Assembly: GCA_945868825.1 (NCBI GenBank)
Contig: CAMBMM010000003.1
Location: 62,001-126,000, forward strand
From: Sphingobacterium thalpophilum
GTDB taxonomy: Bacteria; Bacteroidota; Bacteroidia; Sphingobacteriales; Sphingobacteriaceae
DNA: 64,000 nt
Direction of reading: 5' to 3'
Shown: positions 1 to 64,000 of the stretch, in pieces
Numbering within the stretch: the stretch's first letter is position 1
Layout of the letters: each line of letters starts with the position of its first letter
Position numbers and translations under genes: made by a program
The notes under the pieces: model-generated
Told to the model about the DNA's origin: nothing
Database searches by the model: none
Seen by the model: only the letters and a program-made list of their open reading frames with translations

Positions 1-1015
1 CAGTACCCATATTATCACCAGCACCACGTTTAAAGTTGGCCATAATTAGGCCTTGGGTTTTCTTTTTGGCAGAACGTACGCCCATGCCATTCCAAGGATA
101 AATCTTTCCATCCTCAATATTTTCGTAGGAAGTGTTACCTGCTAAGGCCAAAGCAGCATATTCCCACTCTGCCTCTGTAGGTAAACGGTAAGGCTCTTTT
201 AAAATACCATCCTCTAAACGTACCGGCCGGGTAACGCCACCCTTAGCAGGGACAGTACCGGTTGTTGGAGCAGCAGCGGTAGCATTCGGGTTTAAATCTT
301 TTTTCATTTTCTTACCATCAATACCTTGACCGCGGTATTGGCCATTGAGGTAGATATCGGTATTAAATGGTTTTGTGGTATCGGGCACGCTAGTGGTAAC
401 GACGCCGGCAGCTCCTTTGCTTGGAGCTCCTTTGTACGCAGCTAAGTAGCCGCCCTTACGTAAAAGGTCTTCATTTACTCTATCGGAACGCCAGATGCAA
501 TAATCGCGTGCTTGTTCCCAGGTAACCCCAACTACAGGATAATCTTGGTAAGCCGGGTGGCGTAAGTAATTGTTTACCCATGGTTCATTGTATGATAAAG
601 GTCTTCTCCAAACCAAAGTGTCGGGAAGTGAATTGTAATAGTATTCAGAATCGTCTTTAAAATTGCGTTTGATCCAGTATAGGTATTCTAACCAATCTAC
701 ATTAGAAACTTCGGTTTCATCCATATAAAAAGAAGCTACCGTTACGCGACGCTTGGTATTATCGTTTTCGTAAACTAAATCTTGATTTGAGCTGCCTCCC
801 ATCACAAAAGTCCCACCTTCAACAGCAATTAAACCGGGGCCGGGGCCTCTTTTTACCTTGCCGGTAACTTGAAAACCGCCATTGTATTTATTGTTGTAGG
901 CCATTCCTGTTTTAGAAGATACCCCACTTTTTGTGCTTTTGTTACACGATACAAGCGTAATACTTAATAGTAATACGCCTAAAATAGAACCGAGTTTTAG
1001 TGCTTTTCTTTTCAT
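1..1015 (-). CDS. gldJ: GldJ-like gliding/type IX secretion lipoprotein (3' end outside window)
   Basis: Partial: about 338 codons are visible from the ATG at 1015, and the gene runs off the left edge. The product starts with a lipoprotein signal ending in lipobox LVSC (Cys24). A formylglycine-generating-enzyme-like domain follows: GGTFVMG near residue 68, DETEVSN, VVGVTWEQARDYC and RLPTEAEWEYAA can be read. GldJ and its paralogue GldK/PorK share this fold; they are outer-membrane lipoproteins needed for gliding and for stability of the type IX motor. The long insert between the WEQARDYC and RLPTEAEWEY blocks, plus adjacency to porV, favour GldJ over GldK. In Flavobacterium gldJ lies next to porU and porV; here it diverges from porV and porU is not between them. 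The paralogue assignment is less certain than the family. Confidence 0.78.
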   Translation of the reverse strand, partial: MKRKALKLGSILGVLLLSITLVSCNKSTKSGVSSKTGMAYNNKYNGGFQVTGKVKRGPGPGLIAVEGGTFVMGGSSNQDLVYENDNTKRRVTVASFYMDETEVSNVDWLEYLYWIKRNFKDDSEYYYNSLPDTLVWRRPLSYNEPWVNNYLRHPAYQDYPVVGVTWEQARDYCIWRSDRVNEDLLRKGGYLAAYKGAPSKGAAGVVTTSVPDTTKPFNTDIYLNGQYRGQGIDGKKMKKDLNPNATAAAPTTGTVPAKGGVTRPVRLEDGILKEPYRLPTEAEWEYAALALAGNTSYENIEDGKIYPWNGMGVRSAKKKTQGLIMANFKRGAGDNMGT

Positions 1016-1044
1016 TTTTGGTGGCTTGCTAAGCATTGATAGTG

Positions 1045-1075
1045 CTAAAATAGGTTATTTACGCTAAAACACCAA
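1045..1075 (-). promoter_or_regulatory. Candidate gldJ promoter (variant -7 box)
   Basis: On the minus strand TTG (1075-1073) is followed after 20 nt by TATTTTAG (1052-1045), about 30 nt before the gldJ ATG. The Bacteroidota consensus is TTG-N17-23-TAnnTTTG; the -7 box here differs at one base (TTAG for TTTG). The opposing porV promoter carries the same substitution. Spacing is good, but the box is imperfect. Confidence 0.35.
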
Positions 1076-1138
1076 AACGGCTCGATGTTTATTAAGTCCC
1101 ATTTTGTCAAGTATTTTTTTTCCGCAATCAAAACTCAA

Positions 1139-1170
1139 TTGTTTCTATATTCGTATATTGTATACATTAG
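1139..1170 (+). promoter_or_regulatory. porV: Candidate porV promoter (variant -7 box)
   Basis: TTG at 1139-1141 and TACATTAG at 1163-1170 with a 21-nt spacer, 28 nt before the preferred porV ATG at 1199. It matches the Bacteroidota pattern except for TTAG in place of TTTG. Its position inside the longer open frame that begins at 1085 supports choosing the later start codon. Confidence 0.35.
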
Positions 1171-1198
1171 AAACAAATTGAAACTAATTCTTCACACG

Positions 1199-2374
1199 AT
1201 GCGTTGCTCTTTATACTTCTTTTTAGGTATGGGTTTAAGTTTACATGTAAGTGCCCAAGGCATTGGACCCGGTACCTTAGCCGATGGGAAAAAGCCTAAT
1301 AGCATACAAACAGCCATGTCTTTTTTACTGATTACACCCGATGCGAAAGCAGGAGCAATGGGCGATGCTGGCGTAGCTACTGCTCCCGACTTGTATTCCA
1401 TGCATTGGAATCCGGCTAAATTGTCTTTTTTAGAAGGCGCTTCCGGCGGTTCACTTTCTTATTCTCCATGGCTAAAAAATCTGGTTCCCGATATAAATTT
1501 TGCTTATTTAACTTATTATAAAAAATTAGCCGATCAAGGAGTGTTAGCGGGCTCCATCCGCTATTTTTCTTTGGGCGATATTCAACTTACTGATATTAAT
1601 CAGATTGACTTGGGTACGTATAGTCCCAACGAATTCGCTATTGATGCTGCATATTCCAGAAAATTTGGTGAAACCTTTTCACTTGGTACGGCTATCAGAT
1701 ATGCTCGATCAAGCTTAAGTAATGGCCAGTTTTCTGCTAGCGATGTGTTACGTCCAGCTTCAGCCTTTGCTGCAGATATTTCTGCATATGGCACCAATCC
1801 TACTACCATGTTTGGTAAAGAAGCACAACTAAGCTGGGGCATTAATATTTCTAACATTGGCACTAAAGTAAGTTATGCAGAAGGCGGCTCAAAGTATTTT
1901 TTACCTACCAATTTGCGTTTAGGCGTTGCAACCAGTTTGGCAATGAATGATTTTGATAAACTAACTTTTACGCTAGATTTAAATAAATTATTGGTACCTA
2001 CTTCGCCAGAAGTAGATGTAAATGGTCAAATTATTGCCGGCAAAGACCCCAATCGTTCTATGGTTTCGGGTATTTTCGGTTCTTTCTCTGATGCACCAGG
2101 GGGCTTTTCCGAAGAATTGAGAGAAATTAATTATGCTTTTGGCGCTGAATATATGTTTAGTGACCAATTTGCCTTTCGTTCGGGGTATTTTTATGAGCAT
2201 CCCACCAAAGGAGATCGTCAATTTCTAACCTTGGGTGGTGGCTTTAAAACGCAGAAAGTAGGTATCGATTTAGCCTATATATTAGCTAAGCAGCAAAAAA
2301 GCCCAATGGCCAATACACTCCGATTTTCCCTCAGTTATAAATTTTCAGAGAAATACAAATATAATCTCAATTGA
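1199..2374 (+). CDS. porV: PorV, type IX secretion outer-membrane protein
   Basis: 391 residues from the ATG at 1199. The frame is open from 1085, but the first 38 codons show no signal-like sequence, whereas the protein from 1199 begins with a clean signal peptide ending in SAQ (cleavage about A19/Q20). The mature protein has the PorV/LptO hallmarks: NSIQTAMSFLLITPDAKAGA, MGDAGVATAPDLYSMHWNPA, then FadL-like beta-barrel strands to the C-terminus. PorV is the shuttle and sortase-associated barrel that binds C-terminal-domain cargo leaving the SprA translocon and hands it to PorU. It overlaps ispF by four bases (TTGA). Its partner sprA lies about 46 kb downstream. PorQ is the main alternative; the N-terminal motif favours PorV. 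Confidence 0.85.
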   Translation: MRCSLYFFLGMGLSLHVSAQGIGPGTLADGKKPNSIQTAMSFLLITPDAKAGAMGDAGVATAPDLYSMHWNPAKLSFLEGASGGSLSYSPWLKNLVPDINFAYLTYYKKLADQGVLAGSIRYFSLGDIQLTDINQIDLGTYSPNEFAIDAAYSRKFGETFSLGTAIRYARSSLSNGQFSASDVLRPASAFAADISAYGTNPTTMFGKEAQLSWGINISNIGTKVSYAEGGSKYFLPTNLRLGVATSLAMNDFDKLTFTLDLNKLLVPTSPEVDVNGQIIAGKDPNRSMVSGIFGSFSDAPGGFSEELREINYAFGAEYMFSDQFAFRSGYFYEHPTKGDRQFLTLGGGFKTQKVGIDLAYILAKQQKSPMANTLRFSLSYKFSEKYKYNLN

Positions 2375-2850
2375 AAATACGAGTAGGTTTTGGCTTTGAT
2401 GTCCATCAATTAGTTGAAAAGCACCCCTTTATTTTGGGTGGTGTAAATTTAGAACACCATGTAGGTGCTTTTGGCCATTCGGATGCTGATGTATTGGTAC
2501 ATGCTATTTGTGATGCAATGTTGGGTGCAGCAAATTTAGGTGATATTGGCCATCACTTTTCTAATACCGACTCCCGTTGGAAAGGTATTAGCAGTTTAAT
2601 TTTATTGCAAGAATGCGTAAAACTATTGGCCGAAAAAGGCTGGGCTATTGGTAATATCGACGCCATGATTTGCTTAGAGGCTCCCAAAATTAACCCACAT
2701 GTGCCGGCCATGAAAAAGCATATTGCTAAGGCTGCCGGTATTTCCGAAGATGATATTTCTATAAAAGCCACTACCAATGAAACTATGGGTTTTGTGGGCA
2801 GAGAAGAGGGTATTGTGGCTTATGCCGTTTGCCTTATCGAAAAAGCTTAA
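2371..2850 (+). CDS. ispF: 2-C-methyl-D-erythritol 2,4-cyclodiphosphate synthase
   Basis: 159 residues, the usual IspF length. It converts CDP-ME 2-phosphate to the cyclic diphosphate with release of CMP, in the MEP isoprenoid pathway; Dxs of the same pathway is at 31276-33204. Metal ligands are visible in FDVH (D10, H12) and HSDADVLVH (H44); a DIGHHF segment and the nucleotide-contacting ATTNE follow. Translation starts at a TTG whose last two bases belong to the porV TGA, so it is probably coupled to porV. The 3' end overlaps by four bases the antiparallel stop of the small gene at 2847-3002. Confidence 0.95.
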   Translation: MKIRVGFGFDVHQLVEKHPFILGGVNLEHHVGAFGHSDADVLVHAICDAMLGAANLGDIGHHFSNTDSRWKGISSLILLQECVKLLAEKGWAIGNIDAMICLEAPKINPHVPAMKKHIAKAAGISEDDISIKATTNETMGFVGREEGIVAYAVCLIEKA

Positions 2851-3002
2851 TCCTTTTTAGGTTCCACACTAGAAAAATCGGCAGCACATTTGCACGAAGT
2901 GCCACAGCTATTTTTGGCCGTGAAATTGCGATACAGCATTCGACCTAGGTACGCTAATGCTATAAAAAATACGGTAAGTACGGCTATTTCTTGTACGTTC
3001 AT
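2847..3002 (-). CDS. FeoB-associated-type Cys-rich small membrane protein
   Basis: A 51-codon gene. From the ATG at 3002: a short hydrophilic start (MNVQEIAVL), one membrane segment of about 15 residues, a basic region (RMLYRNFTAKN), a cysteine cluster CGTSCKC (residues 33-39) and an acidic/lysine tail. This layout matches the FeoB-associated Cys-rich membrane protein family, usually found beside feoB and thought to aid ferrous iron uptake. Here feoA-feoB lie about 53 kb away. The stop overlaps the ispF stop by four bases. A perfect TAnnTTTG box lies 6 nt upstream of the ATG. Family assignment rests on topology and the Cys pattern only; the competing plus-strand frame at 2890-3084 resembles no known protein. 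Confidence 0.72.
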   Translation of the reverse strand: MNVQEIAVLTVFFIALAYLGRMLYRNFTAKNSCGTSCKCAADFSSVEPKKD

Positions 3003-3008
3003 GCTTTG

Positions 3009-3016
3009 CAAAGGTA
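3009..3016 (-). promoter_or_regulatory. -7 box of the small Cys-rich gene
   Basis: On the minus strand TACCTTTG is a perfect TAnnTTTG, with its last base 6 nt before the ATG at 3002. The transcript would start at or within a base or two of the ATG. I see no TTG at the usual -33 distance, so this is a one-element match. Confidence 0.42.
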
Positions 3017-3062
3017 ATGCATTTGTTTGTTTTGAACTGTCATCGCAGTCTAAAATACACCT

Positions 3063-3097
3063 TTGCAGAGTTTTACGGTTTTAAAACCTTAACTTTG
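3063..3097 (+). promoter_or_regulatory. typA: Candidate typA promoter
   Basis: TTG at 3063-3065 and a perfect TAACTTTG at 3090-3097, spacer 24 nt (one more than the usual maximum of 23). The predicted transcript start near 3104 leaves an A/T-rich leader of about 20 nt before the typA ATG at 3124. No Shine-Dalgarno sequence is evident. Confidence 0.5.
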
Positions 3098-3123
3098 CAA
3101 AAATTTTCTTTTAAAACAATTCA

Positions 3124-4932
3124 ATGCAAAAAATTAGAAACATTGCCATTATAGCCCACGTTGACCACGGTAAAACAACTTTGGTTGATAAAATTTTACA
3201 TTCTTGTTCCATTTTTCGTGACAACGAGCAAACAGGCGATCTCATACTAGATAACAACGATTTAGAGCGTGAACGTGGTATTACCATCGTTTCTAAAAAC
3301 GTTTCGGTACAATATAAAGACGTAAAAATTAACATTATTGATACACCTGGTCACGCCGACTTTGGCGGTGAAGTAGAGCGTGTATTGAAAATGGCCGATG
3401 GGGTACTTTTACTTTGCGATGCTTTTGAAGGCGCCATGCCACAAACTCGTTTCGTTACACAAAAAGCATTGGCATTAGGCTTAAAACCTATTGTAGTTGT
3501 AAATAAAGTGGATAAAGAAAACTGCCGCCCAGAAGAGGTTTACGAACAAATTTTCGAATTGTTTTTCAATTTAGAGGCTACCGAAGAGCAGTTAGATTTC
3601 CCGGTAATTTACGGCTCCTCTAAACAAGGATGGATGAGTACCGATTGGAAATCACCAACCACCGATATTTTTGCCTTATTGGATGCTGTGGTAGAAAACA
3701 TTCCACCGGCACCTATAAACGATGGCACGTTACAAATGCAAATCACCTCTTTAGATTATTCATCTTTCGTAGGTCGTATTGCCATTGGTCGTGTACACCG
3801 TGGCTCTATAAAAGAAAACCAGCCCGTTACCTTAATTAAACGTGATGGTAAAGTAGTAAAATCTAGAGTAAAAGAATTATACACCTTTGAGGGCTTAGGT
3901 AAGGTAAAAACCACCGAAGTGCGCTCGGGCGATATTTGCGCCGTAGTTGGTATTGATGGTTTTGATATTGGCGATACTATTACCGATTTTGATGCTCCCG
4001 AACAATTACCGGTTATCAGTATTGATGAGCCAACCATGAATATGTTGTTTACCATTAACAACTCTCCGTTTTTTGGTAAAGAAGGTAAATTGGTAACCTC
4101 ACAACGCATTAGAGATCGTTTGTTAAAAGAGATGGAAAAAAACTTGGCTTTAAAGGTTTTAGATACGCCATCTCCAGACTCTTGGTTGGTATACGGTCGT
4201 GGTATTCTTCACTTGTCGGTTTTAATTGAAACTATGCGTCGTGAAGGCTACGAAATACAAGTAGGCCAGCCACAAGTAATTATCAAAGAAATTGATGGCA
4301 AGAAATGTGAGCCGATTGAAACGCTTATTGTAGACGTTCCGGGAGATGTTTCTGGCAAAGTAATTGAATTGGTTACCCAACGTAAAGGGGAGTTGTTGGT
4401 TATGGAGCCTAAAGGCGATTTGCAACACTTAGAATTCGAAATCCCTGCTCGTGGTATTATTGGTTTACGTAACAACGTATTAACGGCTACAGCGGGTGAA
4501 GCCATTATGGCTCACCGTTTCAAATCTTACGAGCCCTGGAAAGGAACCATCCCTGGTCGCTTAAATGGCGTATTGGTTTCTATGGAAAAAGGAATGACCA
4601 CAGCCTATTCTATTGATAAATTGCAAGATCGTGGCCGTTTCTTTGTAGATCCGGGTGTAGATGTATACGAAGGCCAAATTATGGGCGAACACATTCGCGA
4701 TAACGATTTGGTGGTAAACGTGGTAAAAGGAAAAGCACTAACCAACATGCGTGCTTCTGGTACCGATGATAATACTCGTATTGCACCAGCCATTAAATTC
4801 TCTTTAGAAGAAGCTATGGAGTATATACAAGCCGATGAGTACATTGAAATAACGCCGGTGAGTATGCGTTTACGCAAAATTTATTTAACAGAAAACGAAC
4901 GCAAAATCAAGGCAAAGAAATTTGCCAATTAA
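3124..4932 (+). CDS. typA: Ribosome-associated translational GTPase TypA/BipA
   Basis: 602 residues, the typical TypA length. A translation-factor GTPase that binds the ribosome and aids 50S assembly and stress adaptation. The G1 loop AHVDHGKTT is at residues 11-19, the switch I threonine lies in RERGIT, G3 is DTPGHADFGGE, and G4 is NKVD near residue 130. EF-Tu domain II, an EF-G-like domain V and the TypA-specific C-terminal domain (GRFFVDPGVDVYEGQIMGE, then NMRASGTDD) follow in order. EF-G and LepA are excluded by length and by the C-terminal domain. It is a single-gene unit with its own promoter and a strong terminator at 4951-4991. Confidence 0.96.
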   Translation: MQKIRNIAIIAHVDHGKTTLVDKILHSCSIFRDNEQTGDLILDNNDLERERGITIVSKNVSVQYKDVKINIIDTPGHADFGGEVERVLKMADGVLLLCDAFEGAMPQTRFVTQKALALGLKPIVVVNKVDKENCRPEEVYEQIFELFFNLEATEEQLDFPVIYGSSKQGWMSTDWKSPTTDIFALLDAVVENIPPAPINDGTLQMQITSLDYSSFVGRIAIGRVHRGSIKENQPVTLIKRDGKVVKSRVKELYTFEGLGKVKTTEVRSGDICAVVGIDGFDIGDTITDFDAPEQLPVISIDEPTMNMLFTINNSPFFGKEGKLVTSQRIRDRLLKEMEKNLALKVLDTPSPDSWLVYGRGILHLSVLIETMRREGYEIQVGQPQVIIKEIDGKKCEPIETLIVDVPGDVSGKVIELVTQRKGELLVMEPKGDLQHLEFEIPARGIIGLRNNVLTATAGEAIMAHRFKSYEPWKGTIPGRLNGVLVSMEKGMTTAYSIDKLQDRGRFFVDPGVDVYEGQIMGEHIRDNDLVVNVVKGKALTNMRASGTDDNTRIAPAIKFSLEEAMEYIQADEYIEITPVSMRLRKIYLTENERKIKAKKFAN

Positions 4933-4950
4933 TTTCTCGGTTTCTTACTA

Positions 4951-4991
4951 AAAACAGCGCTCTTCGAATTGCCGGAGAGCGCTGTTTTTTT
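4951..4991 (+). terminator. Intrinsic terminator of typA
   Basis: Perfect 13-bp inverted repeat: left arm AAAACAGCGCTCT at 4951-4963, right arm AGAGCGCTGTTTT at 4976-4988, followed by more T. The 12-nt loop contains the TTG that serves as the -33 element of the next promoter. Confidence 0.9.
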
Positions 4992-5000
4992 ATACATTTG
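4969..5000 (+). promoter_or_regulatory. Promoter of the polysaccharide flippase operon
   Basis: TTG at 4969-4971 and a perfect TACATTTG at 4993-5000, spacer 21 nt. The predicted transcript start is at or next to the ATG at 5007, giving a leaderless message. The -33 element sits in the typA terminator loop, so the two elements share sequence. Confidence 0.6.
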
Positions 5001-5006
5001 TTTTGA

Positions 5007-6329
5007 ATGAAAATACCAGCACTACCAGGTTTCGAGCAGGCAGCATTTCAGAAGTATGTAAAAAATACCGGATGGTTGCTAGTAGGCAAACTTTTAAGTT
5101 TGGTAGTAGGCTTTATCATAGCCCGTTATTTGGGCCCCTATGCATTTGGCGATTTAAGCTTTGCCGATGCCTTTGCTGCTTTATTTGCTGCAGTGGGTAC
5201 CCTAGGTTTAGATAGTTTTATAATTCGTGAAATTATACAACACCCCGATAAACGAGACGAAATTTTAGGCACCTCCTTGGTTATGCGTTTAGCTGCAAAT
5301 GCGGTACTAATTCCGCTGGCTATTCTTACCTATTTGGCTTTCCGCCAATTATCTACCAACGAAACCGAGGTGTCTTTGGCTCTTTTAATTGCTTTGTGTA
5401 GTTCGGCGGCTTTATTTAAGTCTTTCAACATTATCGATTCGTATTTTCAGTCGCAGGTTGCTTCTAAATATGTGGTGCATGTACAAAATGTATGTTTGCT
5501 GCTCACCACCGGTGTTAAAATTGCTTTAATTTATAACCATGCACCGGTACTTTATTTTGCCGGAGCTTTGGTGTTTGATAGTGCTATTTTAGCTCTTGGT
5601 CTTTTGTTTATTTACAAGCGTAAACAGTTACATCTACATACCTGGACCTTCAATTGGGCACGAGCTAAATCACTTATTCAACAATCTTGGCCATTGATTT
5701 TAACTGCCGTAATGATTTCTATTTATATGAAAATCGATCAAGTGATGTTAAAATCGGCTGGTAGTAAAATTGTGGGTATTTATAGTGCAGCAGCCCGCAT
5801 CAGCGAATCGTGGTATTTTATTCCTGTAGCCATTGTCACCTCTGTATTTCCGGCTATCATTCATGCCCGCAAAACCGATATAGAACGCTATCACAAACGC
5901 TTGCAGAATTTATACGATTTATTAGTTGGAATCAGTTTGCCGGTGGCCATTTTAGTGAGCATTTTTGCCGATCAAATTATTCATACATTATATGGAAACC
6001 CATACCAAGGAGCGGGATTATTGCTTTCTATTCATATTTGGTCCGGTATTTTTGTGTTTTTGGGAATTGCCAGCAGCCAATTTTTATTAGCTGAAGGATT
6101 TACGCTAATTTCCTTTTCTCGAACTGCTTTTGGGGCACTTGTAAATGTAGTACTCAACCTGTGGCTCATTCCCATCTACGGCGCTTTGGGAGCTTCCATT
6201 GCTACCTTAATTGCCTATGCTAGTTCAACCTTTTTTATACTAGCTATTCCTCATACTCGAGATCAGGGGCTTCGTATGTTAAAATCTCTGTTCTTGATAT
6301 CAATAATTCAAAAAATAGTCAAAAAGTGA
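5007..6329 (+). CDS. Wzx-like polysaccharide flippase (MVF/MATE superfamily)
   Basis: 440 residues with about twelve predicted membrane segments. The start KNTGWLLVGKLLSLVVGFIIARYLGPYAFGDLSFADAFAA splits into the amphipathic lead-in and first helix typical of the polysaccharide biosynthesis/Wzx family; the ARYLGPYAFG element is characteristic. It should flip lipid-linked oligosaccharide units across the inner membrane. It opens an operon with methyltransferases and glycosyltransferases and overlaps the next start by four bases, which supports a role in capsule, O-antigen or exopolysaccharide export. The substrate cannot be inferred. A second flippase at 39843 is only distantly similar by eye. 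Confidence 0.85.
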   Translation: MKIPALPGFEQAAFQKYVKNTGWLLVGKLLSLVVGFIIARYLGPYAFGDLSFADAFAALFAAVGTLGLDSFIIREIIQHPDKRDEILGTSLVMRLAANAVLIPLAILTYLAFRQLSTNETEVSLALLIALCSSAALFKSFNIIDSYFQSQVASKYVVHVQNVCLLLTTGVKIALIYNHAPVLYFAGALVFDSAILALGLLFIYKRKQLHLHTWTFNWARAKSLIQQSWPLILTAVMISIYMKIDQVMLKSAGSKIVGIYSAAARISESWYFIPVAIVTSVFPAIIHARKTDIERYHKRLQNLYDLLVGISLPVAILVSIFADQIIHTLYGNPYQGAGLLLSIHIWSGIFVFLGIASSQFLLAEGFTLISFSRTAFGALVNVVLNLWLIPIYGALGASIATLIAYASSTFFILAIPHTRDQGLRMLKSLFLISIIQKIVKK

Positions 6330-6970
6330 AGGTAAAATACTCCAAATTAAGTCTACTAAAATGGTCTAAATTCAAAGCTCTTTTGTCTTTTGGAACCAAA
6401 GGCTATTTAGCCGATATCGGTTGGATTCGTTCCTTTGACACAGCGGCCTCGGTAGATGCCGAAGGCGTATCCTTGCCTTGGGTTACCTATTCCTTTATCG
6501 ATTTTATTAAAGATCGAATTACAAAAAAGCACTTGGTTTTTGAATTTGGTTCCGGCAATTCTACCCTATTTTATGCCGAACGGGCTCAACACGTAGTTTC
6601 CGTAGAACATCACCAAGCATGGTATGACAAAATTAAATCGGCATCGCCTAAAAATGCGGAGCTCATATTTTGCGAATTAGTACCCAACGGCGCTTACAGT
6701 AAAATGCCCCTTACTACGCAAAAAAAATACGATGTAATTATTATAGATGGCCGCGACAGGGTAAATTGTTGCAAACAAGCTGTAGCTGCTTTAAGCAAAA
6801 GCGGTGTAGTGGTATTAGACGATTCGGAACGTGATTTTTATGCACCGGGTATTGCCTTTCTTAAAAAACAAGGGTTTAAAGAGTTGGCCTTTAGCGGCAT
6901 TTCGCCAGGGTTATTTTATTATAAAACCACGTCGGTATTTTACAAAGCCGATAATTGCTTGGGTATTTAA
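6326..6970 (+). CDS. Class I SAM-dependent methyltransferase-like protein
   Basis: 214 residues from a GTG that overlaps the flippase stop (GTGA). The glycine-rich motif I reads VFEFGSGNSTLFYA near residue 73; an acidic residue ends strand 2 (VSVEHH), and IIIDGRDRVNC and VVLDDSERDFY correspond to later Rossmann strands. The acceptor is unknown; the location between a flippase and glycosyltransferases suggests a sugar or glycolipid. The N-terminal 60 residues are basic and hydrophobic with no clear membrane span. It ends one base before the next ATG. Confidence 0.7.
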   Translation: MKVKYSKLSLLKWSKFKALLSFGTKGYLADIGWIRSFDTAASVDAEGVSLPWVTYSFIDFIKDRITKKHLVFEFGSGNSTLFYAERAQHVVSVEHHQAWYDKIKSASPKNAELIFCELVPNGAYSKMPLTTQKKYDVIIIDGRDRVNCCKQAVAALSKSGVVVLDDSERDFYAPGIAFLKKQGFKELAFSGISPGLFYYKTTSVFYKADNCLGI

Positions 6971-6971
6971 T

Positions 6972-7742
6972 ATGGCAAACTCGTTCATCAGTAAAGGAGT
7001 AAAAGCAGCCTACGATGCTTATTATCAGGCGCATGATGAACAATGGCGTTTATTGGGCGCCCGCTATAAAGCCCAGCACATTGTACATGTAAGTAAAAGC
7101 CATACCTTTAAAAAGGTATTAGAAGTAGGTGCGGGTGATGGCAGTATTTTATACTATTTAGATCAATGGAAATTTGCCCCCGAACTGCATGCGTTAGAAA
7201 TTTCGAAGAGCGGAGTAGCACATATTGAAGCCAAAAATATCCCTTCTTTACAGTCTGTACAAGAGTTTGACGGTTACCACATTCCCTTTCCGGATGATAG
7301 TTTTGATATGATAATTTTAGCCCACGTATTAGAGCATGTAGAGCACGAACGTTTATTGCTACGAGAATTAAAACGGGTGGCAAAATACCTACTCATTGAA
7401 GTACCCAAAGATTACCGATTTGGCGTAGATACCCGTATGAAACATTTTTTGGATTACGGCCATATTAATATGTATACGCCTACTTCTTTGCGTTTTTTAG
7501 TTCAATCGGAGGGTTTCCGCATCGTAGCCGATGAGTGTTCTTTAATTCATCCGGAAGTGAGCAGATTCAATGCCTTTATCAATCAGAAAAAATCACCAAG
7601 TTTTTTTGCAAAGTTTAAAATTGAGTTAGAATATCGATTAAAAAGTCTTTTAGGTATGTTGGGTGGAAAGAAACAAGAAGAAAAATGGGCAAATGCTTAC
7701 ACGGTTTTGTGTAGCAAACAACACGATTTAGAAATATTTTAG
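6972..7742 (+). CDS. SAM-dependent methyltransferase (Methyltransf_11-like)
   Basis: 256 residues from the ATG at 6972. The frame extends back to 6831, but that part overlaps the previous gene and reads as its shadow. Motif I is VLEVGAGDGSILYYL near residue 45; FPDDSFDMIILAHVLEHV is the motif II/III region of UbiE/Methyltransf_11 enzymes. The C-terminal part (HFLDYGHINMYTPTSLRFLV) resembles methyltransferases of polysaccharide clusters. It starts one base after the preceding stop and ends one base before the next gene, so it is clearly in the operon. Confidence 0.8.
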   Translation: MANSFISKGVKAAYDAYYQAHDEQWRLLGARYKAQHIVHVSKSHTFKKVLEVGAGDGSILYYLDQWKFAPELHALEISKSGVAHIEAKNIPSLQSVQEFDGYHIPFPDDSFDMIILAHVLEHVEHERLLLRELKRVAKYLLIEVPKDYRFGVDTRMKHFLDYGHINMYTPTSLRFLVQSEGFRIVADECSLIHPEVSRFNAFINQKKSPSFFAKFKIELEYRLKSLLGMLGGKKQEEKWANAYTVLCSKQHDLEIF

Positions 7743-7743
7743 G

Positions 7744-8655
7744 ATGCAAAAGCTAGCCCCCATCGCTTTATTTGTGTACAACAGACCGGAGCATACCCGC
7801 CGTACGCTTCAGTTTTTACAGCAAAACGAGTTGGCAGCCGATTCTTGTTTATTTATTTTTTCGGACGGTCCAAAAAACGCCAAACAAGCCGAAAAAGTGG
7901 CTGAAGTGCGGGCTTTAATTAAGCAAGTAGAGGGCTTTCAATCGGTTGAGATTATTGAGCGGAGTAACAATTTAGGTTTGGCCAATTCGGTTATTAGCGG
8001 CGTTAGTCTGCTCATGGAACAATTTGGTCGGGCGATTGTTTTTGAAGACGATTTAATTACCTCTCCGTATACCTTACGTTATTTTAACGATGCTTTAGCC
8101 CGCTACCAAAACGAAGAAAAGGTGATGCATATTGGAGCGTATATGTATCCTTTGCCTCTTCCCGAATCGGAGCAATTACCCGAAACCTTCTTTTTTAGAG
8201 CAGCCACCAGTTGGGGTTGGGCAACTTGGGCTCGGGCTTGGCAACAATTTAATCCCGATGTAGAAGCGCTCATGAAGCAATTTGATGTCGAACAAAAACA
8301 CCAATTTTCTATTGAAGGCAGCATGAATTTTTGGAAACAAATGCAGGAGCTAAAGGCCAGAAGAAATAATTCGTGGGCCATTCGTTGGTATGCTTCTATC
8401 TTTTTAAAAGGAGGACTCACCTTAAATCCAGCACATTCATTGGTGAGTAATATTGGCCACGATGGCAGTGGCGTGCATTCGGGTATCAACGAAATTTATA
8501 ATGTGTCCATCCATCCAAAGCCCGTTAAACACTTTCCGGAGCTTATTGCAGAACATGTAGGGGCCTATGACCTCATAAAAGCCTTTTTGAAAAATAGAAA
8601 AGGAAATCTATGGCAAAGGGGTTTACGCTACTTAAATCAACACTTACGTATCTAA
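7744..8655 (+). CDS. GT-A fold glycosyltransferase (nucleotide-diphospho-sugar transferase)
   Basis: 303 residues. The N-terminus PIALFVYNRPEHTRRTLQFL is the start of GT-A enzymes of the type often annotated as sugar transferase or HlpA-like; IVFEDDLITSP (near residue 98) carries the acidic metal-binding cluster corresponding to DxD, and WGWATWARAW is a family-typical aromatic block. It probably adds one sugar to the repeat unit made by this island. Donor and linkage are unknown. Its 3' end overlaps by four bases the stop of the convergent methyltransferase gene. Confidence 0.75.
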   Translation: MQKLAPIALFVYNRPEHTRRTLQFLQQNELAADSCLFIFSDGPKNAKQAEKVAEVRALIKQVEGFQSVEIIERSNNLGLANSVISGVSLLMEQFGRAIVFEDDLITSPYTLRYFNDALARYQNEEKVMHIGAYMYPLPLPESEQLPETFFFRAATSWGWATWARAWQQFNPDVEALMKQFDVEQKHQFSIEGSMNFWKQMQELKARRNNSWAIRWYASIFLKGGLTLNPAHSLVSNIGHDGSGVHSGINEIYNVSIHPKPVKHFPELIAEHVGAYDLIKAFLKNRKGNLWQRGLRYLNQHLRI

Positions 8656-9404
8656 TTTTTTTCAGCCACTACTAAAATATAGGGCGATAAAGCCTTACTA
8701 TCAAATGGGAATAGTTTACTCCATACCTTACCCAACAACCAAATTGCTTTTACAATTATTTTGGCTCCCGTCGATTGGCTTTCTTTTTTTTCTAACCAAA
8801 CACTAAATTTTCCATAATAGCCGGCTTCTACTACTACTAAGCCTAATTCTTCTAGTAAAGAGCGCAATAGCTGCGGATCCATGCAATCTAGTTCGTGTTT
8901 CTCGTAGTTTTCTTTATCGAATGTTTTTTGTACCCAGCCATTAATCCCTCTAAAATTAGGTAGAGTAACAACCAAACTGCTGCCGGCTTTCATAAATTGA
9001 ACGTGACTGGCTAAAATATCTCGGGTATCTTTAAAATGCTCAATCAATCCGCACGATAACACTAAATCATAAGTAGTATTGGGTGTATAGGCGAATAAAT
9101 CGGTTTCTATAATTTCAATATCCGATGGTGCTAATGCATTGGCTTGGCAAAGTTGTTTAATAAGACCCGGATGAATAAAATAATCGAGTAAAGTGGCATT
9201 TTTAATACCAAGGTGTTTTTTTAAGAAAACGGTGTAATAGCCCGGAAAACCACCCAACTCAATGGCGCTTTCAATCCCTTTAGCCTCCGAAATACGTTTA
9301 AAAATTTCGTGAAAAAGATAATTTTTAGGAATGGAACAGGCAATATCGGTTTTCGATTCCCAATAGCTGGTCCAAAACGCTCGGTCGGTTAATTCATTAG
9401 CCAT
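8652..9404 (-). CDS. Class I SAM-dependent methyltransferase, inverted in the polysaccharide island
   Basis: 250 residues from the ATG at 9404; the frame is open to 9449, but those codons carry no family sequence and the later Met (ANELTDRAFWTSYW) gives a better start. Motif I is AIELGGFPGYYTVFL; LVLSCGLIEHFKDTRDIL and a V(V)TLPNFRG block follow as in Methyltransf_11/23 enzymes of glycan clusters. It is the only gene of the island on the minus strand, sitting between two plus-strand glycosyltransferases, which suggests insertion or inversion. No promoter was recognised in the 71-nt divergent gap. Confidence 0.78.
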   Translation of the reverse strand: MANELTDRAFWTSYWESKTDIACSIPKNYLFHEIFKRISEAKGIESAIELGGFPGYYTVFLKKHLGIKNATLLDYFIHPGLIKQLCQANALAPSDIEIIETDLFAYTPNTTYDLVLSCGLIEHFKDTRDILASHVQFMKAGSSLVVTLPNFRGINGWVQKTFDKENYEKHELDCMDPQLLRSLLEELGLVVVEAGYYGKFSVWLEKKESQSTGAKIIVKAIWLLGKVWSKLFPFDSKALSPYILVVAEKN

Positions 9405-9461
9405 AACGCTAAAATAAACATTATTGAGCGCTTTAAACCGGGTAAACAAGGTATAATTATG

Positions 9462-9469
9462 TATTTTTG
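9462..9469 (+). promoter_or_regulatory. -7 box of the GT4 gene
   Basis: TATTTTTG is a perfect TAnnTTTG, 6 nt before the TTG start at 9476. It overlaps the more upstream TTG at 9467, which argues against that codon as the start. No TTG is seen at the usual -33 distance. Confidence 0.42.
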
Positions 9470-9475
9470 ATTGTT

Positions 9476-10729
9476 TTGAAAGTTGTACATCTAAATAGCT
9501 ACGAAAATAATGGTGGGGCAGGTCGTGCTGCTAGCCGCTTAGTTGGTGCTTTACAACAGGAAGGGCTCGACGCCAGCCTATGGGTAAATTATTCTTTTGA
9601 AGCCCAAGCCAGCCAATACAACTTTTCTAAGGCATTACTGCCAAATTTTTTTACAGCTGTTCAAATTATTATAGAAAGAATACTCACTAAAACAAGGATA
9701 AAGTCTGTTAAAACACCTTTCTCTATTCCTTTTTTCGGGAAAGATATTAGTCGACATCCAGCTTTAAAAGAAGCCGATATTATTCATCTCCATTGGATCA
9801 ATCATGCTTTTTTACGCCCCAAAGATCTGGCCAAACTACAAAAACTAAATAAACCAATTGTATGGACTTTTCACGATAGCAATGCCTTTACCGGCGGTTG
9901 CCATGTACGGTACGCCTGCACTCATTTTGAGCAGAGTTGCGGAAATTGTCCGATTGTAAAACTACCGGCCCCCCAAGATCTTTCTCATCATATTTGGAAG
10001 GCCAAAAAGCAAGCCTACACCGGTTTAGCGCTTCAGATAATTGCGCCAAGCCAATGGATGGCACAATCGGCCAAAAGAAGCGCTTTGTTTGCAGAATCTC
10101 CTATTCATATCATCCCAAATACATTAAATACTCAAGTTTTTAGCCCCTCAGATAAAGCGCTTGCTCGTGAAAAGCTCGGCCTACCTGCGCATACTTTTTT
10201 GATTTTGAGTGGCTTTATGCCTTCGGCAAACGATAAGCACAAAGGGGCCAATTTATTGGTAGAGGCCCTCGGTATTTTCGGGCAAAGCGATAGTGCAGAA
10301 TTGGTTATTTTTGGAAATCGTACGGCCGGTGATTTACCCGTTTTTAACCTAAATACTATCTTTTTAGGAACAATTAATGAGGAAAAAAAACTAGCACTCT
10401 GCTACGCCGCCGCCGACGTGTTTGTGACCCCATCTATTGAAGATAATTTGCCCAACACCGTGCTAGAAAGTTTAGCTTGCGGTACCCCCGTGGTGGCCTT
10501 TACTACCGGAGGTATTCCCGATATGGTTGTCCACCAAAAAAATGGCTATTTGGCAAAAGGCACTTCCCCGGAAGAGCTAGCCCAAGGCTTGGCTTGGGTT
10601 AAAAACCATGTAAACAAAACGGCCTTATCTGAAGCAGCTAGGCAAACCGTACTAAGCAAATTCTCCGAATCGGTGGTGGCGCAACAACACATCAAATTGT
10701 ATCAATCTATTCTTAACAGCCGTGCATAA
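9476..10729 (+). CDS. Family 4 glycosyltransferase (GT-B fold)
   Basis: 417 residues from the TTG at 9476 (LKVVHLNSYENNGGAGRAA); the TTG at 9467 lies inside the -7 box. N-terminal domain: donor-family opening GGAGRAA. Residues around 145-165 carry GGCHVRYACTHFEQSCGNCP, a cysteine set seen in a subgroup of capsule GT4 enzymes. The C-terminal domain has the E-x7-E donor-binding motif in PSIEDNLPNTVLESLACGTP, followed by VVAFTTGGIPDMV. It is probably retaining, acting on a lipid-linked acceptor at the inner membrane. It overlaps the next gene by eight bases. Confidence 0.88.
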   Translation: MKVVHLNSYENNGGAGRAASRLVGALQQEGLDASLWVNYSFEAQASQYNFSKALLPNFFTAVQIIIERILTKTRIKSVKTPFSIPFFGKDISRHPALKEADIIHLHWINHAFLRPKDLAKLQKLNKPIVWTFHDSNAFTGGCHVRYACTHFEQSCGNCPIVKLPAPQDLSHHIWKAKKQAYTGLALQIIAPSQWMAQSAKRSALFAESPIHIIPNTLNTQVFSPSDKALAREKLGLPAHTFLILSGFMPSANDKHKGANLLVEALGIFGQSDSAELVIFGNRTAGDLPVFNLNTIFLGTINEEKKLALCYAAADVFVTPSIEDNLPNTVLESLACGTPVVAFTTGGIPDMVVHQKNGYLAKGTSPEELAQGLAWVKNHVNKTALSEAARQTVLSKFSESVVAQQHIKLYQSILNSRA

Positions 10730-11474
10730 ACCTACACTCTCTATCATCACCATTGTGTATAATAACGTTCGCGATATTGAACGTACTATGCTTTCTGTGC
10801 TCAATCAAAGTTATGCCCACATAGAATACATTGTGGTAGATGGGGCCTCTAGCGACGGCACCTTAAAGGTTATCCAACGTTATCAGGATAGATTATCAAA
10901 TTTGGTATCTGAAAAAGATGCCGGCATTTACGATGCCATGAATAAAGGCTTGGCTTTGGCTAACGGCGACTATGTATTGTTCATGAATTCGGGCGATGAA
11001 TTGTATGCCAGCGATACGGTTGAAAATGTATTTTCTACTGCTCCCGATGCCGATATTTATTATGGCGAAACCGAAATGTATAACGAGGCTTGGCAAAGTA
11101 TAGGCAAACGCAGACATAGTGTACCTGAAAAATTTACCTGGAAAAGTTTTCGCTTTGGAATGACTATTAGTCATCAAGCTATTTATATCCGCAGAACCTT
11201 AACCGAACCTTACGATAGGCAGTATGAATTAAGTGCTGATATTGATTGGATTTTAACTGCGGCCAAAAAAGCTAAAACTTCGGTAAAAGTATCGGGTTAT
11301 GTGGCTAAGTATTTAGTGGGTGGCATGTCTAAAAAAAGACATCAACAAAGTTTAAAAGAGCGTTTTGCAATTTTCATGAAGCATTATGGGGTACTACCTA
11401 ACCTGTTTAATCACGTAGTAATTGCGGCAAAACTTTCATTTTATTATCTCCGCTACGGCCGATCGAACGATTAA
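10722..11474 (+). CDS. Family 2 glycosyltransferase (WcaE-like)
   Basis: 250 residues from a GTG that overlaps the preceding gene. GT2 GT-A signatures: LSIITIVYNNVRDIERTMLS, then VVDGASSDGTL, EKDAGIYDAMNKGLALA and the metal-binding area YVLFMNSGDEL. DAGIYDAMNKG is characteristic of the WcaE/colanic-acid type. ELSADIDWIL supplies the ED/DxW-like catalytic region. It is the last gene of the polysaccharide island and is followed at once by a strong bidirectional terminator. Confidence 0.87.
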   Translation: MHKPTLSIITIVYNNVRDIERTMLSVLNQSYAHIEYIVVDGASSDGTLKVIQRYQDRLSNLVSEKDAGIYDAMNKGLALANGDYVLFMNSGDELYASDTVENVFSTAPDADIYYGETEMYNEAWQSIGKRRHSVPEKFTWKSFRFGMTISHQAIYIRRTLTEPYDRQYELSADIDWILTAAKKAKTSVKVSGYVAKYLVGGMSKKRHQQSLKERFAIFMKHYGVLPNLFNHVVIAAKLSFYYLRYGRSND

Positions 11475-11475
11475 T

Positions 11476-11505
11476 AAAAAAGCCCCCGAATATTCGGGGG
11501 CTTTT
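11476..11505. terminator. Bidirectional terminator between GT2 and yfhO-like genes
   Basis: AAAAGCCCCCGAA at 11478-11490 pairs perfectly with TTCGGGGGCTTTT at 11493-11505 around a 2-nt spacer. It has A-runs on one side and T-runs on the other, so it can serve both convergent genes. The core is almost identical to the terminator at 60734-60764. Confidence 0.9.
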
Positions 11506-11526
11506 GTGTGTGTAGTCTATTTAGTC

Positions 11527-13986
11527 TTAAGCCTCTTCCGCTTTGCGGTTTTTATATATAACAAAACCCAATAAAGCCACTAATAACACCGAGGCTAGGA
11601 GCGATATTTTTTCTCCCAAAATATAAGAAGTGGGTTCAAACTTAAATTCTAGGGTATGGTTTCCTCCCGGCAATGCGGCGGCACGTAAAATGTAATTGGC
11701 CCTGAAATACGGAATTTCTTCTCCATCCACATAGGCTTTCCAGCCTTTATCGTACCAAATTTCAGAAAATACAGCAATCATATCTTTACCAATAGAGTAG
11801 CTATAGGTTAAATGATCTGGACGGTAGTTGGTAAGTTTTATACTCCCGTTCGGATCAAAACCTACTTTTTTGGTATCTATTAACGATTTAAACTCATTAC
11901 CCACAAAGGCCTCTTTTCTCGGATCGAAGCTGCTGATGGCGTTCATTTCCTCATCGGCACTTTTTACAAAGGTTACGTTGGGTACAAACCAAGCATTTCC
12001 GCAAGCGCTTTCGCGGCGTTCCATTTTTTGCGATTTGTTTTGCTCATCGTTACCAATAATGTATTTGGCGTTTAGCATGTCCAACACATCTTCATTAATA
12101 GCGTTGTTAAATTGCTTTTCTAATACTTCTTGGAAACGTTTTAGTTTGGCCGCATGGTAACCACCTACAGATTTGTGAAAGTAGCTGGTGCTGGCATTGT
12201 TAAATGTCTGAACACTCAAATCAAACACCCGGTAATTCAGACTAGTATCTCTTAAAATAAATTGATTTACTTCACGAGCTTGGAATTGTTGGGTGAGGGC
12301 TGCCTGATCAACAAAATTATCGTTGTTTAAATAGCGTTTATTTACGCCCCACATATCTACCAATATGACAACAGCCAATAAGGCGGTAGCTGTTCCGGAA
12401 CTCAGTTTTTGCTTAATTAATGCCCAAAGCAAACCAGCTCCAATGGCCACAAAAACGAGTGATCTAAATACATCGCTACGAGCTAGGCTTATGCGGTCAT
12501 TTACCAAGCCTTGCGCAATGCTTTCAGCAAAGCTGCGGTCGCCACCAGTAATTTGCGACAATTGGTCTATTAATTGGCTATGGCCTGCTGTTTGAAAACT
12601 GAAAAATAAGCTCGGAGCAGCTGCCAACATTGCTAATAAACTCAGCGTGCCGTAGGCTGCGTATTGCACTTTCTTCAGTAATTTTTGTTTGTCTTCTTTA
12701 CTATCTATAAGCTCTTGCACAGTCAGTACAGCTAACACAGGAACCAAAAATCCGGCAATGACCAGAATAGATTCTACGGCTCTAAACTTATTGTAAAGTG
12801 GAAAGTACTGGAAGAAAATATCGGACACCAATGGCCAATTTTTACCAAAAGCTAAGAATATACTTAATAGGGTGGCTGTAAAAATCCACCATTTGGTGCG
12901 ACCTTTTACCACAAATAAACCTACTATAAATAAGAAGCAAACAATGGCCCCAAAATAAAACGGACCCGAGGTGAATGGTTTTTCTCCCCAATAGGAAGGT
13001 AGCTGTTTAGAGAATTCCAATGCTTGTTCTGCTGGTACACCCTTATCGGTTAAGGTTTTAACTACTGCACCATCTTCGGGCAGAGGAGTATTGCTAGCGC
13101 CGCCATAAAAATTAGGTATTAAAAAGGTAATATTTTCGCCTACACCTTGGCTCCATTGGTAGGCATATTCTTTATCTAAACCGTTACTTGGCGCCAATTG
13201 GTTGGTACTTAAATTTGATTTTCCACGGATAGATTCCTTACCAAATTCGTAGGTGGTCCAAAGCATGCTTGCATTTACGGCAACAGCCAATACTAGAGCC
13301 GCCACTAAATAGGCAGCAGGCTTAAGCAATTCTTTTACGGTTTTGTTTCTAATGGCGTTTACCAATTCAAATCCTATAAAAACTAAAATGGCTATAAATA
13401 GGTAATAGGTCATTTGAATATGGTTAGACCTAATTTCTAATGCCAATGCAATGGCCGTAATAGTGGCACCCAAGAGGTATTTTCTGCGCAGGGTAAGCAG
13501 TATACCCGCTAAAATTGGTGCAAAAAAAGCTAAAGCCAACGCTTTGTTGCTGTGGCCAGCTTCAATAATAATAAAGTTATACGATGAAAATGCAAAGGCA
13601 ATGGCGCCAGCTGCGGCCAACCATGGTTTTACCCGCAACACCGAGAATAGTAAGTAGGCGCCCAATAAATACAATAAAACAGTATCTATTGGGTTAGGAA
13701 AAACGGTTTTAAAAAACGAAATCACGTAGGTAGTAACGTTGTACGGATATTGTACCCAAATTTGGTACGAAGGCATTCCGCCGAACATCGAATTTGTCCA
13801 AAGCGGTGCTTTACCATCAAGGGCTTTAAAGTCCATGATTTCTTTTTGCATGCCTTTTGCCTGCAAAACATCTTGTTGATACAATCCTTTGCCTTGTATG
13901 GCCGGGCTAAAATAAACCAAGCATAACAAAAGGAAAATGCCAATAATTAGTAAATGATTGGCGTTGCGTTTAAACCAGTTGCTCAT
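11527..13986 (-). CDS. YfhO-family multi-span membrane protein
   Basis: 819 residues. A YfhO/GT-C-like layout: about 12 to 14 membrane helices through roughly residue 530, interrupted by a large periplasmic loop, then a soluble C-terminal domain of about 230 residues and a last helix before the basic tail YKNRKAEEA. Readable signatures are GKGLYQQDVLQAKGMQKEI near residue 32, and PLWTNSMFGGMPSYQIW, found in Bacteroidota YfhO proteins. Family members are proposed to glycosylate lipoteichoic acid or other lipid-linked polymers in Firmicutes; the Bacteroidota role is not known. Its position next to the polysaccharide island suggests surface glycan decoration. It has its own promoter at 14006-14038. 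Confidence 0.82.
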   Translation of the reverse strand: MSNWFKRNANHLLIIGIFLLLCLVYFSPAIQGKGLYQQDVLQAKGMQKEIMDFKALDGKAPLWTNSMFGGMPSYQIWVQYPYNVTTYVISFFKTVFPNPIDTVLLYLLGAYLLFSVLRVKPWLAAAGAIAFAFSSYNFIIIEAGHSNKALALAFFAPILAGILLTLRRKYLLGATITAIALALEIRSNHIQMTYYLFIAILVFIGFELVNAIRNKTVKELLKPAAYLVAALVLAVAVNASMLWTTYEFGKESIRGKSNLSTNQLAPSNGLDKEYAYQWSQGVGENITFLIPNFYGGASNTPLPEDGAVVKTLTDKGVPAEQALEFSKQLPSYWGEKPFTSGPFYFGAIVCFLFIVGLFVVKGRTKWWIFTATLLSIFLAFGKNWPLVSDIFFQYFPLYNKFRAVESILVIAGFLVPVLAVLTVQELIDSKEDKQKLLKKVQYAAYGTLSLLAMLAAAPSLFFSFQTAGHSQLIDQLSQITGGDRSFAESIAQGLVNDRISLARSDVFRSLVFVAIGAGLLWALIKQKLSSGTATALLAVVILVDMWGVNKRYLNNDNFVDQAALTQQFQAREVNQFILRDTSLNYRVFDLSVQTFNNASTSYFHKSVGGYHAAKLKRFQEVLEKQFNNAINEDVLDMLNAKYIIGNDEQNKSQKMERRESACGNAWFVPNVTFVKSADEEMNAISSFDPRKEAFVGNEFKSLIDTKKVGFDPNGSIKLTNYRPDHLTYSYSIGKDMIAVFSEIWYDKGWKAYVDGEEIPYFRANYILRAAALPGGNHTLEFKFEPTSYILGEKISLLASVLLVALLGFVIYKNRKAEEA

Positions 13987-14005
13987 ATTTTCTATTTATA
14001 AAATC

Positions 14006-14038
14006 CAAAAATAGAAAAAAGCAGCATAGTAGCATCAA
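14006..14038 (-). promoter_or_regulatory. Promoter of the yfhO-like gene
   Basis: Minus strand: TTG (14038-14036), a 22-nt spacer, then a perfect TATTTTTG (14013-14006). The predicted start near 13999 leaves a leader of about 13 nt before the ATG at 13986. The -33 TTG lies in the inverted repeat at 14029-14050. Confidence 0.55.
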
Positions 14039-14050
14039 TCTAGATGCTAC
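14029..14050. repeat. Perfect 8-bp inverted repeat
   Basis: GTAGCATC (14029-14036), a 6-nt loop, GATGCTAC (14043-14050). It lies between the end of the DUF4834 gene and the yfhO-like promoter and overlaps the -33 element. On the minus strand the nearest T-run begins 8 nt beyond the stem, so it would be a weak terminator at best; an operator role is equally possible. Confidence 0.5.
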
Positions 14051-14067
14051 ATTCTGAGATTATTGAT

Positions 14068-14316
14068 TTAGTCTATTTCTTCGAAATCCACAAATTCGCC
14101 TGCCAAATCTTTTTTAGGCTTTTTGCCTTTTGGTGGCACGTAATCTACATGAATGCTGCCTTCGGGTTGTTTAGGGCTGCCTCCTTGGGCTTGCTCTGCT
14201 CTTTTTTGCAGTTTAGCAATCATACGTTTAAATACTAAAGGCAGGGCAATTCGGAGAATAATGCGGAGGAGCCACAGAATGAGAAAGAGGTAAAATAAAA
14301 ACCGTAATACTTCCAT
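14068..14316 (-). CDS. DUF4834 family small membrane protein
   Basis: 82 residues: one hydrophobic N-terminal helix (about residues 5-28, VLRFLFYLFLILWLLRIIL), a basic Gln/Lys stretch, a low-complexity GGSPKQPEG linker and a conserved tail HVDYVPP...AGEFVDFEEID. This matches the Bacteroidota-specific DUF4834 family. Function is unknown; the topology suggests an inner-membrane anchor with a cytoplasmic acidic tail. It has a TAnnTTTG box 18 nt upstream of the ATG. Confidence 0.8.
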   Translation of the reverse strand: MEVLRFLFYLFLILWLLRIILRIALPLVFKRMIAKLQKRAEQAQGGSPKQPEGSIHVDYVPPKGKKPKKDLAGEFVDFEEID

Positions 14317-14334
14317 TTGTTTTAAATCAGTTTA

Positions 14335-14342
14335 CAAATTTA
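14335..14342 (-). promoter_or_regulatory. -7 box of the DUF4834 gene
   Basis: Minus-strand TAAATTTG, a perfect TAnnTTTG, ending 18 nt before the ATG at 14316. No clear -33 TTG was found. Confidence 0.4.
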
Positions 14343-14379
14343 GACGATTTCTTCTGAAAAATGTTTCAGCCAGTCCGTT

Positions 14380-14577
14380 TTAGTCCTCAATAATTCCGAT
14401 TACTCGGCCAACCTGGCCATCTTCTAAACGCACTTTAATGCCTCTAGAGTGAAAAGACGAACTGGTGAGTAGGTCTTTTACCACCCCACGGGTGCGGGCG
14501 CCTGTACGTTGGTCTTTTTTTAAGATGATTTCGACCTCCAAGCCGGGGTACACATCGTTGCGGTTTTTTCCGTTCAT
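14380..14577 (-). CDS. ywbE: YwbE family protein (DUF2196)
   Basis: 65 residues, the whole length of the YwbE family. Signature segments: YPGLEVEIILKKDQRTGART, then RGVVKDLLTSS and HSRGIKVRLEDGQVGRVIGI. It is a small basic, beta-rich, KOW-like protein, predicted cytoplasmic, of unknown function; nucleic-acid binding is a guess from the fold. It lies upstream of DUF4834 on the same strand but each has its own -7 box, so they are probably separate short transcripts. Confidence 0.85.
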   Translation of the reverse strand: MNGKNRNDVYPGLEVEIILKKDQRTGARTRGVVKDLLTSSSFHSRGIKVRLEDGQVGRVIGIIED

Positions 14578-14590
14578 ATAATTGATTCTG

Positions 14591-14598
14591 CAAATTTA
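14591..14598 (-). promoter_or_regulatory. -7 box of ywbE
   Basis: Minus-strand TAAATTTG, a perfect TAnnTTTG, ending 13 nt before the ATG at 14577; the predicted transcript start is about 7 nt before the ATG. It is the same octamer as the DUF4834 box. Confidence 0.4.
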
Positions 14599-14622
14599 AC
14601 GTTATCGTATAAAACTATCGCT

Positions 14623-15111
14623 ATGAAAAATTTATTATGCTTACTAATGGCCCTAATGCTGGGGCTAGTTATGGCCGCTTGTAACAAGCAAGGGGACTTA
14701 GCCAATCAGCAAGAATTTCTGTTAAAAGCTCCAAGTGGAGTTACGATAGCAGCAAATTTTGATGATTTAATGAAAGTTGCGCTAGAAACAGTTTCTGAAA
14801 CTTCTGGATTGGAAATCACCAAAGTAGATTATTTACCCGTTAAAACTGGCTTCGTTGCCATTATTTGGTATAAAACCAAGGCTGGGGCTGCTGGTAATTT
14901 TGCCTATGTTCGGTACCCAAAAATTGAGTACAACGCAAAAAGACTAGTGGTTAAACGAGGAGGTGTTACAAGCCAATTAGTTAAAGGAGATATTACGGTA
15001 AGTTGCAATGGAAGTTGTGGTTGTGTAGTTAGTGGTGAAATTAAGCCCGATGGCACTATTACGTTTAGATGTGGTTGTTCTGATTGTACCACTACCATCA
15101 AAAACACCTAA
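14623..15111 (+). CDS. Cys-rich lipoprotein of unknown function
   Basis: 162 residues. The N-terminus is a lipoprotein signal with a lipobox ending AAC (Cys20), then a polar segment and an alpha/beta-looking middle region (FDDLMKVALETVSETSG...GFVAIIWYKTK). The last 45 residues hold six cysteines in the order SCNGSCGCVVSG and FRCGCSDC, which looks like a metal-binding or disulfide knuckle. I do not recognise the family. The gene stands alone, divergent from ywbE and convergent with uvrB, and ends in a hairpin at 15120-15160. The signal and Cys cluster are certain; metal binding is inference. Confidence 0.8.
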   Translation: MKNLLCLLMALMLGLVMAACNKQGDLANQQEFLLKAPSGVTIAANFDDLMKVALETVSETSGLEITKVDYLPVKTGFVAIIWYKTKAGAAGNFAYVRYPKIEYNAKRLVVKRGGVTSQLVKGDITVSCNGSCGCVVSGEIKPDGTITFRCGCSDCTTTIKNT

Positions 15112-15119
15112 ATTTTAGT

Positions 15120-15160
15120 GAAATGAGTTTCTTTTTTATGAAAAGGAAACTCGTTTCTTT
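15120..15160. terminator. Convergent terminator, lipoprotein gene / uvrB
   Basis: Arms GAAATGAGTTTC (15120-15131) and GAAACTCGTTTC (15146-15157) pair over 12 positions with one G-T wobble; a T-rich loop and trailing T follow. It sits between convergent stops and touches the last codon of uvrB. Confidence 0.72.
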
Positions 15161-17186
15161 AACTTTTATCCTTTAAAATATTCTCCAAGGCAAACATTTC
15201 GTCGCGGAGTTTAGCTGCTTGCAAGAAATCCATATCCTTGGCGGCGGTGTTCATCTCTTTTTTTGTTTTGTCTATAGCTTTTTGCAAATCGGCCTTGCTC
15301 ATGTATTGCACAATGGGGTCGGCGGCTAGGCTGGCCAGCATTTCGCTTTCTACATAGGCTTTGGCTACACCACCGGCAAAATCCATTACCGAGGTTTGCT
15401 CCATAATAGATTCACGAGATTTACCCACGGTGGTTGGGGTAATGCCGTGTTCTAAGTTGTAGGCAATTTGTTTATCGCGGCGACGGTTGGTTTCATCTAT
15501 AGTTATGCGCATGCTTTTGGTTACGCTATCGGCATACATAATTACTCGGCCTCTATCGTTACGGGCCGCTCGTCCAATGGTTTGTATTAAGGAGCGTTCG
15601 GAACGTAAAAAACCTTCTTTATCTGCATCTAAAATGGCCACTAAGGATACTTCGGGCAAATCCAAGCCTTCTCGTAGTAAGTTAATACCAATTAGCACAT
15701 CAAATTCGCCGAGACGTAGGCCACGCAAAATTTCTACCCGTTCTAAGGTTTTTATTTCGGAGTGAATGTAGCGCACTTTAATACCGAGTTTTTGCATGTA
15801 TTTGCTCAACTCTTCGGCCATACGTTTGGTAAGGGTGGTTACTAAAATTCGGTCGCCTTGTTTGATGGTTTTATCTACTTCGTCTAATAAATCATCTACT
15901 TGGTTTATTAGTGGCCGCACTTCTATAAGGGGGTCTAATAAACCCGTTGGGCGAATAACTTGCTCTACAAATACGCCTTCGGTTTTTTCCAATTCATAAT
16001 CGCCGGGAGTAGCGCTTACATAAATAGTTTGCGGTGCCAAGGTTTCAAATTCGTTAAAATTTAAAGGGCGGTTATCCATTGCGGCCGGTAAACGGAAGCC
16101 ATATTCTACCAAAGATAATTTTCGGGAGCGATCGCCACCGTACATGGCCCGCAATTGGGGCAAGGTTACATGGCTTTCGTCAATTACCATCAGGTAATCG
16201 TCGGGAAAATAGTCTAACAAACAGAAAGGGCGCACTCCGGGTTTGCGACCGTCGAAAAAACGAGAATAATTTTCAATGCCACTACAATAACCCAATTCCC
16301 GCATCATTTCTAAATCGTAGTTTACCCGTTCTTCTAAACGTTTGGCTTCTAGGTGTCGGCCTTCGTCTAGCAATTGCGCTTTGCGCATTTGTAGTTCTTC
16401 TTGAATTTCCCAAATTACTTGGGTAAAGCGCTCTTTGGGGGTTACAAATAAATTGGCTGGGAAGAGTGCCAAATGTGTTGTTTTTTCAATGGTCTTGCCG
16501 GAAGCAGGATCTATGGTACTTAGTTCTTCAATTTCATCGCCAAAAAAAGATACCCGATATGCTAAATCTAAGTAAGCCGGATAAATATCTACCGTATCGC
16601 CCTTCACTCTAAAGGTTCCCCGCTGAAAATCGCTTGTGGTACGGGAGTATAAAATTTCTACCAAGCGGTGTAAAAATGCATTTCGGCTGATGACCGTGCC
16701 CACCGCAAAGCGAAAAATAGATGCTGCAAAATCATCGGGATTTCCCATACCATAAATACAAGAAACAGATGAAACCACAATTACATCTCTACGTCCCGAC
16801 ATGAGGGACGATGTAGTAGCCAAGCGCAATTTTTCAATTTCTTGGTTAATCTGTAAATCTTTTTCTATGTAGGTATTGCTCGTGGCAATGTAGGCCTCGG
16901 GCTGGTAATAGTCGTAGTAGGATACAAAGTAGTTAACCGAGTTTTCTGGAAAAAACTGTTTAAACTCTCCATACAATTGAGCCGCTAAGGTTTTGTTGTG
17001 GCTCAGTATAAGTGTAGGTTTTTGGGTTTGCTGAATTACGTTGGCAATTGAAAAGGTTTTGCCCGATCCGGTCACCCCAAGCAGGGTTTGATAATGTTCC
17101 TGTGCCTGCACTCCTGTTACCAATTGGCGTATAGCCTCGGGCTGATCGCCAGTGGGCCGATAGGCAGAAGTGAGCTTAAATTCCAT
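15159..17186 (-). CDS. uvrB: Excinuclease ABC subunit B
   Basis: 675 residues, standard for UvrB, the DNA-damage-verifying helicase of nucleotide excision repair that works with UvrA and UvrC. Walker A is GVTGSGKT (residues 37-44); the beta-hairpin region shows YYDYYQPEAY; DESH is the helicase motif II; ATPGDYEL and QTIGRAARN are motifs III and VI. A UVR domain at the C-terminus (AAKDMDFLQAAKLRDEM) docks UvrC. It is a monocistronic gene by position, and no consensus promoter was recognised upstream of the ATG. Confidence 0.97.
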   Translation of the reverse strand: MEFKLTSAYRPTGDQPEAIRQLVTGVQAQEHYQTLLGVTGSGKTFSIANVIQQTQKPTLILSHNKTLAAQLYGEFKQFFPENSVNYFVSYYDYYQPEAYIATSNTYIEKDLQINQEIEKLRLATTSSLMSGRRDVIVVSSVSCIYGMGNPDDFAASIFRFAVGTVISRNAFLHRLVEILYSRTTSDFQRGTFRVKGDTVDIYPAYLDLAYRVSFFGDEIEELSTIDPASGKTIEKTTHLALFPANLFVTPKERFTQVIWEIQEELQMRKAQLLDEGRHLEAKRLEERVNYDLEMMRELGYCSGIENYSRFFDGRKPGVRPFCLLDYFPDDYLMVIDESHVTLPQLRAMYGGDRSRKLSLVEYGFRLPAAMDNRPLNFNEFETLAPQTIYVSATPGDYELEKTEGVFVEQVIRPTGLLDPLIEVRPLINQVDDLLDEVDKTIKQGDRILVTTLTKRMAEELSKYMQKLGIKVRYIHSEIKTLERVEILRGLRLGEFDVLIGINLLREGLDLPEVSLVAILDADKEGFLRSERSLIQTIGRAARNDRGRVIMYADSVTKSMRITIDETNRRRDKQIAYNLEHGITPTTVGKSRESIMEQTSVMDFAGGVAKAYVESEMLASLAADPIVQYMSKADLQKAIDKTKKEMNTAAKDMDFLQAAKLRDEMFALENILKDKS

Positions 17187-17283
17187 CGCTATAAATATAC
17201 GAAGCCTTGAGGTACAATTTTAGCTTGAACAATAAATTTGCCCTAGCTTTTCGTTTACAGGCATTATTTCTGCAGTTTTGTAT

Positions 17284-17982
17284 ATGGCCAAACGCTACGA
17301 ACACCTCTTTTTTGATCTCGATCATACCCTTTGGGATTTTGACCGAAATGCCGAAGAAACTCTCCACGAACTCTATCAAACTTATAGCTTAAAAAAATTA
17401 GGTTTGCTTTCAGCGGACTTGTTTATTGAAACCTATACCCATAACAACCACCAACTTTGGGCCGATTATCATTTGGGACGTATTAGTAAAGAAGAATTAC
17501 GCACCACTCGGTTTAGTAAAACTTTTTTGGATTTGGGTTTAGCACCTGAATTGATTCCACACCAGTTTGAAGATGATTATGTACGCATTTGCCCAACCAA
17601 AACCAATTTATTCCCAGAGGCGCATGAAACTTTGAGTTACTTGCAAGATAAATATGTGATGCACATCATCTCCAACGGATTTAAAGAATCTACCGAGATG
17701 AAAATTGAATTAACAGATTTAGCCAAATATTTCGTTAACATTATTATTTCGGAAGAAGTGGGCGTAAATAAACCCGATTCAGCTATTTTTAAGCATGCTC
17801 TAACGTGTGCACAAACAGAAGTGCATACCAGTTTAATGATTGGCGATAGTTTAGAAGCCGATGTGCGTGGCGCCTTAGCTTTTGGTATGGACGCCATTTA
17901 TTTTAACCCCGAGCGTAAAGAAAAACCAGCCGATATCCCGAAGCAGATACATCATTTAAATGAATTAGTTGAGCTTTTATGA
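17284..17982 (+). CDS. YjjG-type HAD nucleotidase
   Basis: 232 residues from the ATG at 17284; the TTG at 17278 is also in frame but lies within a TTTTG that resembles a -7 box. HAD motif I is FFDLDHTLWDF (D11, D13), motif II is in HIISNGF, and motif IV is MIGDSLEADVRGALAFGMDA. This matches the YjjG noncanonical pyrimidine nucleotidase group, which hydrolyses dUMP, dTMP and damaged nucleotide monophosphates. The last four bases overlap the next gene (ATGA), so the two are co-translated. Another HAD phosphatase specificity is possible. Confidence 0.82.
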   Translation: MAKRYEHLFFDLDHTLWDFDRNAEETLHELYQTYSLKKLGLLSADLFIETYTHNNHQLWADYHLGRISKEELRTTRFSKTFLDLGLAPELIPHQFEDDYVRICPTKTNLFPEAHETLSYLQDKYVMHIISNGFKESTEMKIELTDLAKYFVNIIISEEVGVNKPDSAIFKHALTCAQTEVHTSLMIGDSLEADVRGALAFGMDAIYFNPERKEKPADIPKQIHHLNELVELL

Positions 17983-18497
17983 GTATAAACCAAACTGCCT
18001 CTCAAATAGTACAAGCTACAGCTAGGTACGAGGCATTTTTAGCCACTCTATCTGATGCCGATTTTCAACGGAATCCTGCCGATGGAGTGTGGTCTTATGC
18101 CGAAGTATACTCTCATATTTTTGTGGCCAATTTAAGTTCATTACTAGTTCTCAAAAAATGTATAGAGGGCACTGCCGAAGAAGATAATAAGCCTACTCAT
18201 TTTGCGGTTTGGCTGATTTTGTTTTTGGGTAAATTTCCTCCCGGAAAAATTAAGGCACCAGCTCGTATTGCGGCTATGGTTAAAAAAATAAACCCTACCG
18301 AAGCACAACAATTAATGCGCAATTTTAGCCAACGGTTACAAGAGTTGGTACCTCAGGTTTCGGAAGCTTCCTCTAGCCAAAAGGCCAAACACCCTCGTTT
18401 AGGCTTGTTAAATGCTAGGCAATGGCTGCGCTTTATTGAAATTCATACCAAACATCACGAAAAGCAGTTGTATCGGATACAAAAACAATTAGGCTAA
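17979..18497 (+). CDS. DinB-superfamily protein
   Basis: 172 residues, of the DinB/YfiT four-helix-bundle type. SYAEVYSHIFVA holds the first conserved His, and HTKHHEKQLYRI near the C-terminus supplies the HxxxH-type second metal site. Members bind a divalent metal; some are thiol-dependent transferases such as bacillithiol transferases. It is coupled to the YjjG-like gene by an ATGA overlap. The substrate is unknown. Confidence 0.78.
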   Translation: MSINQTASQIVQATARYEAFLATLSDADFQRNPADGVWSYAEVYSHIFVANLSSLLVLKKCIEGTAEEDNKPTHFAVWLILFLGKFPPGKIKAPARIAAMVKKINPTEAQQLMRNFSQRLQELVPQVSEASSSQKAKHPRLGLLNARQWLRFIEIHTKHHEKQLYRIQKQLG

Positions 18498-18559
18498 GTT
18501 TTTACAAACTTAATCTTTGCTTAACCTTAAGTTTAAGTGGGTATACTTTATTTGTAAAT

Positions 18560-18685
18560 ATGAGTATAGAATTCATTTTTACAAGCATTTGTTTGTTGGC
18601 TATTGCACTATTTTGGTTTAGTCCTTTCGAAATTAAAGTAGAAGATGATGCAGACGAATGGTTTTCTGAAACTTCAACACGATGA
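18560..18685 (+). CDS. 41-residue membrane peptide coupled to the phosphoesterase gene
   Basis: A short frame from ATG at 18560 to TGA at 18685. It has one hydrophobic helix of about 18 residues (EFIFTSICLLAIALFWF) and an acidic tail (KVEDDADEWFSE). Its TGA overlaps the ATG of the next gene (ATGA), the same coupling as at 17979 and 28477, which is the main reason to believe it is translated. A near-consensus -7 box (TTTATTTG) ends 5 nt before its ATG. I know no family for it. It could be an inner-membrane anchor or subunit for the LpxH-like enzyme, or simply a leader peptide. Confidence 0.55.
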   Translation: MSIEFIFTSICLLAIALFWFSPFEIKVEDDADEWFSETSTR

Positions 18686-19527
18686 AGAAAAGAGCCGTTG
18701 ACCTGGTAGTTATATCAGATGTGCACTTGGGCACTTATGGCTGTCATTCTAAGGAATTGCTCAATTATTTAAAATCTATACAACCTAAAACACTAGTGCT
18801 AAACGGCGATATTATAGATATATGGCAGTTTAAAAAATCGTACTGGCCAGAAAGTCACATGAAAGTGATTCGGCAAATTTTAAAATTTGTAAGCAACGGG
18901 GTACCCGTACATTACCTAACAGGCAACCACGACGAAATGCTGCGAAAATTTGATGATTTTCACCTAGGCTCATTTAACATTAAAAATAAATTAGTGCTAG
19001 AATTGGGTGAAGAGCGTGCTTGGATTTTTCATGGCGATGTGTTTGATGTAACCATGCAATATTCGAAGTGGTTAGCCAAACTAGGCGCTATAGGCTATGA
19101 TACCTTGATTTTACTAAACAGTTTTGTGAATTGGGTGCTCACTTTATTGAAAAGAGAAAAAATGAGTTTCTCTAAAAAGGTGAAAGCTAGTTTTAAAAAT
19201 GCCGTGAAGTTTATCAATAGTTTTGAGCAAACTGCAGCAGAATTAGCTATTGATAAAGGGTACCAGTTTGTTATTTGCGGCCATATTCATCAACCCGAAA
19301 TTAGAACCATTACTACAGAAAAGGGTGTAGTTACGTATCTCAATTCGGGCGATTGGGTGGAAAATTTGAGTGCATTAGAATATCATGATGGCGAATGGTC
19401 GATTTATAAATACGACCCTAAAAATTTTGCTGATAAGCACCTAGAAGAGGATCTGGAGCTGGAAAATTTAGCATCAAAATTAGATGTAAAAATTTTGTTG
19501 GATCAAATGCGCTTTGAAGCGGTTTAA
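18682..19527 (+). CDS. LpxH-like metallophosphoesterase
   Basis: 281 residues of the calcineurin-like phosphoesterase fold. Metal-binding motifs in order: SDVHLG (D13, H15), NGDIID near residue 42, GNHDE near 82, an HGD around 115, and CGHIHQPE near 203. The close spacing of these motifs and a helical insert (KKVKASFKNAVKF) match Bacteroidota proteins annotated UDP-2,3-diacylglucosamine diphosphatase, which make lipid X for lipid A. Whether this copy is the main LpxH or a paralogue acting on another pyrophosphate lipid cannot be told from sequence. The next gene, a glycosyltransferase, starts 12 nt later. Confidence 0.78.
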   Translation: MKKRAVDLVVISDVHLGTYGCHSKELLNYLKSIQPKTLVLNGDIIDIWQFKKSYWPESHMKVIRQILKFVSNGVPVHYLTGNHDEMLRKFDDFHLGSFNIKNKLVLELGEERAWIFHGDVFDVTMQYSKWLAKLGAIGYDTLILLNSFVNWVLTLLKREKMSFSKKVKASFKNAVKFINSFEQTAAELAIDKGYQFVICGHIHQPEIRTITTEKGVVTYLNSGDWVENLSALEYHDGEWSIYKYDPKNFADKHLEEDLELENLASKLDVKILLDQMRFEAV

Positions 19528-19539
19528 AAAATTTCTTTT

Positions 19540-20535
19540 TTGAAAATTTTATTTGCCATACAAGGAACAGGCAATGGCCATATTAGCCGTGCTAAAGAAA
19601 TATTGCCTTATTTGCAACAATACGGCCAAGTAGATGTGTTGATTAGCGGCACCCAAGCCGACGTTTTTTTAGAGCAACCCATCGCCTATCTCTTACACGG
19701 TTTTAGCTTCATTTTTGGCCAAAAAGGGGGAGTAGATATTTGGGCAACTATCAAAAAATTGAAACTTTTTAGGCTTTTAGCCGATATTAAACACCTTCCT
19801 GTAAAAAACTACGATCTTGTTATTAATGATTTTGAGCCTATAAGCGCTTGGGCTTGTAAAATACGCAAAGTACCTTGCATAGCCCTGAGTCATCAATCGG
19901 CTTTCCTTTCCCCAAAAACACCACGGCCTACCCAAAAATCTGCTTGGGCCGAACTCATTTTTAAGTACTATGCCCCATGCACCAACCGTTTGTCTTTTCA
20001 TTTCAAATCGTACGATAATTATATTTATACACCGGTAATTCGTTCCGAAATACGTGCATTAGAGCCAAAGGATTTGGGCCACATTACCGTTTACCTCCCC
20101 GCATATGCCGATGAACTTTTACTGAGCTATTTTGAGCAAATACCCGAAGTGCGGTGGCAAATTTTTTCGAAACATTGCACACAAGCCTATCAGCAAAACA
20201 ATGTTTCTGTAAGACCAATTAGCAATACGGGCTTTAACCAAAGTTTGGCCAATGCCCATGGTTTAATAACCGGTGGTGGTTTTGAGGGCCCAGCAGAAGC
20301 CTTATTTTTAGGTAAAAAGTTACTGCTTATTCCAATGAAAAATCAGTACGAGCAACAATGCAATGCTTCCGCTGCCTCTAAAATGGGCGTTCCCGTAATT
20401 CAGCGTATAGGCCCCGATTTTGTAGCACAACTTAAAGGCTGGTTGCAAAAGCCTTTTACTTTTAAGCCTAATTTTCCCGATCAAACCAATCAAATAGTAG
20501 CAGATCTCATGAAACGTTTCAGCAAAATAACTTAA
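19540..20535 (+). CDS. MurG/MGD1-like glycosyltransferase family protein
   Basis: 331 residues from a TTG start. ILFAIQGTGNGHISRAKEI is the N-terminal GT-B loop of MurG/MGDG-synthase-like enzymes; GLITGGGFEGPAEALFLGKK is the C-terminal donor-binding region with the usual GGxxxxxEAL pattern. Such enzymes use a UDP-sugar and a membrane lipid acceptor at the cytoplasmic face. It is not MurG itself: the MurG-specific acceptor loops are not seen. Position behind an LpxH-like phosphatase suggests glycolipid or lipid A-type modification, which is an inference. Confidence 0.75.
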   Translation: MKILFAIQGTGNGHISRAKEILPYLQQYGQVDVLISGTQADVFLEQPIAYLLHGFSFIFGQKGGVDIWATIKKLKLFRLLADIKHLPVKNYDLVINDFEPISAWACKIRKVPCIALSHQSAFLSPKTPRPTQKSAWAELIFKYYAPCTNRLSFHFKSYDNYIYTPVIRSEIRALEPKDLGHITVYLPAYADELLLSYFEQIPEVRWQIFSKHCTQAYQQNNVSVRPISNTGFNQSLANAHGLITGGGFEGPAEALFLGKKLLLIPMKNQYEQQCNASAASKMGVPVIQRIGPDFVAQLKGWLQKPFTFKPNFPDQTNQIVADLMKRFSKIT

Positions 20536-20563
20536 TATTGCTTTGGTTTTTATACAGCCAAAA

Positions 20564-21535
20564 ATGATTAAGCTATTTCGAACCTTTCATCCCTTAAGCG
20601 CACTGCCATTATTTGGCTTAGCCTTGTTTTTGCATTTATTCAATTGGACTGAAACCGATACTAGCTTAGCGAATATGGGTGTGGTTCCACTATATCGCCA
20701 CCTGTTACTTCCCGCAGATAGTACTTTATTTTTACCCTTTGCAACCAGTAAATGGCTGGGTTTTATTCTCCTATTTTCACAAGCACTATTATTTAATAAG
20801 GTTATTAATACGCATAATTTATTGGGTAAACCCAGTTTTCTGCCGGGTTTACTTTATATCGTTTGTACGAGTTTTGCCGATACGCTTGGCGTATTTAGCC
20901 CCGTACTTTTAGTGAATTTTATACTTATTTGGTTATTAAACCAATTTTTGAGTAGCTACCGCAAAGCCGATGCCCGTGACTTAATTTTTGATATGGGGTT
21001 ACTTATAAGTTTGGGCACTATTTTGTATGCGCCCTTCATTTTTTTCTTAGCTATTGTATGGGTGGGGCTGCTAATTTTTCGCTCATTTAATTGGCGTGAG
21101 TGGGCCATGGCCGTATTAGGACTAGCCACAGTCGCTTTTTTCTTGGCATTCTACTATTATTGGAATGGCGAATTGTCAAATTGGCTAAGCTATTGGCAAC
21201 TACCAAGAACCGTAAATCCAATAAGTCAACTTCCTTCATTGGTTTTAACGGTGGTAGCTCTTATTGGTATTTTGGGTTTAATTCAGCTACGTGCAAATTT
21301 TTTTAGAAGTATTGTTCACATTCGTAAATCTTTTCAATTGTTATCCGCTTTATTTGGTGTAGTTATTTTGTCGTCGGTATTTGCCTATGGCATTCAAAGT
21401 AATCATTATGTATTGGCAAGCGTGCCACTTTCTGTATTGTTGGCCTATTATTTTATGCATGCAAGTAGAGCATGGGTTTACGAGTCGATCTTCATTTTGT
21501 TATTGGCTAGTGTGCTATATTTTCAGTGGGTATAA
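20564..21535 (+). CDS. DUF6427 family membrane protein
   Basis: 323 residues from the ATG at 20564; seven upstream in-frame codons to 20543 are less likely. About nine to ten membrane helices cover the whole protein, with the family-like stretch FRTFHPLSALPLFGLALFL at the start and LLNQFLSSYRKADARDLIFD near the middle. Only Bacteroidota carry this family, and its function is not known. It closes a run of four closely spaced genes with envelope features. Confidence 0.65.
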   Translation: MIKLFRTFHPLSALPLFGLALFLHLFNWTETDTSLANMGVVPLYRHLLLPADSTLFLPFATSKWLGFILLFSQALLFNKVINTHNLLGKPSFLPGLLYIVCTSFADTLGVFSPVLLVNFILIWLLNQFLSSYRKADARDLIFDMGLLISLGTILYAPFIFFLAIVWVGLLIFRSFNWREWAMAVLGLATVAFFLAFYYYWNGELSNWLSYWQLPRTVNPISQLPSLVLTVVALIGILGLIQLRANFFRSIVHIRKSFQLLSALFGVVILSSVFAYGIQSNHYVLASVPLSVLLAYYFMHASRAWVYESIFILLLASVLYFQWV

Positions 21536-21585
21536 AATTTAACGCTTTTTAACAGCCTTCTACTTCTAAATCCCCTTAAATTAAA

Positions 21586-21593
21586 TAGATTTG
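21586..21593 (+). promoter_or_regulatory. -7 box of the purQ operon
   Basis: TAGATTTG, a perfect TAnnTTTG, ends 4 nt before the purQ ATG at 21598. The transcript would begin at or just inside the ATG. No TTG is present at the usual distance. Confidence 0.42.
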
Positions 21594-21597
21594 TAGT

Positions 21598-22290
21598 ATG
21601 AAATTTGGCGTTGTTACTTTCCCCGGATCTAATTGTGATCAAGATATCATAGATGTTCTTAGTAGAATTATGGGCCAGCCCGTAGAAAACTTATGGCATA
21701 AAAATCATGAGCTTAAAGGTGCTGATATGATCATTCTTCCGGGTGGGTTTTCTTACGGAGATTACCTGCGTTCTGGAGCCATTGCACGCTTTTCGCCTGT
21801 GATGCAAGAAGTAATTCAATTTGCCAAAAAAGGCGGATATGTATTGGGCATTTGCAATGGATTTCAAATTTTAACCGAAGCCGGTTTGGTACCGGGTGCC
21901 CTATTGCATAACGACAACCGAAAATTTATTTGCCGAAATATTTATTTAAAACCAGCTACCTCAAATAGTTTACTTACATCAGAACTCGACCCCAATACCG
22001 CTTTAAAAATTCCGATTGCACACGGCGAAGGCAATTATTTCGCCCGTCCTGATATAATCAAATCTATTGAAGATCAAGATCAAGTATTATTTCGTTATTG
22101 CGATGAATTGGGTAACGTAACTCCAGAAGCTAACCCGAACGGCTCTATGCACAATATAGCTGGCGTATGCAATGCCGAGCGCAATGTGTTTGGTATGATG
22201 CCACATCCAGAACGGGCCGCAGATCCTATTTTGGGTAACCAAGATGGGGTGGCAATTTTCGAGTCGATTTTGAAATCGGTACTAGCTTAA
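21598..22290 (+). CDS. purQ: Phosphoribosylformylglycinamidine synthase subunit PurQ
   Basis: 230 residues. The class I glutamine amidotransferase subunit that supplies ammonia to PurL in step four of purine synthesis. Visible: [24 protein letters not shown], the nucleophile in GICNGFQIL (Cys86), HGEGNYF, and the catalytic His and Glu in [10 protein letters not shown]. Length and motifs are normal. purL and purS are not in this window. coaX starts 2 nt after its stop, so it leads an operon of at least coaX and probably the outer-membrane protein gene. Confidence 0.95.
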
Positions 22291-22292
22291 TC

Positions 22293-23036
22293 ATGTTTCA
22301 TCTAGTTATTGATATTGGGAATTCTTCTCAAAAAATAGCTGTTTTTGAACAGCATAACTTGCTACATACTGAAATCACTACGTCGCTCGATAGTAAAAAA
22401 CTAGCACAAATTTTAGCGCAATATCCCTGTTCCCATAGCATCATTTCTTCTGTAAACCAAGAAGTAGCAGTGCTAGAACAGTACTTGGCTAAACAGAATA
22501 CATACATCCGATTTACAGCTGGTACTCCCAATCCTATACATAACCAATACCAAAGCCCCGAAACACTAGGTTTAGATCGTTTAGCTACCATGGTAGCTGT
22601 TTCTGCACTTTTCCCCAAGCAAAACACCTTGGTAATAGATGCGGGCACTTGCATCACCTACGATATGCTTGATGCCCAAGCCAATTATTTTGGCGGTAGT
22701 ATTAGCCCCGGAATTCAGATGCGCTTTAGAGCTTTACATGAATTTACTGGCAGGTTACCTTTGGTGTCTTTTTCTCCAGAACACATAGATCTGGTGGGCA
22801 TAGATACTCCGACAGCTTTGCAATCGGGTGTAGTAAACGGCCTATTGGCCGAAGTAAATAGCATCATCACGCAATATCAACAAAAACACGCCCAACTAAA
22901 TGTGGTGTTCTGTGGCGGCGATGCTAATTTTTTTGATAGTCAGCTTAAAAATAGCATCTTTGCTAGCAATAGTTCATGTATACCCCACTTGGTTCTAATC
23001 GGGTTAAATGAAATTATCCATCATCAACATGAGTAA
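22293..23036 (+). CDS. coaX: Type III pantothenate kinase
   Basis: 247 residues, of the ASKHA-fold CoaX family: phosphate-1 loop DIGNSSQKIAVF at the N-terminus, DRLATMVA, the adenosine/phosphate region IDAGTCITYD and the pantothenate-side GGSISPGIQMRFRALHEFTGRLP split by the family glycines. It catalyses the first step of CoA synthesis with no inhibition by CoA and needs a monovalent cation. The start is 2 nt after purQ, and its last eight bases overlap the next gene. Confidence 0.95.
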   Translation: MFHLVIDIGNSSQKIAVFEQHNLLHTEITTSLDSKKLAQILAQYPCSHSIISSVNQEVAVLEQYLAKQNTYIRFTAGTPNPIHNQYQSPETLGLDRLATMVAVSALFPKQNTLVIDAGTCITYDMLDAQANYFGGSISPGIQMRFRALHEFTGRLPLVSFSPEHIDLVGIDTPTALQSGVVNGLLAEVNSIITQYQQKHAQLNVVFCGGDANFFDSQLKNSIFASNSSCIPHLVLIGLNEIIHHQHE

Positions 23037-24318
23037 AAAAATTACATACCTTATACTAGTATTAGTTGCCGTTGTGGGAAGTCTTAAAGCCCAAAATACA
23101 ACCAATTCACCTTACAGCCAGTTTGGACTTGGAGATATTAAGCCCATGCTTGTGCCTCAGCAAATAGGTATGGGTGGCATTGCCGTTGGCTTACGCAAAA
23201 CAGGTGGATACAGTATGATTAACGTAGCCAATCCCGCAGCATATAGTACCATCAGTCTTACTACTATGGATATGGGTGCTTCGCTTGATATGAGAACCTT
23301 AAGCAAATCGGGTACCTCAGAAAAGCTTACCAATGGTACGCTTGGACATTTCTTGGTAGGCGTTCCTGTGAATAAACGTTCAGCCTTAACCTTTGGATTG
23401 ATGCCATTTAGCGATCTAGGTTATCAATACCGTATGCACACGCTAGTTGATACATTCAAGGTAGATCATTTATACAGTGGTGAAGGCGGTTTGTCAAAAG
23501 CACATGTGGGTTATGGCTACCAATTTGGTAAGAAACTAAGTTTGGGATTTAATTTAGCTTATATTTTCGGAAATCTCAAAGTGCGTCAATCTGCAGAATT
23601 CCCAGAAGATCCGTATGCATTGGCCACTCGTACACAATCAGACAAAAGTTTAGGTGGGCTTAATTTTCAATACGGAGTACAGTACACGTTTAATCCGGCT
23701 GCTAAATCTATTGTTACGCTAGGTTATTCGGGTGCGGCTAGTTCCCGTATCAAGTCTTCGGGCTCTATAACCAATTATCGTTACCGCTACGATGCGGTTG
23801 CACAAGTAGAATCAGAGCCATTAGACACACTTTATTACAATCCTGCTGCAGAGTCAAAAATTAATCTACCCATAAAACAGGCACTTGGTATTAGTATTTC
23901 TCGACCAGATCATTGGACCGTGGGCGCCGATTTTAGTTTTACTAAATGGTCAGGTTTAACAGATGGCGGTACAAATGCAGGGTTGAAAGATGCATATAGT
24001 GTATCCATAGGAGGGCAGTTTACACCAGACATTACTGCCGTATCAAACTATTTTAAATTAATAGATTACAGTATTGGTTTCAGATACGATAAAACCTATA
24101 TCAATATTAACAATACCCCGATAAACCAATATGCGCTAAGTTTTGGCATGGGTCTACCCTTGCCAGCCAATAGAAGCACATTTTATAAAATTAACCTGGC
24201 TGGTGAGTTAGGCAAGCGTGGTAGCCTTAGCAATGGTTTAGTAAAAGAGAATTACCTCACCATACATTTGGGTTTTGTGATTAATGATAGATGGTTTATT
24301 AAAACCAAGTACGATTAA
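23029..24318 (+). CDS. Outer-membrane beta-barrel protein (FadL/PorV-like fold)
   Basis: 429 residues from the ATG at 23029. The open frame begins at 23008, but the later start gives a proper signal peptide (KKITYLILVLVAVVGSLKAQ). The mature part opens with NSPYSQFGLGD, and IGMGGIAVGL with a following NPAAYS is typical of FadL-like Bacteroidota barrels; alternating amphipathic strands continue to the C-terminal WFIKTKYD. Homologues often sit between coaX and lptC, so a role in outer-membrane assembly or transport is plausible, but the cargo is unknown. Confidence 0.8.
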   Translation: MSKKITYLILVLVAVVGSLKAQNTTNSPYSQFGLGDIKPMLVPQQIGMGGIAVGLRKTGGYSMINVANPAAYSTISLTTMDMGASLDMRTLSKSGTSEKLTNGTLGHFLVGVPVNKRSALTFGLMPFSDLGYQYRMHTLVDTFKVDHLYSGEGGLSKAHVGYGYQFGKKLSLGFNLAYIFGNLKVRQSAEFPEDPYALATRTQSDKSLGGLNFQYGVQYTFNPAAKSIVTLGYSGAASSRIKSSGSITNYRYRYDAVAQVESEPLDTLYYNPAAESKINLPIKQALGISISRPDHWTVGADFSFTKWSGLTDGGTNAGLKDAYSVSIGGQFTPDITAVSNYFKLIDYSIGFRYDKTYININNTPINQYALSFGMGLPLPANRSTFYKINLAGELGKRGSLSNGLVKENYLTIHLGFVINDRWFIKTKYD

Positions 24319-24330
24319 TTCCAATCAACC

Positions 24331-24891
24331 ATGCGCACTCAGTTTGTTAGTATAAGTGCTCTATGTGGCCTGCTCTTTTTTTTGCTTGCCTGCGAAAATA
24401 ACTTAAAAGAAGTAGAGCGTGTTGCCGCTCAACGCATTACTATTCCGGTAGATAAGTCTACTGGAGTTGAGCTTATTTATAGCGAAGCCGCAACGGTAAA
24501 AGCTAAATTGCTCACTTCTGAATTGTTGTATTATAATACAAATAAGCCCTATTATGAGATGAAAAAGGGCTTAACTATCATTTTTTTAAACCCCCAACAA
24601 CAAGAAACTAGCCGCGTGGTAGCCGATTACGGTATGCGTAAAGAACTAGAAAAAACAATGGAATTACGTCAAAATGTAGTAGTTACCACGCAGGATGGAA
24701 AAACATTTAAATCTGAAGAACTTATTTGGGATGAAAATGCCCGTCGTTTTTATTCAACTAAAATGGTAGCTATTCAAACGGCAACACAACTCATATACGG
24801 TACTCGTTTTTGGTCTAACGAAGATTTCTCATATTATGAAATTGATCAATCAACCGGAAATTTTGAAGTAGGCCAACAACAAGGATTTTAA
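24331..24891 (+). CDS. lptC: LPS export periplasmic protein LptC, lipoprotein type
   Basis: 186 residues. Lipoprotein signal with lipobox LLAC (Cys21), a difference from E. coli LptC, which keeps a transmembrane anchor. After the leader: VDKSTGVELIYSEAATVKAKLLTSELLYYN, split by the family into the first beta strands of the OstA-like jellyroll, then TTQDGKTFKSEELIWDENARRFYS, the hallmark segment. It passes LPS from LptB2FG to LptA. The stretches named are read directly; the family call is by overall pattern. It starts 12 nt after the outer-membrane protein gene. Confidence 0.85.
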   Translation: MRTQFVSISALCGLLFFLLACENNLKEVERVAAQRITIPVDKSTGVELIYSEAATVKAKLLTSELLYYNTNKPYYEMKKGLTIIFLNPQQQETSRVVADYGMRKELEKTMELRQNVVVTTQDGKTFKSEELIWDENARRFYSTKMVAIQTATQLIYGTRFWSNEDFSYYEIDQSTGNFEVGQQQGF

Positions 24892-24987
24892 TCTGTAAAT
24901 GCGCATAGTTTAGCGAAATTTTTACTCGTAAATTTTTCTAAAAATTGTATCTTGCCGCCTCTTTACAAAAAAATAAAAATTAAACAT

Positions 24988-27099
24988 ATGGGAATTATGG
25001 GTTTCCTGCGTAATAAAGCAGGTATTATTATTGTCGGTGTAATTGGCCTATCTATTGTAGCCTTTTTACTTAGTGATGCTATTCGCTTAGGTAGTCCGTT
25101 TTGGAAAGCAAATAGCAACCAGGTTGGCGAAATTGCCGATCAAAAAATAGATATTCAAGAGTTTAATGCTAAAGTTGAGCAAAATGCCAACAATTTTAAA
25201 CAACAAATGGGCTCCAACAACCTAAATGCCCAAATGATGGCCTATGTAGTTGAAAATACATGGAACCAAACCATCTCTGAGATTTTATTAGATAAAGAAG
25301 TGAGCCGTTTAGGCCTAGAAGTAGGCAAAAACGAATTAAACGATATGATTAGCGGTAAAAACCCCGATCCGCAAGTGGTGCAAGCTTTTGGTGATCCTAA
25401 TACAGGTCAAATTAACCTCGATCAACTGAATGCTTTTCTTACCAATCTAGAAAAGCCTGATGCAGCTCCCGCTTTACGTGAGCAGTGGGGTAATTTCTTG
25501 GTAGGCCTTACTCAAAATCGCTTGAGTCAAAAGTATTTTAACTTGGTAAAAAATAGCGTGTATGTAACCTCTTTGGAGGCCCGTGAAGATTATTCTCAAC
25601 GTAATAAATTAGCTAATTTCACATACGTTGCTTTAGATTACAACAGCATTGCCGATAATCAAGTTAAAGCAAGTGACGGTGATTTTGAATCATACTACAA
25701 GGAAAATAAATTCCGCTTCAAAAATCCTCAAGAAACTCGTTCGTTCGATTATATCGTGTTTGATGCCAGTCCATCAAAAACTGATTCTGCAGAAATAGCC
25801 GCCAAAATCACCAAACTGGCAAACGATTTTAGAGTAAGCGCAAACGATTCTTTATTCGTAAGTATTAATGCCGATACCAAATCGCCAATTGCATATGTAC
25901 GTACAGGTCAGTTAGACCCTAGCCTAGAAACATTAGTATTTGCTGCAGCTAAAGGTGCCCTTGTTGGCCCTGTATTTAGTAACGGAGCCTACCGCTTAGC
26001 TAAAGTATTAGATACCCGTGTGGGTCCAGATTCGGTAAGTGCAAGCCATATCTTGCTAAACCCTGCAACCGAAGGTGGTTTAGATAAAGCAAAAGCAAAA
26101 GCAGATTCTCTAAAAAAATTAATTCAAGGTGGTACGAGTTTTGCCATCCTAGCTTCCAAATTTGGTACCGATGGTTCTAAAGATAAAGGCGGCGATTTAG
26201 GCACCTTTGGCCGTGGTGCTATGGTAGCAGCCTTTGAAGAAGCTGTATTTAACGGAAAAGCTGGAGATTTGAAAGTAATCACTACCCAGTTTGGTGTACA
26301 TATCATTAAAATTAATGCGCAAAAAGGATCTTCTAAAGTGGTTAAAGTAGCTGTGGTAGATAAAGCCCTAGCTAGTGGTAGCAAAACTCAACAGGCGGCT
26401 TATGGTAAAGCTTCCGATCTCTTAAGCAAATCTACCGAAGGCGAATCTTTTGAGAGTCTAGTTAAAAAATCGGGTCTTAAAAAACAATCGGCCAGCGATG
26501 TATTGCCTACTCAAGCTGATGTAGCTGGTTTAGAAAACCCACGCGAATTGGTGCGTTGGGCTTACCGTGCCGAAGTGGGTGACGTATCTGACCAAGTATT
26601 TGAAATGGGTGATAAGTTTGTAGTAGCCAGATTGAGCGAAGTGAAAGAAAAAGGAATTTTGCCACTAACGCAAATTAAAAAACAAATTGAACCATTGGTT
26701 ATTAAAGATGTAAAAGCGAAACGCCTTAAAGAAAAATTAGAAAAAGCACTAAGCGGAGCAAGCAACATTAACCAAGTAGCTCAAAAACTGGGCAAGCCTG
26801 CAACTCCAATACAAAATATCGTATTGGCCAATCCGGTATTGCCAGGAATTGGACAAGAGAATATGCTCGTAGGGGCTATTTTTGGCTCACAACCCGGAAA
26901 ATTATCTAAAGTTATTACAGGCGAAAATGCTGTATTTGCCTATGTATTAAATGGCTTTGTAAATCCAGCGCCATTGGTTAATACCTTCAAACAAAAACAA
27001 CAAATTGCACAGTTCATACAGCAAAGAAGTTCAACTGATGCATTTAAAGCATTAAAAGAAGGTGCTAATATTAAAGATAATAGAGTAAAGTTCTTTTAA
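24988..27099 (+). CDS. ppiD: PpiD/SurA-like periplasmic peptidyl-prolyl isomerase
   Basis: 703 residues from the ATG at 24988; the upstream frame to 24952 lacks a plausible start. One N-terminal membrane helix (AGIIIVGVIGLSIVAFLLSD) anchors the protein; a SurA_N_3-like chaperone domain follows to about residue 330. A parvulin domain near residues 350-450 shows SASHILLNPA, the FGTDGSKDKGGDLGTFGRG block and TQFGVHIIKI. The rest is helical. It is a PpiD-type folding factor for secreted and outer-membrane proteins, and placement after lptC fits envelope biogenesis. A terminator follows. Confidence 0.88.
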   Translation: MGIMGFLRNKAGIIIVGVIGLSIVAFLLSDAIRLGSPFWKANSNQVGEIADQKIDIQEFNAKVEQNANNFKQQMGSNNLNAQMMAYVVENTWNQTISEILLDKEVSRLGLEVGKNELNDMISGKNPDPQVVQAFGDPNTGQINLDQLNAFLTNLEKPDAAPALREQWGNFLVGLTQNRLSQKYFNLVKNSVYVTSLEAREDYSQRNKLANFTYVALDYNSIADNQVKASDGDFESYYKENKFRFKNPQETRSFDYIVFDASPSKTDSAEIAAKITKLANDFRVSANDSLFVSINADTKSPIAYVRTGQLDPSLETLVFAAAKGALVGPVFSNGAYRLAKVLDTRVGPDSVSASHILLNPATEGGLDKAKAKADSLKKLIQGGTSFAILASKFGTDGSKDKGGDLGTFGRGAMVAAFEEAVFNGKAGDLKVITTQFGVHIIKINAQKGSSKVVKVAVVDKALASGSKTQQAAYGKASDLLSKSTEGESFESLVKKSGLKKQSASDVLPTQADVAGLENPRELVRWAYRAEVGDVSDQVFEMGDKFVVARLSEVKEKGILPLTQIKKQIEPLVIKDVKAKRLKEKLEKALSGASNINQVAQKLGKPATPIQNIVLANPVLPGIGQENMLVGAIFGSQPGKLSKVITGENAVFAYVLNGFVNPAPLVNTFKQKQQIAQFIQQRSSTDAFKALKEGANIKDNRVKFF

Positions 27100-27112
27100 G
27101 CACCTTATTTCT

Positions 27113-27120
27113 TAACTTTG
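27113..27120 (+). promoter_or_regulatory. -7 box of the DUF2480 gene
   Basis: TAACTTTG is a perfect TAnnTTTG between the ppiD stop and the ppiD terminator. The predicted transcript start (about 27127) falls in the left arm of that hairpin, so messages starting here would lack part of the stem. The -33 region has TTC instead of TTG. Confidence 0.42.
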
Positions 27121-27121
27121 T

Positions 27122-27156
27122 ATCCGGAGTTGATTTGTTCACTCCGGATTTTTTTA
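27122..27156 (+). terminator. Intrinsic terminator of ppiD
   Basis: ATCCGGAGT (27122-27130) pairs perfectly with ACTCCGGAT (27141-27149) around a 10-nt loop, followed by seven T. It overlaps the predicted start of the next transcript. Confidence 0.88.
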
Positions 27157-27165
27157 TGTGTAGTT

Positions 27166-27684
27166 ATGGACATTCAAGTAAATTTTACAAATAAAGTCGC
27201 CGAAAGCTCCTTAATTAGCTTGGATCTAGCAAGCTATTATCCGGTGGGCGAACGTGTACTTTTCGATATCAAAGACCAACTTTTTCAGGGGCTAATGCTA
27301 CGTGAAAAAGACTTCAGAGAATTTGTAAAAACCCACAATTGGAGCCTATACGCCAATAATCACGTAGCGGTACATTGCTCTACAGATGCCATTGTACCTA
27401 CTTGGGCCTACATGCTGGTAGCTAGCCGCCTCAGCCCCCATGCACAAACCGTAGTTTTTGGCGATTTAGCAGCCCTCGAACTTACTCTTTTTGATAGAGC
27501 ATTGGCCACAATACCCATCGAAAGCTACCGCGATCAACGCATAGTGGTAAAAGGTTGTGGAGACATTCCCGTTCCTACATCCGCTTATGTTAGCCTTGCC
27601 GAAAAGTTAACCAAGGTTGCACAAAGTGTATTTTTTGGCGAACCCTGTTCAACAGTTCCGGTATATAAACGCAAAACTATTTAA
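27166..27684 (+). CDS. DUF2480 family protein
   Basis: 172 residues from the ATG at 27166; the frame is open to 27118, but that part overlaps the terminator. Family segments: ISLDLASYYPVGERVLFDIK, LREKDFREFVKTHNWS and ALEL near the centre, KGCGDIPVPTSAYVSLAEKL near the end, where the Cys is conserved. It looks cytoplasmic and alpha/beta. DUF2480 is widespread in Bacteroidota and its function is not known. It has its own promoter. Confidence 0.82.
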   Translation: MDIQVNFTNKVAESSLISLDLASYYPVGERVLFDIKDQLFQGLMLREKDFREFVKTHNWSLYANNHVAVHCSTDAIVPTWAYMLVASRLSPHAQTVVFGDLAALELTLFDRALATIPIESYRDQRIVVKGCGDIPVPTSAYVSLAEKLTKVAQSVFFGEPCSTVPVYKRKTI

Positions 27685-27703
27685 GCATTAACACCTATTT
27701 AAT

Positions 27704-28480
27704 ATGAAAAAAATAGTCGCAATACTCTTTCTACTTGGCATGCTTACAGCACGTGCACAAGAGTTAAAAAACACAATAGAGCCCGCTTTTCAGATTGGCG
27801 AACAATTAAAATATAAACTTAAATACGGCATTTTTACTGCCGCAGAAGCAACACTTAAAATAAACGATTCCGATTTAACATTTGACGATAAACCGGTATT
27901 TCATTTAGTTGCTGAAGGACGTACATCAGGCACCTTCGATCTTTTTCACAAAGTGCGCAACCGTTACGATTCTTACATCGATAAAAAAGATTTAACCCCC
28001 TATTTATACACCGAAAATATTCATGAATCTAATTACCGCCGCTCAGATAAAGCCCGTTTTTATCAAGAACAAAAGAAGGTGGTATCTAATAAAGGCACCT
28101 TTACCGGTAACGTGCAAACCTTCGATGTTATTTCGGCCTATTATTTTGCCCGAAGCCTCGATATGACTCAAGTAACCAAGGGGCAAAAATTTACCATGAG
28201 CTATTTTTTAACAGATGGCATTTCGCAATTAGACATTGAATATGTTGGTAAAGAAGTAGTAAAAACGGCCTTAGGGACTTTCAATTGCTTAAAATTTAGC
28301 CCTTCTATAGAACCAGGGCGCATCTTCAGAAAAGATAGTAAACTCTATTTGTGGATTACAGATGATAACAACCGTATACCGGTAAAAGCGCATGTTGAAG
28401 TCTTGATTGGTTCTATTAGCATGGAGTTAACCAATGCTACGGGATTAAGATATCCGCTTCTTGGCAAAAAAGGGTCATGA
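27704..28480 (+). CDS. DUF3108 domain secreted/periplasmic protein
   Basis: 258 residues. Signal peptide KKIVAILFLLGMLTARAQ. The DUF3108 fold follows: IGEQLKYKLKYGIFTAAEA, a VRNRYDSYIDKKDLTPYLY strand-turn block, FDVISAYYFARSLDM and PSIEPGRIFRKDSKLYLWIT, ending in SMELTNATG. These beta-sandwich proteins are exported, and their role is not settled. Its stop overlaps the next start (ATGA). Confidence 0.85.
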   Translation: MKKIVAILFLLGMLTARAQELKNTIEPAFQIGEQLKYKLKYGIFTAAEATLKINDSDLTFDDKPVFHLVAEGRTSGTFDLFHKVRNRYDSYIDKKDLTPYLYTENIHESNYRRSDKARFYQEQKKVVSNKGTFTGNVQTFDVISAYYFARSLDMTQVTKGQKFTMSYFLTDGISQLDIEYVGKEVVKTALGTFNCLKFSPSIEPGRIFRKDSKLYLWITDDNNRIPVKAHVEVLIGSISMELTNATGLRYPLLGKKGS

Positions 28481-29043
28481 TAGAAGTGCAACACACCTTG
28501 GTTCACGAAGATGTCGTGTCCGAAAATTTTGTGTGTAATCTCAATAGCTGCAAAGGTGCATGTTGCATCGAAGGCGATGCCGGAGCTCCTCTCTTAAAAT
28601 CAGAATTAGCCATTTTAGAAGAAATATATCCGCTTATAAAACCATTAATGACCGAAAAAGGCATTCAGGCAGTAGAAAACTATGGCACCCATGTGATAGA
28701 TGCCGATGGCGATTATACCACCCCTTGCGTAGATCAAGTGAAAGAATGTGCTTATGTAACCTGGGAAAACGGTATTACCAAATGTACGATCGAAAAAGCC
28801 TATGACGCAGGCATAGTGCATTGGAAAAAGCCAATCTCTTGCCATTTATACCCCATTCGTATTACCAAGTATCCCGAATTTGATGTATTGCATTACGATC
28901 GTTGGCACATTTGCAGTTCCGCTTGTTCTTTTGGAAAGGAACTAAAAGTACCCGTATATAGTTTCCTAAAAGAACCCCTTATTCGCTTATACGGAGAGGC
29001 TTGGTATCAAGAACTCGAGAAAAAGGTACAGTCTGTGCAATAA
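28477..29043 (+). CDS. DUF3109 family Cys-rich protein
   Basis: 188 residues, the full length of the family. Cysteines are arranged like the YkgJ-type Fe-S or zinc proteins: C20, C25, C29 and C30 in [11 protein letters not shown], then CVDQVKEC, a single Cys in [15 protein letters not shown], and ICSSACSF. It probably binds a metal or cluster in the cytoplasm; function is unknown. The ATGA overlap with DUF3108 shows coupling, and the pair is common in Bacteroidota. Confidence 0.87.
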
Positions 29044-29078
29044 AACTCTTATTTTTAAGCAGTAAAATACGCAATCCA

Positions 29079-29942
29079 TTGAAAGGAATTATTTTAGCCG
29101 GAGGTTCTGGTACCCGTTTGCATCCCCTAACGCTGGCCGTAAGCAAGCAATTAATGCCTGTATACGATAAGCCGATGATTTATTATCCGCTGTCTACTCT
29201 GCTTTCTGCAGGTATACGAGAAATTCTCATCATTTCTACTCCGCACGATTTGCCTCATTTTGAGAAATTATTGGGCGATGGAAAAAACCTAGGATGCTCC
29301 TTTTCGTATGCTGAACAAGCTGTGCCAAACGGTTTAGCGCAAGCTTTCGTAATTGGTGCCGATTTTATTGGTGCCGATGATGTAGCTCTCATTTTAGGCG
29401 ACAATATTTTCTACGGAGATAGCATGTCCAGCTTAATGCAAGAAAGCACCAAACCCGAGGGAGGGCTTGTTTTTGCCTATCAGGTTGCCGATCCAGAGCG
29501 TTATGGCGTAGTAGAGTTCAATGCTAAATTAGAGGCAGTTTCAATTGAAGAAAAACCCAAAAATCCGAAATCAAATTATGCGGTTCCGGGATTATATTTT
29601 TACGATAATTCGGTGGTGCAATTGGCAAAAAGTATTAAACCCTCTGCCCGTGGCGAATATGAAATTACCGATATTAATAAGGCCTATTTAGCTCAAGGTA
29701 AATTAAAAGTAGGTGTATTAAGTCGCGGTACTGCCTGGTTAGATACCGGCACTTTTGCTTCGCTTATGCAAGCTGGCCAATTTGTTCAAGTAATTGAAGA
29801 ACGCCAAGGCTTAAAAGTAGGCTGTATTGAAGAAATAGCCTACCAGCAAGGGTTTATCACTAAACAACAATTACTAAGCTTAGCCGAGCCATTACTTAAA
29901 AGCGGTTACGGTCAATATCTTTTAAAAATAAGCAAGCAATAA
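29079..29942 (+). CDS. rfbA: Glucose-1-phosphate thymidylyltransferase
   Basis: 287 residues from the TTG at 29079; the frame is open to 29001, which overlaps the DUF3109 gene. [11 protein letters not shown] is the nucleotide-binding loop, followed by [26 protein letters not shown] and YEITDIN, all RmlA hallmarks. It makes dTDP-glucose from dTTP and glucose-1-phosphate for dTDP-rhamnose or related sugars. rfbB, rfbC and rfbD are not in the window. gmd follows at once. UDP-glucose pyrophosphorylases have a different signature, so the call is firm. Confidence 0.94.
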
Positions 29943-29962
29943 GCTTGTTTCACGATAAAAAT

Positions 29963-31102
29963 ATGAAGAAAGTTGCGTTAATTACGGGTATTACCGGCCA
30001 AGATGGGGCCTATTTAGCCGAACTATTATTAAAAAAAGGCTACCAAGTGCATGGTATTAAACGGAGAGCATCTTCTTTTAATACCGAACGCATAGACCAT
30101 TTATACCAAGATCAACATGAAGCGAATGTGCTGTTTAAATTGCATTACGGCGATTTAACCGATGCTACCAATTTGATTCGCATTATTCAAGAAACGCAAC
30201 CCGATGAGATTTATAATTTAGCCGCTCAAAGTCACGTAAAAGTGAGTTTCGAAACTGCCGAATATACAGCCAATGTAGATGCCGTTGGTCCGTTACGCAT
30301 TTTAGAAGCGGTGCGAATTTTAGGGTTAACGGCCAAAACCCGTATTTACCAAGCCTCTACTTCCGAGTTATATGGCTTGGTACAAGCTGTACCACAGAAC
30401 GAAACCACCCCTTTCTATCCACGTTCGCCCTATGCAGTAGCTAAATTATACGGTTATTGGATTACGGTGAACTACCGAGAAGCCTATGGCATGTATGCCT
30501 GCAATGGTATTTTGTTTAACCATGAGAGTCCGGTACGTGGCGAAACTTTTGTAACCCGCAAAATTACCAGAGCCGTAGCTAAAATAGCCTTAGGTTTGCA
30601 AGAAACGGTATATCTAGGAAATCTCTCAGCTCAACGAGATTGGGGCCATGCCAAAGATTATGTAGAAGCCATGTGGCGTATTTTACAACAAGATGTTGCC
30701 GAAGATTATGTAATTGCTACGGGCGTAACTACTACCGTTCGCGATTTTGTGCGCTTAGCCTTTGAAGAAATAGGCATTGAAATAGAATTTAGTGGTAAAG
30801 GTGAACAAGAAAAAGGGGTAATTATTCATGTGGATGAAGCTAAATGCAGTGTTCTGGGCCTCACTGCAGAACAATTTAAGTTAGGCACCACGGTGGTAAA
30901 AGTAGATCCTACCTATTTCCGACCTACCGAAGTAGATGTATTGCTTGGCGATCCATCAAAAGCAAATAAACAGTTAGGATGGAAACCGGAATATGATTTA
31001 CCAGCTTTAGTAAAAGATATGGTACTTTCCGATTTACAGTTAATGAAGAAAGAAGAATACCTTAAAAAAGGGGGCTTTACTACCAATAATTATTACGAAT
31101 AG
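29963..31102 (+). CDS. gmd: GDP-mannose 4,6-dehydratase
   Basis: 379 residues from the ATG at 29963; a TTG at 29945 is in frame but six codons earlier. Short-chain dehydrogenase fold: NADP loop GITGQDG (residues 9-15), [32 protein letters not shown] and [12 protein letters not shown], with the YxxxK active site. [15 protein letters not shown] is the Gmd-specific loop. It converts GDP-mannose to GDP-4-keto-6-deoxymannose, the precursor of GDP-fucose, rhamnose or perosamine. The expected reductase or aminotransferase is not adjacent. An intrinsic terminator follows. Confidence 0.95.
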
Positions 31103-31123
31103 ACTTAATAGAGTCTGATTAAG

Positions 31124-31152
31124 AAAAAGCCACGAGAAATCGAGGCTTTTTT
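31124..31152 (+). terminator. Terminator between gmd and dxs
   Basis: AAAAAGCCACGA, a GAAA loop, then TCGAGGCTTTTTT: 11 of 12 arm positions pair (one A-A mismatch). It lies between convergent genes and, with A on one side and T on the other, may act both ways. The remaining 120 bases to dxs are A/T-rich with no feature that I can name. Confidence 0.82.
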
Positions 31153-31275
31153 AATTTTAGTCAATTTATATACCTATAAAAACGTATGTTTAAATACGTA
31201 CCTTATTTATGGTAACTAAAAGTAGGTATATATTTCATATTAAATCTTAAAATAAAGAAATTATAATAAATTGTG

Positions 31276-33204
31276 CTAAGAAGCGATAGTTTTGGTAGTA
31301 CGAGCGGTAGCTAATTTTCGTACAGTTTTGCTTATACTAGCGGCATCGTAACCACATTCTGCCCAAAGCTCAGGTTGTTCTCCGTGTTCTACGTAAGAAT
31401 CCGGAATGCCCAAACGAATGACTTGAGCAGCATACCCGTGGTCGGCCATAAATTCCAATACCGCCGAACCCATACCACCCTGAATACACCCATCTTCTAC
31501 CGTAATTACTTTTTGGTAGTTTTTAAATACCTCGTGTAAAAGTTTTTCGTCGAGTGGTTTTACAAAACGAATATCGTAATGAGCCGGATGTATACCTTCG
31601 GCATTGAGTTCTTTGCAAGCACTTACGGCCTCGTTGCCAATATGGCCAATACTTAAAATAGCTACTTCTTCACCATCGCAAATTTTGCGGCCTGTTCCTA
31701 CTTTAATGGCTTTTAAAAAACGTTTCCATTCGGGCATTACACCAGTACCACGTGGGTAGCGAATAGAAAAAGGACCCATATTTTCTTGTTGTGCAGTATA
31801 CATCAGGTTGCGCAATTCTTCCTCGTTCATAGGAGCCGAAACCACCATGTTTGGAATGCAGCGCATATAGGCCAAATCGTATGCACCGTGATGGGTAGGA
31901 CCATCGGCACCGGCCATGCCACCGCGATCTAAACAAAAAACTACGTTTAAATTTTGAATAGCCACATCATGTATTACCTGATCGTAGGCCCGTTGCATAA
32001 AGCTGGAGTAAATATTGCAGAAAGGCACTAAGCCTTGCGTAGCTAATCCGGCTGAAAAAGTAACGGCATGCTGTTCGGCAATACCCACATCAAAGGCTCT
32101 ATTAGGCATAGCCTTCATCATAATATTTAATGAACAGCCCGATGGCATAGCTGGGGTAACACCCATAATTTTAGGGTTTTGCTCTGCTAATTCTACTATG
32201 GTATGGCCAAAAACATCTTGGTATTTAGGGGCCTGTGGTTTATCGCTTACCGATTTTTTAATTTCTCCGGTAATTTTATCAAATAAACCCGGGGCATGCC
32301 ATTTGGTTTGATCTTGCTCTGCTAAAGCATAGCCTTTACCTTTTACGGTAACGCAATGTAAAATTTTAGGGCCTGGAATATCTTTTAAATCATTTAGAAT
32401 TTTAACCAAATGATTCACATCGTGGCCATCAATAGGGCCGAAGTATCGGAAATTGAGCGCCTCGAAGAAATTGCTTTTTTTAAGTAAGGTGCCCTTGATA
32501 CTTTTTTCAATTTTTTTCACCATTTCGTGGGCATTGGGCCCTAATGATGAAATTTTACTAAGTACCTGAGAAACACCTTCGCGAAAGCTATTATAGGTTT
32601 TAGAGGTGGTAATATCTGCTAAATACTCTTTTAAAGCACCCACATTAGGGTCAATAGACATGCAATTATCATTCAGAATTACCAATACATTTGAATTCTC
32701 GATGCCTGCATGGTTTAGTGCTTCAAAAGCCAAACCAGCGGTTAAGGCACCATCGCCAATTACGGCAACATGCTGTTTAGTGGTATCGCCTTGATAAACT
32801 GAGGCAACAGCCATACCCAATGCAGCCGAAATAGAGGTTGAGGAGTGACCTACACCAAAAGTGTCGTATTCGCTTTCAGAACGCTTCGGAAATCCACTAA
32901 TACCTTTGTATATACGGTTGGTATGAAAATCTTTCCGTCGGCCGGTTAAAATTTTATGTCCGTAAGCTTGATGGCCTACATCCCAAACCAATAAATCGTT
33001 TGGGGTATTTAGTACATAATGTAAGGCAACACTCAATTCTACTACACCCAAACTAGCACCAAAGTGGCCACCATTTACCGATACCACATCAATAATGTAT
33101 TGACGTAGTTCTTGGCAAATTTGTTCCAAGTCCTTCTCTTTAAATTTCTTTAAATCGGCCGGAAAGTTTATTTGCTCTAGTAATGCACCTGCTTTAATGT
33201 CCAT
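31276..33204 (-). CDS. dxs: 1-deoxy-D-xylulose-5-phosphate synthase
   Basis: 642 residues, full length. ThDP enzyme that condenses pyruvate and glyceraldehyde-3-phosphate, first step of the MEP pathway; ispF is at 2371. Visible: GHFGASLGVVEL, DVGHQAYGHKILTGR, the ThDP motif GDGALTAGLAFEALNHAG...NDN, the DRAG-like region (DRGGMAGADGPTHHG) and the C-terminal transketolase domain. The DRGGMAGADG variant reads DRGG where many enzymes have DRAG. Single gene; no clear promoter was seen in the 110 bases before the ATG. Confidence 0.97.
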   Translation of the reverse strand: MDIKAGALLEQINFPADLKKFKEKDLEQICQELRQYIIDVVSVNGGHFGASLGVVELSVALHYVLNTPNDLLVWDVGHQAYGHKILTGRRKDFHTNRIYKGISGFPKRSESEYDTFGVGHSSTSISAALGMAVASVYQGDTTKQHVAVIGDGALTAGLAFEALNHAGIENSNVLVILNDNCMSIDPNVGALKEYLADITTSKTYNSFREGVSQVLSKISSLGPNAHEMVKKIEKSIKGTLLKKSNFFEALNFRYFGPIDGHDVNHLVKILNDLKDIPGPKILHCVTVKGKGYALAEQDQTKWHAPGLFDKITGEIKKSVSDKPQAPKYQDVFGHTIVELAEQNPKIMGVTPAMPSGCSLNIMMKAMPNRAFDVGIAEQHAVTFSAGLATQGLVPFCNIYSSFMQRAYDQVIHDVAIQNLNVVFCLDRGGMAGADGPTHHGAYDLAYMRCIPNMVVSAPMNEEELRNLMYTAQQENMGPFSIRYPRGTGVMPEWKRFLKAIKVGTGRKICDGEEVAILSIGHIGNEAVSACKELNAEGIHPAHYDIRFVKPLDEKLLHEVFKNYQKVITVEDGCIQGGMGSAVLEFMADHGYAAQVIRLGIPDSYVEHGEQPELWAECGYDAASISKTVRKLATARTTKTIAS

Positions 33205-33285
33205 TTATGGGATCAGTTTTCAAAAAAATTGAGTCGACAAAATACAAAAATTTAACACTAAAAAAGTCTGAGAATTATATTTTTA

Positions 33286-33313
33286 TTGTAAATATATTTT
33301 TACTGTATTTTTG
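33286..33313 (+). promoter_or_regulatory. scpA: Promoter of scpA
   Basis: TTG (33286-33288), a 17-nt spacer, and a perfect TATTTTTG (33306-33313). The box covers the TTG at 33311 and ends 6 nt before a GTG at 33320, pointing to that GTG as the true start and to a leaderless message. Confidence 0.6.
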
Positions 33314-33319
33314 AAATCT

Positions 33320-34087
33320 GTGATAGCGAAAACCGAATCTTTTGAGATAAAACTCCCCAAGTTTGAGGGACCCTTTGATTTGTTGCTCTTCTTTATTGAG
33401 CGTGACGAGTTGAATATCTACGACATTCCGATTGCTAAGATTACCGATGATTTTTTGGCTTACATACATGAGCTAAGTTCCCTGAATATGGAGGTAGCTA
33501 GCGAATTTATTTACGTGGCCGCTACCTTGATGCGCCTTAAGTCTAAAATGTTATTGCCGAGTCAAGAGTTAGATGCCGAGGGGAACGAAATTGACTATCG
33601 ACAAGATTTAGTTCAAAAATTGTTGGATTATAAGCGGTTTAAAGAAATAGCTGAAACCTTAAAAACCTTAGAAGATGCCCGATTTTTACAAGAAAAAAGA
33701 GGGCACATTCCTCAAGATTTAGCAAAAATTATAGCTGAAACAGCTAACCCGGGAGAAGAATTAGCTTCTTTAGATTTGTATAAACTTCTGCTAAGCTACG
33801 ATCGTTTAATGAGTAAATATGAGTTGCGTAGTACCGTATCTACGCACACCTTGGTGCAATATCCTTATACTATTGAAAAACAAAAACAAGTGATTTTAAA
33901 CTTGTTAAGTATTAATAGCAAGATCGATTTTAAGGTAATAAAGGCACAATCAGATAATAAAGTGCAGTTTGTGTATAATTTTTTAGCACTGTTAGAAATG
34001 CTGCAGCAAGAATTGGCCGATATACAAGTAGGCATGGGATACAATAATTTCTGGCTAGAAACTAAGGGCAAAAAATCTGAAATTTAG
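33320..34087 (+). CDS. scpA: Segregation and condensation protein A
   Basis: 255 residues from the GTG at 33320, chosen because the earlier TTG at 33311 overlaps the -7 box. ScpA is the kleisin that bridges the Smc heads and, with ScpB, condenses DNA for segregation. Signature: LPKFEGPFDLLLFFIERDELN, where the GPFDLLL block is diagnostic, then YDIPIAKITDDFLAYI, EFIYVAATLMRLKSKMLLP and a C-terminal winged-helix region. scpB is not adjacent. glyA follows 53 nt later on the same strand. Confidence 0.92.
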   Translation: MIAKTESFEIKLPKFEGPFDLLLFFIERDELNIYDIPIAKITDDFLAYIHELSSLNMEVASEFIYVAATLMRLKSKMLLPSQELDAEGNEIDYRQDLVQKLLDYKRFKEIAETLKTLEDARFLQEKRGHIPQDLAKIIAETANPGEELASLDLYKLLLSYDRLMSKYELRSTVSTHTLVQYPYTIEKQKQVILNLLSINSKIDFKVIKAQSDNKVQFVYNFLALLEMLQQELADIQVGMGYNNFWLETKGKKSEI

Positions 34088-34140
34088 CTATGCTACATTC
34101 GTTTAAATCCGTATTTTTAGCTCCATAATCTACTTATTTA

Positions 34141-35415
34141 ATGAAAAGAGACCACGTTATTTTCGACCTCATTGCTGAGGAACAAAACCGCCAAGAAACC
34201 GGTATTGAATTAATTGCTTCCGAAAACTTTGTAAGCCCACAAGTAATGGAGGCTGCCGGTTCGGTTTTAACCAATAAATATGCTGAAGGCTTGCCCGGAA
34301 AACGCTATTATGGCGGTTGCGAAATAGTAGATGAAGTAGAAGAAATAGCCATTGAACGAGCTAAACAATTGTTTAATGCCGAATGGGTAAATGTGCAGCC
34401 GCACTCGGGTGCTCAAGCCAATGCGGCGGTATTTTTGGCTTTATTAAAACCCGGAGATGCAATTTTGGGCTTCGATTTATCGCACGGAGGGCACTTAACC
34501 CACGGTTCGCCAGTAAATTTTTCAGGGAAATATTTTAAACCGAATTTCTACGGTGTAGAACGTGAAACCGGTTTAATTGATTATAAACAATTAGAAGCAG
34601 TAGCTCGTAAAGAAAAACCGAAAGTGATTATTTGCGGTGCTTCGGCTTACTCCAGAGAATGGGATTACGCCTTTATTCGTAAAGTAGCCGATGAGATAGG
34701 TGCGTTGGTTTTGGCCGATATTTCACATCCATCGGGCTTAATTGCTCGTGGATTGTTAAATGATCCACTTCCGCATTGCCATGTGGTAAGTACCACTACG
34801 CATAAAACTCTTCGTGGGCCACGTGGTGGAATGATTATGATGGGAAAAGATTTCGAAAATCCATTCGGGTTGACGACGCCAAAAGGTGAAATTCGTATGA
34901 TGTCGTCGGTATTAGATGGAGCGGTTTTTCCAGGTACCCAAGGTGGTCCTTTAGAGCACATTATTGCTGCAAAAGCTATTGCTTTTGGGGAGGCTTTGAG
35001 CGAAAGTTACATGAAATACATTCTTCAAGTGAAGAAAAATGCAGCAGCTATGGCCAATGCTTTGGTACAGCGTGATTATCAAATCATATCGGGCGGCACC
35101 GATAATCATTTAATGTTGCTCGATTTGCGCAATAAAAACATTACCGGTAAAGTTGCCGAAGCGGTATTGGGGCAAGCCGGCATTACTGTAAATAAAAACA
35201 TGGTGCCTTACGATGATAAATCGCCTTTTGTTACCTCAGGTATACGTTTGGGTACGGCGGCTATTACTACCCGTGGCTTAATAGAAAAAGATATGGAAAT
35301 CATCGTAGGCTTACTAGACGAAGCCCTTTGCGCACCGGATAATGAAGCAAATTTAAAACGCCTTGCTGCTAAAGTGTCCGATATGATGGGAGCTTACCCC
35401 TTGTACAAAGCCTAA
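34141..35415 (+). CDS. glyA: Serine hydroxymethyltransferase
   Basis: 424 residues. PLP enzyme converting serine and tetrahydrofolate to glycine and methylene-tetrahydrofolate. Visible: [29 protein letters not shown], the PLP-lysine motif [14 protein letters not shown] (K222), [12 protein letters not shown] and the C-terminal small domain ([13 protein letters not shown]). Length is normal. It connects functionally with GcvH (55764), which feeds the same one-carbon pool. Terminator at 35438-35478, inside the 3' end of the convergent comF-like gene. Confidence 0.97.
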
Positions 35416-35428
35416 TTACTAGTCAACA

Positions 35429-36127
35429 TTATTCTGCAAAAGCCAGGGCACACACACTTACCTGTACCCTGGCTTTTTCTTGAAGTGTTACTATGCAAGC
35501 CTCTAATGTGGCTCCGGTAGTAATTACATCATCCACGAGTAAAACGTGTTTTCCCTCAAGTTCTTCCGGTGTGGCAACTTCGAAGGCATCTTGCAAATTT
35601 TCGTATCGTGCAAATCTCGATTTTTTTGTTTGCGTTTCAGTAAACAAGGCCCTTTTTAGCACATTATCTAATACCAAACAGCCCAAACTTTTACTTAAGC
35701 CCTCGGCCAGACAAGCACTCTGATTATAACCTCTGCTTTTTAATTTTTTAGGATGTAAGGGTACAGGTATCAGGACATCGGGGCGAATAAATGTGCCCGA
35801 TTTAAGTAATTCTTGCCCATACAATTCGCCCATGCGCACGGCCAATTCTGGTCGCTTATTGTACTTGATGTTATGGAGTAAGTGTTGTACCCTATTCCCT
35901 TTACGGAAATGAAGAAAAGCACCTGCCTGTTTAATGGGCACTCTGCCCCAAAACTGCTTCACCACTTTATTCTCAACATCTTTATGAAAATTCGTTTTAG
36001 GCAAGCTATACAAGCAGGCAAGGCATATTTCTACTTCGCCGGGGTAAAGGTTTTTGCCACAAGCACCACATAATTGAGGGAAAAAGAGCCCGAAAAAATC
36101 GCGAAGAAATGTAGTTAGGATATCCAT
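35429..36127 (-). CDS. ComF family phosphoribosyltransferase-like protein
   Basis: 232 residues from the ATG at 36127; a TTG at 36136 is also in frame. N-terminal zinc ribbon CGACGKNLYPGEVEICLACL (two CxxC pairs), then a PRTase domain with GYNQSACLAEGLS and the PRPP loop VLLVDDVITTGATLEAC. Homologues act in competence (ComFC/GntX); the substrate is unknown. It follows rlmN by about 40 nt on the same strand and is likely co-transcribed. Its last codons contain a strong hairpin that also serves glyA. Confidence 0.9.
   Translation of the reverse strand: MDILTTFLRDFFGLFFPQLCGACGKNLYPGEVEICLACLYSLPKTNFHKDVENKVVKQFWGRVPIKQAGAFLHFRKGNRVQHLLHNIKYNKRPELAVRMGELYGQELLKSGTFIRPDVLIPVPLHPKKLKSRGYNQSACLAEGLSKSLGCLVLDNVLKRALFTETQTKKSRFARYENLQDAFEVATPEELEGKHVLLVDDVITTGATLEACIVTLQEKARVQVSVCALAFAE
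35438..35478. terminator. Terminator of glyA embedded in the comF-like 3' end
   Basis: AAAAGCCAGGG (35438-35448) pairs perfectly with CCCTGGCTTTT (35467-35477) around an 18-nt loop, with more T after. It lies 22 nt past the glyA stop. The whole hairpin is inside the coding end of the comF-like gene on the other strand. Confidence 0.85.
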
Positions 36128-36168
36128 ATTAGCCAATTGTTCTTAGCTAAAAAGGATTTTTGTCGAAA

Positions 36169-37215
36169 TTATTGTTCTTTAATGGCTAATTGTCCGCAAG
36201 CAGCATCAATATCTTTTCCTCTACTGCGACGAATATTGGTAATAATTCCTTGATTTTTTAAGTACTCGGAAAAGGCTTCAATTTTATCCACTTCGGCATT
36301 TTTAAAATCAGCTAAGGATATGGGGTTGTATTCTATGAGGTTTACCTTGCAGGGTACGTGTTTGCAAAAGCGGGCTAATTCTTGCGCATCGCTTAGTTCG
36401 TCGTTAAAGTTGTTAAATACAATGTATTCGTAGGTAACCGGGTTTTTGGTTTTGGCAAAGTAATATTTTAGTGCTTCGGCCAAGGCGCTTAGGCTATTTT
36501 GCTCATTAATGGGCATAATTTCATTGCGTTTTGCATCATTGGCCGCATGTAAAGAGAGGGCCAAATTGCATTTCACCCCGTCATCGCCCAATTTTTTAAT
36601 CATTTTGGCAATACCTGCCGTAGAAAGGGTAATGCGTTTATACGACATGTTTAGCCCATCTTCGGCAGTAATGCGCTCGATAGACCGCAGGACGTTGGCG
36701 TAATTTAATAAGGGTTCGCCCATGCCCATATATACAATATTTGTGAGCGCAAGGTTATATTGTTGCTCGGCTTGCTTGGCAATTAATACCACTTGATCAT
36801 AAATTTCGTCGGCATTTAGGTTGCGCTTTCGGTCCATATAACCTGTAGCACAAAATTTACACGTGAGGCTACAACCTACTTGCGAACTTATACAAGCGGT
36901 CATACGTTCGGTGGTTGGTATGAGCACCCCTTCTACTAAGTGTTCATCGTACAATTTAAAACTATTTTTTATCGTTCTATCTTCACTGAACTGTGACCGA
37001 TGTATTTTAACAGCACGTATCTCAAATCGGTCTTTTAGAGATTCTCTTAACGCTTTTGATAGGTTGCTCATCTCCTCAAAATCCGTGCAGGCTTTTTCCC
37101 AGAGCCATTGATATACTTGCTTGGCCCTAAAGCCAGGCTCACCGAATGCCATTAATTGCGTTTGCAATTCGGCTAGTGTTAGGCTACGGATATCGATACG
37201 TTTGGGTGTTTCCAT
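36169..37215 (-). CDS. rlmN: 23S rRNA (A2503-C2)/tRNA (A37-C2) methyltransferase RlmN
   Basis: 348 residues. Radical SAM enzyme that methylates C2 of A2503 in 23S rRNA and A37 in some tRNAs. Cluster motif CSLTCKFC (C115, C119, C122); second catalytic Cys near the C-terminus in DAACGQ (C340). The N-terminal RlmN domain contains FRAKQVYQWLW, and MGMGEPLLNY and ALSLHAANDAKR are readable. No Cfr features are seen. A TAnnTTTG box lies 7 nt before its ATG. The comF-like gene lies downstream. Confidence 0.96.
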   Translation of the reverse strand: METPKRIDIRSLTLAELQTQLMAFGEPGFRAKQVYQWLWEKACTDFEEMSNLSKALRESLKDRFEIRAVKIHRSQFSEDRTIKNSFKLYDEHLVEGVLIPTTERMTACISSQVGCSLTCKFCATGYMDRKRNLNADEIYDQVVLIAKQAEQQYNLALTNIVYMGMGEPLLNYANVLRSIERITAEDGLNMSYKRITLSTAGIAKMIKKLGDDGVKCNLALSLHAANDAKRNEIMPINEQNSLSALAEALKYYFAKTKNPVTYEYIVFNNFNDELSDAQELARFCKHVPCKVNLIEYNPISLADFKNAEVDKIEAFSEYLKNQGIITNIRRSRGKDIDAACGQLAIKEQ

Positions 37216-37222
37216 GGGTGTA

Positions 37223-37230
37223 CAAACATA
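37223..37230 (-). promoter_or_regulatory. -7 box of rlmN
   Basis: Minus-strand TATGTTTG, a perfect TAnnTTTG, ends 7 nt before the ATG at 37215; the transcript would start at about the ATG. No -33 TTG was found at the right spacing. Confidence 0.42.
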
Positions 37231-37368
37231 TTAATAAAAAAGTTTAACCTTATAAAATCATGCAAATACGTGAAAGAAAACATTTTTATATTATTTTTAC
37301 GCGAATTACTAGTACACACAACTCCCCTTTAATTAGCTACGACCCAAGCAAAGATGGAGTGAACACTT

Positions 37369-38550
37369 ATGAGCATGCTTAAGTATTTCACTGCAGATTA
37401 TGTATTACCAGTTTCATCTGCTCCTTTACCCAAAGGTGTGGTAGTGATGAACGATATTGGAGAAGTAATAGCTCTCTATCCGCACAACCATGCAGAAGTA
37501 ATGGGTAAGCCCCTTCAACAGTTCAAAGGTATTTTGGTTCCGGGTTTTATAAATACCCATTGCCATTTAGAATTGGCGCATTTAAAGGGCCAGCTTAAAA
37601 AGAAAACAGGGCTCATTGAATTTATTAAGGGGGTTGTTTCCTTGCGTGATTTTGATGAAGCTGAAATACATGCAGCCATGCAAAAGGCCGACGATGAGAT
37701 GTATGCAAATGGCATTGTGGCTGTTGGAGATATTTCAAATACCATGATTTCTAAATCGCTTAAAGAAAAAAGCAAAATTTTTTATCACACCTTTATCGAG
37801 CTTATTGGCATCCAACCAGAACGAGCAAAAACTATTTTTGATGCCGGAAAGGAATTGAAGGGAGCTTTTGGTGATCAATCGGTTTCTATTACCCCGCATG
37901 CCCCATATTCGGTAAGTAAAGAATTGGTTCGCTTAATTGAACATTATTGCAAGCATAGGCCAAACTTATTTAGCATACATAACCAAGAGAGCGATGAGGA
38001 GAACGAATTTTATCGGTATAAGACTGGTAAGTTTTTGGATTTGTTCGATTTTTTTAAGCAAGACATTAGTTTTTTAAGGCCCCAAGCCCGAAATTCTTTA
38101 CAACATTTTTTCCCATCTTTTCCGAAAAATCAGCGCATTTTATTGGTTCATAATACGTATACAAGTGCAAAAGATCTCTATTTTGTAAAACGGTTTCCGC
38201 AAGAGGTGTATTGGTGTTTTTGCCCAAAAGCCAATTTATATATTGAAAATAGATTGCCCAAAGTAGATTTGTTTTTACAAGATCATTTTAAGGTTACACT
38301 CGGCACAGACAGTTATGCATCTAACGATAGTTTATGTATTCTTTCCGAAATAAAAACCCTACATGAGCACTTTCCTCACCTGCGATTAACCGATACTATT
38401 AAATGGGCAACACTCAATGGGGCTCAGTACCTAGGGCTAGATAACTGCTTAGGTACCTTAGAAAAAGGTAAACAACCCGGGTTAAATCTGATTATGTATA
38501 CGCACGAACTTTCGTTAACGCCAAGTTCAACTATTAAAAAGCTAGTTTAA
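37369..38550 (+). CDS. Amidohydrolase-family metal-dependent deaminase
   Basis: 393 residues (or 391 from the second ATG). Amidohydrolase superfamily fold of the MtaD/SsnA/chlorohydrolase type: GFINTHCHLELAH holds the HxH metal site (H64, H66); the later ligands are in TPHAPYSVS and SIHNQESDEE, and the Asp in GTDSYASNDS. Likely reactions are deamination of a purine-like or aminodeoxyfutalosine substrate; I cannot choose. The 153 bases before it contain no clear promoter. The next gene follows after 48 nt. Confidence 0.82.
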   Translation: MSMLKYFTADYVLPVSSAPLPKGVVVMNDIGEVIALYPHNHAEVMGKPLQQFKGILVPGFINTHCHLELAHLKGQLKKKTGLIEFIKGVVSLRDFDEAEIHAAMQKADDEMYANGIVAVGDISNTMISKSLKEKSKIFYHTFIELIGIQPERAKTIFDAGKELKGAFGDQSVSITPHAPYSVSKELVRLIEHYCKHRPNLFSIHNQESDEENEFYRYKTGKFLDLFDFFKQDISFLRPQARNSLQHFFPSFPKNQRILLVHNTYTSAKDLYFVKRFPQEVYWCFCPKANLYIENRLPKVDLFLQDHFKVTLGTDSYASNDSLCILSEIKTLHEHFPHLRLTDTIKWATLNGAQYLGLDNCLGTLEKGKQPGLNLIMYTHELSLTPSSTIKKLV

Positions 38551-38558
38551 GCGTATTT

Positions 38559-38566
38559 TAAATTTG
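38559..38566 (+). promoter_or_regulatory. Possible -7 box upstream of the nitronate monooxygenase-like gene
   Basis: TAAATTTG, a perfect TAnnTTTG, lies in the 48-nt gap after the amidohydrolase stop. The predicted start near 38573 leaves a 26-nt leader. No TTG at the usual -33 distance. Confidence 0.35.
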
Positions 38567-38598
38567 GCAGTTTGCTACGAAAGCATCAACTTTACTAG

Positions 38599-39546
38599 GT
38601 GAACACCGTACAAAAACTATTTAACATCCAATACCCCATTGTGCAAGCTGGCATGGTGTGGTGCAGTGGTTGGCGTTTAGCCTCGGCAGTTTCAAATGCT
38701 GGGGGTTTAGGCCTTATTGGTGCCGGATCTATGTACCCCGATGTGTTGCGTGAACATATCCAAAAATGTAAAAAAGCTACCGATAAACCTTTTGGGGTTA
38801 ACATTCCTTTACTCTACCCCAATATGGAAGACTTGGTGAAGGTAATTTTACAAGAGAAAGTAAAAATCGTGTTTAGCTCGGCGGGCAATCCGGCTACGTG
38901 GACTCCATTATTTAAAGAAAACGGTATGACCGTAGCTCATGTAGTATCTAACGTGAAATTTGCGCAAAAAGCTGCAGCTTGTGGGGTAGATGCGGTAGTT
39001 GCCGAAGGTTTTGAGGCTGGAGGACATAATGGGCGTGAGGAAACTACTACACTTTGCTTAATTCCGATGGTGCGTGAGGCCATTGATTTGCCCTTAGTAG
39101 CTGCTGGTGGTATTGCTAGTGGAAAATCGATGTTGGCGGCCATGGCCCTCGGTGCCGATGGTGTACAAGTGGGTTCTCGGTTTGCCGTCGCATCAGAATC
39201 ATCGGCACACGAAAATTTTAAGCAGGCCGTATTAGCTGCTCAAGAAGGCGATACCAAACTCCGCTTAAAATCGCTGGTGCCGGTGCGTTTATTAAAAAAC
39301 GATTTTGCGCTTCGGGTAGCCGAGGCAGAAGACAATGGGGCAAGTCTTGAAGAATTGGAGGATTTGTTGGGACGTGCTAGAGCAAAAAAAGGCATGTTCG
39401 AAGGCGATTTATCTGAAGGGGAACTAGAAATAGGCCAAGTATCGGCCATGTTAGACCGGGTAGAATCGGCAGAGGATATTTTACAAGCTATTTGGCAAGA
39501 ATTTTTAGTAGAAAAAGTTCGTTTATCGCAGCTCGATTTATCTTAA
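38599..39546 (+). CDS. Nitronate monooxygenase / FabK-like flavoprotein
   Basis: 315 residues from a GTG start. FMN TIM-barrel of the NMO/2-nitropropane dioxygenase family: YPIVQAGMVWCSG, SNAGGLGLIGAGS, EGFEAGGHNGREETTT, PLVAAGGIASG and GADGVQVGSRF are the flavin-binding loops. The same fold gives FabK enoyl-ACP reductases, and the EAGGHNG loop occurs in both; sequence alone does not settle the reaction. It is followed by acyP one base after its stop. Confidence 0.8.
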   Translation: MNTVQKLFNIQYPIVQAGMVWCSGWRLASAVSNAGGLGLIGAGSMYPDVLREHIQKCKKATDKPFGVNIPLLYPNMEDLVKVILQEKVKIVFSSAGNPATWTPLFKENGMTVAHVVSNVKFAQKAAACGVDAVVAEGFEAGGHNGREETTTLCLIPMVREAIDLPLVAAGGIASGKSMLAAMALGADGVQVGSRFAVASESSAHENFKQAVLAAQEGDTKLRLKSLVPVRLLKNDFALRVAEAEDNGASLEELEDLLGRARAKKGMFEGDLSEGELEIGQVSAMLDRVESAEDILQAIWQEFLVEKVRLSQLDLS

Positions 39547-39547
39547 A

Positions 39548-39826
39548 ATGAAAAATCTACACATCCATATTAGCGGAAAAGTACAGGGTGTTTTTTTTAG
39601 AGCCAGTACTAAAGCCACTGCCGATTTTTTAGGCGTAAGGGGCTGGGTAAAGAATGTACCCGATGGCGGGGTAGCAATAGAAGCAGAGGGGGATGAATTT
39701 GCCCTTGGCGAATTTTTAAGCTTTTGCAAGCGTGGTCCAGATGATGCGGTGGTAGAAAAAGTAACGATAGATGAAGGCCAATTGAAAAACTATCGTAATT
39801 TTGAATTGCTAAAAAAACCCTCTTAA
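39548..39826 (+). CDS. acyP: Acylphosphatase
   Basis: 92 residues, the standard length. HIHISGKVQGVFFRAST carries the phosphate-binding loop with catalytic Arg18, and GWVKNVPDGGV carries Asn36. It hydrolyses carboxyl-phosphate bonds such as acetyl phosphate. One base separates it from the preceding gene, and 16 nt from the flippase gene, so it probably belongs to an operon spanning these genes. Confidence 0.94.
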   Translation: MKNLHIHISGKVQGVFFRASTKATADFLGVRGWVKNVPDGGVAIEAEGDEFALGEFLSFCKRGPDDAVVEKVTIDEGQLKNYRNFELLKKPS

Positions 39827-39842
39827 ACCAATAACCCGAGTA

Positions 39843-41345
39843 TTGTCAACAGCCAGAAAATTTGCTAGCCAAACCGCTATATATGGAATAAGCACCGTGT
39901 TTTCTAGGGTGCTTAACTTCTTTTTAACTCCCATTTATGTGCGGGTATATCCGGTTAAAGCATACGGTATTTTTACCACCATGTACAGTTGGGCCTCTAT
40001 GCTCAATGCTCTGCTTTCTTTCGGCATGGAAACCACGTTTTTTAGGTATTTAAATAAAGAAGAACACCGAAAAGAGGAGGTTTATCAAAATACGTTTTTC
40101 TTCATTTTTAGTTTGGCCGCCTCCTTTGGCTTATTTGCATTACTTTTTGTGGGCGATATTGCCGCTTGGATGCAACGAGATACAGCGTATAGCAATCCCG
40201 ATTTTGGCCGCTATGTGCAGTACTTCATTTATATCTTAATGCTGGATGCGTTGAGTGTAATTCCATTTGCCAAGCTTAGGGCCGATGGCCGAGCCAAACG
40301 ATATGGCTTGCTTAAATTCTTAAACGTACTGGTTTTTGTATCCCTAAACCTCTTTTTTATTTACGGCATTCCACATATTATTCAAAACCAATTGCCAGGT
40401 GCTCATTTCCTAGTTTCGTGGTTTAGGCCGGGTTGGGTAGGCTACGTATTTCTATCTAATTTATTTGCCAGTGCTTTTGTATTAATGCTACTTACTCCCG
40501 AATTACTTCAATTAAAACTCCGAATAAATTGGCGTATGATTGGCCAAATGCTATCCTACAGCTGGCCGGTTCTCATTGCCAATATCTCCTTTATTATCAA
40601 TGAAAATATTGATAAGATTTTTTTAGGTCGCCTATTGCCAGAGGCTATTAGCCAACAAGAAGTGGGTATTTATGGCGCTTGCTGCAAGTTGGCCATTTTC
40701 TTAAGCATCTTTATTCAGGCTTTTAGGCTAGGGTCGGAACCTTTCTTTTTTAGCCATGCTAAAAATGCTAATGCCAAAGAAACATATGCCCGAATTATGC
40801 ATTATTTTGTGTTAGCGGTTTGCATTATCACCCTTATTTTAGTAGCCAATATAGAGCTGCTTAAGTACTTTATTAAAGGCAATGCCGATGAGCAAGCTCT
40901 GTATTGGACGGGCTTAAAAGTTGTACCTGTATTATTGTTTGCCTATGTGTTTTTAGGCGTGTACATGAATTTATCTATTTGGTATAAACTATCCGACCAA
41001 ACCCGCTATGGCCTGTATATTTCGGGGTTGGGCGCTCTGTTAACCATTGGGCTGAATATTTGGCTCATTCCACACTACAGTTATGTAGCTTCTGCATGGA
41101 TTACATTACTGGCCTACCTCAGTATGTCGGTATTTTCCTATATACTCGGCCAAAAAAATTACCCCATACCTTACCGTTTAAAACGCAATACAGCCTATAT
41201 TTTGTTGGCTATTGTGCTAGTTTGGCTCTCATTTACAGTATTTAACATGAACATTTTTATAGGTAATGGCTTATTGCTAGCCTATATTTTGGTAGTTTAT
41301 TGGTTCGAGCAAAAAGAAGTAAGGGCAATCTTAAAACGTGTATAA
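39843..41345 (+). CDS. Second oligosaccharide flippase (Wzx/MVF type)
   Basis: 500 residues from a TTG start, with about 14 predicted membrane helices. Opening block ASQTAIYGISTVFSRVLNFF is typical of lipopolysaccharide biosynthesis/Wzx proteins; YVRVYPVKAYGIFTTMYS continues the pattern. It precedes dut by three bases; together with the downstream DUF4292 and EnvC-like genes this order recurs in Bacteroidota, so this flippase may be the housekeeping one and the copy at 5007 the accessory one. Confidence 0.85.
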   Translation: MSTARKFASQTAIYGISTVFSRVLNFFLTPIYVRVYPVKAYGIFTTMYSWASMLNALLSFGMETTFFRYLNKEEHRKEEVYQNTFFFIFSLAASFGLFALLFVGDIAAWMQRDTAYSNPDFGRYVQYFIYILMLDALSVIPFAKLRADGRAKRYGLLKFLNVLVFVSLNLFFIYGIPHIIQNQLPGAHFLVSWFRPGWVGYVFLSNLFASAFVLMLLTPELLQLKLRINWRMIGQMLSYSWPVLIANISFIINENIDKIFLGRLLPEAISQQEVGIYGACCKLAIFLSIFIQAFRLGSEPFFFSHAKNANAKETYARIMHYFVLAVCIITLILVANIELLKYFIKGNADEQALYWTGLKVVPVLLFAYVFLGVYMNLSIWYKLSDQTRYGLYISGLGALLTIGLNIWLIPHYSYVASAWITLLAYLSMSVFSYILGQKNYPIPYRLKRNTAYILLAIVLVWLSFTVFNMNIFIGNGLLLAYILVVYWFEQKEVRAILKRV

Positions 41346-41348
41346 GCA

Positions 41349-41783
41349 ATGACGATTAACATCATCAATACCTCTACAAACCCGCTACCTAGCTACGAAA
41401 CTGCTGCATCTGCCGGTATGGATCTAAGAGCTAATCTCGAACAAGAAGTGCTACTAAAACCTATGGAACGCTTATTAATTCCAACGGGCTTGTTTATGGA
41501 AATACCCTTGGGTTTCGAAGCCCAAATAAGACCCAGAAGTGGTTTGGCATTTAAACACGGCATTACCGTTTTAAATAGTCCCGGAACTATAGATGCCGAC
41601 TATCGGGGTGAGCTTAAAATTTTATTAATTAATTTCTCTGCAAGCGATTTTACCATTCAGCATGGCGATAGAATTGCTCAACTGATTATTTCTAAACACG
41701 ATACAGTTGCTTGGTGCGAAGTGAGAGAGCTAGGTGCTACTACCCGAGGTGCTGGTGGTTATGGCCATACCGGTGTTTCTTAA
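41349..41783 (+). CDS. dut: dUTP diphosphatase
   Basis: 144 residues. Homotrimeric dUTPase with its five motifs: AGMDLRA (1), [12 protein letters not shown] (2), [11 protein letters not shown] (3), RIAQLI (4) and the C-terminal [12 protein letters not shown] (5). It cleaves dUTP to dUMP and pyrophosphate. Motif 5 normally reads RGxxGFGSTG; here GYGHTG has an aromatic Tyr in place of Phe and His for Ser, small changes that should preserve the arm. It overlaps nothing but ends 25 nt before the next start. Confidence 0.96.
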
Positions 41784-41808
41784 TTTATTTTTTCAGACAT
41801 TTGTGCCC

Positions 41809-42594
41809 ATGATTCTTCGCCCATATCATTTGACCTTGCTGTTTTTATGTAGTGTATTGCTACTTAGTTTGGCCGGATGTTCGGCAAGAAAAAAAGCAAT
41901 TGATGTAGATAAACTAGCAATTCAGCGCAGCAATGCCGAAAAATTAGCGGCCATTGAACAAACTCTAGTACGTTTTGATAGGTTATCTATAAAGTCGAAG
42001 GCTAGCATAAGTTTAGACGGCAACTCGAACGATGTAAGTGTAGCCATCAGAATAGAGAACGATAAAAAAATATGGATCTCTGTAACCGCTATTGCCGGCT
42101 TAGAAGTTGCTCGGATGCTCATCACACCTGATAGTATTAAAATTATCAATCGCTTAGAGAGTGTTTATATAAAAAAACCGTTCAGTTATATACACGATTA
42201 TACCAATCCTCAAGTGAATTTCGGCACACTACAAGCCATGCTAGTTGGCAATATATGGCCCGAAATTTTTAAACAAACACATGAAATAAGCACTAAAGAT
42301 TCCTTAGTACAGCTACTAGGTAATCTGAGCAGCATTCAATACGACATTCGGTTTAACGAAGCCTTGAAAATGAAAAACTTACACTTGCTAGACGCTTCAG
42401 CTAAGCAAGAATTACAGGTTGTTTATACTGATTTTTGGGATGAAGGTGGACAATTACTACCACATGTACTTAAGTTAAGTTCGTTGGTGGGCGCTAAATC
42501 GGTTCAGGCAGAATTAAAATATACCAAAATAGAAAAGGATACCCCGTTGGATTTTCCGTTTAATGTTCCCAAACGATTTTCGGTAAAAAACTAA
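41809..42594 (+). CDS. DUF4292 domain lipoprotein
   Basis: 261 residues from the ATG at 41809. The open frame to 41734 overlaps dut. Lipoprotein signal LTLLFLCSVLLLSLAGC, lipobox LAGC. The body has the LolA/LppX-like DUF4292 features: FDRLSIKSKASISLDGNSN, IRIENDKKIWISVTAIAGLE, VARMLITPDSIKIINRLE and PFNVPKRFSVK at the end. A role in outer-membrane lipid or lipoprotein handling is an inference from the fold. A near-consensus box GACATTTG ends 5 nt before the ATG. Confidence 0.85.
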   Translation: MILRPYHLTLLFLCSVLLLSLAGCSARKKAIDVDKLAIQRSNAEKLAAIEQTLVRFDRLSIKSKASISLDGNSNDVSVAIRIENDKKIWISVTAIAGLEVARMLITPDSIKIINRLESVYIKKPFSYIHDYTNPQVNFGTLQAMLVGNIWPEIFKQTHEISTKDSLVQLLGNLSSIQYDIRFNEALKMKNLHLLDASAKQELQVVYTDFWDEGGQLLPHVLKLSSLVGAKSVQAELKYTKIEKDTPLDFPFNVPKRFSVKN

Positions 42595-42601
42595 TTTTAA
42601 A

Positions 42602-42609
42602 TACATTTG
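42602..42609 (+). promoter_or_regulatory. -7 box of the EnvC-like gene
   Basis: TACATTTG, a perfect TAnnTTTG, ends 4 nt before the ATG at 42614, giving a near-leaderless transcript. The -33 position reads TTC, not TTG. Confidence 0.42.
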
Positions 42610-42613
42610 CGGC

Positions 42614-43876
42614 ATGAAAAGATTTTTTTATCTCTTGTTTTTCTTTTGTATGGCTTTAGGTATGCAGGCGCATGCACAAAGTAGTGCCGACCTAAAGCGA
42701 AAAAAAGAGGCACTAACCAGAGAGATAGAAGAATTAAACCGCACGCTGAATAAAACCTCATCAAGCAAGAAATTATCTTTAAAGCAAATACGAGATTTAA
42801 ATTCTAAAATAAGGCTCCGGGAACAAAAAATTAATACGATCAATTCTGAGATTAATCTATTGGATAATCAGATTAACCAAAATACAAAAACCGTTATTAA
42901 CCTACAATCGCAACTAAATCAGCTTAAGAAAGAATATGCTGGAATGCTACGTTTCGAACAACGAAATCAGAGTGCGTACAGTAAGTTGATGTTTGTATTT
43001 GCTGCAGATAACTTTAATCAAGCCTATAAACGCTTGAAATATTTACAGCAGTTTACGCAATACCGTAAAAAACAAGCGAATTACATTCAAGGAACCCAGC
43101 ACGATTTAAACGTAAAAATTGTGGCGCTCGATCAAAATAAGGAAGAAAAAACGAATCTTTTAAATGATCAACAAAAAGAAAAGCAAACCCTAGGTAAAGA
43201 AAAAAACACCCAAACCAAGGTGCTTAGCGGTTTAACCAAGCAAGAAAAACAGCTTAAGCAAGAGTTGAGCAAAAAACAGCGGGAGTCTATTCAGTTAAAC
43301 AGAGCCTTGCAAGCAGCTGTTGCTCGAGAAATTGAGGCCGAGCGTAAAAAAGCAGAAGCAGCAGCAAAATTAGACGCAGATAAAGCGAAATCAGAAAACA
43401 GAACAGCCACAACCAAGCCGGTGGCAAAGGGTTCGAGTATTTTATCAGCAACTCCCGAATCTGCAAAACTGTCTTCTGACTTTTTAGATAATAGAGGCCG
43501 TTTGCCTTGGCCCGTTGTCAATGGCAACATTACCGAGAGTTTTGGCACGCACAGTTATGGCGCAAATGTTACTATATCTAATAATGGAGTTGATATTCGT
43601 AGCAATCCTGGGGCTACGGTAAGAGCCGTTTTCTCTGGAGAAGTGCGGAGGGTATTTAGTGTAGGCGCCACCTTTGCGGTTATGATACGTCATGGAGAAT
43701 ATTTTACCATTTATTCTAACTTAAAATCTACAAGTGTAGCGGCCGGACAAAAAGTTTCGGTGAAACAAAGCCTAGGTGTGGTAGCCACCGACCCAAGCGA
43801 TGACAGTACCGAAGTACACTTTGAATTGTGGAAAGGGGGCACCCCATTGAACCCTACTGGATGGTTAGCGAATTAA
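42614..43876 (+). CDS. EnvC-like murein hydrolase activator (degenerate LytM)
   Basis: 420 residues. Signal peptide ending in AHAQ. Residues about 25-265 form long coiled coils (KRKKEALTREIEELNRTL is the first part), then a Ser/Ala-rich linker and a LytM/M23-like domain from about 290. The domain keeps the fold but lacks catalytic residues: the first ligand motif HxGxD is NNGVD, the third His region YxH is YSN, and HxH is EVH. This is the pattern of EnvC-type activators, not active endopeptidases. It should sit in the periplasm and activate amidases during division. Confidence 0.83.
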   Translation: MKRFFYLLFFFCMALGMQAHAQSSADLKRKKEALTREIEELNRTLNKTSSSKKLSLKQIRDLNSKIRLREQKINTINSEINLLDNQINQNTKTVINLQSQLNQLKKEYAGMLRFEQRNQSAYSKLMFVFAADNFNQAYKRLKYLQQFTQYRKKQANYIQGTQHDLNVKIVALDQNKEEKTNLLNDQQKEKQTLGKEKNTQTKVLSGLTKQEKQLKQELSKKQRESIQLNRALQAAVAREIEAERKKAEAAAKLDADKAKSENRTATTKPVAKGSSILSATPESAKLSSDFLDNRGRLPWPVVNGNITESFGTHSYGANVTISNNGVDIRSNPGATVRAVFSGEVRRVFSVGATFAVMIRHGEYFTIYSNLKSTSVAAGQKVSVKQSLGVVATDPSDDSTEVHFELWKGGTPLNPTGWLAN

Positions 43877-43905
43877 ATTTAAGATGTCGCCGGTAAAAAA
43901 TGTCG

Positions 43906-43913
43906 TATATTTG
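43906..43913 (+). promoter_or_regulatory. -7 box upstream of the first tatA
   Basis: TATATTTG, a perfect TAnnTTTG, lies 17 nt before the GTG at 43931. No -33 TTG at the right spacing. Confidence 0.4.
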
Positions 43914-43930
43914 GGTATAATATTTAGCAG

Positions 43931-44209
43931 GTGAGCCAAAACGTAATCCTTTTCTTAAACATTGGTACTCCAGAAATGTTGTTTATCGTGCTAGCAGCAC
44001 TCTTGTTGTTTGGTGGCGATAAATTGCCTGAAGTTGCTCGTGGTTTAGGCAAAGGTATTCGCCAGTTTCAAGACGCATCTGAAGAAGTAAAACGAGAAAT
44101 TCATAAAAATATAAACGAGGTGAAGGCCAATATAGAGGAATCTATAGAACAGGAAACCCCGGTTGACCAAACGCCTCCAATAGAAAAAGATTCATCATCC
44201 TTAAAATAG
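43931..44209 (+). CDS. tatA: Twin-arginine translocase subunit TatA (copy 1)
   Basis: 92 residues from a GTG. One membrane helix ([15 protein letters not shown]), the hinge and amphipathic helix [19 protein letters not shown], then an acidic tail ([25 protein letters not shown]). The FGGDKLPE motif is TatA/E rather than TatB. Tat pores made of TatA export folded proteins with a twin-arginine signal; TatC is at 62887. The first helix is preceded by [11 protein letters not shown]. It is adjacent to a second tatA, which is 31 residues shorter. Confidence 0.93.
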
Positions 44210-44214
44210 AAATT

Positions 44215-44400
44215 ATGTTAAATTTTATAGTATTAAGCCTATTCGGTACCCCAGAGCTTTTAGTCATTTTAGCTGTAGTATTGCTTATTTTTGGCGGTAG
44301 AAAAATTCCAGAATTAATGCGTGGCTTAGGCAAGGGCGTAAAAGAATTTAAAGACGCCAAAGACGGCAAAAACGACTCTAACGACGTCGAGAAAAAATAA
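44215..44400 (+). CDS. tatA: Twin-arginine translocase subunit TatA (copy 2)
   Basis: 61 residues. Membrane helix [15 protein letters not shown], then [19 protein letters not shown], a TatA hinge and amphipathic helix, and a short charged tail. It starts 5 nt after the first copy. The two share the LGKG(I/V) core but differ in length and tail, so they are old paralogues rather than a recent duplication. No TatB is seen in the window, consistent with a minimal TatAC system. Confidence 0.94.
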
Positions 44401-44477
44401 GCCATCGGAATTTCCGTTTAAACCATTCATTTCTGTGTAGGGTTCGTTCTTTTGCACAGTCAATTTATTTGGCTAGC

Positions 44478-45632
44478 ATGAAAACTAAAGCATTGCTTTC
44501 CGTTTTGTTGTTATTGCAGATAGTTTTACAATCTGTATATGCCACCGCTGTGCCTAGCAAAACGAAGCTATTGCCCGATTCGCTCTCCGAATTCAGCGTA
44601 ACCAATCATCACTTGGTATTGCTTGGCGAAAAAAATGTAGGTAGAGATAGCGTAAAGCAAGTGTTTCCTAAAACCTTTAATTTGGCGGTTACGCAATACA
44701 TTGCGGCTTTAACAAAACGCAAAGAACAAGTAGGGAAAATGTTAGGTTTATCCAACTATTACTTCCCGGTTTACGAAAAAGTATTTAAAGAATTCGGCCT
44801 ACCCGAAGAATTGAAATTCTTGTCAGTAGTAGAATCGGCCCTAAACCCCAATGCAGTTTCTAGAGTGGGCGCAACCGGCCCTTGGCAATTTATGTTTGGT
44901 ACAGCCAAAGCCTATGGGCTTATCATAAACACAGATGTAGACGAACGGAAAGACCCCGTACAGGCTAGTAAAGCCGCTGCAGCCTATTTAAAAGATGCCT
45001 TTGCCCAATTCGATGATTGGTTATTGGCCATTGCTTCGTATAACTGTGGTAAAGGCGCTGTATCTAGAGCTATCGTAAAAGCTGGCGGCAAGGCCGATTT
45101 TTGGGCCATTAGCCCGTATCTGCCTGCTGAAACACGCAATTACGTACCCAAGTTTATTGCTACGGCCTATATCATGAGCAATTACCAAAATTATGGCATT
45201 AGTCCATTATCGCCAGGTTTCAATATCCTTACAGATGTGTTTGATGTGGTAAAACCGGTTTCATTGGCTGCCGTTGCACGAGCTACCGGAATTGATTTGC
45301 AAGAGCTTATTTTGTTAAATCCATCCTATAAAAAATTAATGGTAAAAGGATCGCCAACCGCTCCAAAATCGGTAGTTATTCCCATCCAAAACCAACCGGA
45401 CTATGCCGCCCTGTACCAAGTGCTTAACGGGATGTCTGTTAGCTTAGGCGTGGCAGCGCCCCAACCCAATACGAGTCCTAAGGTTATATATTACACCGTA
45501 AAACGTGGCGATAATTTAAGTGGTATCGCAAAAAAATATGTAGGCCTTAGCATCTCACAGTTAAAATCTTGGAATAAATTACACAGCTCTATCCTAAAAG
45601 TGGGTATGCGCTTAAAAATCTTTCAACGATAA
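44478..45632 (+). CDS. LysM-containing lytic transglycosylase (MltD-like)
   Basis: 384 residues from the ATG at 44478; a TTG at 44469 is also in frame but weaker. N-terminal signal ending near YATA. SLT domain about residues 95-235: FLSVVESALNP gives the catalytic Glu119, GATGPWQFMFGTAKAYG and ASYNCGKGAV are SLT-type blocks. A short first LysM-like region (around VAARATGIDLQELI, read as AVARATGIDLQELI) and a C-terminal LysM (YYTVKRGDNLSGIAKKYVG) bind peptidoglycan. It cleaves glycan strands to anhydro-muropeptides. Near EnvC-like and Tat genes. Confidence 0.9.
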   Translation: MKTKALLSVLLLLQIVLQSVYATAVPSKTKLLPDSLSEFSVTNHHLVLLGEKNVGRDSVKQVFPKTFNLAVTQYIAALTKRKEQVGKMLGLSNYYFPVYEKVFKEFGLPEELKFLSVVESALNPNAVSRVGATGPWQFMFGTAKAYGLIINTDVDERKDPVQASKAAAAYLKDAFAQFDDWLLAIASYNCGKGAVSRAIVKAGGKADFWAISPYLPAETRNYVPKFIATAYIMSNYQNYGISPLSPGFNILTDVFDVVKPVSLAAVARATGIDLQELILLNPSYKKLMVKGSPTAPKSVVIPIQNQPDYAALYQVLNGMSVSLGVAAPQPNTSPKVIYYTVKRGDNLSGIAKKYVGLSISQLKSWNKLHSSILKVGMRLKIFQR

Positions 45633-45645
45633 TATCCGTTGTTTT

Positions 45646-45678
45646 TTGGCGCCTGTATGGCTAAAAATCGTAATTTTG
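45646..45678 (+). promoter_or_regulatory. maeB: Promoter of maeB
   Basis: TTG (45646-45648), a 22-nt spacer, and a perfect TAATTTTG (45671-45678). The predicted start near 45685 gives a leader of about 17 nt before the ATG at 45702. Confidence 0.55.
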
Positions 45679-45701
45679 ACAACCAATCATAAGTTTCTCC
45701 T

Positions 45702-48023
45702 ATGAGTAAAATAAACCGAAAACAAGATGCACTAGACTACCACTCACAGGGTCGTCCAGGAAAAATTGAAGTGGTTGCTACCAAACCTACCAATTCGCAA
45801 AGAGATTTAGCCTTGGCCTATTCGCCAGGAGTAGCTGAGCCCTGCTTAAAAATTGCCGAAAATAAAGAGGACGTGTACAAATACACCGCCAAAGGAAACT
45901 TAGTGGCCGTTATTAGTAACGGAACTGCGGTATTAGGTTTAGGAAATATTGGTCCCGAAGCCGGTAAGCCGGTTATGGAGGGTAAAGGAATTTTGTTTAA
46001 AATTTTTGCTGATATTGATGTATTTGATTTAGAGTTGGATTGCACCAATGTGGACGATTTTGTAAAAATTGTAAAAGCCCTTGAGCCCACTTTTGGGGGG
46101 GTTAATTTAGAAGATATTAAGGCCCCTGAATGTTTCGAGATTGAGCGTAGGTTAAAAGAGGAATTGAACATTCCGGTTATGCACGACGATCAGCATGGTA
46201 CCGCTATTATTTCATCGGCAGCCTTATTAAACGCCTGCGAAATTCAGAGGAAAAAACTTGACAAGGTTAAAATTGTGGTTAACGGAGCCGGTGCCGCAGC
46301 TATCTCTTGCTCACGTTTATACATGGGCATGGGTGCCAAAAGAGAAAATATTGTGATGGTAGATAGAATGGGAGTTATTAACCAATCCCGAGAAAACTTA
46401 GATCCAACCAAAGCAGAGTTTGCCACCACCCGAAAACTAAATACTTTAGCCGAGGCTATTAAAGATGCGGATGTATTCATTGGGTTATCTTCATCTGATG
46501 TATTAACTGCCGACATGCTAAAAAGCATGGCCAAAAACCCAATCGTGTTTGCTATGGCCAACCCAGATCCGGAGATTGATTATAATTTAGCTATTAAAAC
46601 TCGTAAAGATGTGTTAATGGCTACCGGCCGTTCAGATTATCCAAACCAAGTAAACAATGTTTTGGGGTTTCCCTATATTTTCCGTGGAGCTTTAGATGTA
46701 CGAGCAACCACCATTAACGAGGCCATGAAAATTGCCGCTGTTAAAGCCATTGCCGATTTGGCCAAAAAACCAGTACCCGAAGCCGTAAACTTAGCATACA
46801 ATACCAAAAACCTAAAATTTGGTAAAGATTACATCATCCCCAAGCCATTAGATTTTAGATTAATTACGGCTGTATCTCCGGCTGTTGCTCAGGCCGCCAT
46901 GGATTCGGGAGTGGCAAAATATACCATTACCGATTGGGATGCGTACAGAGAAGACCTTAAACTCCGTTTGGGTATGGACGATGCCTTATTGCGTGCCATA
47001 TCTAATAAAGCTAAATTAGATCCTAAACGTGTAGTATTTGCCGAGGCAGATAATTACAAGATTTTAAAAGCCGCTCAAATTGTAAATGATGATGGTGTAG
47101 CTACACCCATATTATTAGGAGATAAGCAAAAAATACTAGAGCTGATTGAAGCTAACGAATTGGATATGGAGGGTGTTACCATCATCGATCCGGCAGAAGA
47201 AACAGCCAAAACAGAACTCTATGCAGATTATCTTTACCAAAAACGTCAACGTAAAGGTATAACCCTGTATGAGGCTAAAAAATTATTGCGTGACCGCAAC
47301 TACTTTGGCGCCTGTATGGTACAATTTGGTGAAGCAGATGCTTTAATCTCCGGTCTAACCAAAAATTATATTCAAACTATCCGCCCAGCATTGCAAGTTA
47401 TTGGTACCGAGCCGGGCGTAAATAAAGTTGCCGGTATGTATATGATGTTAACCGAAAAAGGCCCTGTATTTTTTGGAGATACTACTGTAAATGTTAATCC
47501 TACGTTGAATGAGTTAGTTGATTTGACTGTACTTATTGATCGTTCTGTAAAGAAATTTAATATACAACCTCGTATTGCCATGTTATCGTATTCTAATTTT
47601 GGCTCAAACGAAGGAGAGGTGCCCGATAAGACAAGAGAAGCAGTTCGTTTATTGCATCAAAACCACCCAGATATATTGGTAGATGGAGATATGCAAGCAA
47701 ATTTTGCCATGAACCCAGCCTTGTTGAAAGATAATTTTTCGTTTAGTACCTTAAATGGCCAAGCGGCTAATACACTAGTATTTCCTAACCTTGCCTCGGG
47801 TAATATCGCCTATAAATTAATTCAAGAATTAGCCGGTGCCGAAGCTATTGGCCCTATTTTATTGGGTATGAATAAGCCGGTACATATTCTGCAATTAGGC
47901 AGTTCGATTAGAGAAATTGTGAATATGGTAACCATAGCCGTAGTAGACGCCCAGTCAAAAGCTGAAACAGGTATTCTAGCTAAATCAAAGAGTTTATTTA
48001 ATCGAATTAGAAAAAGCAATTAA
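45702..48023 (+). CDS. maeB: NADP-dependent malic enzyme with phosphotransacetylase-like domain
   Basis: 773 residues, the length of MaeB. N-terminal malic domain: [15 protein letters not shown], then the metal-binding region and catalytic Lys in [37 protein letters not shown] is diagnostic. Rossmann region [16 protein letters not shown]-terminal third (from about residue 430) is a PTA-like domain ([32 protein letters not shown]) that is thought to bind acetyl-CoA for regulation. It decarboxylates malate to pyruvate. ruvA begins 5 nt after its stop. Confidence 0.95.
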
Positions 48024-48028
48024 GGAAT

Positions 48029-48613
48029 ATGTACGCCTACATAGATGGAAAATTAAGTGTAAAGTGCCCTACCCATGTAGTTATAGAGGCTGGCGGTGTA
48101 GGGTATCATATCAATATTTCGCTGCACACCTATTCTTTATTGCCCAAGCAAGAGCGTTGTAAATTATACACCTGGTTGCATGTAAAAGAAGATGCACATA
48201 CACTTTATGGTTTTATTGAAGAAGGTGAACGAAAGTTATTTTTGCATCTAATTTCGGTATCTGGTATTGGTCCCAATACTGGCCGTATGATGCTTTCATC
48301 TATTACACCACAAGAAATTCAGCAGGCTATTGTAAAAGGCGATGTGCCTTTAATTCAACGTATTAAGGGTATTGGCCCAAAATCTGCACAACGTTTAATT
48401 CTCGAATTGCAAGATAAATTAAAAAAAGAGGGTCCCGATTCGCTCATTTCTATACCGCAAAACTATACTATCAGAGATGAAGCACTTTCTGCTTTGGTGA
48501 TGTTAGGCTTCCCTAAAAATAACGCAGAAAAGGCCCTAGACCAAGCAATAAGTGGGTCAAACGAAAGTTTATCTGTAGAGCAATTGATAAAAATTGCGCT
48601 AAAAAGCTTATAA
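48029..48613 (+). CDS. ruvA: Holliday junction branch migration protein RuvA
   Basis: 194 residues. OB-fold domain I (YAYIDGKLSVKCPTHVVIEA, GGVGYHINI), helix-hairpin-helix region (LISVSGIGPNTGRMMLSS, RIKGIGPKSAQRLILEL with the hairpin GIGPKSA), and the C-terminal domain III for RuvB contact (ALSALVMLGF and the helices after). It sits between maeB and sprA, an order found in many Bacteroidota. ruvB and ruvC are not in the window. Start 5 nt after maeB suggests co-transcription. Confidence 0.97.
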   Translation: MYAYIDGKLSVKCPTHVVIEAGGVGYHINISLHTYSLLPKQERCKLYTWLHVKEDAHTLYGFIEEGERKLFLHLISVSGIGPNTGRMMLSSITPQEIQQAIVKGDVPLIQRIKGIGPKSAQRLILELQDKLKKEGPDSLISIPQNYTIRDEALSALVMLGFPKNNAEKALDQAISGSNESLSVEQLIKIALKSL

Positions 48614-48639
48614 TTACCTAACCTTTTATTAAAAAAGCC

Positions 48640-51600
48640 TTGAGGAAAACTGCCTACGTTTTCTTATTTTTTTTAAGTGTAGTTCTATTTGGAATTTCGC
48701 AACAAGGGGTTGCGCAAGTAAAGACGCCAAACAGTGCCGATAGTTTAACATTACGTTACCCCATTAAGGATTCTAAATCCTTAATCTTTGGAAGATCTTT
48801 TGGACTAACACTGCCCAATCCATCTAATATTAAACGCTCGGTAGTATTCAACCCTTTTACTAAACAATACACCATTCAGGATAACATAGGTGGCCAATTT
48901 TTTAGAAATCCATATTACTTAACTATCCTTGAATACCAACGCTTCGAAAATAAACAACTACTAAAAAACACCTGGCGTGATTTGGCCGACCAATCGGTTT
49001 CAGCGGCCCGTCAACCGGGCTTTATTCCGCCGGTAAAAATTAATAGCCGATCTTTTGAACGCCTTTTTGGTGGCTCGACCATTGAAATTATACCCCAAGG
49101 CTCGGCGGAGCTAACTTTTGCAGGCCGGATTAATAAAAACGAAAATCCCTTATTTAACGAACGGCAACGTACGCAAGGTAATTTTGATTTTAACCAACGT
49201 ATTCAAATGAATTTAGTGGGTCAAGTTGGCGAAAAATTAAAAATAAGCACCAATTACAATACCGAAGCCCAATTCGATTTTGAGAATCAGGTTAAACTAG
49301 ATTATACAGGTAAGGAAGACGAAATTGTACGTAAGGTGGAAGCCGGAAATGTGAGTTTACCGCTTAGCTCATCGTTAATAACCGGCAGTCAAGCCCTTTT
49401 TGGCTTAAAAACACAATTGCAATTTGGCAAATTGGGGGTAACTAGTATTTTCTCCCAACAAAAATCGCAATCGAAGGAAATTACCATTACCAATGGAGCG
49501 CAGCAAAACGAATTTAGGTTGCTTGTCGATAGCTACGAAGCCAACAAGCATTATTTTTTAAGCCAGTTTTTTCGCAACCAATATAATTTGGCCTTAAAAA
49601 AACTGCCCATTATCAGCAGCAACATCAACATTACTAAAATTGAGGTTTGGGTAACCAATAGAGTGGGTACCACTACCGATTCTAGAGATGTGTTGGCTTT
49701 CATGGATTTAGGAGAAAATAGTCCATATAACCAGGCACAAATTCAAGGGGGTGCAGCATATTCTTCTTACCCGGCGGGTTTTAGTGGCCCCGGTTTTGCG
49801 CAACAATCTAACAATTTATTGCAGACCCTGCCGCTTGGAGCCCGCTTAACCAATTCGAATGCAATTAACGTATATTTTCAGGCAAATGGTGCTACCGATA
49901 ATTTTGCTAAACTTACCTATGCCCGCAAGCTAACAGATAAGGAATATGCCATCAGTCCGCAACTGGGCTATATTTCTTTAAATACGCCGCTTAATGCCGA
50001 TGAAGTATTGGCGGTGGCATACCGCTATACAGTGAATGGTACAGAGTATCAGGTGGGAGAATTTTCGAATGATTTGCCTGTAAATAATGAGCTTCCAGAG
50101 GTTTTGTATGTAAAATTACTTAAAAACGAAATCCTTAAAACCAATTTACCAACCTGGGATTTGATGATGAAAAATATCTATTCCTTGGGAGCATATCAAG
50201 TATCATCTTCCGATTTTCGCTTAAACATATTCCGTTTAGATGAGCAATCGGGAGTAGAAAAACCTCAAATGACCGAGGGGCAAAATACCAATGGCAAGTT
50301 GTGGCTACAGCTTACTAATTTGGATAATATCAACCAGCAAAACGATCGAAAGCCCGATGGCTTTTTCGATTTTATTCAAGGCATTACTATTGATGCATTA
50401 AATGGCCGCATTACTTTTCCTACGGTAGAGCCCTTTGGTGCCGATTTAGCAGCTCAATTTACCCCTGCCGAAGCTGTGTTAGCTGCAAAATATGTGTACC
50501 AACCTTTATATGATTTAACCAAGGCTGATGCCCAACAACTCTTTCCGAAATTGAATAGATACATTCTAAAAGGGACCTACCAATCGCAAGTAAGTTCGGA
50601 GTTTCAACTCAATGCCATAAACATTCCCGAAGGTTCCGTACAGGTAATTGCCGGTACCATACCTTTGCAAGAAGGCGTAGATTTTACTATTGATTACAAT
50701 ATTGGCCGAGTGCGAATTTTAAATCAAGCGCTTTTAAATTCTGGGCAACCTATTCGCATAAAATTAGAAAATAGTGAACTTTTTGGTATGCAACAACGTT
50801 CGTTATTTGGTACTCGGTTTGACTATAGGGCCAATAAAAAACTGAACCTCGGTGCTACCTTACTAAATTTAACCGAGCGACCGCTAACACCAAAAGTAAA
50901 CATTGGCGACGAGCCTATATCCAATACCATTTGGGGTTTAGATATGAATTACCAATCGGATTCTCGGTGGCTTACCCGCATGGTAGATAAAATCCCATTC
51001 ATTTCTACCAAAGAAAAATCAAGTATTACTTTTTCTGGCGAATTCGCCAAGTTTATTCCCGGCCACCCCAGTGCACTTAACTTTGCCGGAACTAAAAATG
51101 GTTCTAGTTATTTAGACGATTTTGAAGCCACCCGTTCGTTAATTGATTTAAAGAGTGCTATTACTTGGCAAATATCGGGCACACCACAACTTTTCCCCGA
51201 ATCGCAGCAGTTTAACAATTTAACATATGGCTTTAACAGAGCCCGAATAGCCTTCTACAACATCGACCCAATTTTTTATAATCGGAGTGGTAGTGGCACC
51301 CCAGCTGATGTAAAGTTGAATGCCAATGAATTATCCAATCATTATAGTAGAGAAGTATTAGAAAAAGAAGTATTTCCCTTTAAAGACTCTCCCACCGGGC
51401 AGCCCTTGTTTTTACCTACACTCAATATGGCTTTCTATCCAAACGAACGTGGCCCCTATAATTACACCAACGCCGGATTAAATGCGGATGGAAAACTACT
51501 TAACCCCAAAACCAGATGGGGTGGTATGTTCCGTAAATTAGAGAGCAACGATTTTGAAGCCCTTAATATTGAATTTGTAGAATTATGGATGTTAGATCCA

Positions 51601-54600
51601 TTTCTGTATAAACCCAATGCCGAAGGTGGCGATTTGTATTTCGATTTAGGTAATATATCCGAAGACATATTAAAAGATGATCGCAAATCATTAGAAAATG
51701 GCTTGCCCACCGATGGAGACCCAGCCAAAACCGATGTAACCGCTTGGGGTAGGGTGCCTAAACTACAGCCCGTTATTCCGGCGTTCGACAATAATCCTGC
51801 AGCCAGAAAATTGCAGGATGTGGGCTTAGATGGATTATCGGATATTCAAGAGCAACAATTTTTTACCAGTTTTGTAAATCAAGTAAGCCCGCAATTAAAT
51901 GCAATAGCAGCCGCAGCCCTAGCTGCCGACCCATCGTCAGATAATTACCAATATTTTAGAGGAAATGTATTTTCTGGGTCTGCTAGTTCTATTTTAAAAC
52001 GCTACGAAAAATATAACGGTACCGAGGGTAATTCTAAAACCCAAGAACAATCCTTGGCCGAAACAGGTATTGAAAACTCGGCTTCTACACCGCTACCCGA
52101 TGGGGAAGATGTAAATCGGGATAATAACAGTTCTAAAGCCGATGAGTATTTTGAGTACAAAGTGTCCATTCGGCCTCAGGATTTACAGCAGGTAGGCACT
52201 AATTTTATTTCAGATATCGTATCAACGAGTGTAAAGTTGGCCAATGGCAAGCAAGAAACCGTACGTTGGATTCAATTCAAAATTCCCTTGGCACAATTTC
52301 TTACTAAGGTGGGCAATATTCAAGATTTCAAATCTATACGTTTTGTGCGTTCCTATATGACCAATTTTGCTGATACCACCATTTTGCGTTTAGCCAAACT
52401 GCAATTGGTACGTGGCGAATGGCGCCGCTACAATGCCGAAAATAATCTGGCTAAAGTAATTGCCGATCCGGCACTTATAAACCCGGGTTTAGACAATTCG
52501 AGTTTAGAAGTAAGTGCGGTAAATATCGAAGAAAATGGCAAGCGAACTCCTATCCCGTATGTTACTCCCCCTGGTATTTTACGTGAATTAGATTACAGCG
52601 GATATAATGCCAATACCCGCCAAAATGAGCAATCGCTTTCTGTTAGAGTAAAAAGTTTAAAAGATGGCTATGGCAGAGCAGCTTTCCGAACATCATTTAA
52701 CGATTTTAGATCGTACCGGCGAATGGAAATGTTCATCCACGCCGAAAGTGCCAATCCGGTAAATCCGATTAACGATAAAGATGTGAGCGCTTTTATTCGC
52801 ATAGGTAGCGACAATCAAGATAACTATTACGAATACAGTATCCCATTAAAAATTACGGCACCCAATACCAGCGATGCCAATGCTATTTGGCCAGCCGAAA
52901 ACAAATTGGATGTACCGCTGAGCTTGTTTCAAATTGCCAAAACGGCCCGTAATAATGCGCAATTAGGTGGGCAGCCCTGGCCACCCAATGTACCTTTCCA
53001 ATATAGCGACGGACAAAATACCGTTACTGTAATGGGGCAACCTGATATGAGCAAAGTACGTGTATATATGTTGGGTGTCCGCAATCCTTTAAAAACTGTT
53101 ATAAATGCTGCCGACGATGGTTTAGATAAAGACGCAGAAGTGTGGTTTAACGAATTGCGTTTAAGTGATTTTGACGAACGTGGCGGCTGGGCGGCTACCG
53201 CTAGATTAAACGCCAAGCTAGCCGATTTTGCCGATGTATCCGTATCGGGCAGTAGAAGTACCAACGGCTTTGGTTCTTTGGATAGGAAGGTGAGCGAACG
53301 CAACCGTAAGGATCAATCTATTTTTGATGTATCCTCAAGCATAGAAGCCGGAAAACTATTCCCACAACGGTCGGGTATCAAAATTCCGATGTTTGTGAAT
53401 TTCTCACAACAGGTGAGTACGCCCATGTTCGATCCTCGTGCACCCGATATTGAGCTTAAAAATGCTTTAAATAATTCGCCTAAATCGGTACAAAGAGATA
53501 TTTTAAATGTGGTGCAAGATTATACCACCCGTAAGAGTATCAACTTTACCAATGTGCACAAGGTGAAAACTAATTCGGAGAGTAAGCCGCAATTGTGGGA
53601 TATAGAGAATTGGAGCGCCAGCTATGCCTTTACCGAATACAATCACCGCGATTTTATTAACCAGCAAAGCATTCAAAAAACCTACAAAGCAGGCTTGGCC
53701 TATAATTATTCACGGCAGGCCAAATCTATAAGTCCATTTGCTAAAATTATAAAGAAAAACAGTTTAGCGCTTTTGAGAGATATCAACTTCAGTATCTTCC
53801 CGTCGGTATTAAATTTCCGTATAGATGTAGATCGGATGTACTCGGAAAATACGCTTAGAAATAACGACCCAAATAATTTTATTCCGGTAGGTACCACCTA
53901 TAACAAGAATTTTCAGATGACCCGTTTATATGGCATCAGTTGGAATTTAACCCGTTCTCTCCAGCTCGATTTTAATGCCACCAATTATTCGATTATTGAT
54001 GAACCCGATGGGCGTATTAATGGCTTGAAACGAGATACACTTTGGCAAAACCTAATGCGCTTAGGCCGCACTACCGATTATGGCCATACCGCAAACCTCA
54101 CCTACAATGTGCCCATAAGTAAAATCCCGGGCTTTGATTGGATAACCCTTACTACTCGGTATGGAACTACGTTTAACTGGAAAACAGAACCCTTATCGAG
54201 CATAAACGATCCTAGTATTAATCTGGGGAATAGTATTCAGAATACCCGAATACTTCAGTTAAATCCATCCTTTAACTTCAGTTCGTTGTATAATAAAATA
54301 GGGTTTTTAAAACGGGTAAATACCGATGAAACGGCTAACAAATTTGTGAAAGCCTTGGTAAACACGCTTACTAGCCTAAAAAATATCAGCGGGGCTTATA
54401 CCCGAACGCAAGGCACCTTTTTGCCTGGTTATTTACCTAAAACCACCGCCTTTGGCCAAGATTTTTCGAGCGATGCGCCTGGTTGGGATTTTTTATTTGG
54501 TAGCCAGCGTGATATTAGACCAAGAGCCACTACCGAGGGCTGGATAACTAAGGATCCGCTTTTAAACCAACTTTACGTAACCGGCTTAAAAGAAGATCTC

Positions 54601-55698
54601 AATCTAAGAGGAACTCTAGAGCCTTTAAAAGATTTGCGAATAGAATTAACTGCACTAAAAAGTAGCAATTTCAACTATTCTACCACCTTTAAATTTATAG
54701 CGGCAAGCAATAGTTTCGAGAACTTGAGCCCAATTACTACCGGCGATTACAGTATTTCTTTCTTCAGTTTCGGCACCGCCTTTAAAAAAGATAAACCAGG
54801 AAGTGCCGCCAATTTGTTTCGCCAATTTGAAAGTAACCGATCGGTTATTTCCCAACGCTTGGGCGCCTTAAATTCGAATTCATCGGGAGTAGCCAATGGC
54901 TTTTCCGATGGTTATGGTAAAGCTTCGCAAGATGTGGTAATTTCTTCTTTCTTAGCAGCTTATAGTGGCAAATCGGCTGATAAAATTAGTTTAAATACCT
55001 TCCCTAAAATCCCGATTCCGAACTGGCGAATGAACTATAGCGGCTTAAGCAGCTTACCTTTCTTAAGCGATATTTTCGCTTCTATAGATATCAATCACGC
55101 TTATAAATCTACCTATAGCATTAGTGGATTTAACTCCTTAGCCCGCTATACCGAGACTAATGGAATGGTGAATGTGCGTGATGTAAGCAATAACTTCTTA
55201 CCTAAATATCAATTTAACCAAGTAACCTTGTTTGAGCAATTTGTGCCGCTTTTAGGCATCGACATGCGTTTTAAAAACAATTTGAGCTCTAATTTTGAAT
55301 ACCGAAAATCGAGAACCATGGGCTTGAGTTTGGCGAATAGCCAGTTGGCCTTACAAACCGATGAAGCCATTGTATTTGGTTTAGGCTACCGAACCACCGA
55401 TTTTAGATTCCCCTTCGGTTTATTTAAAAGCCTAAAAATGAATAATGATTTAAATTTTAAACTAGACTTTGCCATTAACGACCGTAAAACGTTAATTTAT
55501 CGGGCCGATGTGATAGATGCCGAAGTATCTTCAGGTGCTAAAAATATTACCTACCGCCCATCGGTTGATTATGTATTAAACCAGCGTTTAAACTTGCGCA
55601 TTTTCTACGATGGCAACATCACTAAACCTTATACTTCACAAAGTTTCAATACCTCTTTTAGTAATTTTGGTTTTACCCTCCGTTTTGCCATTCAATAA
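48640..55698 (+). CDS. sprA: SprA, type IX secretion translocon pore
   Basis: 2352 residues from a TTG start. Signal peptide (TAYVFLFFLSVVLFGISQQ, cleavage near VAQ). SprA/Sov proteins form a 36-stranded outer-membrane barrel, the pore of the type IX system, and are needed for gliding. Typical openings seen are YPIKDSKSLIFGRSFGLTLP and NPFTKQYTIQDNIGGQFF; central Tyr/Asn/Phe-rich beta strands run to the terminal NTSFSNFGFTLRFAIQ. The TTG start is 26 nt after ruvA. It works with PorV (1199) and the GldJ-like lipoprotein. By far the largest gene in the window; no frameshift is seen. Confidence 0.96.
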   Translation: MRKTAYVFLFFLSVVLFGISQQGVAQVKTPNSADSLTLRYPIKDSKSLIFGRSFGLTLPNPSNIKRSVVFNPFTKQYTIQDNIGGQFFRNPYYLTILEYQRFENKQLLKNTWRDLADQSVSAARQPGFIPPVKINSRSFERLFGGSTIEIIPQGSAELTFAGRINKNENPLFNERQRTQGNFDFNQRIQMNLVGQVGEKLKISTNYNTEAQFDFENQVKLDYTGKEDEIVRKVEAGNVSLPLSSSLITGSQALFGLKTQLQFGKLGVTSIFSQQKSQSKEITITNGAQQNEFRLLVDSYEANKHYFLSQFFRNQYNLALKKLPIISSNINITKIEVWVTNRVGTTTDSRDVLAFMDLGENSPYNQAQIQGGAAYSSYPAGFSGPGFAQQSNNLLQTLPLGARLTNSNAINVYFQANGATDNFAKLTYARKLTDKEYAISPQLGYISLNTPLNADEVLAVAYRYTVNGTEYQVGEFSNDLPVNNELPEVLYVKLLKNEILKTNLPTWDLMMKNIYSLGAYQVSSSDFRLNIFRLDEQSGVEKPQMTEGQNTNGKLWLQLTNLDNINQQNDRKPDGFFDFIQGITIDALNGRITFPTVEPFGADLAAQFTPAEAVLAAKYVYQPLYDLTKADAQQLFPKLNRYILKGTYQSQVSSEFQLNAINIPEGSVQVIAGTIPLQEGVDFTIDYNIGRVRILNQALLNSGQPIRIKLENSELFGMQQRSLFGTRFDYRANKKLNLGATLLNLTERPLTPKVNIGDEPISNTIWGLDMNYQSDSRWLTRMVDKIPFISTKEKSSITFSGEFAKFIPGHPSALNFAGTKNGSSYLDDFEATRSLIDLKSAITWQISGTPQLFPESQQFNNLTYGFNRARIAFYNIDPIFYNRSGSGTPADVKLNANELSNHYSREVLEKEVFPFKDSPTGQPLFLPTLNMAFYPNERGPYNYTNAGLNADGKLLNPKTRWGGMFRKLESNDFEALNIEFVELWMLDPFLYKPNAEGGDLYFDLGNISEDILKDDRKSLENGLPTDGDPAKTDVTAWGRVPKLQPVIPAFDNNPAARKLQDVGLDGLSDIQEQQFFTSFVNQVSPQLNAIAAAALAADPSSDNYQYFRGNVFSGSASSILKRYEKYNGTEGNSKTQEQSLAETGIENSASTPLPDGEDVNRDNNSSKADEYFEYKVSIRPQDLQQVGTNFISDIVSTSVKLANGKQETVRWIQFKIPLAQFLTKVGNIQDFKSIRFVRSYMTNFADTTILRLAKLQLVRGEWRRYNAENNLAKVIADPALINPGLDNSSLEVSAVNIEENGKRTPIPYVTPPGILRELDYSGYNANTRQNEQSLSVRVKSLKDGYGRAAFRTSFNDFRSYRRMEMFIHAESANPVNPINDKDVSAFIRIGSDNQDNYYEYSIPLKITAPNTSDANAIWPAENKLDVPLSLFQIAKTARNNAQLGGQPWPPNVPFQYSDGQNTVTVMGQPDMSKVRVYMLGVRNPLKTVINAADDGLDKDAEVWFNELRLSDFDERGGWAATARLNAKLADFADVSVSGSRSTNGFGSLDRKVSERNRKDQSIFDVSSSIEAGKLFPQRSGIKIPMFVNFSQQVSTPMFDPRAPDIELKNALNNSPKSVQRDILNVVQDYTTRKSINFTNVHKVKTNSESKPQLWDIENWSASYAFTEYNHRDFINQQSIQKTYKAGLAYNYSRQAKSISPFAKIIKKNSLALLRDINFSIFPSVLNFRIDVDRMYSENTLRNNDPNNFIPVGTTYNKNFQMTRLYGISWNLTRSLQLDFNATNYSIIDEPDGRINGLKRDTLWQNLMRLGRTTDYGHTANLTYNVPISKIPGFDWITLTTRYGTTFNWKTEPLSSINDPSINLGNSIQNTRILQLNPSFNFSSLYNKIGFLKRVNTDETANKFVKALVNTLTSLKNISGAYTRTQGTFLPGYLPKTTAFGQDFSSDAPGWDFLFGSQRDIRPRATTEGWITKDPLLNQLYVTGLKEDLNLRGTLEPLKDLRIELTALKSSNFNYSTTFKFIAASNSFENLSPITTGDYSISFFSFGTAFKKDKPGSAANLFRQFESNRSVISQRLGALNSNSSGVANGFSDGYGKASQDVVISSFLAAYSGKSADKISLNTFPKIPIPNWRMNYSGLSSLPFLSDIFASIDINHAYKSTYSISGFNSLARYTETNGMVNVRDVSNNFLPKYQFNQVTLFEQFVPLLGIDMRFKNNLSSNFEYRKSRTMGLSLANSQLALQTDEAIVFGLGYRTTDFRFPFGLFKSLKMNNDLNFKLDFAINDRKTLIYRADVIDAEVSSGAKNITYRPSVDYVLNQRLNLRIFYDGNITKPYTSQSFNTSFSNFGFTLRFAIQ

Positions 55699-55713
55699 TA
55701 CAGCGTTTATGTA

Positions 55714-55744
55714 TTGATAATCTACCCCATTAACCCTATTTTTG
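55714..55744 (+). promoter_or_regulatory. gcvH: Promoter of gcvH
   Basis: TTG (55714-55716), a 20-nt spacer, and a perfect TATTTTTG (55737-55744). The predicted start near 55751 leaves a leader of about 13 nt before the ATG at 55764. This separates gcvH from sprA transcriptionally. Confidence 0.6.
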
Positions 55745-55763
55745 AACAAACAAAAACATCACT

Positions 55764-56144
55764 ATGAATTTCCCATCAGAACTTAAGTATACCAGCGACC
55801 ACGAATGGATTAAAGTAGAAGGCAATCAAGCCTATGTAGGTATCACCGATTTTGCCCAGCGTGAATTAGGGGATATTGTGTACATCGATATTAATTCTTT
55901 AGGCAAAACAGTAACTAAAGAAGCTGTATTTGGCACCGTTGAGGCTGTTAAAACCGTTTCTGATTTATTTATGCCGGTTGATGCCAAGGTATTGGAGTTC
56001 AATAAAAAATTAGATACCAACCCCGAATTGGTTAACCAAGATCCTTACGGTGATGGTTGGATGGTGAAAATTGAATTGAGCGACCTTTCTCAAATAGAGG
56101 CCTTACTTTCTGCAGCGGACTATGCTGCCTCAGTAGGTGCATAA
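55764..56144 (+). CDS. gcvH: Glycine cleavage system H protein
   Basis: 126 residues. Lipoyl-carrier protein that shuttles the methylamine from the P to the T protein. [13 protein letters not shown] and [18 protein letters not shown] are the first half-domain; [19 protein letters not shown] carries the lipoyl lysine K63; [19 protein letters not shown] closes the fold. gcvT and gcvP are elsewhere. It follows sprA, a neighbourhood seen in related genomes. Confidence 0.97.
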
Positions 56145-56148
56145 TATC

Positions 56149-56268
56149 ATGAAAACCCGTTTTTTAGCTAGCTGTTTGGTGTTGCTAGTGCTGTTTAGCA
56201 GTTGTGGTATTTTTAAAAAATCGTGCAACTGCCCTACGGTGAAATACCAAACACAACGTTTCAAATAG
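56149..56268 (+). CDS. 39-residue lipoprotein
   Basis: A 39-codon frame from the ATG at 56149, four bases after the gcvH stop. The sequence MKTRFLASCLVLLVLFSSCG is a lipoprotein leader with lipobox FSSC (Cys19); the mature part is only about 20 residues, KKSCNCPTVKYQ, with two more Cys and a basic end. The clean signal, lipobox and position in the gcvH transcript support reality; the short length and the absence of a known domain limit it. The function is unknown. The feoA promoter overlaps its downstream flank but not the frame. Confidence 0.6.
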   Translation: MKTRFLASCLVLLVLFSSCGIFKKSCNCPTVKYQTQRFK

Positions 56269-56275
56269 TACTTAT

Positions 56276-56305
56276 TTGGAATCATTATAAATAATGCTAC
56301 CTTTG
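56276..56305 (+). promoter_or_regulatory. feoA: Promoter of feoAB
   Basis: TTG (56276-56278), a 19-nt spacer, and a perfect TACCTTTG (56298-56305). The predicted start near 56312 leaves only about 4 nt before the GTG at 56316. No Fur-box-like inverted repeat was recognised nearby, though iron control is expected. Confidence 0.65.
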
Positions 56306-56315
56306 TATCACTATC

Positions 56316-56546
56316 GTGGAAAAAACAGCTAAAACACTATCGGATTTGTTTCCGGGCGAATCTGGCGTTATTAAGGAGTTTACCGACTTAGAAATGTCTG
56401 TTAAGCTGATGGAAATGGGCTGTTTACCCGGTGAACCCATTTATGTAGAGCGCATTGCTCCATTAGGCGATCCCATTGCGGTAACTATTTCGGGTTACCA
56501 ATTAAGCCTTCGTAAGCAAGAAGCTTCTACCATTATTTTAGTTTAA
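56316..56546 (+). CDS. feoA: Ferrous iron transport protein FeoA
   Basis: 76 residues from a GTG. SH3-like FeoA domain: KTLSDLFPGESGVI, VKLMEMGCLPGEPIYVERIAP and LGDPIAVTISGYQLSLRKQEA, the family core. It is the small cytoplasmic partner of FeoB. It starts just after a consensus promoter and ends 8 nt before feoB, so the two are an operon. Length and sequence are normal. Confidence 0.93.
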   Translation: MEKTAKTLSDLFPGESGVIKEFTDLEMSVKLMEMGCLPGEPIYVERIAPLGDPIAVTISGYQLSLRKQEASTIILV

Positions 56547-56554
56547 AAAAATAC

Positions 56555-58672
56555 GTGAAAAAGCAATTGAAAGTGGCCCTGGTTGGTAATCCCAACACCG
56601 GAAAGTCTACACTTTTCAATCTATTAACGGGCTTAAATCAAAAAATTGGCAATTTTCCGGGAGTTACGGTTGATAAAAAAATTGGTATTTCTAAACTTAT
56701 CCCAGGTCAAGAAGCTCAACTAATAGATCTTCCAGGAGCGTATAGTTTATATCCTAAAAGTAAAGATGAGGCGATGGTATTGGAAGTATTATCCAATACA
56801 ACAAATGAATTATACCCCGATGTGGTGGTATTTATTGCCGATGCTACCAACCTGAAACGTAACTTACTCTTATTTTCTCAAGTTGCCGATTTAAAACTGC
56901 CCACCATTATTGCTTTAAACATGATGGATTTGTCAAAACGAGGCGGTGTGCATATCCAAATTAATAAATTAGCACAAAAACTAGGTGTTCGGGTAGTCCC
57001 AATTTCTGCACGTAATGCTGAGGGGATAGATGCCCTTAAACAAGCTATTGCCGATACATCTAGTTTGGCTACCCAAACGGATACCATTGAGTTTTCTGAA
57101 TTTCTAAACCCAATTGCGCTGCAAGAATTGCAAACGGAGTTGGGCCTTAAGGAAGCTTACGAGGCAGTATTGCTTGCGCATCAGTTTGGGCAAAACAACT
57201 TTTTAAGTTCCAAACAAAAAGAATACATAGCGGCATGGGTAGTAGCAAACGGTTTTAAATCGCAAGATTTACAAGCGAAAGAAACCATTGCACGCTACAA
57301 CGCCATTAACGAGGTATTATTTGATACGGTAAAAACCGATATACAACCCTTGGGCGAAAGTTATAGCAATCGCATCGATCGGGTTCTTACCCACAAGGTT
57401 TGGGGTTTGGGCATTTTCATGCTCATTCTATTCACTATTTTTCAATCTATTTTTTCTTGGTCGGCTTACCCCATGAGCCTTATTGAGGATGCTTTTGTTT
57501 GGCTGGGCAATACGGCACATCAATTATTACCTGCAGGGCAGCTCACTAATTTAGTAGTTGATGGGGTGCTATCGGGCTTAAGCGGAGTACTGGTTTTTAT
57601 TCCCCAAATAGCCATTTTATTTGCCTTTATTGCCATTTTAGAAGATACGGGTTATATGGCCAGAGTTACGTTTATGATGGATCGCATTATGCGAAAGGTG
57701 GGCTTAAACGGGAAATCAGTGGTGCCTCTAATTGGCGGTTTGGCCTGTGCCGTACCTTCTATTATGAGTGCTCGTAATATTGAAAATTGGAAAGACCGTA
57801 TTATTACCATTTTGGTAACTCCTTTGGTAAGTTGCTCGGCACGTTTACCCATTTATACCTTGCTCATTTCTTTGGTGGTGCCCGATTATCGAATTTTGGG
57901 CATTTTAAATATGCAAGGCTTGACTTTAATGGCCATGTATGTAATTAGTTTAGTGAGTGCAGTATTGGTGGCCTGGGTATTAAAATTAATTATTAAGGCT
58001 CGAGAGCGGGGTTATTTTATTATGGAGTTGCCGGTATACCGTATGCCTCGTTGGAAAAACGTGGGTTATACCATGTACGATAAAGTGAAGGCTTTTGTTT
58101 TTGAGGCCGGCAAAGTGATTGTAGCCATTTCTATTATTTTGTGGGTGTTAGCTTCTTATGGTCCGGGGAATAGGTTTGCGCTTATTGATGAGCAATTTGC
58201 CGATCCGAAGTATACACAGCAGTTTCCTCCGCAACAAGTAGCCAATTTAAAAGCATCGGCCCGGTTAGAAAATTCTTATGCTGGGGTGTTGGGCAAAAGC
58301 ATTGAGCCCGTAATTAAGCCCTTGGGTTTCGATTGGAAGATAGGCATTGCCTTAATTACTTCTTTTGCTGCCCGTGAGGTATTTGTGGGTACTATGGCTA
58401 CTTTATATAGTGCGCAGGGCGATGGTTCTCGAACAGAATCGGTACGAGATAGAATGGCCGAGGCCAGAAACCCCGATACGGGCGAATTGGTATTTACGCT
58501 ACCGGTAGCTTTTTCTTTAATGATTTTTTACGCATACGCCATGCAGTGCATGAGTACGCTGGCGGTAGTGTACCGCGAAACCAAAAGTTGGAAATGGCCA
58601 CTCATTCAATTGGTGTACATGACAGCCATGGCTTATGTAGCTAGTTTATTGGTGTATCAGTTTTTAAAATAA
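56555..58672 (+). CDS. feoB: Ferrous iron transporter FeoB
   Basis: 705 residues from a GTG. Cytoplasmic G domain: G1 GNPNTGKST (11-19), the switch GNFPGVTVD, G3 DLPGAYSL, G4 NMMD. A GDI-like helical spacer follows, then the membrane domain with two Gate-type segments: the first contains LIGGLACAVPSIMSARNIEN and VTPLVSCSARLPIY (both Cys segments), the second has SFAAREVFVGTMATLY. It moves Fe2+ into the cell. The Cys-rich helper protein is not next to it; a candidate lies at 2847. No extra domain is present. Confidence 0.97.
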   Translation: MKKQLKVALVGNPNTGKSTLFNLLTGLNQKIGNFPGVTVDKKIGISKLIPGQEAQLIDLPGAYSLYPKSKDEAMVLEVLSNTTNELYPDVVVFIADATNLKRNLLLFSQVADLKLPTIIALNMMDLSKRGGVHIQINKLAQKLGVRVVPISARNAEGIDALKQAIADTSSLATQTDTIEFSEFLNPIALQELQTELGLKEAYEAVLLAHQFGQNNFLSSKQKEYIAAWVVANGFKSQDLQAKETIARYNAINEVLFDTVKTDIQPLGESYSNRIDRVLTHKVWGLGIFMLILFTIFQSIFSWSAYPMSLIEDAFVWLGNTAHQLLPAGQLTNLVVDGVLSGLSGVLVFIPQIAILFAFIAILEDTGYMARVTFMMDRIMRKVGLNGKSVVPLIGGLACAVPSIMSARNIENWKDRIITILVTPLVSCSARLPIYTLLISLVVPDYRILGILNMQGLTLMAMYVISLVSAVLVAWVLKLIIKARERGYFIMELPVYRMPRWKNVGYTMYDKVKAFVFEAGKVIVAISIILWVLASYGPGNRFALIDEQFADPKYTQQFPPQQVANLKASARLENSYAGVLGKSIEPVIKPLGFDWKIGIALITSFAAREVFVGTMATLYSAQGDGSRTESVRDRMAEARNPDTGELVFTLPVAFSLMIFYAYAMQCMSTLAVVYRETKSWKWPLIQLVYMTAMAYVASLLVYQFLK

Positions 58673-58687
58673 TGATGATATTTGGGG

Positions 58688-59302
58688 GTGGATAGAATTC
58701 AACTTCTCGACCAATACTTGCCGCCGAAATGTGCTCCGCTTATTGCCCGCTGGATTGATCATTTTCAGTGTGAATTTAAAATATCGCGAAGCAGAGGTAC
58801 CAAACTAGGCGATTACCGCCCTCCCTTTGCCGGCCAAGGCCACCGCATTTCTATCAATTACGATTTAAATCCCTACTCTTTTTTGGTAACTACCGTGCAC
58901 GAGTTTGCGCATCTGCTTACCTGGAATGAGCATAAGCGCAAGGCCAAGCCACATGGCACCGAATGGAAAGCCAATTTTAAACGCATGATGCGTCCTTTTT
59001 TTGAAAAGGAAGTATTCCCCATGGATATTCAACGGGCCATTGTGCAGTATTTGGAAAACCCTGCTGCGGCTAGTTGCAGTGATTTGCGTTTATCTCGGGC
59101 CTTAAAAGCCTATGATGTTAGTCCCGAACATTTATGTTTGTTAGAAGCCCTCCCTATGGGTTCTTTGTTTAAGTGGAAAGATGAACGGGTCTTTAAGAAA
59201 GAAGCCAAAATTCGCAAACGTTTCCGTTGTGTGGAGCCCGCTACCGGCAAGGTATATTTGTTTAATGCGCTGGTAGAGGTTGAGGCCTATATTGCTGGAT
59301 GA
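58688..59302 (+). CDS. SprT-like zinc metalloprotease-type protein
   Basis: 204 residues from the GTG at 58688; a TTG at 58682 is in frame but lies in a TTTG that is part of a near-consensus box (GATATTTG). SprT-like domain with the zinc motif HEFAH (H71, H75), followed by HGTEWKANFKRMM, which gives the third ligand region. Bacterial SprT proteins resemble the Spartan protease of DNA-protein crosslink repair; activity is not proven. Stops four bases from the convergent lutB stop. Confidence 0.85.
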   Translation: MDRIQLLDQYLPPKCAPLIARWIDHFQCEFKISRSRGTKLGDYRPPFAGQGHRISINYDLNPYSFLVTTVHEFAHLLTWNEHKRKAKPHGTEWKANFKRMMRPFFEKEVFPMDIQRAIVQYLENPAAASCSDLRLSRALKAYDVSPEHLCLLEALPMGSLFKWKDERVFKKEAKIRKRFRCVEPATGKVYLFNALVEVEAYIAG

Positions 59303-59306
59303 AAGC

Positions 59307-60695
59307 TTAGCCTTTCTTCGGTGAATGTTCCGCTTTCCATTGTTGGCTAAACGATTGTTCGGCCACTTGAGGTAATTCGCGGTGTTTGGCCCAGCTTTTA
59401 GTGAAGAATTTTTGGAGCAGTCGGTTTTTGGTTTTTCCGCTAAAGAAATCCATCAGTTTACGGCTCTTCATTCCTTTTTTCCAGAAAAACCATCCCCAAT
59501 TTTCGATACGGGTGCTTAGGCCTTCATCAACTGCATCGCGGCGGTTAAGTAAAAGCATTTTATGGATATCAATTTTTACGGGGCATACTTCTGTGCATTG
59601 CCCACATAAACTAGAGGCATAGCTGAGGTGTTTAAATTCTTCCATGCCGGCTTGGTGCGGCGTAATTACCGAGCCAATGGGTCCGCTATAGGTAGTTTCG
59701 TAGCTGTGGCCGCCAATGTTTTTGTAAACCGGGCAAGCGTTTAGGCAGGCACCGCAACGAATGCAGTACAAACCTTGGCGCTGGTCTTTTTGTGCCAAGA
59801 GGTTGGTGCGCCCATTGTCGAGTAAAATCACATACATTTCTTCGGGGCCATCGCTTTCGTTCTCTTGGCGTGGGCCACTTAAAATGGTATTGTATACGGT
59901 TAAATTTTGTCCGGTGCCGTGGGTAGAAAGCAGGGGCCAAAATAAGTCTAAATCGGCCATGGAGGGAATGAGTTTTTCGATTCCTACAACGGCAATGTGT
60001 ATTTTCGGGAAGGTGGTGCTCAGTCGGGCGTTCCCTTCGTTTTCTGTTAGGGCAATACTACCGGTATCGGCTAGTAAAAAGTTAGCGCCGGTAATGCCAA
60101 TATCGGCACTGGTATATTTTTCGCGAAGCAATTCCCGTGCTTTTTGGGTTAATTCTTCTGGCGTAGCGTTAGGCTCGGTGCCAAATTTCTCGTGAAATAA
60201 GTCGGCAATGGCTTCTTTGCTTAAGTGCATGGCCGGGGTTACAATGTGGTAAGGCTTTTGGCCCAATAGCTGCACAATGTATTCGCCTAAATCACTTTCT
60301 AAGGCCTCCACTTTATGTTTTTCTAGAAATTCGTTCAAATGAATTTCTTCGGTAGCCATCGATTTGGATTTGATAACGGTTTTGGCACCCGATTTTTTAA
60401 TAATGTTTAAGATTTCTTGCCTGGCTTCTTCGGCGGTATTGGCCCAAAGTACTTTGCCGCCTCTACGTTGAAAATTGCTTTCGAATTCGGGCAAAAGTTT
60501 GTCCAAATTCTCCATCACCTTCCATTTAATTACGTGGGCTTTCTTTTTGGAGGCCTCTAGGTTTGCCAAACGGCTTAATCCACGCACTACCGCTGCATCG
60601 TATTTACCAATATTGTGGTTAATAATTTGGCGGTGGCTTAAATCGAAGGCCTTTTCGGTGCTCTTCTCTTGAAATAATTGGGCCGTGTTGGACAT
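59307..60695 (-). CDS. lutB: LutB-type iron-sulfur lactate utilization protein
   Basis: 462 residues. LutB/YkgF domain (LUD fold) in the N-terminal half: AKTVIKSKSMATEEIHLNE, ITGANFLLADTGSIALTENEGNAR, then two ferredoxin-type 4Fe-4S motifs, CIRCGACLNACPVY and CGQCTEVCPVKIDI. LutABC oxidises L-lactate to pyruvate. lutA and lutC are not in the window; the neighbours are an unrelated M28 peptidase and a SprT-like gene. It may work with partners elsewhere or with a different oxidase. Length is usual. Confidence 0.93.
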   Translation of the reverse strand: MSNTAQLFQEKSTEKAFDLSHRQIINHNIGKYDAAVVRGLSRLANLEASKKKAHVIKWKVMENLDKLLPEFESNFQRRGGKVLWANTAEEARQEILNIIKKSGAKTVIKSKSMATEEIHLNEFLEKHKVEALESDLGEYIVQLLGQKPYHIVTPAMHLSKEAIADLFHEKFGTEPNATPEELTQKARELLREKYTSADIGITGANFLLADTGSIALTENEGNARLSTTFPKIHIAVVGIEKLIPSMADLDLFWPLLSTHGTGQNLTVYNTILSGPRQENESDGPEEMYVILLDNGRTNLLAQKDQRQGLYCIRCGACLNACPVYKNIGGHSYETTYSGPIGSVITPHQAGMEEFKHLSYASSLCGQCTEVCPVKIDIHKMLLLNRRDAVDEGLSTRIENWGWFFWKKGMKSRKLMDFFSGKTKNRLLQKFFTKSWAKHRELPQVAEQSFSQQWKAEHSPKKG

Positions 60696-60732
60696 AAAGC
60701 GAATTTAGGAAAAAGCATTCGCAAACGGATAT

Positions 60733-60764
60733 AAAAAAAGCCCCCGAATTTCGGGGGCTTTTTT
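60733..60764 (-). terminator. Terminator of the M28 peptidase gene
   Basis: AAAAAAGCCCCCGAA (60734-60748) pairs with TTCGGGGGCTTTTTT (60750-60764) around a one-base centre, so the real loop must open a few pairs. It lies 17 nt past the peptidase stop. The core is almost identical to the terminator at 11478-11505. Confidence 0.88.
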
Positions 60765-60780
60765 GTACTGCTCGGATAGC

Positions 60781-62361
60781 TTATCTATCGGCAGGGAAAT
60801 CGTTTTTCACGTCTACTACAGGAGCTTTATCGCGGTTAGCAATATCCCATGCGGTAAAGAATACCAAACGGGTACGTTTAGCCAGTATATCAAAGTTGAT
60901 TTTGCTTACTTCGTCGCTTGGTTTGTGGTAATCTTCGTGTACGCCGTTAAAGTAAAAAATAATCGGAATACCGTGTTTTGCAAAGTTATAGTGATCAGAA
61001 CGGTAGTAAATACGTTCCGGATCGTTCGGATCGTTGTATTTGTAATCGATGGTTAAACGAGTGTAGGTAGCGTTGGTGTATTCGCTAATTTTATGCAAAT
61101 CGCTACTTAATTTGTCAGAACCAATGAGGTATACATAATCCGGATTGTCTTTGTGTTTCGGATCAACACGACCAATCATATCGATGTTTAAATTGGTTAC
61201 CGTTTTCTCTAATGGGAAAATTGGGCTTTCTGAATACCACTCAGAACCTAATAAACCTTTTTCTTCGCCACAAACGGCTAAGAATAAGATGCTACGGCGT
61301 GGGCCATGGCCTTCAGCTTTTGCTTTGGTAAAGGCTTGCGCCATTTCCAATACACCCGTAGTTCCAGAACCATCGTCATCGGCACCGTTATTTACTTTAT
61401 CAGTACCCTCTGTAGTTAAACCAATGTGGTCGTAGTGACCGCTTACTACTACAATTTCGTCTTTTAAATCGGTACCTTCCACTAAGCCCATTACGTTGTC
61501 GGCTTTAACGTTGCTTATTTTAGACAGTACGCTAGCTTGCACACCAGTTTTAACGGCTTTAGAAGCTGGTTTGCCCGTGCTAGCAATAGCTGCGGTTAAG
61601 CTAGTAATGCTACTTTTAGTTTTGGCCAAAATGGCATCGGCTACAGTTTTAGAAACAGTAATTACCGATGCTTGTACTGGCTGATTTGGTTTATCTAAAA
61701 TTAAACGTCCAGTTTGTAAATAACTAGCCATGCGTTTTAGATTGCTTTCCAAATCGGGGTTAAAGCTGATAATTAAGGCTGGGCCTTTGCTTTGTAAGTT
61801 GCGTAAGCGTTTAGCCGAATTCCAAGAAGAAGCTTTTTCTGTTCCGGTGATGATAGATTTTCCGTTTACAAAAGGTTCTTTTTCAGTAGAATAAAGCACT
61901 ACTTTGCCTTTAAGATCTAGGCCAGCTAATTCATTGAATTTTTCATCTTCAATGCCGTAGCCTACAAAAACAACTTCGGTAATGCTTTTGGTAAAATCTA
62001 CTTTAGAGCTAGATGTGTAGAAATCTTTGAAATTTGTAAAGCTTTGTTTGCCCACTTTTAAGGTAGAGTTGCCCGGAGCAATTTCTACCAAAGGTACCTT
62101 TTGCAAATAGCTGCCATTTACCGGTGCTATCAAACCAAGGCTTTTAAATTGAGCTGAAATGTATTCGGCTGCTTTCCATGCGCCAGGTTTTCCGGTTTCG
62201 CGACCTTCGTACTCATCAGATGCAAGTACCGACAAATGTTTGTAGGCATCTTCTTTCGTAATGTAATTTCCGTATTTAACGGCAATTTTATCCTGAGCTA
62301 CCGCAGTATTGCCTACCAATAAGGCTGCTGCAAGGATAAAAATGGAACGATTGTGTTTCAT
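60781..62361 (-). CDS. M28-family zinc aminopeptidase with PA domain, secreted
   Basis: 526 residues. Signal peptide (FILAAALLVGNTAVAQ). A PA-like insert around residues 110-230 (VVFVGYGIEDEKFNELAG) precedes the peptidase domain. Zinc site residues in order: SGHYDHIG (His), NNGADDDGSGT (bridging Asp), CGEEKGLLGSEW (Glu-Glu), NIDMIGR (Asp), and YRSDHYNF (His). It should trim N-terminal residues from peptides in the periplasm or outside. No type IX C-terminal domain is apparent: the last residues (NDFPADR) resemble no known sorting signal. Confidence 0.9.
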   Translation of the reverse strand: MKHNRSIFILAAALLVGNTAVAQDKIAVKYGNYITKEDAYKHLSVLASDEYEGRETGKPGAWKAAEYISAQFKSLGLIAPVNGSYLQKVPLVEIAPGNSTLKVGKQSFTNFKDFYTSSSKVDFTKSITEVVFVGYGIEDEKFNELAGLDLKGKVVLYSTEKEPFVNGKSIITGTEKASSWNSAKRLRNLQSKGPALIISFNPDLESNLKRMASYLQTGRLILDKPNQPVQASVITVSKTVADAILAKTKSSITSLTAAIASTGKPASKAVKTGVQASVLSKISNVKADNVMGLVEGTDLKDEIVVVSGHYDHIGLTTEGTDKVNNGADDDGSGTTGVLEMAQAFTKAKAEGHGPRRSILFLAVCGEEKGLLGSEWYSESPIFPLEKTVTNLNIDMIGRVDPKHKDNPDYVYLIGSDKLSSDLHKISEYTNATYTRLTIDYKYNDPNDPERIYYRSDHYNFAKHGIPIIFYFNGVHEDYHKPSDEVSKINFDILAKRTRLVFFTAWDIANRDKAPVVDVKNDFPADR

Positions 62362-62386
62362 GTTTTATTAAATTTAGTTTATTTAT

Positions 62387-62824
62387 TTAGCAAGATATTT
62401 TATTTACTCTGTTGGCGTGTCTGCCGCCCTCAAAATCAGTTTGTAAAAAGGCATCGCATATGGCTTGCGCATCGGCTTCAGAAATGAAACGTGCGGGCAA
62501 GCACAATACGTTTGCATTGTTGTGGGTGCGGGCCAGTACGGCCAATTCTACGGTCCAGCAAATAGCCGCTCGTATGTCTTGGTGTTTGTTGGCTGCCATG
62601 GCTACGCCGTTGGCGCTGCCGCAAATCAAAATGCCCAAGTCGTATTCACCGCTTTCTACAGCTAAGGCAAGGGGGTGTGCAAAATCTGGGTAGTCTACCG
62701 AATCGGTGCTATAGGTACCAAAATCTTTGAGTTCGTTTTGGCCTAAGTGTGCCAATAAGATTTTCTTATAGGCAAATCCGGCATGATCGGCTCCGAGAGC
62801 AATGCGCATTGGTTTAGTTGACAT
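62387..62824 (-). CDS. rpiB: Ribose-5-phosphate isomerase B
   Basis: 145 residues, the RpiB/LacAB length. Visible: LGADHAGFAYK, DSVDYPDFAH, the active-site segment ICGSANGVAMAANKH and RAAICWTVELAVLARTHNNANVL. It interconverts ribose-5-P and ribulose-5-P in the pentose phosphate path. The catalytic Cys (in the loop CGSANG) is present, reading GSANG where many enzymes have GTGIG. A TAnnTTTG box is 4 nt before the ATG. Confidence 0.94.
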   Translation of the reverse strand: MSTKPMRIALGADHAGFAYKKILLAHLGQNELKDFGTYSTDSVDYPDFAHPLALAVESGEYDLGILICGSANGVAMAANKHQDIRAAICWTVELAVLARTHNNANVLCLPARFISEADAQAICDAFLQTDFEGGRHANRVNKISC

Positions 62825-62828
62825 AACT

Positions 62829-62836
62829 CAAATGTA
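62829..62836 (-). promoter_or_regulatory. -7 box of rpiB
   Basis: Minus-strand TACATTTG, a perfect TAnnTTTG, ends 4 nt before the ATG at 62824, giving a near-leaderless transcript. No TTG is found at -33. Confidence 0.42.
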
Positions 62837-62886
62837 AATTTTTCTGCGCTAGCTTTTCGTAAAATTTTGATGATAATTTAAAACAC

Positions 62887-63759
62887 TTAGTTGCTGTAAA
62901 ATTCAACTTCACTTTTTTTGCGCTTGCGATCTACTTTTGCAGATACCAGAATACTAATCTCGAATAATAAAAATAGCGGGAAACTTACCGTAAGCATGGT
63001 AAATATATCGGGCGTAGGTGTTACCAATGCAGCAATAATTAAAATAAGCACCGTGGCATAACTACGATTTTTACGCATAAATTTAGGGGTCATCATGCCT
63101 AATTTCGATAAAATATAGATGATGATGGGCAATTCGAAAATTATGCCAGATCCTAGTGTTAGGGTAGCTACGGTAGATAGGTAGGAATCGATACTGATGT
63201 TGTTTACAATAATACTGCTAACGGTGTAGTTAGCTAAAAAGTTTATAGAAAGGGGGCAAATGATGTAATAGCCAAACAAAATACCCAAAATGAACAAGAG
63301 TGTGGCAAAAAACACAAAGCCCGTGGCCGATTTGCGTTCATTTGTTCTCAGTGCGGGTTTTACAAAGCGCCAAATTTCCCAAAGTAAATACGGGAAACCT
63401 AAAATTAAACCCACAATAAGGGCCGAGTTAATCTGCAGGGTAAATTGCCCTGCCATCTCGGTATTTATAATGTTAAACGGAATTTCTTTGATGCAAAACT
63501 CGGGGCCAAGGTTAAAGCGTTCCCCCAGTTGACACATCATGCGGTAGGTCCAAAAATCTGGTTTTTTGGGGCCCATAATAATGGTATCGAAAATAAAATC
63601 GTAGTAAACGAAGGCTAGCGAAGTAAGAACCACAATAGCTAATGCGGCCCGAACCAAGTGCCAACGCAATACTGCTAAATGTCCAAAAAACGACATTTCT
63701 TCTTCGAGTGCAGCTGACTTTTTCGATTTTTTGGCTGTATTTTGTGTTTCTTCGCTCAT
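62887..63759 (-). CDS. tatC: Twin-arginine translocase subunit TatC
   Basis: 290 residues from the ATG at 63759; the frame is open to 63780, but those codons overlap a terminator-like hairpin. Six membrane helices. EEMSFFGHLAVLRWHLVRA is the N-terminal TatC block (usually HLxELRxR), FTLQINSALIVGLILGFPYLLWEIWRFVKPAL is split across the second helix, and PLSINFLANY follows. The Tat receptor for twin-arginine signals. TatA copies are at 43931 and 44215. Gene order: accC, tatC, rpiB, M28. Confidence 0.94.
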   Translation of the reverse strand: MSEETQNTAKKSKKSAALEEEMSFFGHLAVLRWHLVRAALAIVVLTSLAFVYYDFIFDTIIMGPKKPDFWTYRMMCQLGERFNLGPEFCIKEIPFNIINTEMAGQFTLQINSALIVGLILGFPYLLWEIWRFVKPALRTNERKSATGFVFFATLLFILGILFGYYIICPLSINFLANYTVSSIIVNNISIDSYLSTVATLTLGSGIIFELPIIIYILSKLGMMTPKFMRKNRSYATVLILIIAALVTPTPDIFTMLTVSFPLFLLFEISILVSAKVDRKRKKSEVEFYSN

Positions 63760-63769
63760 TTGGAGCTGT

Positions 63770-63798
63770 AAAAATACCATTCTTTTGTTCTAGAATGG
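63770..63798 (-). terminator. Probable terminator of accC
   Basis: On the minus strand CCATTCT pairs with AGAATGG (plus positions 63777-63798, 8-nt loop), followed by TATTTTT. It lies 20 nt after the accC stop and before the tatC ATG at 63759. The stem is only 7 bp and A/T-rich. Confidence 0.55.
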
Positions 63799-63817
63799 CA
63801 TTTTCTTGTAGATTGTA

Positions 63818-64000
63818 TTAGCTTTTCATTTCAAAGGTATCCATAAACTTGGTAGTGAAATTACCGGCTCTAAAATCGGGGTCTTTCATTAATTGTAAAT
63901 GGAAAGGAATGGTAGTTTTTACGCCATCAATTACAAATTCGCTTAGGGCACGTTCCATGGTGCAAATGGCTTCTTCGCGACTTTGCGCCACGCAAATTAC
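63818..64000 (-). CDS. accC: Acetyl-CoA carboxylase biotin carboxylase subunit (C-terminal end)
   Basis: Partial: the last 60 codons are present and the gene runs off the right edge. The readable end, AQSREEAICTMERALSEF, then VIDGVKTTIPFHLQLM and DPDFRAGNFTTKFMD, is the AccC C-terminal subdomain (EEAIxxMxRALxEFxIxGVKTTIPFH). AccC carboxylates biotin on AccB for fatty-acid synthesis. Pyruvate carboxylase shares the domain but continues beyond it; the stop here fits AccC. Confidence 0.9.
   Translation of the reverse strand, partial: VICVAQSREEAICTMERALSEFVIDGVKTTIPFHLQLMKDPDFRAGNFTTKFMDTFEMKS

Follow-up and report, generated by a model that had tools for sequence, protein, structure and literature searches.

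The closest described systems combine the metallophosphoesterase PlcP with a lipid glycosyltransferase in a phosphate-saving remodelling pathway, as set out in two publications (PMC4796936; PMC8528852). In P. aeruginosa (PA3219-PA3218), S. meliloti, Pelagibacter, and Phaeobacter, the same publications describe a PlcP-type enzyme coupled to the downstream lipid glycosyltransferase gene agt, with a phosphate-regulator box upstream; in Proteobacteria, the partner of PlcP is this GT4 enzyme, Agt. Glycerophospholipids are the substrates of the characterised PlcP enzymes (PMC8528852). Within the phylum considered here, PMC8115612 lists the F. johnsoniae PlcP (Fjoh_4577) as an "orphan" whose value of 8.59 in the change column indicates strong induction when phosphate is low; the glycosyltransferase Fjoh_0541 is listed under pf04101 and lies within the PhoBR operon.

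The window, a stretch of 64,000 nucleotides from contig CAMBMM010000003.1 of Sphingobacterium thalpophilum, contains a comparable locus. An earlier note had described four genes on one strand with short or overlapping joints, which the ORF coordinates confirm. On the forward strand, a microprotein of 41 residues (18560..18685, stop included) overlaps with its stop the ATG of a metallophosphoesterase of 281 residues (18682..19527) at an ATGA at 18682. This is followed after 12 nt by a GT-B glycosyltransferase of 331 residues with a TTG start (19540..20535) and, 28 nt past its stop, by a DUF6427 membrane protein of 323 residues (20564..21535). The next gene, purQ (21598..22290, forward strand), falls outside the lipid module, and genes for LptC and BamG also lie downstream of the four-gene set. 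The arrangement is beyond chance, because peptide orthologues, with pN well below pS, occupy the same place in many genomes and the middle pair occurs phylum-wide.

The metallophosphoesterase belongs to PF00149/PF12850, on which Pfam and NCBIfam agree, and carries the signature D..GD..GNH(E/D)..H..GHxH given in PMC3087551; its metal-site residues D13, H15, D43, N82, H83, H201, and H203 are invariant across 18 aligned sequences. The calcineurin-like phosphoesterase family and its metal motifs are shared with LpxH, and only LpxH chains were found among PDB sequence relatives at E <= 0.001. However, the window enzyme scored far under the cut-offs of the LpxH models, with 58.5 versus 134 bits for PRK05340 and 48.5 versus 190.35 bits for TIGR01854, the latter deciding nothing alone since the genome's own canonical LpxH also fell below it (82.7 bits). 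That canonical lpxH, for which the earlier note had suggested a search, was found at G000:C2:96384-97076, and a second match was also present in 17 of 18 genomes with a close PlcP (this genome included). The window enzyme is 23.9% identical to the genome's own LpxH over 255 residues, compared with 40.0% over 245 residues for the P. aeruginosa homologue (L115), which is encoded by a gene sharing 4 nt with a glycosyltransferase gene and was taken as PA3219 from gene order, and 37.1% over 237 residues for the S. meliloti homologue (L113). In a tree, 12 LpxH rows stood apart from 25 PlcP-type rows with a support of 100/99, and the window protein was placed among the latter. Judged from identities and tree, it is a PlcP-type enzyme, probably a cytosolic phospholipase C yielding diacylglycerol, and is not the lipid A pyrophosphatase of this genome.

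The glycosyltransferase matched PF13528, and it matched TIGR00661 over positions 1-295 of 321 with 157.5 bits against a curated cut-off of 195.9; by this score it is a relative outside the curated TIGR00661 (MJ1255/VC2487) subfamily. Its predicted model (pLDDT 93) has a MurG/UGT fold, with YojK (Z 22.8), MurG (Z 21.7), and the yeast sterol glucosyltransferase (Z 21.2) as fold relatives. A UDP-sugar is its likely donor and a lipid its likely acceptor. No PDB sequence relative was found at E <= 1. Unlike the PlcP partners of P. aeruginosa and Sphingomonas, which match GT4 domains (PF13439, PF13692, PF00534), the window protein gave only a sub-threshold match to PF13439, and is therefore not an Agt. 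No experimental work on a TIGR00661-type glycosyltransferase turned up in a literature search, and the one paper found that names MJ1255, TIGR00661, or VC2487 concerns natural transformation.

Pairing of the two genes was assessed in 198 Bacteroidota genomes, in which 77 PlcP-type and 67 glycosyltransferase places were counted at author-set cut-offs of 300 and 280 bits, with weaker rows omitted. The genes were adjacent in 46 of the 58 genomes with a close PlcP relative, and their co-occurrence at the genome level gave a Fisher p of 3e-32, genomes being counted without kinship correction. A PlcP gene followed by a glycosyltransferase gene of the MurG/UGT fold is thus a conserved core across the phylum. 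In one congener, the pair adjoins ppx- and ppk1-like genes, as read from translations. The Flavobacterium orthologues of the window gene have no glycosyltransferase neighbour, and Fjoh_4577, an orphan like them, is presumably orthologous to the window gene. The view that no described pathway holds such a set is not supported for this core pair, because PlcP with a lipid glycosyltransferase is already published (PMC4796936 and PMC8528852).

A candidate phosphate-regulator operator (18510..18536, forward strand) lies 24 nt 5' of the peptide start and consists of the half-sites TTAAT, TTAAC, and TTTAA, exactly 11 bp apart, with a score of 12/15. Such sites alone are not rare (eight in 64 kb, both strands); its weight is comparative. 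The operator was found upstream at 28 of 32 peptide loci versus 0.47 expected, and at 0/32 in a control region; the motif had first been spotted by eye in the same sequences that were later counted. Duplicate or near-duplicate loci (L002, L011, and L012) were omitted beforehand, L069, L072, L077, and L089 were removed by hand from the third group, and loci with less than 60 nt upstream, including one of Flavobacterium, were skipped. Beyond the defining set, the operator occurred at 5 of 10 further PlcP loci and before none of 12 canonical lpxH genes. All three pstS genes above 160 bits (two from one genus) were preceded by it, against a background of 1/129, while the proportion was 1/9 for PstS-like genes of 80-160 bits and 0/18 for weaker ones.

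Additionally, the operator precedes the best PhoB-like gene of this genome (G000:C1:505864-506532; 12/15, only at spacing 11), the orthologues of that gene in two relatives, and a PhoU_div-PiT phosphate transporter operon in this genome. Pho boxes have a layout of 11-bp direct repeats, and this layout was found both upstream of the pstS genes above 160 bits (3/3) and upstream of the regulator orthologues. The matches of this genome to the PhoB model were below cut-off (231 versus 296 bits), its PstS-like match was weak only, and PhoU_full had no match in it, although all 14 controls matched. Of 14 strict operator matches in four relatives, two stood before plcP operons and two before the regulator gene, and no evident link was seen for the others. 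A looser pattern gave 13 matches in this genome versus 14 for a reversed control, with only part of the 13 before evidently phosphate-linked genes, and a whole regulon derived in this way was rejected. Outside Sphingobacteriales, the operator was scarce (3/40 other close PlcP loci, with 4/40 in the control region), and 2 of 5 Flavobacterium loci contained it. The half-site TTAAC differs from the CTGTCAT consensus quoted in PMC8528852; among the papers listed in a literature search, none was seen to report a Pho box of TTAAC repeats at 11-bp spacing for Bacteroidota, and PMC8115612 does not contain the term "Pho box".

The 41-residue peptide has a single predicted membrane span, an acidic tail, and a motif around SP[FY][ED]L, and it matched no family above cut-off in Pfam or NCBIfam. 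A motif composed after inspecting orthologous loci showed it to be conserved at 35 of the 99 loci, with 33 distinct sequences among them, and its matches had an E-value of 0.011 or lower in 12 of 31 genomes. With a pN of 0.157 and a pS of 0.641 across 86 close pairs, its substitution pattern marks it as a conserved, unannotated microprotein. The microprotein and DUF6427 join the PlcP-glycosyltransferase pair in Sphingobacteriales-type loci only, and members are lost one by one even inside the genus. Of the four-family co-occurrence that the earlier note proposed to survey, the middle pair therefore held, but a single indivisible four-gene cassette was rejected, because DUF6427 was found next to the pair in Sphingobacteriaceae-type genomes alone, and because in the congeners G004 and G005 and in G007 the peptide is separated from the pair. 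The same loci speak against a peptide tied to PlcP alone.

The DUF6427 protein (PF19992), previously described as having ten helices, has about 11 membrane-length helices in its predicted model (pLDDT 84). Its best fold match was Pmt4, with a Z of 20.2 and an rmsd of 4.4 across 311 residues, and the listed matches were all GT-C enzymes or GPI-pathway proteins of the GT-C fold, including PMT, PglB, ArnT, and a GPI-transamidase subunit. The protein is thus predicted to adopt a GT-C membrane fold, although a common fold shows no function. Active GT-C enzymes conserve an acidic residue in their first periplasmic loop. The first loop of DUF6427 has no invariant acid, an EPF-like acid being present in many rows and missing there in the window protein and others; identity to the GT-C glycosyltransferases is only ~6-15%, and a soluble domain is absent. 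A literature search found nothing on DUF6427.

DUF6427 could possibly be a bystander of the purQ block that shares only a transcript with the lipid genes, a reading to which we give some, but less than even, credence. Elsewhere the family sits with purine genes: it is followed by purQ in Chitinophagaceae-type loci (L139, L152, and L157), and gene order read from translations places it near upp and purD in those of Flavobacteriaceae type; the operator was found at none of these 11 loci. However, at the locus of G004 and G005 that is missing the PlcP-glycosyltransferase pair, DUF6427 comes straight after the operator and the peptide gene, and a GT-C fold beside a lipid glycosyltransferase is suggestive.

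Taken together, the locus is probably a phosphate-controlled lipid-remodelling operon whose product is a glycolipid without phosphorus. It would thus be a variant of the known PlcP pathway with two additional membrane proteins, the microprotein and DUF6427. The family and tree placement, the conserved pairing, the peptide conservation, the common operator, and two folds were computed; we infer the substrates, the product, the sense in which phosphate regulates the operon, and what DUF6427 and the peptide do. When phosphate is scarce, the PhoB-like regulator would act on the three half-sites, and the PlcP-type enzyme would strip the phospho-head group off membrane phospholipids at the cytosolic face, giving diacylglycerol. 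The GT-B enzyme would then transfer a sugar from a UDP-sugar onto diacylglycerol, yielding the glycolipid and freeing phosphate. DUF6427 may modify this glycolipid or help move it on the periplasmic side, and the microprotein, first in the operon, may associate with one of the enzymes in the membrane. Two further observations count against this reading: the flavobacterium tested in PMC4796936 made aminolipids rather than glycolipids, and the window glycosyltransferase and Agt belong to different Pfam families.

It is unlikely that the enzymes instead act on sphingolipids or another backbone, converting a phosphoceramide to ceramide and then to a glycoceramide that would be a permanent envelope component rather than a phosphate-saving response. 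Fuscovulum (L161) has an annotated ceramide glucosyltransferase gene immediately after a PlcP-type gene, the protein of which is, however, only 29% identical. A genome of 1.66 Mb that lacks PhoU_full also retains the pair, and the operator is mostly absent outside Sphingobacteriales, yet the operator is shared with phosphate genes and characterised PlcP enzymes use glycerophospholipids (PMC8528852). The lipid A-variant half of the earlier proposal, in which the first enzyme would be a second UDP-2,3-diacylglucosamine pyrophosphatase, is very improbable, for the shared superfamily and product name, the weak LpxH matches, and the downstream LptC and BamG genes are outweighed by the tree split, the 24% versus 40% identities, the separate lpxH, and the failure of P. 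aeruginosa lpxH2 to replace E. coli lpxH (PMC3087551); its glycolipid half is retained.

More tentatively, and in our view rather doubtfully, Bacteroidota may possess a second, independently assembled form of phosphate-saving lipid remodelling, in which PlcP is joined to a MurG/UGT-type glycosyltransferase of a family without a known lipid role and, in Sphingobacteriales, a microprotein under phosphate control and DUF6427, a compact protein of the GT-C fold, act on the product at the opposite side of the inner membrane. The whole set would be governed by a Pho box made of TTAAC repeats at 11-bp spacing. The lipid A annotation carried by such proteins in annotated records, UDP-2,3-diacylglucosamine diphosphatase, hides a likely phosphate-saving lipid switch in a major soil and freshwater phylum, and the locus yields a testable glycosyltransferase-lipid pairing, a candidate Sphingobacteriales Pho box, a predicted fold for DUF6427, and a conserved unannotated microprotein.

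Four genes on the plus strand are flanked by a DinB-like gene on one side and purQ on the other. The first, at 18560-18685, is a 41-amino-acid ORF, hereafter the microprotein; it is followed by a metallophosphoesterase gene at 18682-19527, a glycosyltransferase gene at 19540-20535, and the gene of a DUF6427 protein at 20564-21535. The ORF coordinates bear out these genes and their joints as the earlier note described them. The neighboring purQ belongs to a block of purQ, coaX-like, bamG-like, and lptC-like genes that is kept among relatives, and its bamG-like member (23008-24318) strongly matched the NCBIfam BamG family (371 bits). Elsewhere in the window, a protein of 162 amino acids whose N-terminus resembles a signal sequence and whose C-terminus is rich in cysteine (14623-15111) had no match in Pfam or NCBIfam, and a very long ORF of 2352 amino acids was found at 48640-55698.

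The metallophosphoesterase had been read as an LpxH-like pyrophosphatase. Sequence comparison instead assigns it to the PlcP type, making it a likely phospholipase C of phosphate-saving lipid remodelling: a 37-row tree placed it among 25 window and PlcP-type rows, split from 12 LpxH rows with a support of 100/99. A second lpxH, for which the earlier note had proposed a search, was present in the source genome (1.66 Mb, 99.4% complete) at C2:96384-97076, with an LpxH match of 82.7 bits vs 48.7 for the window protein. In a search for relatives that covered 31 genomes, all 31 had an LpxH-like match and 18, the source genome among them, encoded a protein closely similar to the window enzyme; 17 of these 18 had at least two LpxH-like matches, the exception being a genome only 71% complete. 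The window enzyme shares 40.0% identity with a Pseudomonas aeruginosa homologue, 37.1% with one from Sinorhizobium meliloti, and 23.9% with the LpxH of its own genome. The S. meliloti gene adjoins an AHL synthase gene and a LuxR-type gene, and we take it to be the published plcP; PlcP activity is reportedly Mn-dependent. In P. aeruginosa, the homologue's gene and a glycosyltransferase gene share 4 nt, and from this gene order the two were taken for PA3219-PA3218, whose mutants showed a role in glycolipid synthesis under low phosphate (PMC8528852).

The conserved unit of the locus is the pair of PlcP-type and glycosyltransferase genes. Its named relatives place the source genome in Bacteroidota. 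In a survey of 198 genomes from this phylum, 58 had a PlcP match of at least 300 bits, counted as close, with the glycosyltransferase directly downstream in 46, and the two genes overlap by 4 nt in many pairs. Ten of the other 12 genomes had no close glycosyltransferase at all. Flavobacterium proper retained PlcP without this glycosyltransferase, which had no match in three of the four such genomes searched. This fits the F. johnsoniae PlcP, described as an 'orphan' and entered with 8.59 in the change column under phosphate depletion (PMC8115612). A motif search also placed a GH1 glycosidase-like ORF near either gene in 18 loci (L033, L039, L046, L051, L068, L072, L073, L074, L076, L078, L081, L082, L085, L088, L089, L097, L103, and L108), two of them confirmed as PF00232; such a protein could serve in trimming or recycling of a glycolipid.

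The glycosyltransferase model (AlphaFold, pLDDT 93) has a GT-B fold, with YojK (Z 22.8), MurG (21.7), and a sterol glucosyltransferase (21.2) as best structural matches. UDP-sugar epimerases of the same fold scored close behind, so the fold leaves the substrate unfixed. An identity with Agt, the partner of proteobacterial PlcP, was ruled out: Agt-type partners carry GT4 domains, whereas the window protein carries PF13528. The two phyla therefore share an operon layout but use different glycosyltransferase families.

Of the proposal that all four genes are conserved together, the pair stood, while the tie of DUF6427 to it proved local: DUF6427, matched in 25 of the 198 genomes, lies before purQ in Chitinophagaceae-type loci and near upp and purD in Flavobacteriaceae-type loci (names from translations and gene order). 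One genome (G165; C92, C96) has two close glycosyltransferase copies, one adjoining PlcP and the other adjoining DUF6427 without PlcP. The DUF6427 model (pLDDT 84) matched GT-C enzymes, the best being Pmt4 (Z 20.2, 311 residues, 4.4 A); the 50 matches listed were all PMT, OST/PglB, AglB, ArnT, Alg, arabinosyltransferase, PimE, C-mannosyltransferase, or GPI-pathway proteins, and Foldseek alone gave a best E of 2.4e-3. Active GT-C enzymes are expected to have an acidic residue in the first loop; this residue was not invariant among DUF6427 proteins, and the window protein lacks it at the corresponding position.

The microprotein, 29-41 amino acids long, has a single hydrophobic stretch and a tail of acidic character. 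Its ORF stands ahead of PlcP in 35 of the 99 loci, with 33 distinct DNA sequences. Across 86 close pairs, mean pN was 0.157 and mean pS 0.641, so the microprotein itself appears to be under selection. It was matched at E <= 0.011 in 12 of 31 genomes, adjoining PlcP in nine and not in three. Of these three, it is followed by DUF6427 in two congeners (G004 and G005), and by the glycosyltransferase and DUF6427 in another genome (G007); in all three it is again the first gene behind the candidate operator (scores 11, 12, and 12). In G004, the PlcP-glycosyltransferase pair lies at a separate place, adjoining ppx-like and ppk1-like genes.

This operator, a candidate site for a PhoB-like regulator, consists of three TTAAC-like half-sites 11 bp apart. 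It was found in 28 of the 32 microprotein loci, roughly 60 nt upstream of the first start codon, compared with 0.47 predicted by shuffles, 0/32 further upstream, and 0 to 6 at other spacings. Because the motif was first spotted by eye and then counted, other loci were tested. It occurred in five of ten further PlcP loci, none used for defining it, and before none of 12 canonical lpxH genes or 11 DUF6427 genes of other groups. Among pstS-like genes it preceded 3/3 above 160 bits (two from one genus), 1/9 at 80-160 bits, and 0/18 below, vs 1/129 other upstream regions of these loci. In the source genome, the operator stands ahead of the gene with the best PhoB match (score 12, spacing 11 only), PhoU_div-PiT, and a TonB-dependent receptor gene divergent to ppk1; it was absent before three other regulator genes, and PhoU_full was not found. 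A looser pattern was not enriched there (13 matches vs 14 for the control). The strict form gave 14 matches vs 2 for a reversed control in four relatives; of the 14, two lay at plcP operons and two at the regulator gene. Outside Sphingobacteriales, most PlcP loci were without the operator (3/40 vs 4/40 for the control). An operator-like site (L200, C1:77806-77831 of the source genome) was also found 26 nt upstream of a PAP2 phosphatase gene, after which come GtrA-like and PMT_2-type genes; this row may be a second lipid or glycan operon linked to phosphate.

The core of the locus is a known kind of pathway that annotation misnames and in which the glycosyltransferase differs; we infer the substrates of its enzymes and its end product. 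New to it are the site for the regulator, the microprotein, and the fold of DUF6427.
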